DNA from: a virus
Strand: one strand, 5' to 3'
Virus record (IMG/VR): IMGVR_UViG_3300021364_000083
Span: 1-34,788 of that record
DNA: 34,788 nucleotides
Shown here: in pieces, positions 1 through 34,788 of the stretch
Layout of the letters: each line of letters starts with the position of its first letter
Numbering within the stretch: the first letter of the stretch is position 1
Made by a program: the position numbers and the translations under genes
Notes under the pieces: model-generated
Database searches by the model: none
What the model saw: only the letters and a program-made list of their open reading frames with translations
Told to the model about the DNA's origin: nothing

Positions 1-297
1 CTTGCAGTGCAAAGCGAAGAGATGGCGTCACTACGAGTGCTTGTAGAAAGCCTTGATGTAAAAGTGGAGAAAGCCGAAGATAGCCTCTCTGAAGATATGG
101 ATAAAGTAGAGGAGCTTGCACGTCGCGTAGACGACAAGACCGCTGAGACCCAGCGAGAAGTGCGTGACGATGTGTATGCAATGGAGCAGAAACTGAATGA
201 GAGAGTACGCACACTCGATAATGATCTTCGCACATTAAGAAAAGACTTGGAAGAAAAGATACAAGTTATACTGGATAACCCCCTCAATGAACAATGA
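1..297 (+). CDS. Coiled-coil protein, 5' end probably outside window
   Basis: The frame is open from base 1 to the TGA at 295-297, so the true start may lie upstream. Internal candidates are GTG at 7 and ATG at 22. The roughly 95 visible residues are almost entirely charged heptad-like helix, with many Glu, Asp, Lys and Arg residues and regularly spaced Leu and Val, and no cysteine. This points to a long coiled coil. No enzymatic motif is visible. The 3' end overlaps the start of a small membrane protein gene by 11 bases. It could be a structural protein or the soluble part of a membrane-associated complex with the next genes. The function is unknown. Confidence 0.6.
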   Translation, partial: LAVQSEEMASLRVLVESLDVKVEKAEDSLSEDMDKVEELARRVDDKTAETQREVRDDVYAMEQKLNERVRTLDNDLRTLRKDLEEKIQVILDNPLNEQ

Positions 298-397
298 TAT
301 ACAAGAGCTTGTACCTTACTCTTTTAGCAGAGACTTTGTATTAGTCTGTTCAATTGGACTGAATATAGGGTTTTTCATAGGACTAGCGTTTTTATGA
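287..397 (+). CDS. Very small single-span membrane protein (36 aa)
   Basis: An ATG at 287 opens a 36-codon frame that ends at TGA 395-397. It starts inside the preceding gene and its stop overlaps the next start as ATGA, the tight coupling seen throughout this genome. The N-terminal third is polar. From about residue 17 (FVLVCSIGLNIGFFIGLAFL) the protein is a single hydrophobic span that reaches the C-terminus. Size and topology would suit a small holin, spanin part or membrane anchor, but no family is recognised. The support is frame, coupling and composition only. Confidence 0.5.
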   Translation: MNNDIQELVPYSFSRDFVLVCSIGLNIGFFIGLAFL

Positions 398-861
398 TAG
401 AAATAGCTGCAGCAGTGTCTATGGCAACATCAGCTTTTGGAGCAATCAAAAAAGCGATGGAAACTGGTCAAGAAGTAGAAGATATGATTGGATACTTTGG
501 AAAGTTCTTTGACGCAAAAGACCAGTTGTCCGAAGCAAATATGAAAGCAACTACTTCATCCTTTGTAGGAAAACTTTTCAATGGTTCAAGTGTAGAAGCT
601 CAAGCTCTTGAAGTTACTGCTGCTCGTCATAAGATTATGGCAATCGAAAAAGAATTACGCGAGTATCTCATATACACAGGTCAAATAGGCTTTTATGAAG
701 ATATGATGAAAGAGAGAAGAGCTATTCGTCTCGCCCGTGCAAAAGCAGCAAAAGAAGCAGCAGAGAGAAAAGCAATAATGATTGATATTGCTGCAGTGGT
801 TATAGGAACCATTGTAACTTTAGCTATCGTAATCGGATTCATTTCTATAATAGCACGCTAA
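394..861 (+). CDS. Unknown protein with C-terminal membrane anchor
   Basis: This 155-residue protein begins at ATG 394, overlapping the upstream stop. The N-terminal half is Ala/Met/Lys-rich helix. Residues about 104-127 form a highly charged Arg/Lys/Ala/Glu helix, and residues about 129-153 are one long hydrophobic segment that ends three residues from the C-terminus. It is therefore probably a tail-anchored inner membrane protein with its bulk in the cytoplasm. It follows a coiled-coil gene and a mini-membrane protein, so the three may form one membrane-associated module, perhaps for lysis or the host envelope. I recognise no family and see no catalytic motif. Confidence 0.75.
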   Translation: MIEIAAAVSMATSAFGAIKKAMETGQEVEDMIGYFGKFFDAKDQLSEANMKATTSSFVGKLFNGSSVEAQALEVTAARHKIMAIEKELREYLIYTGQIGFYEDMMKERRAIRLARAKAAKEAAERKAIMIDIAAVVIGTIVTLAIVIGFISIIAR

Positions 862-870
862 AAATATTTC

Positions 871-900
871 TTGACATTCGAGGTACTATGAGGCTATAAT
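871..900 (+). promoter_or_regulatory. Sigma-70 type promoter upstream of methyltransferase-like gene
   Basis: A perfect -35 hexamer TTGACA (871-876) and a perfect -10 hexamer TATAAT (895-900) are separated by 18 bases. Transcription would start near 907, giving a leader of about 19 bases. A GAGGA ribosome site at 916-920 sits 5 bases before the ATG at 926. It would drive the methyltransferase-like gene and the fibre genes behind it. Confidence 0.85.
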
Positions 901-925
901 ATACTCTTAAAATTCGAGGAATCAA

Positions 926-1537
926 ATGAGAGTATTAGTAGCTTGTGAATATTCAGGAAGAGTACGAGACGCATTTACTGCGCGTGGGCATTTCGCTATG
1001 TCGTGTGATATATTACCGACAGAGAGTGAGGGTCCTCACTACCAAGGCAATGTCCTTGACGTATTAGACGACAACTGGGATTTGATGATCGCACATCCTC
1101 CCTGTACATATTTAGCATCTTCTGGGCTGCACTGGAATAAGAAAAGGCCAGAGCGAGCTTTATTAACAGAAGAGGCTCTAGAATTTGTTACAACCCTTTG
1201 GAAGGCACCAATACCAAAAGTGGCTATTGAGAATCCAGTCGGTTGTATCAACACTCGACTCAAGTTTATGCCCAAGCCCCAATATATTCATCCCTATATG
1301 TTTGGAGATGATGCTAGCAAAAAGACGGGGCTATGGATGAGGGGCTTGGCTAAACTTGAACCTACCGATGAGATTCCGCCACGAATAATTGAGTCTCCTT
1401 CTGGTCGCAAGTATCAGAGGTGGGCGAATCAATATGATTGTGGTAGGGACAACACACCAAACACCCCTAACCGCGCAAAAGAACGTTCATTAACTTATAT
1501 GGGCATAGCTCTGGCTATGGCGGAGCAGTGGGGGTAG
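926..1537 (+). CDS. Compact DNA cytosine methyltransferase-like protein
   Basis: The 203-residue protein opens with MRVLVACEYSGRVRDAF, a Rossmann-type first strand and glycine loop for S-adenosylmethionine as in C5-cytosine methyltransferases. It then has HPPCTYLASSG with the Pro-Pro-Cys of motif IV (PPC at 58-60, Cys60 the expected nucleophile) and IENPVG (ENP at 102-104), resembling the motif VI Glu-Asn-Val. The C-terminal half (FGDDASKKTGLWMRGL, then RSLTYMGIALAMAEQWG) is familiar from short phage proteins usually annotated as DNA cytosine methyltransferases. At 203 residues it is shorter than typical C5 enzymes (over 300) and has little room for a target recognition domain. It may methylate phage DNA, or only bind or modify nucleotides. 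No partner restriction enzyme is adjacent. Confidence 0.75.
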   Translation: MRVLVACEYSGRVRDAFTARGHFAMSCDILPTESEGPHYQGNVLDVLDDNWDLMIAHPPCTYLASSGLHWNKKRPERALLTEEALEFVTTLWKAPIPKVAIENPVGCINTRLKFMPKPQYIHPYMFGDDASKKTGLWMRGLAKLEPTDEIPPRIIESPSGRKYQRWANQYDCGRDNTPNTPNRAKERSLTYMGIALAMAEQWG

Positions 1538-1538
1538 T

Positions 1539-2072
1539 ATGTTATCATTACCAGTTACTTTAAATGATCCGCAGCTTATGAAAGAGCAATTTGCTTTTGA
1601 GCTCATAGATGAGGATAGGCACAGGGAGTTTTTGGAGACTTGCTTTACAAAAGAGAGCGATGTTAGAAAAGCTTTAAGAAGTTGGTCTTTTTATGGAGTT
1701 ACAAGTCCCTCCTCTTATAAGATTACTCGAGTAATAAAAAAAGTATCTAATGGAGAATATGTATGTTATGCTGATGGCATACTTATGAATATAACAGACA
1801 CTACCTATCGACTAATAAATGGCGGAAGAATTATGCCAGAAAATCTTCGTAATAGAGGAGAATTAACAAAAGCTATAGCAGATGAAGGTATAGATTACTT
1901 TTTTCAAAGATTTCCTCTTACAGTGGACGAAATTCAAGTACAACTACCTGGTGGATTCGATATGTCTAAAAGAGCTACGAAAACTCCAGAAAGTATCACA
2001 GCATACGGCACAGAAGCTTCCTCATACTCTCAGGTGGTGTGGACTCGACAAGCTTACCTTAATTCTTTATAA
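1539..2072 (+). CDS. Unknown protein ahead of adhesin genes
   Basis: This 177-residue protein starts one base after the upstream stop and ends with a 1-base TAATG overlap into the adhesin gene. It has no signal peptide or membrane span and a mixed alpha/beta composition. The N-terminal region contains a compact charged segment (DEDRHREFLETCF) and an aromatic stretch around residues 49-60 (SWSFYGVTSPSS). I do not recognise a family. Tight coupling to the fibre module suggests a virion or fibre-associated role, but nothing in the sequence proves it. Confidence 0.75.
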   Translation: MLSLPVTLNDPQLMKEQFAFELIDEDRHREFLETCFTKESDVRKALRSWSFYGVTSPSSYKITRVIKKVSNGEYVCYADGILMNITDTTYRLINGGRIMPENLRNRGELTKAIADEGIDYFFQRFPLTVDEIQVQLPGGFDMSKRATKTPESITAYGTEASSYSQVVWTRQAYLNSL

Positions 2073-4327
2073 TGGCCACATATAATTTAACAAAACAGCT
2101 AACAAGTCCAGCAAGCTCTAGTACCCAAAATGTAGTGGTAGGAGACACTATTAATTTTACTGCCACAATGCCTAGCAGTTTTGGAAACACAAATCCTACA
2201 GTCACTGCAAACCCTACTAATTGTAGTTTAAATAAAAGTAGTGATAATACTAGTCCATATACTTTTACTGCTACTAGTTTTACAGGTAGCTCTTATAGTG
2301 TTCAATTACAAACTTTTGATAATGACGGAAATACTACGGCATATACTCATACTGTTTCGGGGTCGGTTACAACCGCAGACACCACTCCAGATGGATTTAT
2401 ATCAGGAGGTTGGGTAGGTGCAGGAACTTCTTTAAATACTTTTTATTATGCAAGTTTTGATTCAAATGTAACGGCCTCTACTACGAGTGTGGGATACTAT
2501 GATGTTACAGGGTTAACTTCAGGAGTCTCGGTATCGATTTCTTTAGCCTTAACTTCAGGATATACAGCTACTGACGCGGATTTTAGTGTTAATGGGGTAA
2601 CTTGGTATGCTCCAGGAACAACAGGAGTCACTGTCTCAAATGGTGATAGAATTAGATGGAGAGTTCGTTCTTCCTCTAATAGTAATACAACAGCTCGATA
2701 TACTTTAACTATAGGAACAGTTTCTAGAACTTTATCAATTAAAACAGCTGCTGATAGAACTCCTAATAACTTCTCATTCACTACTCAAACAGATGTAAAT
2801 CTTAGTAGCACAATTTACAGTAACTTCGTAACCATTTCAGGAATTGATAATGGAACAAATGTTAGTGTTAGTAATGGTGAAGTTCAAGTCGGAACAAGCA
2901 GTTTTTATAGCTTATTTCCTCCTGCTATAAACAATGGAGAAACCTTAAGACTCAGGCATACTTCGTCTAGCTCTAATAGTACTAGCGTAACAACAAGCGT
3001 GACTGTAGGTACAATGACTCGTACTTTTACGAGTACTACAGTAGGAGCCTCTGCCCCCGTAGTGAATAATACTCAGTCAGGAGCAAGCGGTAATGTTACA
3101 ACTTTTGCTCCAAGTTTTACTCATACAATTGATTTATCGCAATCAGGACAAGGAGGTACTTTAGAGTATAATATTACTATCGGAGACTCCAGCGGAGGTG
3201 TGGCTTCTACGACCACTCCTACAACGGGGTGGAGTACAAGCCCCTATGTTACTGTCTATAGAGGAAGACGGCACCATTTTTGGGCGAGAAGAAGCTCAAC
3301 ACTTGTTGACAGAACTGACGTAAATGTTTACGTACCTTACATCTATGGAGGAGGAGCATTTACTATTTCTCCCAGTAATAGAGATGTTACTAGCTCTGAT
3401 ACTTCTACAACATTTAATATTAGTTATACTTCGGGAAGTAATTTATCAAGTAATCATATAATAGACCTTATTGTAGATACAACAGCCACAACAATTATAC
3501 TAGGTTCAAGAACTGGAGAAGGAACAATTACTGTAAATAGTAGTACAACAGGATGGCCCTCTCAAGGAAATACAACAAGTTTTTATGGGTGGACAAGACT
3601 TCCTACAAGTCTTGGAGGAAATAATACTAGATATCAGAACACTAGTACATTAAGCACAATAAATTTTCCAGACACTGATCCTTCTAATCCCGTCCTTAGA
3701 AAAGCAGATGGAACATACTCTATTTCAGAAACAGGAGCAAGTACAAGTACTTATTACTATAGAAAATTTGATACAGAAGGAATTTCTTCAGGAACAAATG
3801 TAACTTGGACAGCTAGTGGGGATGGAAGACTTTCTACTTCTCAATATGGAACATATAGTACAACTGTAACGCGTCAACTAAATCAAACAGCATGGCTTCG
3901 TTTACAATCTTCTGCGAATGCTGGTACTACAAAAACTAGCACTGTGAGTACCACAGGAGCTTCTGCTACATTTACTCTAACTACCGCAGGCTCTGGAGGT
4001 AGTACTGGATCAGGAGGTGGAGGCACTGCAGATTATGGTCTCTTAGTAAATAATGGTAATGGTAACGAAATATTGGGGCCGACACATAGGTCTTTAGGGC
4101 TAATTCATTCAGGCCCTACAGGCTCTATTAGCAATGGAAGCTCAGCAACTCTAAGCGCTCCTGGAATGACGACAAGTAATGGGAGTGAGGTTGTAATTGT
4201 ATTACCTGCAAGCTTTTCTGCTTCGGTAGGTAATAACATAACTTTTACTCGAGGAACTAATCAATTTACTTTAACCAATAATTCAGGAAGTACTGTTAAT
4301 ACAACATACTATATAGTAAGGGCTTAA
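2072..4327 (+). CDS. Ser/Thr-rich tail adhesin or fibre protein
   Basis: This 751-residue protein is very rich in Thr, Ser, Asn and Gly, with alternating beta-strand patterns (for example SVSISLALTSGYTATDADF). This composition is typical of beta-sandwich or Ig-like repeats in phage tail fibres and adhesins. There is no cysteine-rich, signal or membrane segment. A glycine-serine linker (GSGGSTGSGGGG) near residues 641-652 separates the repeat region from a C-terminal module starting YGLLVNNGNGN at about residue 655. A related module occurs twice in the next gene. A chaperone gene lies two genes downstream. The likely role is receptor binding or host-surface contact. The exact attachment point on the virion is unknown. 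Confidence 0.7.
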   Translation: MATYNLTKQLTSPASSSTQNVVVGDTINFTATMPSSFGNTNPTVTANPTNCSLNKSSDNTSPYTFTATSFTGSSYSVQLQTFDNDGNTTAYTHTVSGSVTTADTTPDGFISGGWVGAGTSLNTFYYASFDSNVTASTTSVGYYDVTGLTSGVSVSISLALTSGYTATDADFSVNGVTWYAPGTTGVTVSNGDRIRWRVRSSSNSNTTARYTLTIGTVSRTLSIKTAADRTPNNFSFTTQTDVNLSSTIYSNFVTISGIDNGTNVSVSNGEVQVGTSSFYSLFPPAINNGETLRLRHTSSSSNSTSVTTSVTVGTMTRTFTSTTVGASAPVVNNTQSGASGNVTTFAPSFTHTIDLSQSGQGGTLEYNITIGDSSGGVASTTTPTTGWSTSPYVTVYRGRRHHFWARRSSTLVDRTDVNVYVPYIYGGGAFTISPSNRDVTSSDTSTTFNISYTSGSNLSSNHIIDLIVDTTATTIILGSRTGEGTITVNSSTTGWPSQGNTTSFYGWTRLPTSLGGNNTRYQNTSTLSTINFPDTDPSNPVLRKADGTYSISETGASTSTYYYRKFDTEGISSGTNVTWTASGDGRLSTSQYGTYSTTVTRQLNQTAWLRLQSSANAGTTKTSTVSTTGASATFTLTTAGSGGSTGSGGGGTADYGLLVNNGNGNEILGPTHRSLGLIHSGPTGSISNGSSATLSAPGMTTSNGSEVVIVLPASFSASVGNNITFTRGTNQFTLTNNSGSTVNTTYYIVRA

Positions 4328-4329
4328 AT

Positions 4330-4956
4330 ATGTCATATGGATTAGTAGCATATACCGGAAACGACACTGTATTAATAGATGGAAATAGCTCTAGCTATAA
4401 AGGTTTTCAAATAGTTACAGAATCTAGTGCAAATTCAAGTAGCCAAAACGTATCTCTAAGTTCTGGGCAGCTTTTATTTGCAACAAGAAGCACTGCGGGT
4501 CTTCTTGAAGGAAATATAGATGAAAGCGGCGGCACTTTATATGGGGCAACTTCCTATGTAGTACTTCAACCCGCGTCTTCTTTTAGCACAATAACTACAG
4601 GATATGGATTACTTGTAAAAAACGCAAGCAATCAAGTAGCTTATCAAAGTAATGCTGCTAGTAAGGGTATATCAATTGAAAACGTATTTCCTGAGGGGAG
4701 TATAAGTGGAATGCGGAGTGGCTGGACCGCACGACCCAATAGTTATAGCGGGGACTTTATATTGCAAAGTACTAACCCTAGCGGATATTATGTTTTAATG
4801 AATGGAAATTTCTACTCTAGTTCAAGCGCTTCTTTTGGAAATTTTAGATATGGCAGTAACTTTATAAGTTTTGTAAGTTTTGTTGATATTGGAGAGTTTG
4901 GAGCTTATGGATTGCCAAGTTATAGCACAGTGCTACTTGCAAAGCTATTAGGATAA
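4330..4956 (+). CDS. Fibre tip-like protein with duplicated YGL module
   Basis: This 208-residue Ser/Gly/Tyr-rich protein lies two bases after the adhesin gene. Two copies of a module start at residue 3 (YGLVAYTGNDTVLIDGNSSS) and at about residue 92 (YGLLVKNASNQVAYQSNAAS). They resemble each other and the C-terminal part of the preceding protein. YGL-type openings of this sort occur in many aquatic phage tail tip or fibre proteins. The rest is beta-rich and aromatic, as expected for a carbohydrate-contacting surface. It is probably an accessory receptor-binding protein that works with the 751-residue adhesin. Assignment is by composition and context only. Confidence 0.6.
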   Translation: MSYGLVAYTGNDTVLIDGNSSSYKGFQIVTESSANSSSQNVSLSSGQLLFATRSTAGLLEGNIDESGGTLYGATSYVVLQPASSFSTITTGYGLLVKNASNQVAYQSNAASKGISIENVFPEGSISGMRSGWTARPNSYSGDFILQSTNPSGYYVLMNGNFYSSSSASFGNFRYGSNFISFVSFVDIGEFGAYGLPSYSTVLLAKLLG

Positions 4957-4961
4957 ATAAT

Positions 4962-5447
4962 ATGATTGTACAATATTTAGTATATTATACGCCTTCCGAC
5001 GGAAGAATTACCAGAGTGTGTTCAGCGGGGGGAACATACCCTCCCGAAGGAAGCTGGGCAGAAGACGATAGTTTATCAATTCTTCATGTAAATTATTACA
5101 TAGAAGGTTCTTTAGGCGACTGGGTGGATACTCATTGGGTAAGTAATGATACTATAATAGAAAGGCCCGCCCCTCCTGATGGGGACTGGGAGTGGCACCC
5201 CGAGTCTGCTGAATGGATTGTTGACGTAGACAAGCTTTGGACAAGAGTTCGGGTAAATAGAAATGAACTTTTAGCTCAATGTGACTGGACTCAAATGCCG
5301 GATGTAAATTTAGATGCGCAAACTAAACAAGCCTGGACTATTTATAGAGAAGATTTAAGGTCTGTGCCTCAAAATAATCAATCTGCAACTTGTTACGACG
5401 ATGTAATTTGGCCAACGCCTCCTCCTCAACAACCTGCGGAAAATTAA
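4962..5447 (+). CDS. Phage tail assembly chaperone-like protein (copy 1)
   Basis: This 161-residue protein has a C-terminal signature of phage tail assembly chaperones (Phage_tail_APC type): RVNRNELLAQCDWTQMPD at about residues 97-114, then WTIYREDLRSVP at about 125-136, and a final VIWPTPP. The pattern of an arginine helix, LL..xDWTQ..D, and W..YR..LR.VP is very characteristic. The N-terminal 90 residues are Trp- and acid-rich (GDWEWHPESAEW). The gene is last in the first fibre module and is followed by a promoter, so its probable job is folding or trimerisation of the fibres encoded upstream. A second gene of the same family lies at 9946, after the second fibre module. Confidence 0.75.
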   Translation: MIVQYLVYYTPSDGRITRVCSAGGTYPPEGSWAEDDSLSILHVNYYIEGSLGDWVDTHWVSNDTIIERPAPPDGDWEWHPESAEWIVDVDKLWTRVRVNRNELLAQCDWTQMPDVNLDAQTKQAWTIYREDLRSVPQNNQSATCYDDVIWPTPPPQQPAEN

Positions 5448-5450
5448 TTC

Positions 5451-5479
5451 TTGACATTTTAACCCTCTTAAGGTAGAAT
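5451..5479 (+). promoter_or_regulatory. Sigma-70 type promoter almost abutting the terminase small subunit start
   Basis: TTGACA (5451-5456) and TAGAAT (5474-5479) are separated by the ideal 17 bases. The expected start point, about 7 bases past the -10, is at or within a base or two of the ATG at 5487. The transcript would have almost no leader, and the only AAGG-like ribosome site (5470-5473) overlaps the promoter itself. Confidence 0.8.
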
Positions 5480-5486
5480 ACACATT

Positions 5487-5948
5487 ATGAGTAAAGAAGT
5501 AACTACAATTTCCCCAGAGGGACTTGAAATTGCGAATTCGTATTTACAGTTCGGGAATATTCGCGGCGTTTGCGAACATCTCCAGGTTCCTGAAAACAGG
5601 GTTGTAGAAGCTTTAAACAAACGGGAAGTTAAAAAGTATATTGATACAGTTTATCTTGACATGGGCTTTCGCAATAAGAATAATATTGCATCCGCCTTAG
5701 ATGAGATGATACAATCCAAACTTGAAGAAGCACAGGATACTGGCATGTATTCTAATAAAGATTTAGCCGATCTTCTTCAAATGGCTCATAAAATGAGAAT
5801 GGATGAGATCAAGGCCCAGGCGGATGCTGAAAAAGCTACTACAAATATTCGTAATCAAACAAATGTTCAGATTAACGACGGTAGTACTCCATTTGGCCAA
5901 GGCAACTATGGAAAGTTGATGGATAAATTAATAAATGGAGAATCTTGA
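5487..5948 (+). CDS. terS: Probable terminase small subunit
   Basis: This 153-residue protein has an N-terminal region (residues about 10-55) resembling a helix-turn-helix of small terminases: it senses a run of steps (YLQFGNIRGVCEHLQVPENR) followed by a basic helix (EALNKREVKKYIDTVYLDMG). A long acidic and amphipathic helical middle would be the oligomerisation region, and a flexible Asn/Gly-rich tail ends the protein. Small terminases bind the packaging site and form a ring that feeds DNA to the large subunit. The large subunit gene lies about 6.4 kb downstream, with fibre and accessory genes in between, which is unusual. The family is inferred from architecture and is not certain. Confidence 0.6.
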   Translation: MSKEVTTISPEGLEIANSYLQFGNIRGVCEHLQVPENRVVEALNKREVKKYIDTVYLDMGFRNKNNIASALDEMIQSKLEEAQDTGMYSNKDLADLLQMAHKMRMDEIKAQADAEKATTNIRNQTNVQINDGSTPFGQGNYGKLMDKLINGES

Positions 5949-6156
5949 CGAGAAAGTTCATGAACTTGAACTATTTATGGCAACTCACGATGCTCAATGC
6001 GAAGAGCGTTGGAAAACCACATTTAATCGTTTAGAAGAAATTGATGAAACTCTTGCACGCATCGAAGGTAAGATAATTCATGCCGCAGGCGCTGCAATTC
6101 TTTTTCTAGGCGGTCTAGTTGTTACTATGGGCCTAATGTTGGCTGAGGCTCTCTAA
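5935..6156 (+). CDS. Small coiled-coil membrane protein (XhlA-like layout)
   Basis: This 73-residue protein starts at ATG 5935, inside the 3' end of the preceding gene. Residues 1-49 are a charged amphipathic helix (LDEKVHELELFMATHD, then RLEEIDETLARIEGKI). Residues about 50-70 are one hydrophobic span (AAGAAILFLGGLVVTMGLML). The order, soluble helix then C-terminal span, is that of the XhlA/haemolysin family and other phage holin-accessory proteins. A role in lysis or membrane attachment is plausible, but the match is architectural only. Its TAA/ATG overlap with the fibre gene suggests translational coupling. Confidence 0.6.
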   Translation: MENLDEKVHELELFMATHDAQCEERWKTTFNRLEEIDETLARIEGKIIHAAGAAILFLGGLVVTMGLMLAEAL

Positions 6157-9143
6157 TGGCTCGTACTACTATTAATTCTCTTGGGGTCCCGGCGGGTACT
6201 ATTACTGCCGCGGACCTCACATTCCCTCTTACAGATTTTTCTTCTACTGGTATTGATGATAATGCCAGTTCGACCTCTCTTACAATTGATTCCTCTGGTA
6301 ATATCTCTGTTACCGGAACCGTAGATGGTCGCGACCTTGCTACAGACGGCACAAAGCTTGACGGCATTGAAGCAAATGCTGATGTAACAGATACCACAAA
6401 TGTAACTGCAGCGGGCGCTCTAATGGACTCAGAGCTCACAGACCTTGCAGGTGTAAAAGGCGTTACAATTTCAACACTTCAACCGAAACCTTCTGAAGGT
6501 GCTTTTGCAGATGGAGACAAAACTAAACTTGATGGTATCGCTACAGGTGCCGACGTAACCCCTTCTTGGGTCCCTTCAAGTGATCCCAACTATTTAACTA
6601 GCTACACAGAAGTTGATACCTTAAACTCTGTTACCGGTAGAGGATCTACTACAACTAATGCTGTTGGAACTGGTAAAATTACCGTTACTACTTCTCAGCA
6701 AAACGGGCTAGAGCTAGATGGCAGTCATTCAAATGGATCATATTTATACATTAATGGCCCCGTTGGAAATACATGGTTTGGACAAAATGGATCGGGTCTT
6801 GCAGCTATATGGTCGGACGGTAGCACTCAAGCTTTAACATTGGCTGCATCAACAGGTAATGCTACTTTTAGTGGTTCCGTCACTGCAACTGGAGCTAGCT
6901 TTACTGGCGATGTTTCAATTTCTACCACTTCCAACATACCCCTGATTTTAAAAGACAGTAATGCTACCGGTAATTCTGCGGAAATTTATATGGAGTACCA
7001 TGACCAAACTAATACTCGAGTCGGGTATGTTGGAATGGGTTCAGGTAGTAATGGGGATAATTATTTATTTGCTGCAAATGGAAGCCCTCATTTGTATAGT
7101 GGCAATAGTTCCGCTCCTAAATATAATAACAATACAATCTGGCACGCTGGCAACGACGGCTCTGGCTCTGGCTTAGATGCTGACCTGCTAGATGGACAGC
7201 AAGGCTCATATTACACCAGCTTAGCAAATGCCACGGGCGAATTTAGTACCATCTCAGCAACGAGCGCATCATCCAGAGATAAAATCAGAGTATACCCCAA
7301 CAGTAATTACGCTATTGGGATGCAAGACAACATCACGTATGGTCATCTAAACGATTGGGCCATGACCTTCCAGATGAATGATGACGCTCAATCTGATAGA
7401 GGATTTTGGTGGGGAGATGTAGGGCACGGCTTGGGTAACGGAGCAATGTCTCTTACAGTAAACGGTCGTGCCACAATCGCTAATAGCCTAAGCATTGGTC
7501 AAGGAGAAAGCATTACTGGTCCTTCCGCTGCCACTTTGTATGTAAATGGAGCTTCTACATTTACTAGTGTGCTAACTATTGACCATAACACCAGTAACAT
7601 GCTTCATATCAGGCCCACAAATGGAAGTCCTTGGGCAATTAATATTCAAAGAGACGATCTCGGCGCTTCAAGAGTATATACTCATAACTATAGCTCAGCA
7701 GGGTTGGGTTGGGTTTTTGAGCATATGCCTTATGACTATAATGGCGGAAGTCCTGGAAAGTTATGGGGGGCAACAAATGACGGCTCTGGTTCTGGCTTAG
7801 ACGCTGATACCGTAGATGGTATTCAAGGCGCTTCGTTCCTTAGAAGTGATGCTGATGATACTGTTAATGCTGGGGTCACATATACATGGAGTGCTACTAA
7901 TACAGAAGGTTTAATATTCCAAAATGCGTCATATACTGGAAATTATTTGTATATTGGTGGATGGTCAGGAACAAATAGTTCTGGTATTTCAAGAATAAGA
8001 AATTCTAATGCAAATCTTCATTTAGATTCTGGCTCGAACGGTAGTTTATATTTAAATCATTATTCTGGGGGTGCAGTCTACGCAAGACAAAACATAGTAT
8101 GGCACGGCGGTAATGACGGCTCTGGGTCTGGTCTTGATGCTGATACTCTTGATGGTATTCATAAATCCGGCATGTGGGCAAACATGGATGGAGCTGTTCG
8201 CACAAACTATACTTTAAAATTTCGAGCGCCTTCAAGTGCCTACGCAGGTATTCAATTTGATAGTCAAGCAAATACTTCAAATTATGCAGGGTTTTTTCTA
8301 CACTACGGAGGTACATCTACATCGGATGTGTACACGGCGGATGGAATTACTCTTGTTGCAGATAGAGGGTGGTTATCTCTTGCTCAAAGAACGACTTCTG
8401 GTAAAGGCGTTCGAATTATGTCAGGAACTACATCAACTGAGCGTTTAAAGATAACCACAGCAGGAGATATTCAGTTTGTAAATGGCAACAGTTTTACATA
8501 TGGTGGAAATACTATATGGCACGCCGGTAACGACGGCTCTGGTTCTGGATTAGATGCTGACACTGTAGATGGAGTACAAGCCGCTTCAATGGTACAACTC
8601 ACTGGTACGCAGTCAATTACCGGGATTAAATATTTTAACGGAAATAGAAACACAACTAGCTCCAATCCTCCGCTACAAGTATACGGAACAACCTCAGGTG
8701 CGATTATGTCATTCCACCGAGGTGGTTTTTACGCTGTCAACTTTGGTCTTGATAGTGATAATGTCATGCGTATAGGTGGCTGGTCTGCGCCAGCAAATAG
8801 GTGGCAGTTAGATATGTCTGGAAATATGACTGTGGCTGGCAACGTCACTGCCTACTCAGATATTCGATTTAAAGAAGCCATCGAGGTTATTCCAGACGCG
8901 CTATCAAAGGTGCAGCAGCTTCGAGGTGTAACATTTACTCGTAATGATGTCGAAGATTTAGAGAAACGACATACAGGAGTAATTGCTCAAGAACTAGAGG
9001 TTGTACTGCCAGAAGCAGTATCAGAAGATAATAATGGCATCAAAAATGTAGCTTATGGCAACATGGTAGGACTACTAATTGAAGCAATCAAGGAGCAACA
9101 AGCTCAAATCGAAGAACTCAAGGAGATAATTAAATGCCAGTAA
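6156..9143 (+). CDS. Tail fibre with C-terminal S74 self-cleaving chaperone
   Basis: This 995-residue protein is a long trimeric-type fibre. The N-terminal part carries repeats ending LDGIEANADVT and LDGIATGADVT, a common collar-like motif in aquatic phage fibres. The middle is beta-rich and contains four copies of an NDGSGSGLDAD..DG linker (about residues 328-347, 536-555, 647-667 and 787-806). The last roughly 95 residues match the Peptidase_S74 intramolecular chaperone of endosialidases: AYSDIRFKEAI, QQLRGVTFTRND, HTGVIAQELEVVLPEAV, VAYGNMVGLLIEAIKEQ and a terminal coil. The predicted self-cleavage is between Ser901 and Asp902, which would release a chaperone of about 94 residues. The next genes encode small fibre-associated proteins. 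Role: host receptor binding. Confidence 0.9.
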   Translation: MARTTINSLGVPAGTITAADLTFPLTDFSSTGIDDNASSTSLTIDSSGNISVTGTVDGRDLATDGTKLDGIEANADVTDTTNVTAAGALMDSELTDLAGVKGVTISTLQPKPSEGAFADGDKTKLDGIATGADVTPSWVPSSDPNYLTSYTEVDTLNSVTGRGSTTTNAVGTGKITVTTSQQNGLELDGSHSNGSYLYINGPVGNTWFGQNGSGLAAIWSDGSTQALTLAASTGNATFSGSVTATGASFTGDVSISTTSNIPLILKDSNATGNSAEIYMEYHDQTNTRVGYVGMGSGSNGDNYLFAANGSPHLYSGNSSAPKYNNNTIWHAGNDGSGSGLDADLLDGQQGSYYTSLANATGEFSTISATSASSRDKIRVYPNSNYAIGMQDNITYGHLNDWAMTFQMNDDAQSDRGFWWGDVGHGLGNGAMSLTVNGRATIANSLSIGQGESITGPSAATLYVNGASTFTSVLTIDHNTSNMLHIRPTNGSPWAINIQRDDLGASRVYTHNYSSAGLGWVFEHMPYDYNGGSPGKLWGATNDGSGSGLDADTVDGIQGASFLRSDADDTVNAGVTYTWSATNTEGLIFQNASYTGNYLYIGGWSGTNSSGISRIRNSNANLHLDSGSNGSLYLNHYSGGAVYARQNIVWHGGNDGSGSGLDADTLDGIHKSGMWANMDGAVRTNYTLKFRAPSSAYAGIQFDSQANTSNYAGFFLHYGGTSTSDVYTADGITLVADRGWLSLAQRTTSGKGVRIMSGTTSTERLKITTAGDIQFVNGNSFTYGGNTIWHAGNDGSGSGLDADTVDGVQAASMVQLTGTQSITGIKYFNGNRNTTSSNPPLQVYGTTSGAIMSFHRGGFYAVNFGLDSDNVMRIGGWSAPANRWQLDMSGNMTVAGNVTAYSDIRFKEAIEVIPDALSKVQQLRGVTFTRNDVEDLEKRHTGVIAQELEVVLPEAVSEDNNGIKNVAYGNMVGLLIEAIKEQQAQIEELKEIIKCQ
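7137..8573 (+). repeat. Four copies of a glycine-rich fibre linker
   Basis: A repeat of about 60 bases encoding (I/V)WHAGNDGSGSGLDAD and DG occurs at 7137-7196, 7761-7820, 8094-8156 and 8514-8573. The core GACGGCTCTGG is conserved at DNA level across the copies, while the flanking codons vary. The second copy is the most diverged at its start (LWGATNDGSGSG). The repeats divide the fibre shaft into blocks and could allow block loss or gain by recombination. Confidence 0.85.
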
Positions 9144-9376
9144 CATGGACTTATAGTGCACCATCAGCAGAGGAAACAGTTGTAAATGTTTCATTTACTG
9201 ATGGTACAATTACACATGAACGATCTGTAAATGCAGTATTTACAGATGGAAGCTATGATGCAACTGCAACAGAGACTCGCGTAGCAGAAGTAGGAGCAGG
9301 TGTAGAAAATAAAATTGCACTTGGAGTAATTACCGAAAGCAGCGGAGAGCCTGCACCTACTCCTCCAGCAGAGTAA
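9134..9376 (+). CDS. Small unknown protein between two fibre genes
   Basis: This 80-residue protein starts at ATG 9134, ten bases inside the fibre gene's 3' end. It is acidic and beta-like: two similar half-repeats (VVNVSFTDGTITHERSVNAV and VFTDGSYDATATETRV), then VAEVGAGVENKIALGVI and a Pro/Glu-rich tail. No signal or membrane span is present. Its placement directly after a fibre suggests a fibre-tip, capping or assembly role. I do not recognise the family. Confidence 0.65.
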   Translation: MPVTWTYSAPSAEETVVNVSFTDGTITHERSVNAVFTDGSYDATATETRVAEVGAGVENKIALGVITESSGEPAPTPPAE

Positions 9377-9379
9377 AAC

Positions 9380-9943
9380 ATGGCACTTCAAAGTAGCGGA
9401 GCAATTAGTCTCAATGAGATTCATATAGAAGCGGGAGGATCTTCAGGAACTCTTTGCACTATAAATGATTCTGATATTCGTGGACTAATTAGTAAAGGTT
9501 CAGGCGCTACCATGAGCTTTAACGAGTGGTATGGGGCTTCTGCGTGGGATTTGGTATTAAATGGCACAGGAACTTATTTTAGCGAATTTCATCAATATCC
9601 AGGTCTCTCCACAGGAGATCAATTAGTAACGCGAGCTACAGGCAATTCGTCATATCCATATATGGGAATAGTAAGAGAGCCCTCCAACGGAAATAATTAT
9701 TATTTTATGATTCAAAGTGTAAATGTGGCTTCGACTTTGAATTCATATAGTACCTTTCAGCAAAGCTACGATAACAGCACTTGGTACACTAGAACTATAT
9801 CTTCTTGGACTACTTACACGTATGGCACAGGACCTTATGGAAGTGGAGAAGTTATAACTTATGCAACTCCCAGCGGAGTTCCTGGAAGTGTGGGCTCTTA
9901 TACCCACCTCGCTAGTAACTCTTTGTACTATAGATGGACATAA
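9380..9943 (+). CDS. Second tail fibre or virion surface protein
   Basis: This 187-residue protein begins MALQSSGAISLNEIHIEAGG, followed by CTINDSDIRGLI and GATMSFNEWYGAS. That opening module recurs in aquatic phage fibre and structural proteins, often as a particle-attachment region. The remainder is Tyr/Ser/Thr/Trp-rich, as in carbohydrate-binding beta domains (for example SYSTFQQSYDNSTWYTRT). No signal peptide or catalytic residues are evident. It lies between the S74 fibre group and a second assembly chaperone, which fits a receptor-binding role. The function is inferred from the conserved N-terminal motif and context. Confidence 0.7.
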   Translation: MALQSSGAISLNEIHIEAGGSSGTLCTINDSDIRGLISKGSGATMSFNEWYGASAWDLVLNGTGTYFSEFHQYPGLSTGDQLVTRATGNSSYPYMGIVREPSNGNNYYFMIQSVNVASTLNSYSTFQQSYDNSTWYTRTISSWTTYTYGTGPYGSGEVITYATPSGVPGSVGSYTHLASNSLYYRWT

Positions 9944-9945
9944 TT

Positions 9946-10410
9946 ATGAATTATTCTTATGAAATTTTAAAAATTGAACCCCGACACAAGTTTTTAAGTG
10001 TTCGTTATTTTGCAGAAGGAAAGGATAATTATTTTAAAAATTTTAATCCTGAAGATTTTTCCGACACTGCAATTACTACAATGATTGAAAAGTTTTTTCA
10101 TATTGTAAAACAGCACTGGGACTATCAAGCTTCCATAGATGAGACTGCGACTACTTTAGAAGTTGGAAATACTACAGAGGCTGTATATGATGAAGCAGCA
10201 GTTTTAGCGGCAGCTCAGCCTCCAGCGGAAGATCTCCCAATGCTAGTAAGACTAGACAGAGATTACAGACTACAACAAACAGACTGGATGATGTTTTCAG
10301 ATACAGCAACTCCCAGTCAAGCATGGCTAGATTATCGGCAGGCACTTCGGGATGTGCCAAGCCAAGCTGGGTTTCCTGATAATATCACTTGGCACACAAA
10401 ACCGGAGTAA
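9946..10410 (+). CDS. Phage tail assembly chaperone-like protein (copy 2)
   Basis: The last 50 residues repeat the signature seen in the gene at 4962: RLDRDYRLQQTDWMMFSD, then AWLDYRQALRDVP, and a terminal NITWHTKP. This is the Phage_tail_APC-like pattern (TDW..., W..YR.ALRDVP). The N-terminal 100 residues are unrelated to copy 1, which is expected if that part recognises a different fibre. I chose ATG 9946 (154 residues). An in-frame ATG at 9934 would add four residues and overlap the previous gene. It follows the second fibre module, suggesting one dedicated chaperone per module. Confidence 0.75.
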   Translation: MNYSYEILKIEPRHKFLSVRYFAEGKDNYFKNFNPEDFSDTAITTMIEKFFHIVKQHWDYQASIDETATTLEVGNTTEAVYDEAAVLAAAQPPAEDLPMLVRLDRDYRLQQTDWMMFSDTATPSQAWLDYRQALRDVPSQAGFPDNITWHTKPE

Positions 10411-10412
10411 CC

Positions 10413-10613
10413 ATGGAATTTAAATTTCGAAGAGGTAATATCTTTAAAATTGAAAATGGGGTAAGTACTCAAATTACCCGAGAAGAGTATGAAGCTCTTA
10501 AAGGCAAAGAGAATGGCAGCTCGGAAGCGAAGGTCAGTAAAGAAGAAGAGACCAGTACCGACGAACAAGAAATTGTACGCGAGAGTGAAAGCGGAAGCGA
10601 AGAGGAAATTTAA
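10413..10613 (+). CDS. Small protein with basic head and acidic tail
   Basis: ATG 10413 opens a 66-codon frame. A GGAG at 10404-10407 gives a ribosome site at normal distance, so this start is preferred over the TTG at 10389. Residues 1-33 look like a small folded domain (MEFKFRRGNIFKIENG, then ITREEYEALKG). Residues about 34-66 are almost only Glu, Ser, Lys and Thr, and end SESGSEEEI. That acidic tail is encoded in the stretch that also encodes the start of the next gene in another frame. It could be a small virion or regulatory protein. No family is recognised. Confidence 0.55.
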   Translation: MEFKFRRGNIFKIENGVSTQITREEYEALKGKENGSSEAKVSKEEETSTDEQEIVRESESGSEEEI

Positions 10614-10698
10614 AGTATATCCTTCAGCTTACGCAAATGGGTGGCTTGTAAAAACTTACAAGGCACGAGGCGGTAAATACCGCATGGGGAGTAAGTAA
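10513..10698 (+). CDS. Small highly basic protein (61 aa)
   Basis: ATG 10513 gives 61 residues. An upstream in-frame ATG at 10489 would add eight. The protein starts MAARKRRSVKKKRP and continues with YARVKAEAKRKFKVYPSAYA and VKTYKARGGKYRMGSK. The KFKVYPSAYANGW..KTYK.RGGKYR pattern is one I recognise from many aquatic phage genomes, where it has no assigned function. The extreme Lys/Arg content suggests nucleic acid or membrane contact. The first 101 bases overlap the previous gene in a different frame. The stop overlaps the next ATG by one base. Confidence 0.75.
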   Translation: MAARKRRSVKKKRPVPTNKKLYARVKAEAKRKFKVYPSAYANGWLVKTYKARGGKYRMGSK

Positions 10699-10850
10699 TG
10701 CCGGGACATTATGGACATGGTAAAAAGCGTAGCAAGAAAAAGAAGGGCGGTAAAAAGAAGAAGTCTATGGGAGGGTTGACTGCAAAGCAGAAAAAACTTC
10801 CTCCAGCACTTCGTGCAGCAATTATGAAAAAGAAGCGCAGGAAAAAGTAA
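10698..10850 (+). CDS. Tiny highly basic protein (50 aa)
   Basis: A 50-codon frame from ATG 10698 (TAATG overlap with the upstream stop) to TAA 10848-10850. The next ATG follows immediately at 10851. It begins MPGHYGHGKKRSKKKKGG, has a short central segment (MGGLTAKQKKLPPALRAAIM), and ends KKKRRKK. The central LT.KQKKLP.ALR.AI motif is familiar from similar small phage proteins of unknown role. Nearly half the residues are Lys or Arg. Precise packing between two other small genes and the coding-like central motif argue that it is real. Confidence 0.7.
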   Translation: MPGHYGHGKKRSKKKKGGKKKKSMGGLTAKQKKLPPALRAAIMKKKRRKK

Positions 10851-11144
10851 ATGGCACGCAAACCTAGAGGTGGCTTAACCAAATGGTTTAAGGAAAAGTG
10901 GGTAGATATCTCCCGTCCAAAGAAGGGCGGGGGGTATATGCCCTGTGGCCGAAAAACTTCTAAAAAAGGAAAGTATCCTAAATGTGTGCCTGCTTCGAAA
11001 GCTGCTCGTATGACAAAAGCGCAGAAAAGATCTGCCATTCGTCGTAAGAGAGCAGCAGGTAACCCAGGCGGCAAGCCGACTATGGTAAAAACCTTTACCA
11101 AGCGGAAAGCGAGAATGAGACGTGGCAGCAAAAAGAAAAGGTAA
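10851..11144 (+). CDS. Basic aquatic-phage protein with Cys pair
   Basis: This 97-residue protein has a conserved-looking core: LTKWFKEKWVDISRPKKGGG, then MPCGRK, YPKCVPASKAARMTKAQK and RRKRAAGNPGGKPTMVKTF. This arrangement recurs in many aquatic phage and bacterial small proteins (I associate it with a DUF6321-like family, from memory). Two cysteines (in PCGRK and PKCVP) with nearby basic residues could bind a metal, but this is unproven. The C-terminus is a dense Lys/Arg tail. It directly abuts the upstream gene and overlaps the next by 23 bases. The function is unknown. Confidence 0.75.
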   Translation: MARKPRGGLTKWFKEKWVDISRPKKGGGYMPCGRKTSKKGKYPKCVPASKAARMTKAQKRSAIRRKRAAGNPGGKPTMVKTFTKRKARMRRGSKKKR

Positions 11145-11427
11145 AAAGCGAGATCCTCGTTTAAAAAGAGCGGGAGTATCTGGATTTAATAAGCCAAAGA
11201 GGACTCCTGGACATCCAAAAAAGTCACATATTGTTGTGGCAAAAGTTGGAACAAAAGTAAAGACTATTCGATTTGGTCAGCAGGGAGCAAAAACTGCCGG
11301 TAAACCAAAGAAGGGAGAGTCTACAGCAATGAAGAAAAAGCGTGCGTCCTTTAAAGCTCGTCATCGCAGAAACATTGCAAAGGGCAAGATGTCGGCAGCA
11401 TACTGGGCTGACAAGGTGAAGTGGTAA
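11122..11427 (+). CDS. Basic aquatic-phage protein (101 aa)
   Basis: The frame starts with GTG at 11122, inside the previous gene. The nearest ATG upstream (11114) is out of frame. The product runs KRKGKKRDPRLKRAGVSGFN, KPKRTPGHPKKSHIVVAKVG, KVKTIRFGQQGAKTAG, KKKRASFKARHRRNIAKGKM and SAAYWADKVKW. The DPRLKRAGVSGFNKPKRTP and FKARH..NIAKGKMSAAYWA..VKW segments are strongly reminiscent of a widespread aquatic phage family without a known function. It has no membrane span and no cysteine. It is the last of four consecutive very basic proteins before the membrane protein genes. Confidence 0.75.
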   Translation: MAAKRKGKKRDPRLKRAGVSGFNKPKRTPGHPKKSHIVVAKVGTKVKTIRFGQQGAKTAGKPKKGESTAMKKKRASFKARHRRNIAKGKMSAAYWADKVKW

Positions 11428-11735
11428 TGAGTGATTTTCATCCAGCAGATGTAAATGGAGACGGTAAGGTAGATGACCAAGAGAAAGCAATGTACATGGA
11501 GTTCAAGCGCAAAGAACTCGAGGACGCTGACGCAATGCGAGATGCACAAAGAAATATGGCATGGTACGCTCTTGGTGGTATGCTGCTGTATCCCTTCGCT
11601 GTTGTTGGTGCTGATTTTGTTGGGCTAGATAAAGCCTCAAGTATTCTAGGAGACATGGCACCTACCTACTTTGTAGCGGTCGCAGGCTTGGTAGCAGCGT
11701 TCTTCGGCGCGCAGGCTTACCAAAAAGGGAAGTAA
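11427..11735 (+). CDS. EF-hand-like small membrane protein, possible holin
   Basis: I place the start at ATG 11427 (TAATG overlap) and not at the GTG six bases earlier; the product is 102 residues. The N-terminus contains DVNGDGKVDDQE (residues about 8-19), which follows the D-x-N/D-x-D-G calcium-binding loop. A charged helix (MEFKRKELEDADAMRDAQRN) follows. Two hydrophobic spans come after it: WYALGGMLLYPFAVVGADFV and PTYFVAVAGLVAAFFGAQAY. Two spans with a short charged tail suit a holin, but calcium-loop and helix plus spans also suits an uncharacterised membrane protein. Membrane location is well supported; the lysis role is a guess. Confidence 0.65.
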   Translation: MSDFHPADVNGDGKVDDQEKAMYMEFKRKELEDADAMRDAQRNMAWYALGGMLLYPFAVVGADFVGLDKASSILGDMAPTYFVAVAGLVAAFFGAQAYQKGK

Positions 11736-12302
11736 ATGGACTTTTTGTTAGATCTTGCAGTAAACTTCTGGCAGTGGACTATTGTAATCACTCTTATTCT
11801 TATTGGCTTTGTAGCAAGTATTTTTGATGGCCAAGGAGAAAGCAGGGTAGGATTCATGTATAAAGAAATGCCTCATATGAAGCCTCTTCCCATTGAGACA
11901 AAAGACAAAGGCTTTTGGAAAGCAATTTGGATGTGGCTCCTAGGCGTTCGTCAGTGGGAGATCTGTGATGACTTTCACTTTACATTGGGAGTAGATGAAT
12001 ATGTTATTCCGAAAGGTTTCCAATTTGATGGTGCATCAGTACCTAAGTTTCTTGCAATGTGGCTTTCACCCACTGGCGTCTTGCTTATGGGCGGGCTTGT
12101 TCACGATTATGGCTATAAGTACGCTACACTTATGAAAAAAGATGGTACAGATATTGGTAAAAAAGATCAAGCTTGGATGGATAAACTCTTTCGAGATATT
12201 TGTATTGAAGTAAATGGATTTAAACTGTTAAACTATTTAGCTTACTGGGCACTACGCCTGGGAGGTTTTGTAGCGTGGAATGGACATAGAAAAAACGATT
12301 AA
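11736..12302 (+). CDS. DUF1353-like protein with N-terminal membrane anchor
   Basis: This 188-residue protein has one hydrophobic span at residues about 8-29 (VNFWQWTIVITLILIGFVAS). The soluble part contains YVIPKGFQFDGASVPKF and GGLVHDYGYKYAT, the two hallmark segments of the DUF1353 family (IPKGF..D.ASVP and HDY.Y). DUF1353 proteins are common in tailed phages near lysis or packaging genes, but their function is not established. The conserved His-Asp suggests a possible catalytic or metal site. The start directly follows the preceding stop and it precedes the large terminase by 9 bases. Confidence 0.75.
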   Translation: MDFLLDLAVNFWQWTIVITLILIGFVASIFDGQGESRVGFMYKEMPHMKPLPIETKDKGFWKAIWMWLLGVRQWEICDDFHFTLGVDEYVIPKGFQFDGASVPKFLAMWLSPTGVLLMGGLVHDYGYKYATLMKKDGTDIGKKDQAWMDKLFRDICIEVNGFKLLNYLAYWALRLGGFVAWNGHRKND

Positions 12303-12311
12303 GAAGGTAAC

Positions 12312-13616
12312 ATGGCAGTAGAAATAAGTAGAAGAGATTTAATCTCCGAGCACATTGTCGATTTTCAATCTGAGACGAGGTTTCTCAAACTTCCAGTAGA
12401 TCCCTATCTAGGGCTACTCGGCGTTACACCTCTTCCGTCTCAAATGGCGATCATAAATGCGATCAATAACAATAAATACCGTTTTGTCACAGCAGCAATT
12501 TCGCGACGTCAAGGCAAAACGTATATCGCAAATATAATTGGGCAGCTAGTATCGCTAGTTCCCGGTTCACACATATTAATTATGTCTCCGAACTACGCCT
12601 TGTCTCAGATTTCTTTCGACCTTCAGCGACAACTTATCAAACATTTTGACTTAGAGGTTGCAAAGGATAATGCGAAAGATAAAGTAATTGAGTTGACTAA
12701 CGGTTCCACCATTCGGATGGGATCCATCAATCAGGTGGATTCTTGTGTAGGCAGAAGTTACGATCTTATTATATTTGACGAAGCAGCGTTGGCAGATGGA
12801 AAAGAAGCTTTCAATGTTGCACTACGTCCTACACTTGATAAAGATAATTCAAAAGCACTTTTTATTTCTACTCCTCGAGGAAAGAATAACTGGTTTGCAG
12901 AGTTTTTTAATAGGGGGTTTACAGATGAATTTCCAGAATGGGCTTCGATACGAGCAACTTATAAGGATAATCCTCGCATGTCTGAAAGCGATGTTACGGA
13001 AGCTCGAAAAAGTATGTCCGAAGCCGAATTCAAACAAGAATACGAAGCCGATTTTAATACCTATGAAGGACAGATTTGGAACTTTAACCACGAAGAGTGC
13101 ATTGAGAACTTGGAAGAATTCGAAACTTCAAACATGGATATATTCGCTGGGCTTGATGTGGGGTATAGAGATCCCACTGCCTTTTGCGTTTTGGCATACG
13201 ACTGGGACGAAGAAAAGTACTATTTACTCGATGAATACTTAGATGCTGAAAAAACTACTGAACAACATGCGACAGAGATTCGTAGACTTATGGAAAAGTG
13301 GGATATTGATTATATCTTCATTGATTCAGCGGCTCAGCAAACTCGATTTGACTTTGCTCAGAACTTTGATATTACTACCACAAATGCCAAAAAGTCTGTA
13401 CTTGACGGTATTGCTCATGTGGCTGCTATTGTTGACAATGATAAATTGGTCGTAGATCAGAGGTGTAAAGAAAGTCTTTCTGCACTCGACCAATATCAAT
13501 GGGATCCGAATCCAAACTTAGCAAGAGAAAAACCGAAACACAATATGGCATCACATATGGCAGATGCTATACGATACGCACTATATTCATTTGAAACTTC
13601 CTCTACAGGCTTCTGA
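12312..13616 (+). CDS. terL: Terminase large subunit
   Basis: This 434-residue packaging motor protein contains both expected domains. In the ATPase half: a Walker A-like SRRQGKT (residues 64-70), Walker B DLIIFDEA (151-158, with Asp156/Glu157), and a coupling-like STPRG (186-190). In the C-terminal RNase H-like nuclease: Asp282 in GLDVGYRDPTAF, Asp338 in FIDSAA and Asp418 in MADAIRYAL are the likely metal-binding acids. It cuts concatemers and pumps DNA through the portal. A ribosome site (AAGAAGG) precedes ATG 12312. Length is normal for short large terminases. It is followed by a promoter and an HNH gene. Confidence 0.93.
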   Translation: MAVEISRRDLISEHIVDFQSETRFLKLPVDPYLGLLGVTPLPSQMAIINAINNNKYRFVTAAISRRQGKTYIANIIGQLVSLVPGSHILIMSPNYALSQISFDLQRQLIKHFDLEVAKDNAKDKVIELTNGSTIRMGSINQVDSCVGRSYDLIIFDEAALADGKEAFNVALRPTLDKDNSKALFISTPRGKNNWFAEFFNRGFTDEFPEWASIRATYKDNPRMSESDVTEARKSMSEAEFKQEYEADFNTYEGQIWNFNHEECIENLEEFETSNMDIFAGLDVGYRDPTAFCVLAYDWDEEKYYLLDEYLDAEKTTEQHATEIRRLMEKWDIDYIFIDSAAQQTRFDFAQNFDITTTNAKKSVLDGIAHVAAIVDNDKLVVDQRCKESLSALDQYQWDPNPNLAREKPKHNMASHMADAIRYALYSFETSSTGF

Positions 13617-13638
13617 AGGGACCACAGAAAAATAGTAG

Positions 13639-13667
13639 TTGACAATTTAGTTCCCCCACGATATAAT
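13639..13667 (+). promoter_or_regulatory. Sigma-70 type promoter upstream of HNH gene
   Basis: Perfect TTGACA (13639-13644) and perfect TATAAT (13662-13667) with a 17-base spacer. Transcription would start near 13674, giving a leader of about 22 bases before ATG 13696. It would serve the HNH nuclease, portal and capsid genes. Confidence 0.87.
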
Positions 13668-13695
13668 TTCGTTATTAAAAGTAATAGATTCAAAG

Positions 13696-14061
13696 ATGAC
13701 AGAGCTAAAACGAGATCCCGTAAAGTATATAAGGGACAAAGCAAAAGCAAGGTATGAGAAAGGAAGCGAATGCTACATCTGTGGCACTGACGCTCAACTT
13801 GACTTTCATCACTATTACAGTTTGAGTCCTCTCCTTCAAAAGTGGGTCAAAGAAAAAGGCTACCACATGGAGGATATAAGGGACTTTCGAGATGAGTTTA
13901 TTAATGAACATATTGAAGAGTTATACGATGAAACTGTCACAATATGTCATGCGCACCACTTAAAATTGCATTCAATTTATGGGCGTAACCCAACACTACA
14001 TTCAGCGCCTAAACAAAAACGTTGGGTAGAGATTCAAAGAGGAAAGCATGGCTTGGTATAA
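13696..14061 (+). CDS. HNH endonuclease adjacent to terminase
   Basis: This 121-residue protein has the layout of a small HNH nuclease: Cys26-x-x-Cys29 (CYICG), then DFHHYYSLSPL with His38/His39, and TICHAHHLKLH with Cys84, His87, His88 and His92. The paired cysteines and the C..H arrangement would bind zinc, while DFHH and the last histidine group would form the beta-beta-alpha metal active site. HNH proteins beside the large terminase in HK97-type and related phages act in genome packaging and cleavage at the cos site. The same role is inferred here. Its stop overlaps the portal start by 14 bases. Confidence 0.82.
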   Translation: MTELKRDPVKYIRDKAKARYEKGSECYICGTDAQLDFHHYYSLSPLLQKWVKEKGYHMEDIRDFRDEFINEHIEELYDETVTICHAHHLKLHSIYGRNPTLHSAPKQKRWVEIQRGKHGLV

Positions 14062-15235
14062 CTTTTGGCAGAATAAAGATGTGGAGGAAAAGTTAAATCC
14101 TGCACAGCCATACTTTACCGAGAAAACTATCTCGTCACGAGAGCCTACGTTTAGCTATGAGCGAGCGTATGAAGATTTAGAAATCGTTAATCGTGGCGTA
14201 AATATGATTGTGGATGATTGTGCAGAGATTGATGTAAAAGTCGGACTGCAATCTCCTGGAAACAGTGTAGTAAAAGGCATTAAGCGTTCAAGAGTAAATC
14301 TTCTTTTGAATAAAGAGCCAAACCTTTTTCAGGACATTAGTACATTTCGGCGCAATCTGATTACCGATTATATTATAGATGGAAACGTCTTTATTTACTT
14401 CGATGGAGTACATCTTTATCACTTGCCTGCAAGTAAGATGACTATTCATGCAAGTGAAACGACTTATATTGATAAGTTTACTTATAATGAAAGCGTGAAT
14501 TATTCTCCAAGTGAGATTATTCATATTAAAGAAAACTCTTTCTACTCAATTTATAGAGGAGTTTCTCGATTAAAGCCTGCGCTCCGGACAATGGTTCTTA
14601 TGAAGAATATGCGGGACTTCCAGGACAACTTCTTTAAGAATGGAGCTGTCCCGGGTCTTGTACTTAAGTCTCCTAATACCTTGTCTGAAAAAATTAAAGA
14701 GCGCATGATTCAATCTTGGACAGCTCGATACCGTCCTGATGCAGGGGGTCGCAGACCTCTCATACTTGATGGCGGAATTGAAGTAGATTCCATTTCAAAT
14801 GTAAACTTCAGAGAATTAGATTTTCAAGCGGCAATTTCTGAAAATGAGAAGATTATTCTAAAAGCTCTGGGTATACCCCCGATCATGCTTGACTCAGGTA
14901 ATAATGCAAACCTTCGTCCAAATATGCGAATGTACTACCTTGAGACAATTCTTCCTATTGTACAAAAAATTAACCTTGCTCTTGAAAGATATTTTGGTTT
15001 TGAGTTAACCGAAGACGTGACTGAAATTCCAGCACTGCAGCCGGAACTTCGAGATCAAGCACAGTATTACTCAGCTCTTGTTAATACTGGCATTATTAGT
15101 CCAAACGAGGCTCGTGAAGCACTTAACTTCGAGCTGATTGAAGGATTTGATGACTTAAGAGTACCTGCAAATATTGCAGGAAGTGCAACAAATCCAGACG
15201 AGGGTGGTCGCCCTATTGAAGAAGGAGAAGATTAA
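14048..15235 (+). CDS. Portal protein (HK97 family)
   Basis: This 395-residue protein has hallmark segments of the phage portal family: GNVFIYFDGVHLYHLPASKM in the body, RGVSRLKPALRTMVLMKNM in the stem-like helices, and ELDFQAAISENEKIILKALG then GIPPIMLDSG and LRPNMRMYYLETILP. The order and length are those of HK97 gp3-type portals. Twelve copies form the channel through which DNA enters and leaves the head and to which terminase docks. Start ATG 14048 lies in the 3' end of the HNH gene. A 1-base ATG/TAA overlap links it to the next gene. Confidence 0.9.
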   Translation: MAWYNFWQNKDVEEKLNPAQPYFTEKTISSREPTFSYERAYEDLEIVNRGVNMIVDDCAEIDVKVGLQSPGNSVVKGIKRSRVNLLLNKEPNLFQDISTFRRNLITDYIIDGNVFIYFDGVHLYHLPASKMTIHASETTYIDKFTYNESVNYSPSEIIHIKENSFYSIYRGVSRLKPALRTMVLMKNMRDFQDNFFKNGAVPGLVLKSPNTLSEKIKERMIQSWTARYRPDAGGRRPLILDGGIEVDSISNVNFRELDFQAAISENEKIILKALGIPPIMLDSGNNANLRPNMRMYYLETILPIVQKINLALERYFGFELTEDVTEIPALQPELRDQAQYYSALVNTGIISPNEAREALNFELIEGFDDLRVPANIAGSATNPDEGGRPIEEGED

Positions 15236-15546
15236 TGGCAGTTCGACAAAAGCAACTTGTGCTGGACACAGCATATAAGCACTTTAAAGAGTTTGAGCTA
15301 CCTCTTGATATTGACTACAAATCATATATGAATATTGTAGGACCGAAAGATGCTATTCACGCTATTTCGGTAAAAAGAAGTTTTAAGGCATGGAAGTTCC
15401 TTACTCATGCACTTAAATTGAAGCACCCCGAATTGGGTAAGAAACCGGAGCCAGCACCTGCTCCGAAACCTGCACCAGAGCCTAAAAAAGATCCACTAGA
15501 AGCTCTGAGCAAGGCTGCTCCGGCAGAAGAAAAGAGTGAAGACTAA
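15235..15546 (+). CDS. Unknown protein between portal and capsid frame
   Basis: This 103-residue protein has an N-terminal helical domain (AYKHFKEFELPLDIDYKSYM, then AISVKRSFKAWKFLTHALKL) and a C-terminal Pro/Ala/Lys/Glu-rich tail beginning at about residue 69 (KKPEPAPAPKPAPEP) that is likely disordered. It has no membrane span or catalytic motif. It overlaps both the portal and the protease-capsid frame by one base, which suggests coupling to head assembly. It could be a decoration, portal-associated or scaffold-assisting protein. No family is recognised. Confidence 0.7.
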   Translation: MAVRQKQLVLDTAYKHFKEFELPLDIDYKSYMNIVGPKDAIHAISVKRSFKAWKFLTHALKLKHPELGKKPEPAPAPKPAPEPKKDPLEALSKAAPAEEKSED

Positions 15547-17555
15547 TGGAAAAGATTTTTAATCTTACCTCCACTTTCAAAGCTCTCGATGAGGATGATG
15601 GAGGAGTTCACATCTGTGGTATGGCGAGTACGAGTGATTTTGATCGTGCTGGTGATACAATTGACGCAGAGGCGTGGACTAAGGGTGGTCTGAACAACTT
15701 TGAAAAGAATCCTATTATTCTTTTTAATCATGACTATAACAAGCCTATTGGACGCGCAACAGGACTTAAAGTCACTGAAAACGGTCTTGAATTAAAGGCG
15801 AAAATTTCTAAATCCGCGCCAGATCATGTCGCGCAACTTGTAAAAGAAGGCATTCTTGGAGCTTTTTCTGTTGGTTTCCGAGTCAAGGATGCTGATTATC
15901 TAACGGAAACCGACGGATTAAAGATTAAGGATGCTGAGTTGTTTGAGGTATCAGTAGTTTCAGTACCATGCAATCAAGCAGCAACTTTTTCTCTGGCGAA
16001 GTCATTTGACTCTATTGAAGAGTACAATGAATTCAAGAAAACTTTCACCAATCGTGTAGATCTAGCCGGTCAGTCTCTGGCTAAGGATGAAAATTCATCG
16101 GTAGCTAGTGAAACACCGGACGAAGCGGAAATTTCCGCGAAAGAGGAGATCAAAATGTCGGAAGAAGTAAAAACTCCCGAAATCGACTTGGAAGCTTTTG
16201 CGAAGAAAGTAGCAGAGGAGACTGCTGCTAAGATCGCTATGAAGCAAGCTGAGTCAAAGGCTGCCGAAGAAAAGGCAGTTCAAGAAGCAGAAGAGAAGGC
16301 AGTTCAAGAAGCTGCTGAAAAAGCTGCTCAAGAAGAAGAAGTCAAAGCCGCTGTAAGCGTTGGTGTTGAGTCAGGTGCTGAGCGCCTGATGGCTGACATC
16401 GAAGCTAAGATGTCTGAGAAAGATGCTAAGATCGACGAAGTAATTCTGTCGTATCAGAAGCAACTGGAAGAGAAGAGCGAAGAAATCACCAAAATGCGTG
16501 AGTCTAAGCGTGTATTCTCTGATCGTTCAGAAGGCGACACCATTTCTAAGTGGGGCAAAGAGTTCATGCACGCTCACCTGCTGGGTGTAATGACTGGTAA
16601 GGGCATGGAAGGCACTTCATATGGTCGCGGTATCATTGAGAAAGCTGGTGTAACTTATTCATCTGCTGCTCCTAACATCGCTACTGAAGTATCTAGCCAA
16701 ATTGAGAAGGAAATCATGCGTGAACTGCGACTGGCTCGTGCGTTCCGTGAGATTCAGATCAATTCTCAAGCTCAAGTACTGCCCATCCAACAGGATACGG
16801 GTCTGGCTACGTTCCAGACTGGTGCAGCTACTTCAGGTAACTTGCAGACTCGAGGCGGCGCTGCTCCTCAGCCTGCTCAGGTAGTCCTGAAGGCTTACCG
16901 ATTGATTTCAACCACGTTGATGGATAACCACGTTGACGAGGAAATCCTGATCAATCTGATGCCTATGCTCGTAGAATCAGTTGCTCGTTCACACGCTCGC
17001 GCTGTAGACGATGCTCTGCTGAACCACGACTCATCTGGTTCTGATGACTTTGACGGTCTGATCAAAACTGCTGGCACTAACATCTTTGATACTTCTGTAT
17101 CTGCCGCTGCTCTGGCTACTACTTCGGTAGACGCTGCTGACTTCCTGTCTGCTCGTAAGCTGATGGGTAAGTATGGCATGATGCCTGATGAGCTGGTATA
17201 CGTTGTATCTCAGAAGCGTTACTACGATCTGATCGCTGATGCCGGCTTTGCCGATATTACCGATGTAGGTTCTGACGTTGCTACCAAGCTGACCGGTCAG
17301 GTAGGTGCGATTTTCGGTACGCCCGTAATCGTATCTGACAACTTCCCCGCGGAAGCTGACAATGCTTGTGTTGGCCTGGCAGTCAACGTTCGTAACTTTG
17401 CTATCCCACGTCTGCGTGGTGTAAATGTTGAGCAAGATTACGAAGTAATGAACCAGCGTAACGTTATCGTTGCTACTCAGTCTCTGGGCTTTAACCAGCT
17501 CGTAGCTGATACTGCAACTGACGTATCTGTAGTTCGACTCAACGCAGTAGCTTAA
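15546..17555 (+). CDS. Fused prohead protease, scaffold-like coil and HK97 major capsid protein
   Basis: This 669-residue frame joins two normally separate head proteins. Residues 1 to about 165 are an S78-type prohead protease: His62 in LFNHDYNKPIG, Ser108 in GAFSVGFRV, and an acidic residue in ELFEVSVVSVPCNQAA (Glu134 is the likely third member). Residues about 204-313 are a long Ala/Glu/Lys coiled coil like a scaffold or delta domain. Residues about 314-669 are an HK97-fold capsid protein, with SSQIEKEIMRELRLARAFRE, GLATFQTGAATSG, LISTTLMDNHVDEEILINLM and a terminal NQRNVIVATQSLGFNQLV. An in-frame ATG at 16155 (Met204) has its own strong ribosome site. Separate scaffold-capsid product from internal initiation is therefore likely. 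Protease cleavage would remove the coil. Confidence 0.9.
   Translation: MEKIFNLTSTFKALDEDDGGVHICGMASTSDFDRAGDTIDAEAWTKGGLNNFEKNPIILFNHDYNKPIGRATGLKVTENGLELKAKISKSAPDHVAQLVKEGILGAFSVGFRVKDADYLTETDGLKIKDAELFEVSVVSVPCNQAATFSLAKSFDSIEEYNEFKKTFTNRVDLAGQSLAKDENSSVASETPDEAEISAKEEIKMSEEVKTPEIDLEAFAKKVAEETAAKIAMKQAESKAAEEKAVQEAEEKAVQEAAEKAAQEEEVKAAVSVGVESGAERLMADIEAKMSEKDAKIDEVILSYQKQLEEKSEEITKMRESKRVFSDRSEGDTISKWGKEFMHAHLLGVMTGKGMEGTSYGRGIIEKAGVTYSSAAPNIATEVSSQIEKEIMRELRLARAFREIQINSQAQVLPIQQDTGLATFQTGAATSGNLQTRGGAAPQPAQVVLKAYRLISTTLMDNHVDEEILINLMPMLVESVARSHARAVDDALLNHDSSGSDDFDGLIKTAGTNIFDTSVSAAALATTSVDAADFLSARKLMGKYGMMPDELVYVVSQKRYYDLIADAGFADITDVGSDVATKLTGQVGAIFGTPVIVSDNFPAEADNACVGLAVNVRNFAIPRLRGVNVEQDYEVMNQRNVIVATQSLGFNQLVADTATDVSVVRLNAVA
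16144..16157 (+). promoter_or_regulatory. Internal ribosome binding site and start in protease-capsid frame
   Basis: AGGAG at 16144-16148 followed by six bases and ATG 16155-16157, in frame with the 669-codon gene at Met204. It is the best ribosome site within the gene, and lies exactly where the protease ends and the scaffold-like coil starts. It would make a 466-residue scaffold-capsid protein without the protease. Codon use changes toward CTG, GCT and CGT from this point on. Confidence 0.7.
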
Positions 17556-17565
17556 TTGCTGCATA

Positions 17566-17596
17566 AACTGGGGAGGTTCGCCTCCCCAAGTTTTTA
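17566..17596 (+). terminator. Intrinsic terminator after capsid gene
   Basis: A TGGGGAGG stem (17569-17576), TTCG loop (17577-17580) and CCTCCCCA stem (17581-17588), followed after two bases by five T residues. A GC-rich stem with a stable tetraloop and U-run is a textbook intrinsic terminator. It lies between the capsid gene and the connector gene, so only read-through should reach the next genes from upstream. Confidence 0.85.
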
Positions 17597-17607
17597 TTAA
17601 TTAGCTT

Positions 17608-18198
17608 ATGACAAATTTAGTTACTCTTGTAGAATATAAAGCCGCTGAAGGGATTAACACTCCCAAGAATGACGAGCAGCTTAATTTTATTATTCCATCC
17701 GTGAGCCAATTAGTAAAAACTTATTGTGGTAATACTTTTGTAGATTATTATTCAACAAATAAAGTAGATACAATCAATGTCGATTGGGATACTCATATTG
17801 TACAACTAACAGAGAGTCCCGTAAATACTATTGTATCTGTGGAAGAAAGAGACACTTACGAAGACTCTTATAATACTTTAACTACTGCTGCGCATGAATA
17901 TTATTTTGATGCTGTTACAGATAGTGTTATTCGCACAACGGGCGGAAGTAGTTATAAAAATTGGAGACGTGGCCCAGGGGCAGTTCGTGTGACTTATACT
18001 GCAGGATATGCAAGCATACCTACAGACCTGCGTCTTGCTGTTATAGATTTGATTACTTATTATTTGAAAGACGAGCACAAAGAGCGACGGTCAATTGCTG
18101 GCGCTAGTATTCAAAATCAAGCAAGTTCGAGTCAGCGTAATAATGTGGCATTTCCTGACCATATTAAACGTGTTCTTGATCTTTATAAAAACTTTTAA
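17608..18198 (+). CDS. Head-tail connector (adaptor) protein
   Basis: This 196-residue protein shows the adaptor layout of the gp6/phiE125 gp8-like family: N-terminal helices (LVEYKAAEGINTP, then LNFIIPSVSQLVKTYCGN), a beta region, GPGAVRVTYTAGYASIP, and TDLRLAVIDLITYYLKDEHK. The combination V.V.YTAGYA..P.DL..A...L is characteristic. Twelve or so copies would form a ring below the portal. Position directly after the capsid terminator and before neck genes agrees. No promoter is evident between the terminator and its start. Confidence 0.82.
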   Translation: MTNLVTLVEYKAAEGINTPKNDEQLNFIIPSVSQLVKTYCGNTFVDYYSTNKVDTINVDWDTHIVQLTESPVNTIVSVEERDTYEDSYNTLTTAAHEYYFDAVTDSVIRTTGGSSYKNWRRGPGAVRVTYTAGYASIPTDLRLAVIDLITYYLKDEHKERRSIAGASIQNQASSSQRNNVAFPDHIKRVLDLYKNF

Positions 18199-19532
18199 TG
18201 AGTAGTTCTGAGCTAAAAAAATTAGCAAAAAATATTCTTAAAGATGTTAAAATAACTGCAAATAATGCAGAAAAAGATGCTAGAAAGCAGTTAGAAAAAC
18301 AGATAGGACAAGTCCTAATTATAAATAAAACTAGATTTTCTAATACTTTGATTCAATTAGTGCCTGAATTAGCGGGTAAAGAAGGTAAAAAATCTCGAGA
18401 AGATATTTGGCTTGCTTATACAGCAAGGTTAGAAGGACTACAAAGTAAAATCCCTGCAGATAGATTAGCTCAAATGGTAGAAGAGTTCGGACCTTCTGGA
18501 CGCAAAATAAGAGGGATTAGAAAAAACGATTATGTGTTTTTTATAAGAACCTATGCAAGTGCTAAAAGAGCTAAAGGTCGCCTACTGAAGGCGGTAGTTA
18601 AACGAATTTTAGATAGAAACAAGAAAAAATATAGCGAAGAAAGTTTAGCACGTCTTGGAGGTGCAGACAATAAAGCTGGAGCGCAGTTAGGGCATGCTGA
18701 AGAGGGGATAGGGTATGCGGCTTCTTCTTTGCGAGTGGCAAGAGCCCAAAAACTTTTAGCAAGTTCTTCTATTGCATCAAAAGAAAGCATACAAACATTA
18801 ATATCAGAATTTGAACAAACATTGAATATGACTATAGATCATACTCAGATTGTAAGTGCAAAAGGTTTAAGAAAAGAGTATACTCCAATTCTTTCTTGGC
18901 AAAGAGCAATTGATAACAATACTCAAGCAAAGTTAGAGTCTTCAGCAATAAGGTCTTTTGAAAAAGGGCTACAAAATATAGCAACTCTAAAAAGCTCTAC
19001 ACCATTAGGTGAAGCTATAGGAATGGTTCTTTTAGACACTGTAGCTCCTAAAAGAAGTAGAGTAAAAGGAGAAAGAAAAAAAGTAGTTTCGGAAAAGAGT
19101 AACGCAAAAGAAACTGCCAAATTTAAGGGAAAGAGAAAAACCAGAGGAGTTAGAGATGATACTGTACCTAAAGATGTTGTGCCTAAAAAATCATCCACTT
19201 CTAGTGTTTCTTCAACTCCTTTAGCTCTTATTGGTATATTTAATAAAGAATTGCCTGCCACTCTTCGTAAGAATATGAGAGAGCCGGCACTTAATTATAG
19301 GTCGGGACGTTTTGCAGAAAGCGTTAAAGTAATGGATGTAATTTCTACTCCTAAAGGGTACCCAAGTTTCGGTTATAGATATGATACTAATCCATATCAA
19401 GTTTTTGAAATGGGAAAAGGGACCCCGCCTTGGGCAACTCCAGAAAGAGATCCTAGAAGTTTAATAGATTATTCCATGAGAGAAATTGCTGCAAAATATG
19501 CTATTGGAAGATTTTTTACTAGGAGACTTTAA
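18198..19532 (+). CDS. Probable neck / tail completion protein with Lys-rich insert
   Basis: This 444-residue protein starts on a 1-base overlap with the connector gene. The N-terminal 250 residues are mainly charged helices. Residues about 287-340 are an unusual Lys/Arg/Ser-rich segment (KRSRVKGERKKVV, then KRKTRGVRDDTVPK) that is likely disordered. The C-terminal 85 residues contain SGRFAESVKVMDV, FGYRYDTNPYQVFEMG, and ERDPRSLIDYSMREIA, which resembles HK97 gp10/tail completion-type proteins. Position between adaptor and tail terminator supports a head-closure or tail-completion role. It is long for this class, so a fusion with an extra helical domain is possible. Confidence 0.6.
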   Translation: MSSSELKKLAKNILKDVKITANNAEKDARKQLEKQIGQVLIINKTRFSNTLIQLVPELAGKEGKKSREDIWLAYTARLEGLQSKIPADRLAQMVEEFGPSGRKIRGIRKNDYVFFIRTYASAKRAKGRLLKAVVKRILDRNKKKYSEESLARLGGADNKAGAQLGHAEEGIGYAASSLRVARAQKLLASSSIASKESIQTLISEFEQTLNMTIDHTQIVSAKGLRKEYTPILSWQRAIDNNTQAKLESSAIRSFEKGLQNIATLKSSTPLGEAIGMVLLDTVAPKRSRVKGERKKVVSEKSNAKETAKFKGKRKTRGVRDDTVPKDVVPKKSSTSSVSSTPLALIGIFNKELPATLRKNMREPALNYRSGRFAESVKVMDVISTPKGYPSFGYRYDTNPYQVFEMGKGTPPWATPERDPRSLIDYSMREIAAKYAIGRFFTRRL

Positions 19533-19982
19533 GTGTCAAATAGAAATTATACCAGCCGTAGAGCAGCAATAACAAAAGCTCTTTCTGATAAATTGTCAGA
19601 AATTGATGGAAGAGGAGTATTTCACACCGCAGTAGCAGAGGTAAGTCCTCGGCTCAAGTTCTGGGATGAAGTAGAAGAGTTCCCTGCAATACATTTAAAT
19701 GCTGGATCTGAACGCCGAGAATACCAAGGCGGAGGCTATAAAGATAGATTTTTAAATGTAACAGTAAGATGCTATGTTAATGAAGAAGACTCAGTAGAAG
19801 CATTGGATGAGTTAATTGAAGATGTTGAAACTGTTTTAGAAGATAATAGTAGATTTTCGTACAGAGATAGATTTGGTATTGAAAAGTTTACGCAACAACT
19901 CACAATCATTAGTATAGATACTGATGAAGGTGTATTAGATCCTTTAGGAGTAGCAGAAATACTTATAGAGGTTCGATACTAG
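19533..19982 (+). CDS. Probable tail terminator protein
   Basis: This 149-residue protein starts with GTG 19533 directly after the preceding stop. It has the general alpha/beta layout of tail terminators (lambda gpU/HK97 gp10 neighbourhood): an N-terminal helix (RRAAITKALSDKLSEI), a beta hairpin around FPAIHLNAGSERREYQGGG, a central strand (FLNVTVRCYV), an acidic helix (EALDELIEDVETVLEDN) and a final strand pair. Tail terminators cap the tube when the tape-measure length is reached and bind the neck. Position between neck and tail tube genes fits. The family call is by layout, not a specific motif. Confidence 0.6.
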   Translation: MSNRNYTSRRAAITKALSDKLSEIDGRGVFHTAVAEVSPRLKFWDEVEEFPAIHLNAGSERREYQGGGYKDRFLNVTVRCYVNEEDSVEALDELIEDVETVLEDNSRFSYRDRFGIEKFTQQLTIISIDTDEGVLDPLGVAEILIEVRY

Positions 19983-20044
19983 AAACGACTGGCACGAACA
20001 AAAGTTCACGACCAAGTCTTTTCAAAGTTCATAGGAGATAAACT

Positions 20045-21283
20045 ATGGCAGAACAATTATATTTTAGTAGAGACTCGAAAATGTTTATCGAGTTCAAGGG
20101 AGGAGTCTGGGAAGTCCCCGTTCTGGATGGCTTTAGTTTTTCTCAGGCTACTAACTCTTCTGAAATTACGCTTTCTGAAATGGAAAGTACGGCAGGAACA
20201 AGCCGTCGGGGTCGTCGAATTTTTAACGACTCTCTTGCTCCTGTAGAGTGGTCTTTTAGTACATATATGAGACCTTTTACACACGCAACTGGTTACACCG
20301 GAGAAGCCGCGGATACTAGTGATGGTAATCATCATGCCGTTGAAGAAGTTCTGTGGGCAATGATGGCAGGAGCCAATGCATATGCTAGCAGTGCTTTTAA
20401 TCGAGGAGGTAGTGCAGTAACAACTACTGATGGAACAGATCTTGATGTTTCTTTTGCACAAAGTAATATATCTGTTCTTGAGACCGGCAATATCTTTTTT
20501 GTAATGGATACAGCCGCATCTGATCCAATGGTTTATAAACTTACAGACGCTGCAGTTAATGAGGCTTCTATCGATTTTGATGTAGACGGTATTGCAACAA
20601 TTAACTGGTCAGGATTTGCAAAGCAGATTTTTGATTGGACAGCGAATACCACAGTTACTGGAACTGATTTAACTCCTGCCTCTGGCAATGTAGGTAACGT
20701 TCAACTCGATAACGATACAACTCCTTATCAGTTTAAGCTAGTAACGGATGCTAGCACTCTAACTACCGCAATTGACGAAGGTATTTCAGCCACGGACAAC
20801 TTTGTTCGAAATCGTCTAACTCAGCTTGCGATTTCAACAAGCGAGTCAGGTTTTGATACTAGCTACACTCTTACATTGACAGGAGGTAATATTACTATTG
20901 GAAATAATATTACATATCTTGTACCAGAAGAACTGGGTACTGTAAACGTTCCGATTGAGAATGTAACTGGTGCTCGTAATGTAACAGGAAGCTTTACTTG
21001 CTATCTTGTACTTAACGATAGCACTAATGATGGTACTTCTTCTGATTTCTTTAAAGATCATACAAGTACTACCGCTCTTGCAAACGTTAATAATTCATTT
21101 GGATTAACTTTTAAGATTGGAGGAACCTCTTCACCTAAGATTGAAGTTGCAATGCCTAAGTGTCACATCGAAATTCCAACTCACTCCATTGAAGATGTTG
21201 TCTCTCTCGAGACTACTTTCCATGGATTGGGAACAAACTTGGGAACTGCTGACGAAGTTACACTTAAATACTTCGGACCTTAA
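20045..21283 (+). CDS. Major tail tube protein
   Basis: This 412-residue protein has a strong ribosome site (AGGAG 20033-20037, seven bases before ATG). The sequence is Thr/Ser/Asn-rich with repeating beta strands. The first 70 residues (EVPVLDGFSFSQATNSSEI, then RRIFNDSLAPVEWSFSTYMR) and the C-terminus (HIEIPTHSIEDVVSLETTFH) look like tail tube fold segments found in aquatic siphophages. At 412 residues it is larger than lambda gpV, leaving room for an inserted or added surface domain in the middle. It should polymerise as stacked hexamers around the tape measure. The following intrinsic terminator suits a high-copy gene. Confidence 0.75.
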   Translation: MAEQLYFSRDSKMFIEFKGGVWEVPVLDGFSFSQATNSSEITLSEMESTAGTSRRGRRIFNDSLAPVEWSFSTYMRPFTHATGYTGEAADTSDGNHHAVEEVLWAMMAGANAYASSAFNRGGSAVTTTDGTDLDVSFAQSNISVLETGNIFFVMDTAASDPMVYKLTDAAVNEASIDFDVDGIATINWSGFAKQIFDWTANTTVTGTDLTPASGNVGNVQLDNDTTPYQFKLVTDASTLTTAIDEGISATDNFVRNRLTQLAISTSESGFDTSYTLTLTGGNITIGNNITYLVPEELGTVNVPIENVTGARNVTGSFTCYLVLNDSTNDGTSSDFFKDHTSTTALANVNNSFGLTFKIGGTSSPKIEVAMPKCHIEIPTHSIEDVVSLETTFHGLGTNLGTADEVTLKYFGP

Positions 21284-21300
21284 TTTTTAAAGTAATGCTA

Positions 21301-21323
21301 AAACCCGCTTCGGCGGGTTTTTT
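21301..21323 (+). terminator. Intrinsic terminator after tail tube gene
   Basis: A perfect 8-bp stem AAACCCGC (21301-21308) and GCGGGTTT (21313-21320) around a TTCG loop, leading into six T residues (21318-21323). It separates the bulk tube gene from the low-copy chaperone and tape-measure genes, which have their own promoter about 25 bases further on. Confidence 0.93.
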
Positions 21324-21348
21324 ATTTCCAGGTAATAAAAAATACTTC

Positions 21349-21377
21349 TTGACTTTTTTCCTGGGCTTAGATATAAT
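21349..21377 (+). promoter_or_regulatory. Sigma-70 type promoter for tail chaperone and tip operon
   Basis: TTGACT (21349-21354) and a perfect TATAAT (21372-21377) with a 17-base spacer. Transcription should start near 21384, giving a leader of about 38 bases before ATG 21422, with an AAGGA-like ribosome site near 21408-21412. It restarts transcription after the terminator at 21301 and would serve everything to the tail tip genes. Confidence 0.85.
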
Positions 21378-21421
21378 ATCTGTATTAAATTATTAACAAA
21401 TCTTTTTAAGGACCAATATTT

Positions 21422-21844
21422 ATGAGTGATGCCCCCGTTTCTTTAGCGAGTCTAATGACTCCGAGTAAAACAGTATCTATTGATTTTCCCGGATACTCAG
21501 GAATGAAAGTAGATCTTTGTTATCTTGCTCGAGAAGAGCTACTAAAGCTACGCAAGAAATGTGTTTCTACAAAGTTCGATAGAAAAACTCGTCAGCCAGA
21601 AGAAGTTCTTGACGAAGAAAGGTTTCTTATTGAATATTGTGAAGCTGTTATTAAAGGCTGGTCAGGACTAAAGTATCGTTACCTAGAAGAGCTTCTTTTG
21701 GTAGATGTCTCAAGTCTTGACGCCGACGATGAACTAGCTTATACAAAAGATAATGCAGAGTTGCTTATGAGGAACTCTTCAACTTTTGATACATGGGTTA
21801 CTGAAACAGTGGGTGACCTTGAAAATTTTACGAGCAACAAGTAG
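21422..21844 (+). CDS. Tail assembly chaperone, short form (gpG-like)
   Basis: This 140-residue protein occupies the slot of lambda gpG, between the tube and tape measure genes. It starts MSDAPVSLASLMTPSKTVSI, then DLCYLAREELLKLRKKC and DEERFLIEYCEAVIKGWSGL, a helical layout known in this class. The normal stop is TAG 21842-21844. A -1 slippery site lies four codons before it, so a fraction of ribosomes should make the longer form (21422-22260). In lambda the two forms cover the tape measure before tube assembly. The same role is inferred here. Confidence 0.8.
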   Translation: MSDAPVSLASLMTPSKTVSIDFPGYSGMKVDLCYLAREELLKLRKKCVSTKFDRKTRQPEEVLDEERFLIEYCEAVIKGWSGLKYRYLEELLLVDVSSLDADDELAYTKDNAELLMRNSSTFDTWVTETVGDLENFTSNK

Positions 21845-22260
21845 CTGAAGTAGAGAAGCTACTTGAACGATATGTAACTAGTTCTAGTCAGATAGACGTA
21901 GAAAAATATCTACGTATATGTGAACAACTTGGTCAAGAACCTGATCCTGCCAAAATGCCGCTGGACTCTTCGGATTTTCCTGAAGAAGTTCAAGTGGCAT
22001 TTTTTATATTTTCACTTCTGCCTGACTATTGGGAAGGAATGTCAGGAACTTATATGGGCAAAGTATGGGCAGGAGTAGATTATTTATTTAATATTTATGA
22101 GATAGATAATGTAAAAACAATATTCTTTTTTATGAAATTATATGAAGGAATAATAATTAAGCACAGAGCAGAAGAATCAGAACGAAAACGAAAAGCAGAA
22201 GAAAGAAAGTCAAAATCTGCAGGAGGTGGAAAAACATACACCCATAATGTTCGTGGCTAA
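21422..22260 (+). CDS. Tail assembly chaperone, frameshifted long form (gpGT-like)
   Basis: Translation would read 21422-21829, slip back one base, and continue in the -1 frame to the stop at 22258-22260. The product has about 279 residues (136 before the slip, 143 after). The junction reads DLENF then YEQQVAEVEKLLERY. The -1 frame is open from 21823 and reads as natural protein (YLRICEQLGQEPDPA, FPEEVQVAFFIFSLLPDYWE). The ATG at 21955 in that frame has no ribosome site, so independent expression is unlikely. The C-terminal extension ends in a Lys/Glu-rich helix. It would correspond to the lambda T domain that recruits tube subunits to the tape measure. Confidence 0.8.
21823..21865 (+). promoter_or_regulatory. 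-1 programmed frameshift signal: slippery heptamer, spacer, stem-loop
   Basis: The heptamer A AAT TTT (21823-21829, zero-frame phasing) fits X XXY YYZ. Eight bases later a 9-bp perfect stem begins: CAAGTAGCT (21838-21846) pairs with AGCTACTTG (21857-21865) around a 10-base loop. The zero-frame stop TAG (21842-21844) lies within the stem. Spacing, phase and stem size all match known -1 frameshift signals in tail chaperone genes. Confidence 0.85.
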
Positions 22261-25200
22261 TGGCAAAAAATAAAGTCTATATAGATATTGTAGTCGATGA
22301 TAAGGGTACTACAAAAAAAGTAGCTGTAGACGCGACTACTTTAGGTTCCTCTTTAGATAAAGCAAGCAAATCCAGCCGTACTTTTGATAGAAATTTAAAG
22401 GGAGCAGCACAAGCTTCTGCTAACGGCTCTAAAAACTTCTCAAAAATGGCTCAGGGAATGACCGGAGGCCTTGTTCCTGCTTATGCTGCTTTTGCTGCTC
22501 AAATTTTTGCTCTAACTGCCGCCTTCGGGTTTTTAAAGAGGGCTGCCGACTTAGAAAATTTAAGAAAATCACAAGTAAACTTTGCCCAATCTTCTGGACT
22601 AGCAATTAAATCTCTTACAGGACAACTACGAGAAGCATCAGGAGGAATGTTAGGCTTTCAAGAAGCTGCTCAAGCCGCTGCTATTGGTGTTGCAAAAGGA
22701 TTCAGTGGCCTACAGCTCGAGCAGCTAACGGAAGGCGCCGCAAAAGCAGCAGGATCTTTAGGTAGGGGATTTGACGATACATTTGATAGACTTCTTAGAG
22801 GCGTTTCTAAAGCAGAACCAGAATTATTAGACGAACTAGGTATTACTTTAAGGCTCGAAGAAGCCACGCAACGATATGGAGACGCTATTGGCAAATCAAA
22901 AGATGAATTAACTGCAGCAGAACGAAGCCAAGCAGTGTTTAATGAAACAATGAGACAATTAAATGCTACTTTTGGTGACCAAGATAAATATGTAAACCCT
23001 TTTATAATTTTATCTAAAACATTTGAAGATATTATACAAAAAATACAAACTAAACTTCTTCCCGCTTTTACGGCCTTTGCAAATGTTATAAATCAGAATG
23101 CGACTGCAGCTGCAGTAGCTTTTGGCGCTCTCGCAACTATTATTCTTGCTAATATTGCGGGTCTCGGTCCCGCTCTTAAATCTGTAATGGTAGGATTAGG
23201 TTCTGGATTTATGAGCAGCTCTCGTAGTATACGAGATACTTTTACAGGACTTACAGGAGCTGTGGGAAGCGGAATTAGTAGAGCTGCAAAAGCAGCAGTA
23301 TATGAAATTGAATTTGCAGAATTAGAACTTACTGAAAGACTTGAAAAGTTAGGGGGTGCAAATGTTAAAGGTGCTGCGGGTAAATTGCAAGCAGGTGGAG
23401 TAAGTAGTGTAACTGTAGGTAAGTTAGCTGCAGGAGAAGAAGTAACCCCCCGTGCACTAGGCCGGCTAAAGAAAGACCTACAAAGAGTACGAAAAGAGCT
23501 ACAAGATACTGGAAAAGTTGCAAAAGGGGCTTTTGCTGGAGCAACTTTAGAAGCCGTAGATGACTTAGAGGCAGAAATTGCAAAAATAGGTAAAACTACT
23601 CTAAGCACTAAAGAAAAAATTCAAAAAGCATTTGGAAAAGGCACAGTTAATGCTCTTGATAGAGTATCTAGGGCTGCAAAGACGACTGGGAAAGCATTTG
23701 TACTCGTAGGAAAGGGAGCAAGAATAGCTGGAAATGCTATAAAAGGTATGACAAGAATAGCTACTAAACTATTTTTAGTTGCGGGAGTTGTTTCAGCAAT
23801 TATAACTGCCTTTGAGAAATTAGCTACTACTCCGATTACTGTAATAGACGGATTTAAGTCTTTTCTTACTGGGCTCGCAAAAGGTCTTCAAATAGCTTTA
23901 AACTTATTTGCAGATGGATTAAATGCTCTTTTAGATAATTCTGTGGTAAGAAAACTATTAGGTATAGATGAGGGCGATAGAGTTGTAGGTAGATTTACTT
24001 TCGCAGACGGTATTGACAAGAAATTAGATGCTTTAGAAAAGAAAGCTCTTGCAGTTTTTGGACTAGAGAGAGGAGATCTAGAAAAAATTGAAAAAAAGAC
24101 TAGAGGGCAGCAAGAGCAGGAAGAGGCTGTTGCAAATTTACGAGATAGATATTCAGAATTACGAACAGAAATAGATACTATTACAGAAGGTATTAAAGCT
24201 CAACAAGACCCTTTTAAAAAGACCGCACAAATTGCAACAGCAATTGCAACTCTTCCAATTGAAGGGGCCTTAAAAAAAGCCGCAGAATCTGGTGATTTTG
24301 GCACAGTATTTGAAGATATTTTAGGAGATGTAGACCTTAGTTCTTTAGGGGAGCCTTTCGCAACCGCAGTAGCAGAAAAAAATATTCCTAAGATTCAAGA
24401 GCTTAGTAGTGCCGCAACCACCTACAATGCAAGTCTAGCTTCAATTAATGATGCCGCTGCAAGTTTAAAACAAAATATTGGAACAGGAGACCCTCTTGGT
24501 GCAGAAATTCTTCTAGGCCAATTAATAGCCGCTGCAAAAGCCGGAGACGAAGCGGCGGCGACTCTTGGCAGAGACGGAGGAATACTTGATCTTTTAAGTA
24601 GAAATGCAGGAACAGATGCAGAGGGGTTATTTGCAAGTTTACAAAGAATAAGATTAGAAATGGACGCTATTGCAGACGACCGATCTGCTCTTCAAATAGC
24701 TCAAGTTAGGCAATCAAGAGCGCCAGGAGCCGTAGGTCGACAACAAGGATTAGACTTTGCAGCACAAGAGGCTGTACTCGCAGTACGCGAGAAAACAAAA
24801 GCATTAGAGCAATTTCAACTTGTAAATGAAAATCTTACTGCAAAGGAAAAATTAGAACATGACCAAGAAGTAGCACGAAGACAACGAGAAATAGCATTAC
24901 TCCAAGAAAAAGCAAATGTAGCCAGCACTAATGCAACAGAAATAGGGCAGCTTGGAATAGCTGTAGGAAATTCTATGGCTTCTAGCATGCAATCAGCTTT
25001 TGATGGGCTAATACAAGGGACTATGAGTGCGAAAGAAGCGTTCGGAAATATGGCAAAAAGTATGCTACAAGCAATAGCAAAAGTTATTTCAGAACTACTT
25101 GTTGCAAAATTATTGACAGCAGCTTTGGGATCGACAGGGCCTCTTGCAGGTTTTGGATCTTTTCTAGGAATTGGAGCAAGAACAGGTGGTATGTTTGAAC

Positions 25201-25517
25201 CTGTTCCTGGATATGCTACTGGAGGAATTGCAAGAGGAAGAAACGCAGGGTACCCTGCAATTCTTCATGGAACAGAAGCTGTTGTGCCTCTTCCAAATGG
25301 TAAGTCTATCCCTGTAGAAATGCAAAACGGAGGAGGACAGACAAATAACGTTACTGTAAATGTAAGTGTAGATTCTGATGGCAATGCTCAAAGAAATTCT
25401 CAACAATCAAGCATGCAAGGCGGCAATCTTGGAAATGCAATTGCAGTAGCAGTACAAAAAGAATTGCAAAATCAAAAAAGATCGGGGGGAATTCTTAATC
25501 CCTACGGAGCAGCATAA
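22260..25517 (+). CDS. Tape measure protein
   Basis: This 1085-residue protein starts on a TAATG overlap with the chaperone frame. It has the typical tape measure layout: a long helical, Ala/Lys/Glu-rich body, hydrophobic segments (LVPAYAAFAAQIFALTAAFG near residue 70, AVAFGALATIILANIAGLG near 285, IATKLFLVAGVVSAIITAF near 500), and a C-terminal region with GYATGGIARGRNAGYPAILH, TEAVVPLPNGKSIPVEM and repeated Gly/Asn/Gln. The final AVVPLPNG motif is a well-known mark of siphophage tape measures. Using the usual 0.15 nm per residue, it would predict a tail of roughly 160 nm. Its helices are covered by the two chaperone forms during assembly. Confidence 0.92.
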   Translation: MAKNKVYIDIVVDDKGTTKKVAVDATTLGSSLDKASKSSRTFDRNLKGAAQASANGSKNFSKMAQGMTGGLVPAYAAFAAQIFALTAAFGFLKRAADLENLRKSQVNFAQSSGLAIKSLTGQLREASGGMLGFQEAAQAAAIGVAKGFSGLQLEQLTEGAAKAAGSLGRGFDDTFDRLLRGVSKAEPELLDELGITLRLEEATQRYGDAIGKSKDELTAAERSQAVFNETMRQLNATFGDQDKYVNPFIILSKTFEDIIQKIQTKLLPAFTAFANVINQNATAAAVAFGALATIILANIAGLGPALKSVMVGLGSGFMSSSRSIRDTFTGLTGAVGSGISRAAKAAVYEIEFAELELTERLEKLGGANVKGAAGKLQAGGVSSVTVGKLAAGEEVTPRALGRLKKDLQRVRKELQDTGKVAKGAFAGATLEAVDDLEAEIAKIGKTTLSTKEKIQKAFGKGTVNALDRVSRAAKTTGKAFVLVGKGARIAGNAIKGMTRIATKLFLVAGVVSAIITAFEKLATTPITVIDGFKSFLTGLAKGLQIALNLFADGLNALLDNSVVRKLLGIDEGDRVVGRFTFADGIDKKLDALEKKALAVFGLERGDLEKIEKKTRGQQEQEEAVANLRDRYSELRTEIDTITEGIKAQQDPFKKTAQIATAIATLPIEGALKKAAESGDFGTVFEDILGDVDLSSLGEPFATAVAEKNIPKIQELSSAATTYNASLASINDAAASLKQNIGTGDPLGAEILLGQLIAAAKAGDEAAATLGRDGGILDLLSRNAGTDAEGLFASLQRIRLEMDAIADDRSALQIAQVRQSRAPGAVGRQQGLDFAAQEAVLAVREKTKALEQFQLVNENLTAKEKLEHDQEVARRQREIALLQEKANVASTNATEIGQLGIAVGNSMASSMQSAFDGLIQGTMSAKEAFGNMAKSMLQAIAKVISELLVAKLLTAALGSTGPLAGFGSFLGIGARTGGMFEPVPGYATGGIARGRNAGYPAILHGTEAVVPLPNGKSIPVEMQNGGGQTNNVTVNVSVDSDGNAQRNSQQSSMQGGNLGNAIAVAVQKELQNQKRSGGILNPYGAA

Positions 25518-25939
25518 TGTCAAGTTATCAATTTACAATACCTGCTTCAGCCTTCACGGAGCTAACTAGTGATAAAATTATTACAGCGGATAAAGGACTT
25601 TCTAGGCAGGTTTCTTATAGTGTTTTAACTGCGAAATTCGGAGATGGATATGAGCAGAGAGGCCTTAATGGTATTAATAATAAACAGGAACAAATATCTA
25701 TATCATTTAATAATAGACCTTATCGTGAAGGTAATTTAATTGCTGCATTTTTTGATAGCAAGGCAGCCTTAAACTTTCAGCTATCTATTACTAATAATAA
25801 AGATATTGAAGCCTCCTCCCCTACATTAACAACAGAAACAGTTAGAGTAGCTTGCGATAGTTACAACTTAGTATATGTAAATGATACTACTATTTCAATT
25901 CAAGCGCAGTTTAGAAGAGTATATGAGCCCGCCGCATGA
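25517..25939 (+). CDS. Minor tail protein, gpM-like
   Basis: This 140-residue protein follows the tape measure on a 1-base overlap, exactly the lambda gpH-gpM order. It contains VLTAKFGDGYEQRGLNGINN, the mark of the lambda gpM/Phage_min_tail family (KFGDGYEQR..GIN), then ISISFNNRPY and a terminal IQAQFRRVYEP. It forms part of the tail tip, near the end of the tape measure. Length is similar to lambda gpM (109) with a small extension. The stop TGA overlaps the next ATG by 4 bases. Confidence 0.87.
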   Translation: MSSYQFTIPASAFTELTSDKIITADKGLSRQVSYSVLTAKFGDGYEQRGLNGINNKQEQISISFNNRPYREGNLIAAFFDSKAALNFQLSITNNKDIEASSPTLTTETVRVACDSYNLVYVNDTTISIQAQFRRVYEPAA

Positions 25940-26817
25940 CAGATATAATTGATACAGTTCAAACTACGGAACTTGATGACGCTTATGTAGAGCTATTTGA
26001 TATTACATTAAACTACCCTGGGGGCTCTACTGTAATTCATTTAGTTGACGGGCTTGATGCAGACCAAAATAACTTATATTTTCCTTACCCTGCAGGAGGG
26101 GATACTAGAACTTTTGAACAATATTTAGCTACCCCAATAGGCCTAGAGGGGTTCTCCATAAGTTCTTCAGGAGCTCAAAATAGGCCAAACTTAACAGTCG
26201 CGAATGTAGCATCTTTAGCTCGAAGTATAACAGATAATTCAAATACTGACTCAATAGAAAATGAGACTAATATAGATACTATTTTGTCAGGATTAAATAT
26301 TACAAAAAATGAAGATATACTAGGATCCTTAGTAACCCATAGAAGAACTCTACTAAAAAATACTTTTGTAAAATTATCTGGAAGTATGTATTTATATGGG
26401 GATAGAAGCACCGTCGTAGCCTCTCCTCCTGTTCCTAAAGAATTTCCAACCGCAAAGTACGTATTAGATAGAGTTGCTGCAGAAAACCATCTTATTGTCC
26501 AGTTTGAACTATCTAGCCCCTTCGATGTTCAAGGTTTAAAAATACCTAATAGGTATGTTATAGGAAAATACTGTCCTTGGGACTATAGAGGTGCAGCCGG
26601 GGGGCTCGATACTTCTGTTAAGTCCGGGTGCACTTATAATGATAGTAGATATTTTGATATAGATGGTAATTCAGTAGGTACTTTAGCTGCCGATGTTTGT
26701 GGCAAAACAATTGAAGCATGTAAACTAAGATTTCATCCTATAGTTTCAGGGGAACACACCGAAATAGATGTTCCATTGCCTTTTGGAGGCTTCCCAGGAA
26801 GTAGAAAGTTTAAGTGA
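25936..26817 (+). CDS. Minor tail protein, gpL-like with four cysteines
   Basis: This 293-residue protein is in the lambda gpL position and has its layout: a beta-rich N-terminal domain (VELFDITLNYPGGSTVIHLV, then LEGFSISSSGAQNRPNLTVA) and a C-terminal domain with KYCPWDYRG (Cys213), KSGCTYND (Cys232), ADVCGK (Cys255) and EACKLRFH (Cys262). The PFGGFPG ending is also typical. In lambda gpL four such cysteines bind an iron-sulphur cluster. The spacing here allows the same. It joins the tail tip hub and the K, I and J-like proteins. It is longer than lambda gpL (232) mainly in the middle. Confidence 0.88.
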   Translation: MTDIIDTVQTTELDDAYVELFDITLNYPGGSTVIHLVDGLDADQNNLYFPYPAGGDTRTFEQYLATPIGLEGFSISSSGAQNRPNLTVANVASLARSITDNSNTDSIENETNIDTILSGLNITKNEDILGSLVTHRRTLLKNTFVKLSGSMYLYGDRSTVVASPPVPKEFPTAKYVLDRVAAENHLIVQFELSSPFDVQGLKIPNRYVIGKYCPWDYRGAAGGLDTSVKSGCTYNDSRYFDIDGNSVGTLAADVCGKTIEACKLRFHPIVSGEHTEIDVPLPFGGFPGSRKFK

Positions 26818-27500
26818 TTGATGAAATAAAAGAGCATTTTGAAAAAGAATATCCAAGAGAGGGATGCGGAGTAATAGGAATTGTAAAAGGAAGAAAAAAA
26901 TGGTTTCCATGTACAAATATAGCAGATAATGATCAAGATTTTATTATGTCCTCTGATGATTACTTTAACATTGTAAAAACAGCAGATATATTAGCCATTG
27001 TACATAGTCACCCTGATGCAGAAAATACCGCAAGTCCTTATGATATTAAAAATTGCAACGCTTTAGGAATACCTTATTGGATTTTTAGTTACCCTGATAT
27101 GGAATTAAATATCGTAGAGCCAGAAGAAAGAACGTATCCCTTAATTGGTAGAGAATATGAATTTGGAGTTACAGATTGTTTCGAAGCAATGAGGGACTAC
27201 TTAAAAGAACAAAATATAGAAATTCCGCCAAGAGTTCCATTTGAAGATAATTGGTGGGAAAATGAGTTAGATTATTTTTCAGAAGATATTATTAAAAATT
27301 GGGGAGGAGTAAAAGTAGATACTCCCCAAAAAAATGATGTACTTATATTTAAAGTAAAAGCAGATGTACCAGACCATTGTGGGGTGTACCTGGGGAATGA
27401 TATTTTCTTTCATCATGCAGAGAATAGACTATCTTGCAGAGAGAATTTATACCCCTTCTGGGCAAAGTATATAGTAGGAATTTATAGACATGTTGCGTAA
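26814..27500 (+). CDS. Tail tip protein gpK-like with JAMM and NlpC/P60 domains
   Basis: GTG at 26814 overlaps the previous stop. This 228-residue protein has two domains. The N-terminal half is a JAMM/MPN metallopeptidase: Glu16 in REGCGV, then H-S-H-P...S-P-Y-D (His64, His66, Ser74, Asp77), the full HxHx7SxxD motif. The C-terminal half is NlpC/P60-like: Cys122 in GVTDCFEAMRDYL and His188 in PDHCGVYLG, followed by FFHHAEN. Lambda gpK has the same pair. In virions such proteins may cleave peptidoglycan cross-links during DNA entry or process tip proteins during assembly. All catalytic residues appear intact. Confidence 0.9.
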   Translation: MIDEIKEHFEKEYPREGCGVIGIVKGRKKWFPCTNIADNDQDFIMSSDDYFNIVKTADILAIVHSHPDAENTASPYDIKNCNALGIPYWIFSYPDMELNIVEPEERTYPLIGREYEFGVTDCFEAMRDYLKEQNIEIPPRVPFEDNWWENELDYFSEDIIKNWGGVKVDTPQKNDVLIFKVKADVPDHCGVYLGNDIFFHHAENRLSCRENLYPFWAKYIVGIYRHVA

Positions 27501-28218
27501 AGTATATTTAGATGGGGAAATGGCTCGTAAATTTGGACCTGAATTTACAATATATGCAAATTCTGTAGGAGATGTTTTCGAAAATCTTGCTTGCAACTTT
27601 CCAGAAATGAGGCAATACTTAATTGATTGTCACGAAGATAACATCGGATTTCTGTGCCAAGTAGGAGATTCAGGGCTACAAGAAGAAAAAGAACTACTTT
27701 TATCTATGGAAGAAGGAGATATTTATATTTCTCCACAGCCAGCAGGCTCTAAAAGCGGCTTAGGAAAAATACTAGCAGCCATTGCTATTGTGGCTTTAGT
27801 AGCTGTAGGGGGAGCAATTATTGCGGGAGGAGGTTTAACAGCTTTGGGAGGAGGCCTAGGGGCATTACAAGCAGGTTTGGCTTATGCAGCAAGCACTTGG
27901 GTAGGGTTAGCAGTTTTGGGTATTGCTGTAAACTTGGCCTTAACAGGACTACAGCAAATGATGGCTCCGGATCCCTCTGTAGATGACTTTAACACTGACA
28001 GAGAGACTTCATATCTTTTTAGAGGGGCTGAACAAACAATATTAGAAGGAGACCCTGTTCCTGTAGTCTATGGACAATTAAGAGTTCCAGGTAGACCAAT
28101 AGGTTTCGAGCTTAGAAACAAAGACAATGTTTACTATAATCATACTTATAATGGAGGACGTCGTGGAGGCGGTCCTGGGTGGCAACAGACTAAAGATTTT
28201 AATTTCGTTATACGATAA
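27490..28218 (+). CDS. Tail assembly protein gpI-like
   Basis: This 242-residue protein starts within the previous gene. The N-terminal 80 residues (MLRKVYLDGEMARKFG, ending EGDIYISPQPAG) resemble the ubiquitin-like fold of lambda gpI. A Gly/Ala/Val/Leu-rich hydrophobic region of about 70 residues follows (ILAAIAIVALVAVGGAIIAG onward), then LEGDPVPVVYGQLRVPG, the diagnostic gpI motif, and a Gly-rich tail. gpI assists assembly of the J-like tip protein and may be absent from mature virions. The order K-I-J is as in lambda. Confidence 0.88.
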   Translation: MLRKVYLDGEMARKFGPEFTIYANSVGDVFENLACNFPEMRQYLIDCHEDNIGFLCQVGDSGLQEEKELLLSMEEGDIYISPQPAGSKSGLGKILAAIAIVALVAVGGAIIAGGGLTALGGGLGALQAGLAYAASTWVGLAVLGIAVNLALTGLQQMMAPDPSVDDFNTDRETSYLFRGAEQTILEGDPVPVVYGQLRVPGRPIGFELRNKDNVYYNHTYNGGRRGGGPGWQQTKDFNFVIR

Positions 28219-28236
28219 AGTAGAGAGAACGACTAC

Positions 28237-31200
28237 ATGGCAACCCCAATAAAAAGTAATCAGCAGCACATTTTTCTTCATGATGCTATTTGTGAAGGCC
28301 CCATTGACGGTTTGGTTTATGGAGATTCTTCCGTATTTTTAAATAATGCTAGAATGCGTGATATTTCTCCAGATGCTGCTTTTCGTCCTTTAAATGGAAA
28401 AGCTAGTGCTGGGAGTATAGGTAATCAATGTAATTTTAGCGTACAAGGCCTTTCTATTCCTTCAGCCTATGTCGGGGCGCCTAAAAATGATAATTACTTA
28501 ATAGTAAGAAGACAAGGTATAGATAAAACAACAGGCACGACCGCCGGGTATACTGCTGCTAGTAAAACATTTACTATTTCAGGTAGTGGTTTTACTAGTG
28601 ATTATACTACGGCTAACAGTGATTTTAAATTAATAGCATTAGTTGACGCTTCTAATACTGTAATTTTGTTGGGAGAAGGAGAATATGTTTCTAGTACGAG
28701 TATTAAAGTAACACCGTTATCTCCTTTGGCCCCATATGAAATTGCCAGAATTAGAAATGCGAGTTATAATATTCAATTGCTTGAAAGCTTAAAGATTACA
28801 AATATCTCAACAACTACTATTACTACTGCTACTCAACCCGCTCTAGGGGACTCTACTGCAAATACTCCTTCTAGTTATTATACTTTTTTCATTTCTGGAT
28901 CTATTGAGCCAGACCCTGAAGATTTAGACACAGATGACCCAGCAAAACTTACAAGTTCCTCTGTTCAATTTAGAGTCGGGTCTTCTATTCAAGATCCTAT
29001 TGTAGAATTAAATGGAGTAGGTGGAGGAACCCCCTATCCCGGTAATTTAAATGATATTTCAGGAGGCGGTGCGAATTTAAAGCAATTAGATGTTGCCGCA
29101 TATAACGCTTCTGCAACTACCGATTCTTGGGAAGAAATTTATCCAAACTTCACTCCTTACAGCACCTCATATTACCCAGACGGAGAAAATATTGCACAAG
29201 AAGGAGCTACTGCTCCCACCCTTATACCAAGCAGTGCCTTTGGACTAAGCTCAACTACTGTTAAAACAGCAGATGAGCTTAGAGTATCTATTTCTTACAA
29301 TGCGTTCTATGTTATTGATAAAAGTGATGGAGAAGAGTACAATAATAATGCAGCATACTTATTTCAGATAAGACTTAAAAAACCTGGAGAAGCCACTTTT
29401 GAGGAAAAGTGGAGAAATGCGTTTAATGATGGAACGGGTAATGCTGTAGGTCAAGTATATCACACTGGCAAACATAAAAGTGCTATTTCTTTTGAGCACT
29501 ATATAGATCTTACAGCATTTAAGCCTTTTGATGATTTTCAAGTCCGAGTAACTAGACTTACTCGACATAAAGGTAGGGGAATTGCAAATAATAGGTCAGA
29601 CACAGGAGAAGATAGGGAGCAAGGGGATGCTACTTCTAGTATTTCAGTACTTACTGCAGTTAATAAAGATAAGTTTTCTTATCCGTATACTGCACATGCA
29701 GGAGTATTTTTAGATTCTAGAGAGTTTTCTAATGTGCCTAAAAGAAGCTATGAAATTAGGGGCTTAAAAGTTCGAGTTCCTAAAGGCTATATCCCTAGAG
29801 AATATTCTAGTGCTACAGGGACTGGAGGAGTCACTATTCCAGTATACCCAGAATTTTGGGATGGAACTCTTAGTGATGAGCTTTATTATACTGATAATCC
29901 TGCATGGATTTTTTACGATATAGTTGTAAATGATAGATTTGGAGCAGGAGAGTGGGTTAAAAAAGAAAATATAGATTTATACGCTTTATACAGAGTTTCT
30001 AAATATTGTGATGAACTTGTAGAAGATGGCAGAAATAGTTATGAACCTCGTTTTAGAGCAAACCTATATTTGTCAAAAGCTACCGATGTTTACAAAGTAT
30101 TAAAAGATATGGCAACTATATTTACCTCCTTAGTATATTGGATGGACGGTAAAATGACGACAGTCTTAGATGCTCCTGCAGATCCGATCTATCAATTTTC
30201 AAAAGGAAATGTTATTGACGGAATGTTTAGCTATGAAACTTCCGGACAAAAAACTCGTATTAATCAAGTAGTTGTTACTTGGAATGATCCTGCTCTTAAT
30301 TATGAGCAGTCCGCTTTAGTTGTCGAGGATAGAGCCGCAATAATAGAAGCCGGTCAAATTATAAAAGAAGACGCAATGGCTTTTGGATGTACTTCTGAAG
30401 GTCAAGCTCGTCGATACGGAAAGTGGAAACTATGGACAGCTAAAGCACAGACCGAAGTGGTTACGTTTGCAACTTCTTTTGAGGGATTGTTTGTTAAACC
30501 TGGAGACGTAATCCAAATACAAGACTCTGATAGATATGGAAGAAAAATAAGTGGCAGAATAAAAAATATAACAGATACTGCCGCTACTGTGGATGGAAAC
30601 GGAAATGTAACTGACAATGGAAGTACAGAAATAGAGTTTGATCGTTCTATAACTCTTACTAGTACTTTAAATTATGAACTTGCAGTTTTAATTACTAAAC
30701 CTGCAGGTGTATATATGGGTAAAGATACTGTAACTGTAACCGCAGATATTAGTGGAAATAATGGGGGCACATATTCTAAGGGAGATATAATTACGCATGC
30801 TTGGATAGCGGCAACTGGAGGTGGTCGATCTCATTCTGCTATTGATACAGCAGAAAAAGCTGCAAACGCTTATACTGAGAGTTCTGATGGAGTTCACTTA
30901 TCTTTAAATTGGACAGAGGAATCTTATGTAAAAACTTATGATATAAGTGAGACTACGGGACCTAACTCAAGTGTAAATACTACTGAATCTATATCTCTTA
31001 AAGCAGACTTACCTCAAAATGGCTCTGTATGGATGCTAACGGAAAAAAGTGGGAATACTCCCACTGTGGGTTCTCCTGATTTATATAAAGTTTTAAGTAT
31101 AACTCAAGATCAATCTAATATTTATAGTATTACAGCAGTTGAATGGAGTCTAGACAAATTTACCTATGTAGACGACCCAGATTCTGTAATAGATATTGAA

Positions 31201-34200
31201 GATGATTTATATGCAACAGAACCGGAAGCTGTAGTAGCCCCTACACAGGTAAGAATACTTCAAAAATCATTGGCATCAACTGCTGGAGAGGAACTTATAG
31301 TAGAATGGGACTATCCAGGGATTACTACTAATGCGAATGGAGAAGATATAGAATCAGGTAGATTTTTAGACTCTTTCGAAATATTTACAAATATAGAAGA
31401 TGAAGATGATATAATTACAATAGGTAAAAAGGCTAGAAGAAAGGCTTTTAACAATGTTCCTGATGGTGAATACGTTTTTCGAGTTAGAGCTATATCCGTA
31501 TCAGGAAATAAATCTGCATGGGCAACTGCTCGATACTCTGTAGATGACCCCTATTCTGATAATGTAAATAGAGACAAGGGATTGCAGCTTGAAGGTCTTG
31601 CATCTCAATTCCCTTTTGTAACAAACGAAAGTGCTTCATCAGGGGGACACTTTAGAGGGGATTATGATAGTACTAATGGCCAATATGATTCTGTAAACAA
31701 TCCAGAAGGATACAGAACAGGCGATATTGTCTTAGATAGTCTTAATAATTATAGGTACTTACCCGCTAGTGGTAATCCGGCACAAATAAATACATGGGAA
31801 GATTATCGTGGGGGTACCTTAAAGTTCCGACATGATGTTAGTGCTGTATTAGCTCCTAGTAGGTTTAGAAGATCGGATGCTGTATCTCTTGCCAGTAGTT
31901 TTACATTTGATGTAAATATAATAAGAAGCGACTCTTGGATTGGTGTACAAAATTCTAATAATGTTCGTATCGCGCAAGTTGTTTTGGATCATTCTACGAA
32001 TTCTTTACGTCTTATACATGCAAGATTTGACGAAGCTTTAAATATGTTTTATTGGTATGATCTTCACGAAGCAATGGATGAAGACAATACTACAGAAATA
32101 CTTAAATACTGGAAAGCTTTGCCCGATAGGGGCACTGGAGTTTCTGGAACTATTTATCTACCGGAAGGAAGTAATAAGGTAGTAGGTACAAATACAAAAT
32201 TCAATGACTTAAATAATTTAAATAAATTATATTTTTCGAGCAGTTTTGGAGCAAGAGTTTCTTATGTTGAGAGTGACACTGTTTTATACTTAGATAGAAA
32301 AGCTCCTAGTGCTTTTGCTTCGGGGTCGACTATATATGTACAAAAATATGCTCCAGACTTCCGTAAAGATGTAATTATAGGTAGAGTTTCTGTAACAAAT
32401 AACGGAAGAGGTAGTTTTACTTTTGAAAACTTCCTAACTTTAGACCCTAATTTAGAAGGAAATCGATCTGTACTTATAGACTCAAATGTTGCATTTTTAC
32501 AGTACGATCCTGATGAAAATTTAACACTTGCTCCTGATGCTATATCTATAGAAGCTACTGCAATTGGCTTTGATGAGCCTGTATTTAAAGTAACTTATGG
32601 GGATCCTTCTACTGCTCCTTTGGATGAAAATAATAGTCCTACTATCTTTGAGCCGGAAGAAACAACTTTTAGCGATCCAAATAAAGGAATTTACGGTTAT
32701 ACTTTTAATGTGTGGGACGGAAGTGACCCTATTCCTTATGATGGCGGCGCTTCGTATACTATACAAGTAGAAGTTGTAGAAAAAGAAGATCAAGGAAATA
32801 CCGATAAAGGAGTCTCAAGTTCTATAACAATAGGAAAGGTTGGAGACGTTGCCGCCGCCTCTGGAGGCAGAAGCGTATTCATGGAGCTAGAAGATTATAG
32901 TATTATCTATAATTCTGGGGGCGCACAGCCAATCTACAATGGGCAACCGAACTATTCAGCTAATCCAAATGCTACTGGTAATATCTTATTTAGCGCAACA
33001 GCTTCGCCGGGGTTTGGAGAGCCTATCTTTAGATGGAAGGTTGATGGTACTGCTATTGTCCCAGATCCTACAAATTATCCAAATGCTACTTGGTATGAAG
33101 CCGGTGGAGGGGGCGATTTAGCTACCTATGATTGGCCTGTTCCTGCTACCCTGGGAAATACTACTAATGGATTTACTTGGACGAATGTGAATGGAGGTAG
33201 TAAAAGTGTAGTAGTTGAAGTAGCGGAAAAACCTACTGGATGGACTGCTACGGTTCCAAGCAGCGGCACAAACACTAATGAAGTAACAGATGATGATATA
33301 TTTGCAAAAGATGTAGACAATCTTTTAGCAATTCGTGTAAACGCTGGCGGTCTTGCGATAAACTTTACAAATGACAGTCATATTATTCCTTGTGACGCTG
33401 AAGGAAATGTATTAACTTCCGCAAATTCTGGCGGAAGTATTGAAGTCTTTATGGGAGGCGAAGGAGTAGATTTTACAACTTCAAGTAACCCAACTGCAGG
33501 ACAATTTATTATAGGGGATATTGATACTACCGAAAACGACAAGATAACTGTAGGAACCCCTACAGTCACTACAGGAACTAACGGTCCCGACTTTGCGACT
33601 ATTCCAGATCATACTTTTACAGGTACTCTTGATGATACAAGCAATGCAGGTTTTGAAACTCAAGAAGCAATTACGTATCCTTTAACTATATATCCACACG
33701 ATGGTGGAGATGCAATTACTACTACTGTTACTCAAGCATTTACTCTTGTAAAAAGTGGTGCTCAAGCGGGCACAGGTGTAATATATCTTTATGCAACTGG
33801 GGCAACTGCATCTGATCTAACCACTATTGATTCTAGCTTTCCGCATGTTAGGGTTACTATGGCATCTGGTACTATAAATCAGACTACTCCTTCAGGGTAC
33901 GGTGGTACTGTTTTTCAAGATGGCGATTACGGGTATTATACCAGCGCTAATGGAGCATCTACAGTTGGGCAACCTGGAGATGTTTTATGGGTAATAGGAG
34001 CAACCGCAAATAGTAATGGGGCAGATGATTTTATTCTTTATGATGAATGGTCTAGTCCGGTACAATTTACTGGAACAGACGGAGTAAATTCAAGAGTTCT
34101 TGAACTTTTTGGCTCTTCTGCAACAACTTCCAATGGCGTTCCAACTCAGCCCGGGTTAGATATGTCAGATATTACTTATACCTTTGAAAATGGCAATCTT

Positions 34201-34788
34201 TCCTACACTACTTTAGGTAGTTGGTCAGAAACAATGCCTTCTCCTTCTCGGTCTGCCCCTTATGTATGGAGAACTACAGCTGCCGCATTATCAAATCTTG
34301 CAACTGCTACTATTGATGGCAAAGATAGTGCTTCTGATACCAGCACTGATTGGTCTACTCCAGTTTTAATAAATCGCTTTGTAGAAGATGGTATTACTCT
34401 CGAACTTGATAATGATGCTGAAACTGTAGGGGCGGAAGAAGGAGCTGCAGTAACTGGACTAAGCGTTGTAACAACTGCTAAAGTTTTTCAAGGTGGTGCA
34501 GACGTTTCTGATAAGTGGAATTTTAATGCAACTCTTCCCGCAAATCTTACTTGTAACAGTGCAACAAGTGCTACCGATCCCGTAGCTGGAGATGGTAATA
34601 ATTTTAATGTATTTACTGTAAGTCGGCTTGAAAGTGGGTACACAAGCGGAAATATACAAATTACGGCATCCCCTAAAACTGGAGATACCTATGATGGTGC
34701 CGCTAGTAGAACTATTAATTTTACTGTTACTCGACTAAATAATGGTGAGCAAGGAGTAAGTTATCGTATTATTCCGAGTGTTACTGCA
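28237..34788 (+). CDS. Tail tip attachment protein gpJ-like, 3' end outside window
   Basis: ATG 28237 opens a frame of 2184 codons that has no stop before the window ends. The first residues (HIFLHDAICEGPIDGLVYGD, then SVFLNNARM) are typical of J-like central fibre proteins. Later segments (DNPAWIFYDIVVNDRFGAGE, ANLYLSKATDVYKVLKDMAT, WMDGKMTTVLDAPADPIYQF) match the Phage-tail_3 region, residues about 565-680. Residues about 1000-1108 look like a fibronectin type III domain. The remaining 1000 residues are beta-rich Ig-like or adhesin repeats. Lambda J has 1132 residues, so this is about twice as long and would form a long extended tip contacting the host receptor. Confidence 0.92.
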   Translation, partial: MATPIKSNQQHIFLHDAICEGPIDGLVYGDSSVFLNNARMRDISPDAAFRPLNGKASAGSIGNQCNFSVQGLSIPSAYVGAPKNDNYLIVRRQGIDKTTGTTAGYTAASKTFTISGSGFTSDYTTANSDFKLIALVDASNTVILLGEGEYVSSTSIKVTPLSPLAPYEIARIRNASYNIQLLESLKITNISTTTITTATQPALGDSTANTPSSYYTFFISGSIEPDPEDLDTDDPAKLTSSSVQFRVGSSIQDPIVELNGVGGGTPYPGNLNDISGGGANLKQLDVAAYNASATTDSWEEIYPNFTPYSTSYYPDGENIAQEGATAPTLIPSSAFGLSSTTVKTADELRVSISYNAFYVIDKSDGEEYNNNAAYLFQIRLKKPGEATFEEKWRNAFNDGTGNAVGQVYHTGKHKSAISFEHYIDLTAFKPFDDFQVRVTRLTRHKGRGIANNRSDTGEDREQGDATSSISVLTAVNKDKFSYPYTAHAGVFLDSREFSNVPKRSYEIRGLKVRVPKGYIPREYSSATGTGGVTIPVYPEFWDGTLSDELYYTDNPAWIFYDIVVNDRFGAGEWVKKENIDLYALYRVSKYCDELVEDGRNSYEPRFRANLYLSKATDVYKVLKDMATIFTSLVYWMDGKMTTVLDAPADPIYQFSKGNVIDGMFSYETSGQKTRINQVVVTWNDPALNYEQSALVVEDRAAIIEAGQIIKEDAMAFGCTSEGQARRYGKWKLWTAKAQTEVVTFATSFEGLFVKPGDVIQIQDSDRYGRKISGRIKNITDTAATVDGNGNVTDNGSTEIEFDRSITLTSTLNYELAVLITKPAGVYMGKDTVTVTADISGNNGGTYSKGDIITHAWIAATGGGRSHSAIDTAEKAANAYTESSDGVHLSLNWTEESYVKTYDISETTGPNSSVNTTESISLKADLPQNGSVWMLTEKSGNTPTVGSPDLYKVLSITQDQSNIYSITAVEWSLDKFTYVDDPDSVIDIEDDLYATEPEAVVAPTQVRILQKSLASTAGEELIVEWDYPGITTNANGEDIESGRFLDSFEIFTNIEDEDDIITIGKKARRKAFNNVPDGEYVFRVRAISVSGNKSAWATARYSVDDPYSDNVNRDKGLQLEGLASQFPFVTNESASSGGHFRGDYDSTNGQYDSVNNPEGYRTGDIVLDSLNNYRYLPASGNPAQINTWEDYRGGTLKFRHDVSAVLAPSRFRRSDAVSLASSFTFDVNIIRSDSWIGVQNSNNVRIAQVVLDHSTNSLRLIHARFDEALNMFYWYDLHEAMDEDNTTEILKYWKALPDRGTGVSGTIYLPEGSNKVVGTNTKFNDLNNLNKLYFSSSFGARVSYVESDTVLYLDRKAPSAFASGSTIYVQKYAPDFRKDVIIGRVSVTNNGRGSFTFENFLTLDPNLEGNRSVLIDSNVAFLQYDPDENLTLAPDAISIEATAIGFDEPVFKVTYGDPSTAPLDENNSPTIFEPEETTFSDPNKGIYGYTFNVWDGSDPIPYDGGASYTIQVEVVEKEDQGNTDKGVSSSITIGKVGDVAAASGGRSVFMELEDYSIIYNSGGAQPIYNGQPNYSANPNATGNILFSATASPGFGEPIFRWKVDGTAIVPDPTNYPNATWYEAGGGGDLATYDWPVPATLGNTTNGFTWTNVNGGSKSVVVEVAEKPTGWTATVPSSGTNTNEVTDDDIFAKDVDNLLAIRVNAGGLAINFTNDSHIIPCDAEGNVLTSANSGGSIEVFMGGEGVDFTTSSNPTAGQFIIGDIDTTENDKITVGTPTVTTGTNGPDFATIPDHTFTGTLDDTSNAGFETQEAITYPLTIYPHDGGDAITTTVTQAFTLVKSGAQAGTGVIYLYATGATASDLTTIDSSFPHVRVTMASGTINQTTPSGYGGTVFQDGDYGYYTSANGASTVGQPGDVLWVIGATANSNGADDFILYDEWSSPVQFTGTDGVNSRVLELFGSSATTSNGVPTQPGLDMSDITYTFENGNLSYTTLGSWSETMPSPSRSAPYVWRTTAAALSNLATATIDGKDSASDTSTDWSTPVLINRFVEDGITLELDNDAETVGAEEGAAVTGLSVVTTAKVFQGGADVSDKWNFNATLPANLTCNSATSATDPVAGDGNNFNVFTVSRLESGYTSGNIQITASPKTGDTYDGAASRTINFTVTRLNNGEQGVSYRIIPSVTA

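Follow-up and report, generated by a model that had tools for sequence, protein, structure and literature searches.

The virus record IMGVR_UViG_3300021364_000083 of IMG/VR, analyzed here over its full length of 34,788 bases (the window), is linear and carries head, tail, and packaging genes. The large terminase shares ∼50% identity with the counterparts in Pectobacterium phage My1 and similar phages, and the phages with the gene arrangement described below are uncultured and probably marine. A cassette of small basic genes lies 3′ of a variable tail module and 5′ of a DUF1353 gene and the terminase, and all features discussed in and around it are on the plus strand. The cassette opens with gene A (66 residues; 10413..10613, ATG 10413, TAA 10613), which starts 2 bases past the stop of a Phage_tail_APC gene of the tail fibre assembly type (9934..10410; PF16778, 68 bits). 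Gene B (61 residues; 10513..10698, ATG 10513, TAA 10698; PF19197, PHROG 27331) starts inside A, and the two share 101 bases (10513..10613) that encode the Lys/Arg arm of B with the first helix of its core in one frame and the acidic tail and stop of A in the other. Each gene is preceded by a putative Shine-Dalgarno sequence, GGAG for A (10404..10407, 5 bases before the ATG) and AAAGG for B (10500..10504, within A codons and 8 bases before the ATG). The cassette continues with a small basic gene of 50 residues (10698..10850), for which no PHROG match and no Pfam match above the cut-off was found, and with the basic genes G97 (10851-11144) and G101 (11122-11427; PHROG 7595). These last two overlap by 23 bases (11122..11144) in the same frame as A and B and serve as an internal control, the AAA/AGA codons in their overlap leaving both products basic.

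Rfam and tRNA scans of the whole window gave no matches. Elsewhere in the window, an open reading frame of 669 residues (15546-17555) is apparently a fused protease-capsid gene: its translation resembles a prohead protease at the start and an HK97-type major capsid protein at the end. The major tail protein and the tape measure are separated by two open reading frames (21422-22260), which occupy the place where lambda has its G/GT tail chaperones and may be joined by a frameshift.

The initial annotation had described the 101-base overlap, with A ending in ESESGSEEEI and B starting with MAARKRRSVKKKRP, and its coordinates, frames, and peptides were all borne out. Codon position 1 of B is codon position 2 of A, and third positions of B are thus first positions of A. 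An alternative upstream ATG of B at 10489 would give a protein of 69 residues; this start was rejected, being missing in 5 of 11 homologous loci (L082, L087, L091, L092, and L093), whereas the start at 10513 is kept in all 11. B therefore has a conserved start of its own, separate from that of A.

Homologues of A were found at six loci in a first scan of IMG/VR and on four more contigs in a second, 10 contigs in all; none were found in phage records or genome contigs, and no PHROG or Pfam family matched above threshold. Such a narrow range and the lack of a family match would fit a reading in which only B is a gene and A is a chance open reading frame in purine-rich DNA, a reading to which we give hardly any credence. 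Codons 1 to 33 of A (10413..10511), which lie outside the overlap, are conserved as protein: their pN/pS is 0.27 in a set of 9 of the 11 sequences (near-copies L085 and L092 left out), and variable columns at codon positions 1, 2, and 3 number 8, 6, and 17 of 33 each. The purine-rich, Shine-Dalgarno-like motifs before A are retained behind upstream genes that differ among the A loci, and the fold of A is predicted with confidence, residues 1 to 33 forming a beta-beta-beta-alpha mini-domain with a pLDDT of ∼90 for residues 1 to 30. The protein-like substitution in this part and the random-coding nulls described below led us to reject the chance origin. Given that the upstream gene differs between A loci, the start of A can be seen as a module edge, a recombination edge beside the tail module.

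From residue 31 on, the block mean pLDDT of A is 44 to 55, and the tail (about residues 34 to 66) has no predicted structure. In the model, it is only this disordered tail that overlaps B, and the mini-domain lies outside. In fold searches of the PDB, neither A (135 matches with E of ≤10, best 2.1) nor B (2 matches with E of ≤10, best 8.1) had a match with an E value at or below 0.001, and a profile search of PDB sequences returned nothing useful.

B is a basic protein with a DUF5872-type core at about residues 16 to 55 and a Lys/Arg arm. It scores 43.9 bits against PF19197 (DUF5872; gathering cut-off 27.5), covering positions 1 to 39 of a model that is 116 positions long, so that it resembles the N-terminal third and not the full-length domain. 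The predicted structure has two helices (residues 19 to 32 and 39 to 51) with a mean pLDDT of 84 and a low-confidence arm. At least 537 B-related stretches are present in IMG/VR, and DUF5872 (PF19197) proteins are also listed for an algal giant virus (PMC12085832). G97 matches DUF5872 positions 52 to 90, below the cut-off, and B and G97 thus look like a split form of DUF5872. Similar cores were also seen inside long proteins at L038, L040, L066, and L070, and two of these proteins start like a protease.

The overlap of A and B is kept in the window and in all 10 contigs, with a length of 98 to 104 bases, and its length changes in these 11 loci are indels of +3 or −3 that are in frame for both genes. 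Conservation of both frames among homologues, which had been proposed as a check on the idea of overprinting, was therefore found in 11 of 11 loci. The initial annotation had also named beforehand a second mark of overprinting, a lowered synonymous rate in the overlap, whose absence was to speak against it. This was sought and not found, with a B pS of 0.397 in the overlap versus 0.286 in the rest of B, compared to 0.33 to 0.54 in four neighboring genes; the unlowered rate counts against strict double constraint. In the same 9 sequences, pN/pS was 0.82 for A and 0.17 for B within the overlap and 0.06 for the rest of B. Variable columns in the overlap number 22, 6, and 8 at A positions 1, 2, and 3, which places them mainly on third positions of B. 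Since variation concentrates there and B pS is not lowered, B dictates the residues while those of the A tail drift, and the constraint on the tail is on its composition and openness and not residue by residue.

These substitution data would also be expected if A had passively lost its own stop and now read on to the TAA in the conserved Phe-Lys of B (TTT AAA), the tail being a tolerated by-product with only B under selection. The range of tail charge among A loci, from −11 to 0, fits this explanation as well, which we nevertheless consider unlikely. Between 12 and 16% of single B-synonymous changes would introduce a stop into A, and in 20,000 runs of neutral B-synonymous change all seven lineages stayed open in 0.35%. 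In the same runs, the mean tail charge expected was −5.0, compared to −6.7 observed (P of 0.01). The simulation assumed a majority ancestor and a star phylogeny, so that shared changes are counted more than once and these values are rough; the tails of L082 and L091 (−2 each) lie inside the range that neutral drift would give from an acidic ancestor.

Two contigs carry another small gene, A′ (MEIFEKRGKWCFLE...; FEKRG family), over B. Scans with A′ yielded 52 loci and, together with A and the earlier loci, 66 entries, one of them a repeat contig. Of the resulting 65 A/A′ loci, 48 overlap a basic-headed gene by 26 to 134 bases, 37 of these being A′ relatives beyond the 11 A loci, and 17 do not; L117 is counted among the latter despite a 29-base, same-frame overlap with a nonbasic open reading frame. 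The reading-frame relation is identical in all 48, a statement that covers overlaps of at least 26 bases with a basic-headed gene, as overlaps of 1 to 4 bases use the other frame. Five different genes are overlapped: B, G101, a KGYHRMPNG protein, a short NMNARKR protein, and a basic open reading frame in L118. As far as sequence comparison can tell, the five have no evident likeness to each other and would be unrelated. The arrangement thus extends beyond the A/B coordinates at which it was first flagged.

Terminase matches at 78 to 100% identity were obtained in 61 of the 65 loci searched, and the A/A′ contigs make up one phage clade. A terminase (TerL) tree of 60 rows places the A+B phages in one clade (support 99) beside the A′ phages and the A′+G101 phages in two separate clades, and it requires the arrangement to have changed at least 15 times. 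No relatives of A′ (L113) were found in phage records. The relationship between A and A′ themselves is less clear-cut: their N-terminal parts align with an hhalign E of 0.58, with shuffle p values ranging from 0.001 to 0.90 over 18 pairs, and the profile similarity of the N domain did not place A in the A′ (FEKRG) family. The whole-protein match of A and A′ is confined to the overprinted tail. The two share their genomic place, and by eye the A′ sequences suggest the strand and helix order of the A model.

In several A′ proteins (L126, L128, L208, and L216), the tail is preceded by a stretch rich in Cys and acidic residues (type CECEDCDCDPCEC), and for L126 the search gave a subthreshold metallothionein match alone (E of 0.12). 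At L214 (4349-4621), the core of B is lost and the acidic stretch of A′ is still read over the remaining arm. In L216 to L220, a six-base repeat within the overlap of A′ and the next gene differs in copy number among contigs, extending Glu-Asp in one frame and Thr-Lys in the other at the same time.

With net charge taken as K+R−D−E, the A tail in the window has −9, the N-terminal part of A has +1, and the first 33 residues of B have +14. We compared this to random synonymous codings of B residues 1 to 33. In 20,000 codings with the codon usage of the window, the A frame was open in 0.6%, with a mean charge of +8; with that of the neighboring basic genes, it was open in 1.6%, with a mean of +5.7, and none of 936 open codings was as acidic as the observed tail. 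Over seven loci, null codings with neighbor usage were open in 0.65 to 2.9% and had charges of +4 to +6, and the observed tails have −9, −2, −9, −7, −11, −7, and −2. No simulated tail was as low as the observed one in five of these loci, and 1.6% and 3.2% were in L082 and L091, respectively. A natural control is given by 63 distinct B genes that have neither A nor A′ upstream; counted from the B start, the same frame is open over at least 95 bases in one and over at least 56 bases in three. The arm of B read in the upstream frame is basic as a rule in these 63 genes, with a median of about +4, versus −3 in 24 overlapped ones. The opposite charge of the two products that had been pointed out initially thus holds in the window but is not fixed in general: once identical loci were removed, the tails of 40 distinct overlapping loci were negative in 29, zero in 4, and positive in 7 (L056, L098, L102, L112, L206, L207, and L118).

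The lever by which B could set this charge is the Lys codon. Where the preceding codon ends in G, the Lys codon reads as Glu upstream, and where it ends in A, it reads as Lys. The initial proposal that GAAGA-type purine runs encode Glu or Lys/Arg depending on the frame is thus right for AAG, but the relation is not automatic, since AAA runs are Lys in the A frame too. The AAG:AAA ratio is 221:91 (71% AAG) in the overlaps versus 128:198 (39%) beyond them in the same genes, and in each of the 8 groups AAG takes a larger share inside the overlap than beyond it, with only a small shift in L118 and L115/L116. In the 63 B genes without A or A′, the arm (140:206, 0.40) and the rest (113:166, 0.41) are alike. 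As these counts include related loci, pooled p values overstate the contrast, which we therefore base on its reversal in G101. The head of this gene has an AAG:AAA ratio of 14:1 at the 3 loci where an acidic A′ tail overlaps it, 0:23 at the 13 loci where a basic G97 tail does so in the same frame, and 37:72 at the 24 loci with neither. The Lys/Arg codons of B are skewed toward G-ending forms (AAG and AGG) solely within the overlap, so that the upstream frame reads Glu and not Lys, with the same seen at other genes of this phage clade, and the choice among equivalent Lys codons in B seems to set the charge of the A tail. A skew that is limited to overlaps and that turns around in one and the same gene once the upstream tail is basic is not what passive read-through by A would leave behind.

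Neither would passive read-through account for the acidic tails of relatives that do not overlap. All 15 entries of these A′ proteins that were examined, several of them near-copies, end in 24 residues with a net acidic charge (−4 to −14), and their first 34 residues have −1 to +5. In L128, L129, L215, and L221 to L224, A′ precedes the terminase, and the locus showed no motif of B, G97, or G101; with 7 of the 15 acidic-tailed entries in such loci, the acidic tail does not depend on a basic partner. Acidity is thus a property of A′ itself, which the overlap supplies from the DNA of another gene.

This bears directly on the suggestion that A and B are charge partners. On that account, which is drawn from the sequences, the acidic tail of A would bind the basic arm of B, as a chaperone, an antidote, or a nucleic-acid mimic, and the overlap would ensure matched production. 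The opposite charges in the window and the frequency with which A/A′ loci overlap a basic-headed gene (48 of 65) are in keeping with it. We regard it as rather improbable, as A′ tails are acidic without overlap or basic neighbor, so that binding is not required to explain acidity, A′ overlaps five unrelated basic genes, and 11 of 40 tails are not acidic. Translational coupling as the main cause, in which A would be a leader that opens the ribosome-binding site of B and the tail peptide would be incidental, draws support from the Shine-Dalgarno-like motifs of the downstream gene (GAGGAG or AAAGG) inside A/A′ codons at most listed loci. A few bases of overlap suffice for coupling, however, and it explains neither an AAG skew over 26 to 134 bases nor the acidic tails of the nonoverlapping relatives, making it quite improbable as the main cause.

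Taken together, the observations support overprinting. All 11 loci retain both frames, indels are in frame, B codons are skewed where A overlaps, and the N-terminal part of A has a pN/pS of 0.27; the synonymous rate of B, which is not lowered in the overlap, speaks against it. One frame is widespread (at least 537 stretches for B) and the other restricted (10 contigs for A), but the N-terminal part of A is not overprinted, and acidic tails are already present in A′ relatives without overlap. We think it probable that A and B are real, separately initiated genes that overlap end to start, with B constraining the residues and the tail of A kept open and mostly acidic. The last 33 codons of A would then be the DNA for the basic arm of B and the first helix of its core, read one base earlier. 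Such overlaps may have arisen by rearrangement at the edge of the basic cassette, deleting the DNA between an acidic-tailed and a basic-headed gene, after which the tail would have been selected for openness, disorder, and a mostly acidic charge. Both genes would be translated, and translation of B from an internal ribosome-binding site inside A would couple them. As to the role of A, our guess would be a small acidic-tailed binding or chaperone-type protein, a helper made together with the basic cassette proteins. A broader idea, which we put forward tentatively, is that in this phage clade the synonymous third bases in the head of a basic gene act as a charge dial for the upstream tail (AAG/AGG acidic, AAA/AGA basic). 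Small acidic-tailed genes would have repeatedly moved onto whichever basic-headed gene comes next, the Lys-to-Glu relation between the frames taking the place of their own tail DNA, and their acidic product may serve the basic cassette proteins.

Overlapping genes are usually framed as a conflict, with one frame dictating to the other. In the present case, Lys/Arg in one frame and Glu in the other are needs made compatible by a property of the genetic code. The overlaps recur on unrelated genes, and codon choice turns around where a basic upstream tail is called for, which amounts to a natural experiment. It makes testable how far a second frame sets synonymous sites and whether gene compaction readily yields disordered charged tails.

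Short ATGA/TAATG overlaps, in which an upstream stop and a downstream start overlap and give coupling, are familiar from phage gene pairs. They span 1 to 4 bases and use the other frame (here in L126, L208, L212, and L213), in contrast to the 26 to 134 bases of the A/A′ overlaps. Searches of an open-access library listed no case of acidic/basic overlapping frames or of acidic tails in phage gene overlaps. The closest parallel is viral terminal gene overlap by overprinting, such as phiX174 A/K, in which the 3′ end of one gene and the 5′ start of the next likewise share DNA in two frames and the overlapped part of one product is likewise predicted to be disordered (PMC8227390). De novo proteins are described there as depleted in acidic residues in the +1 frame and enriched in basic residues in the +2 frame. 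The added frame of A, unlike the de novo proteins covered there, is acidic over a basic one, and it recurs over five seemingly unrelated genes with matching codon choice. Terminal gene overlap is thus the known kind to which A and B belong, and the recurring acidic/basic charge relation is what sets them apart.
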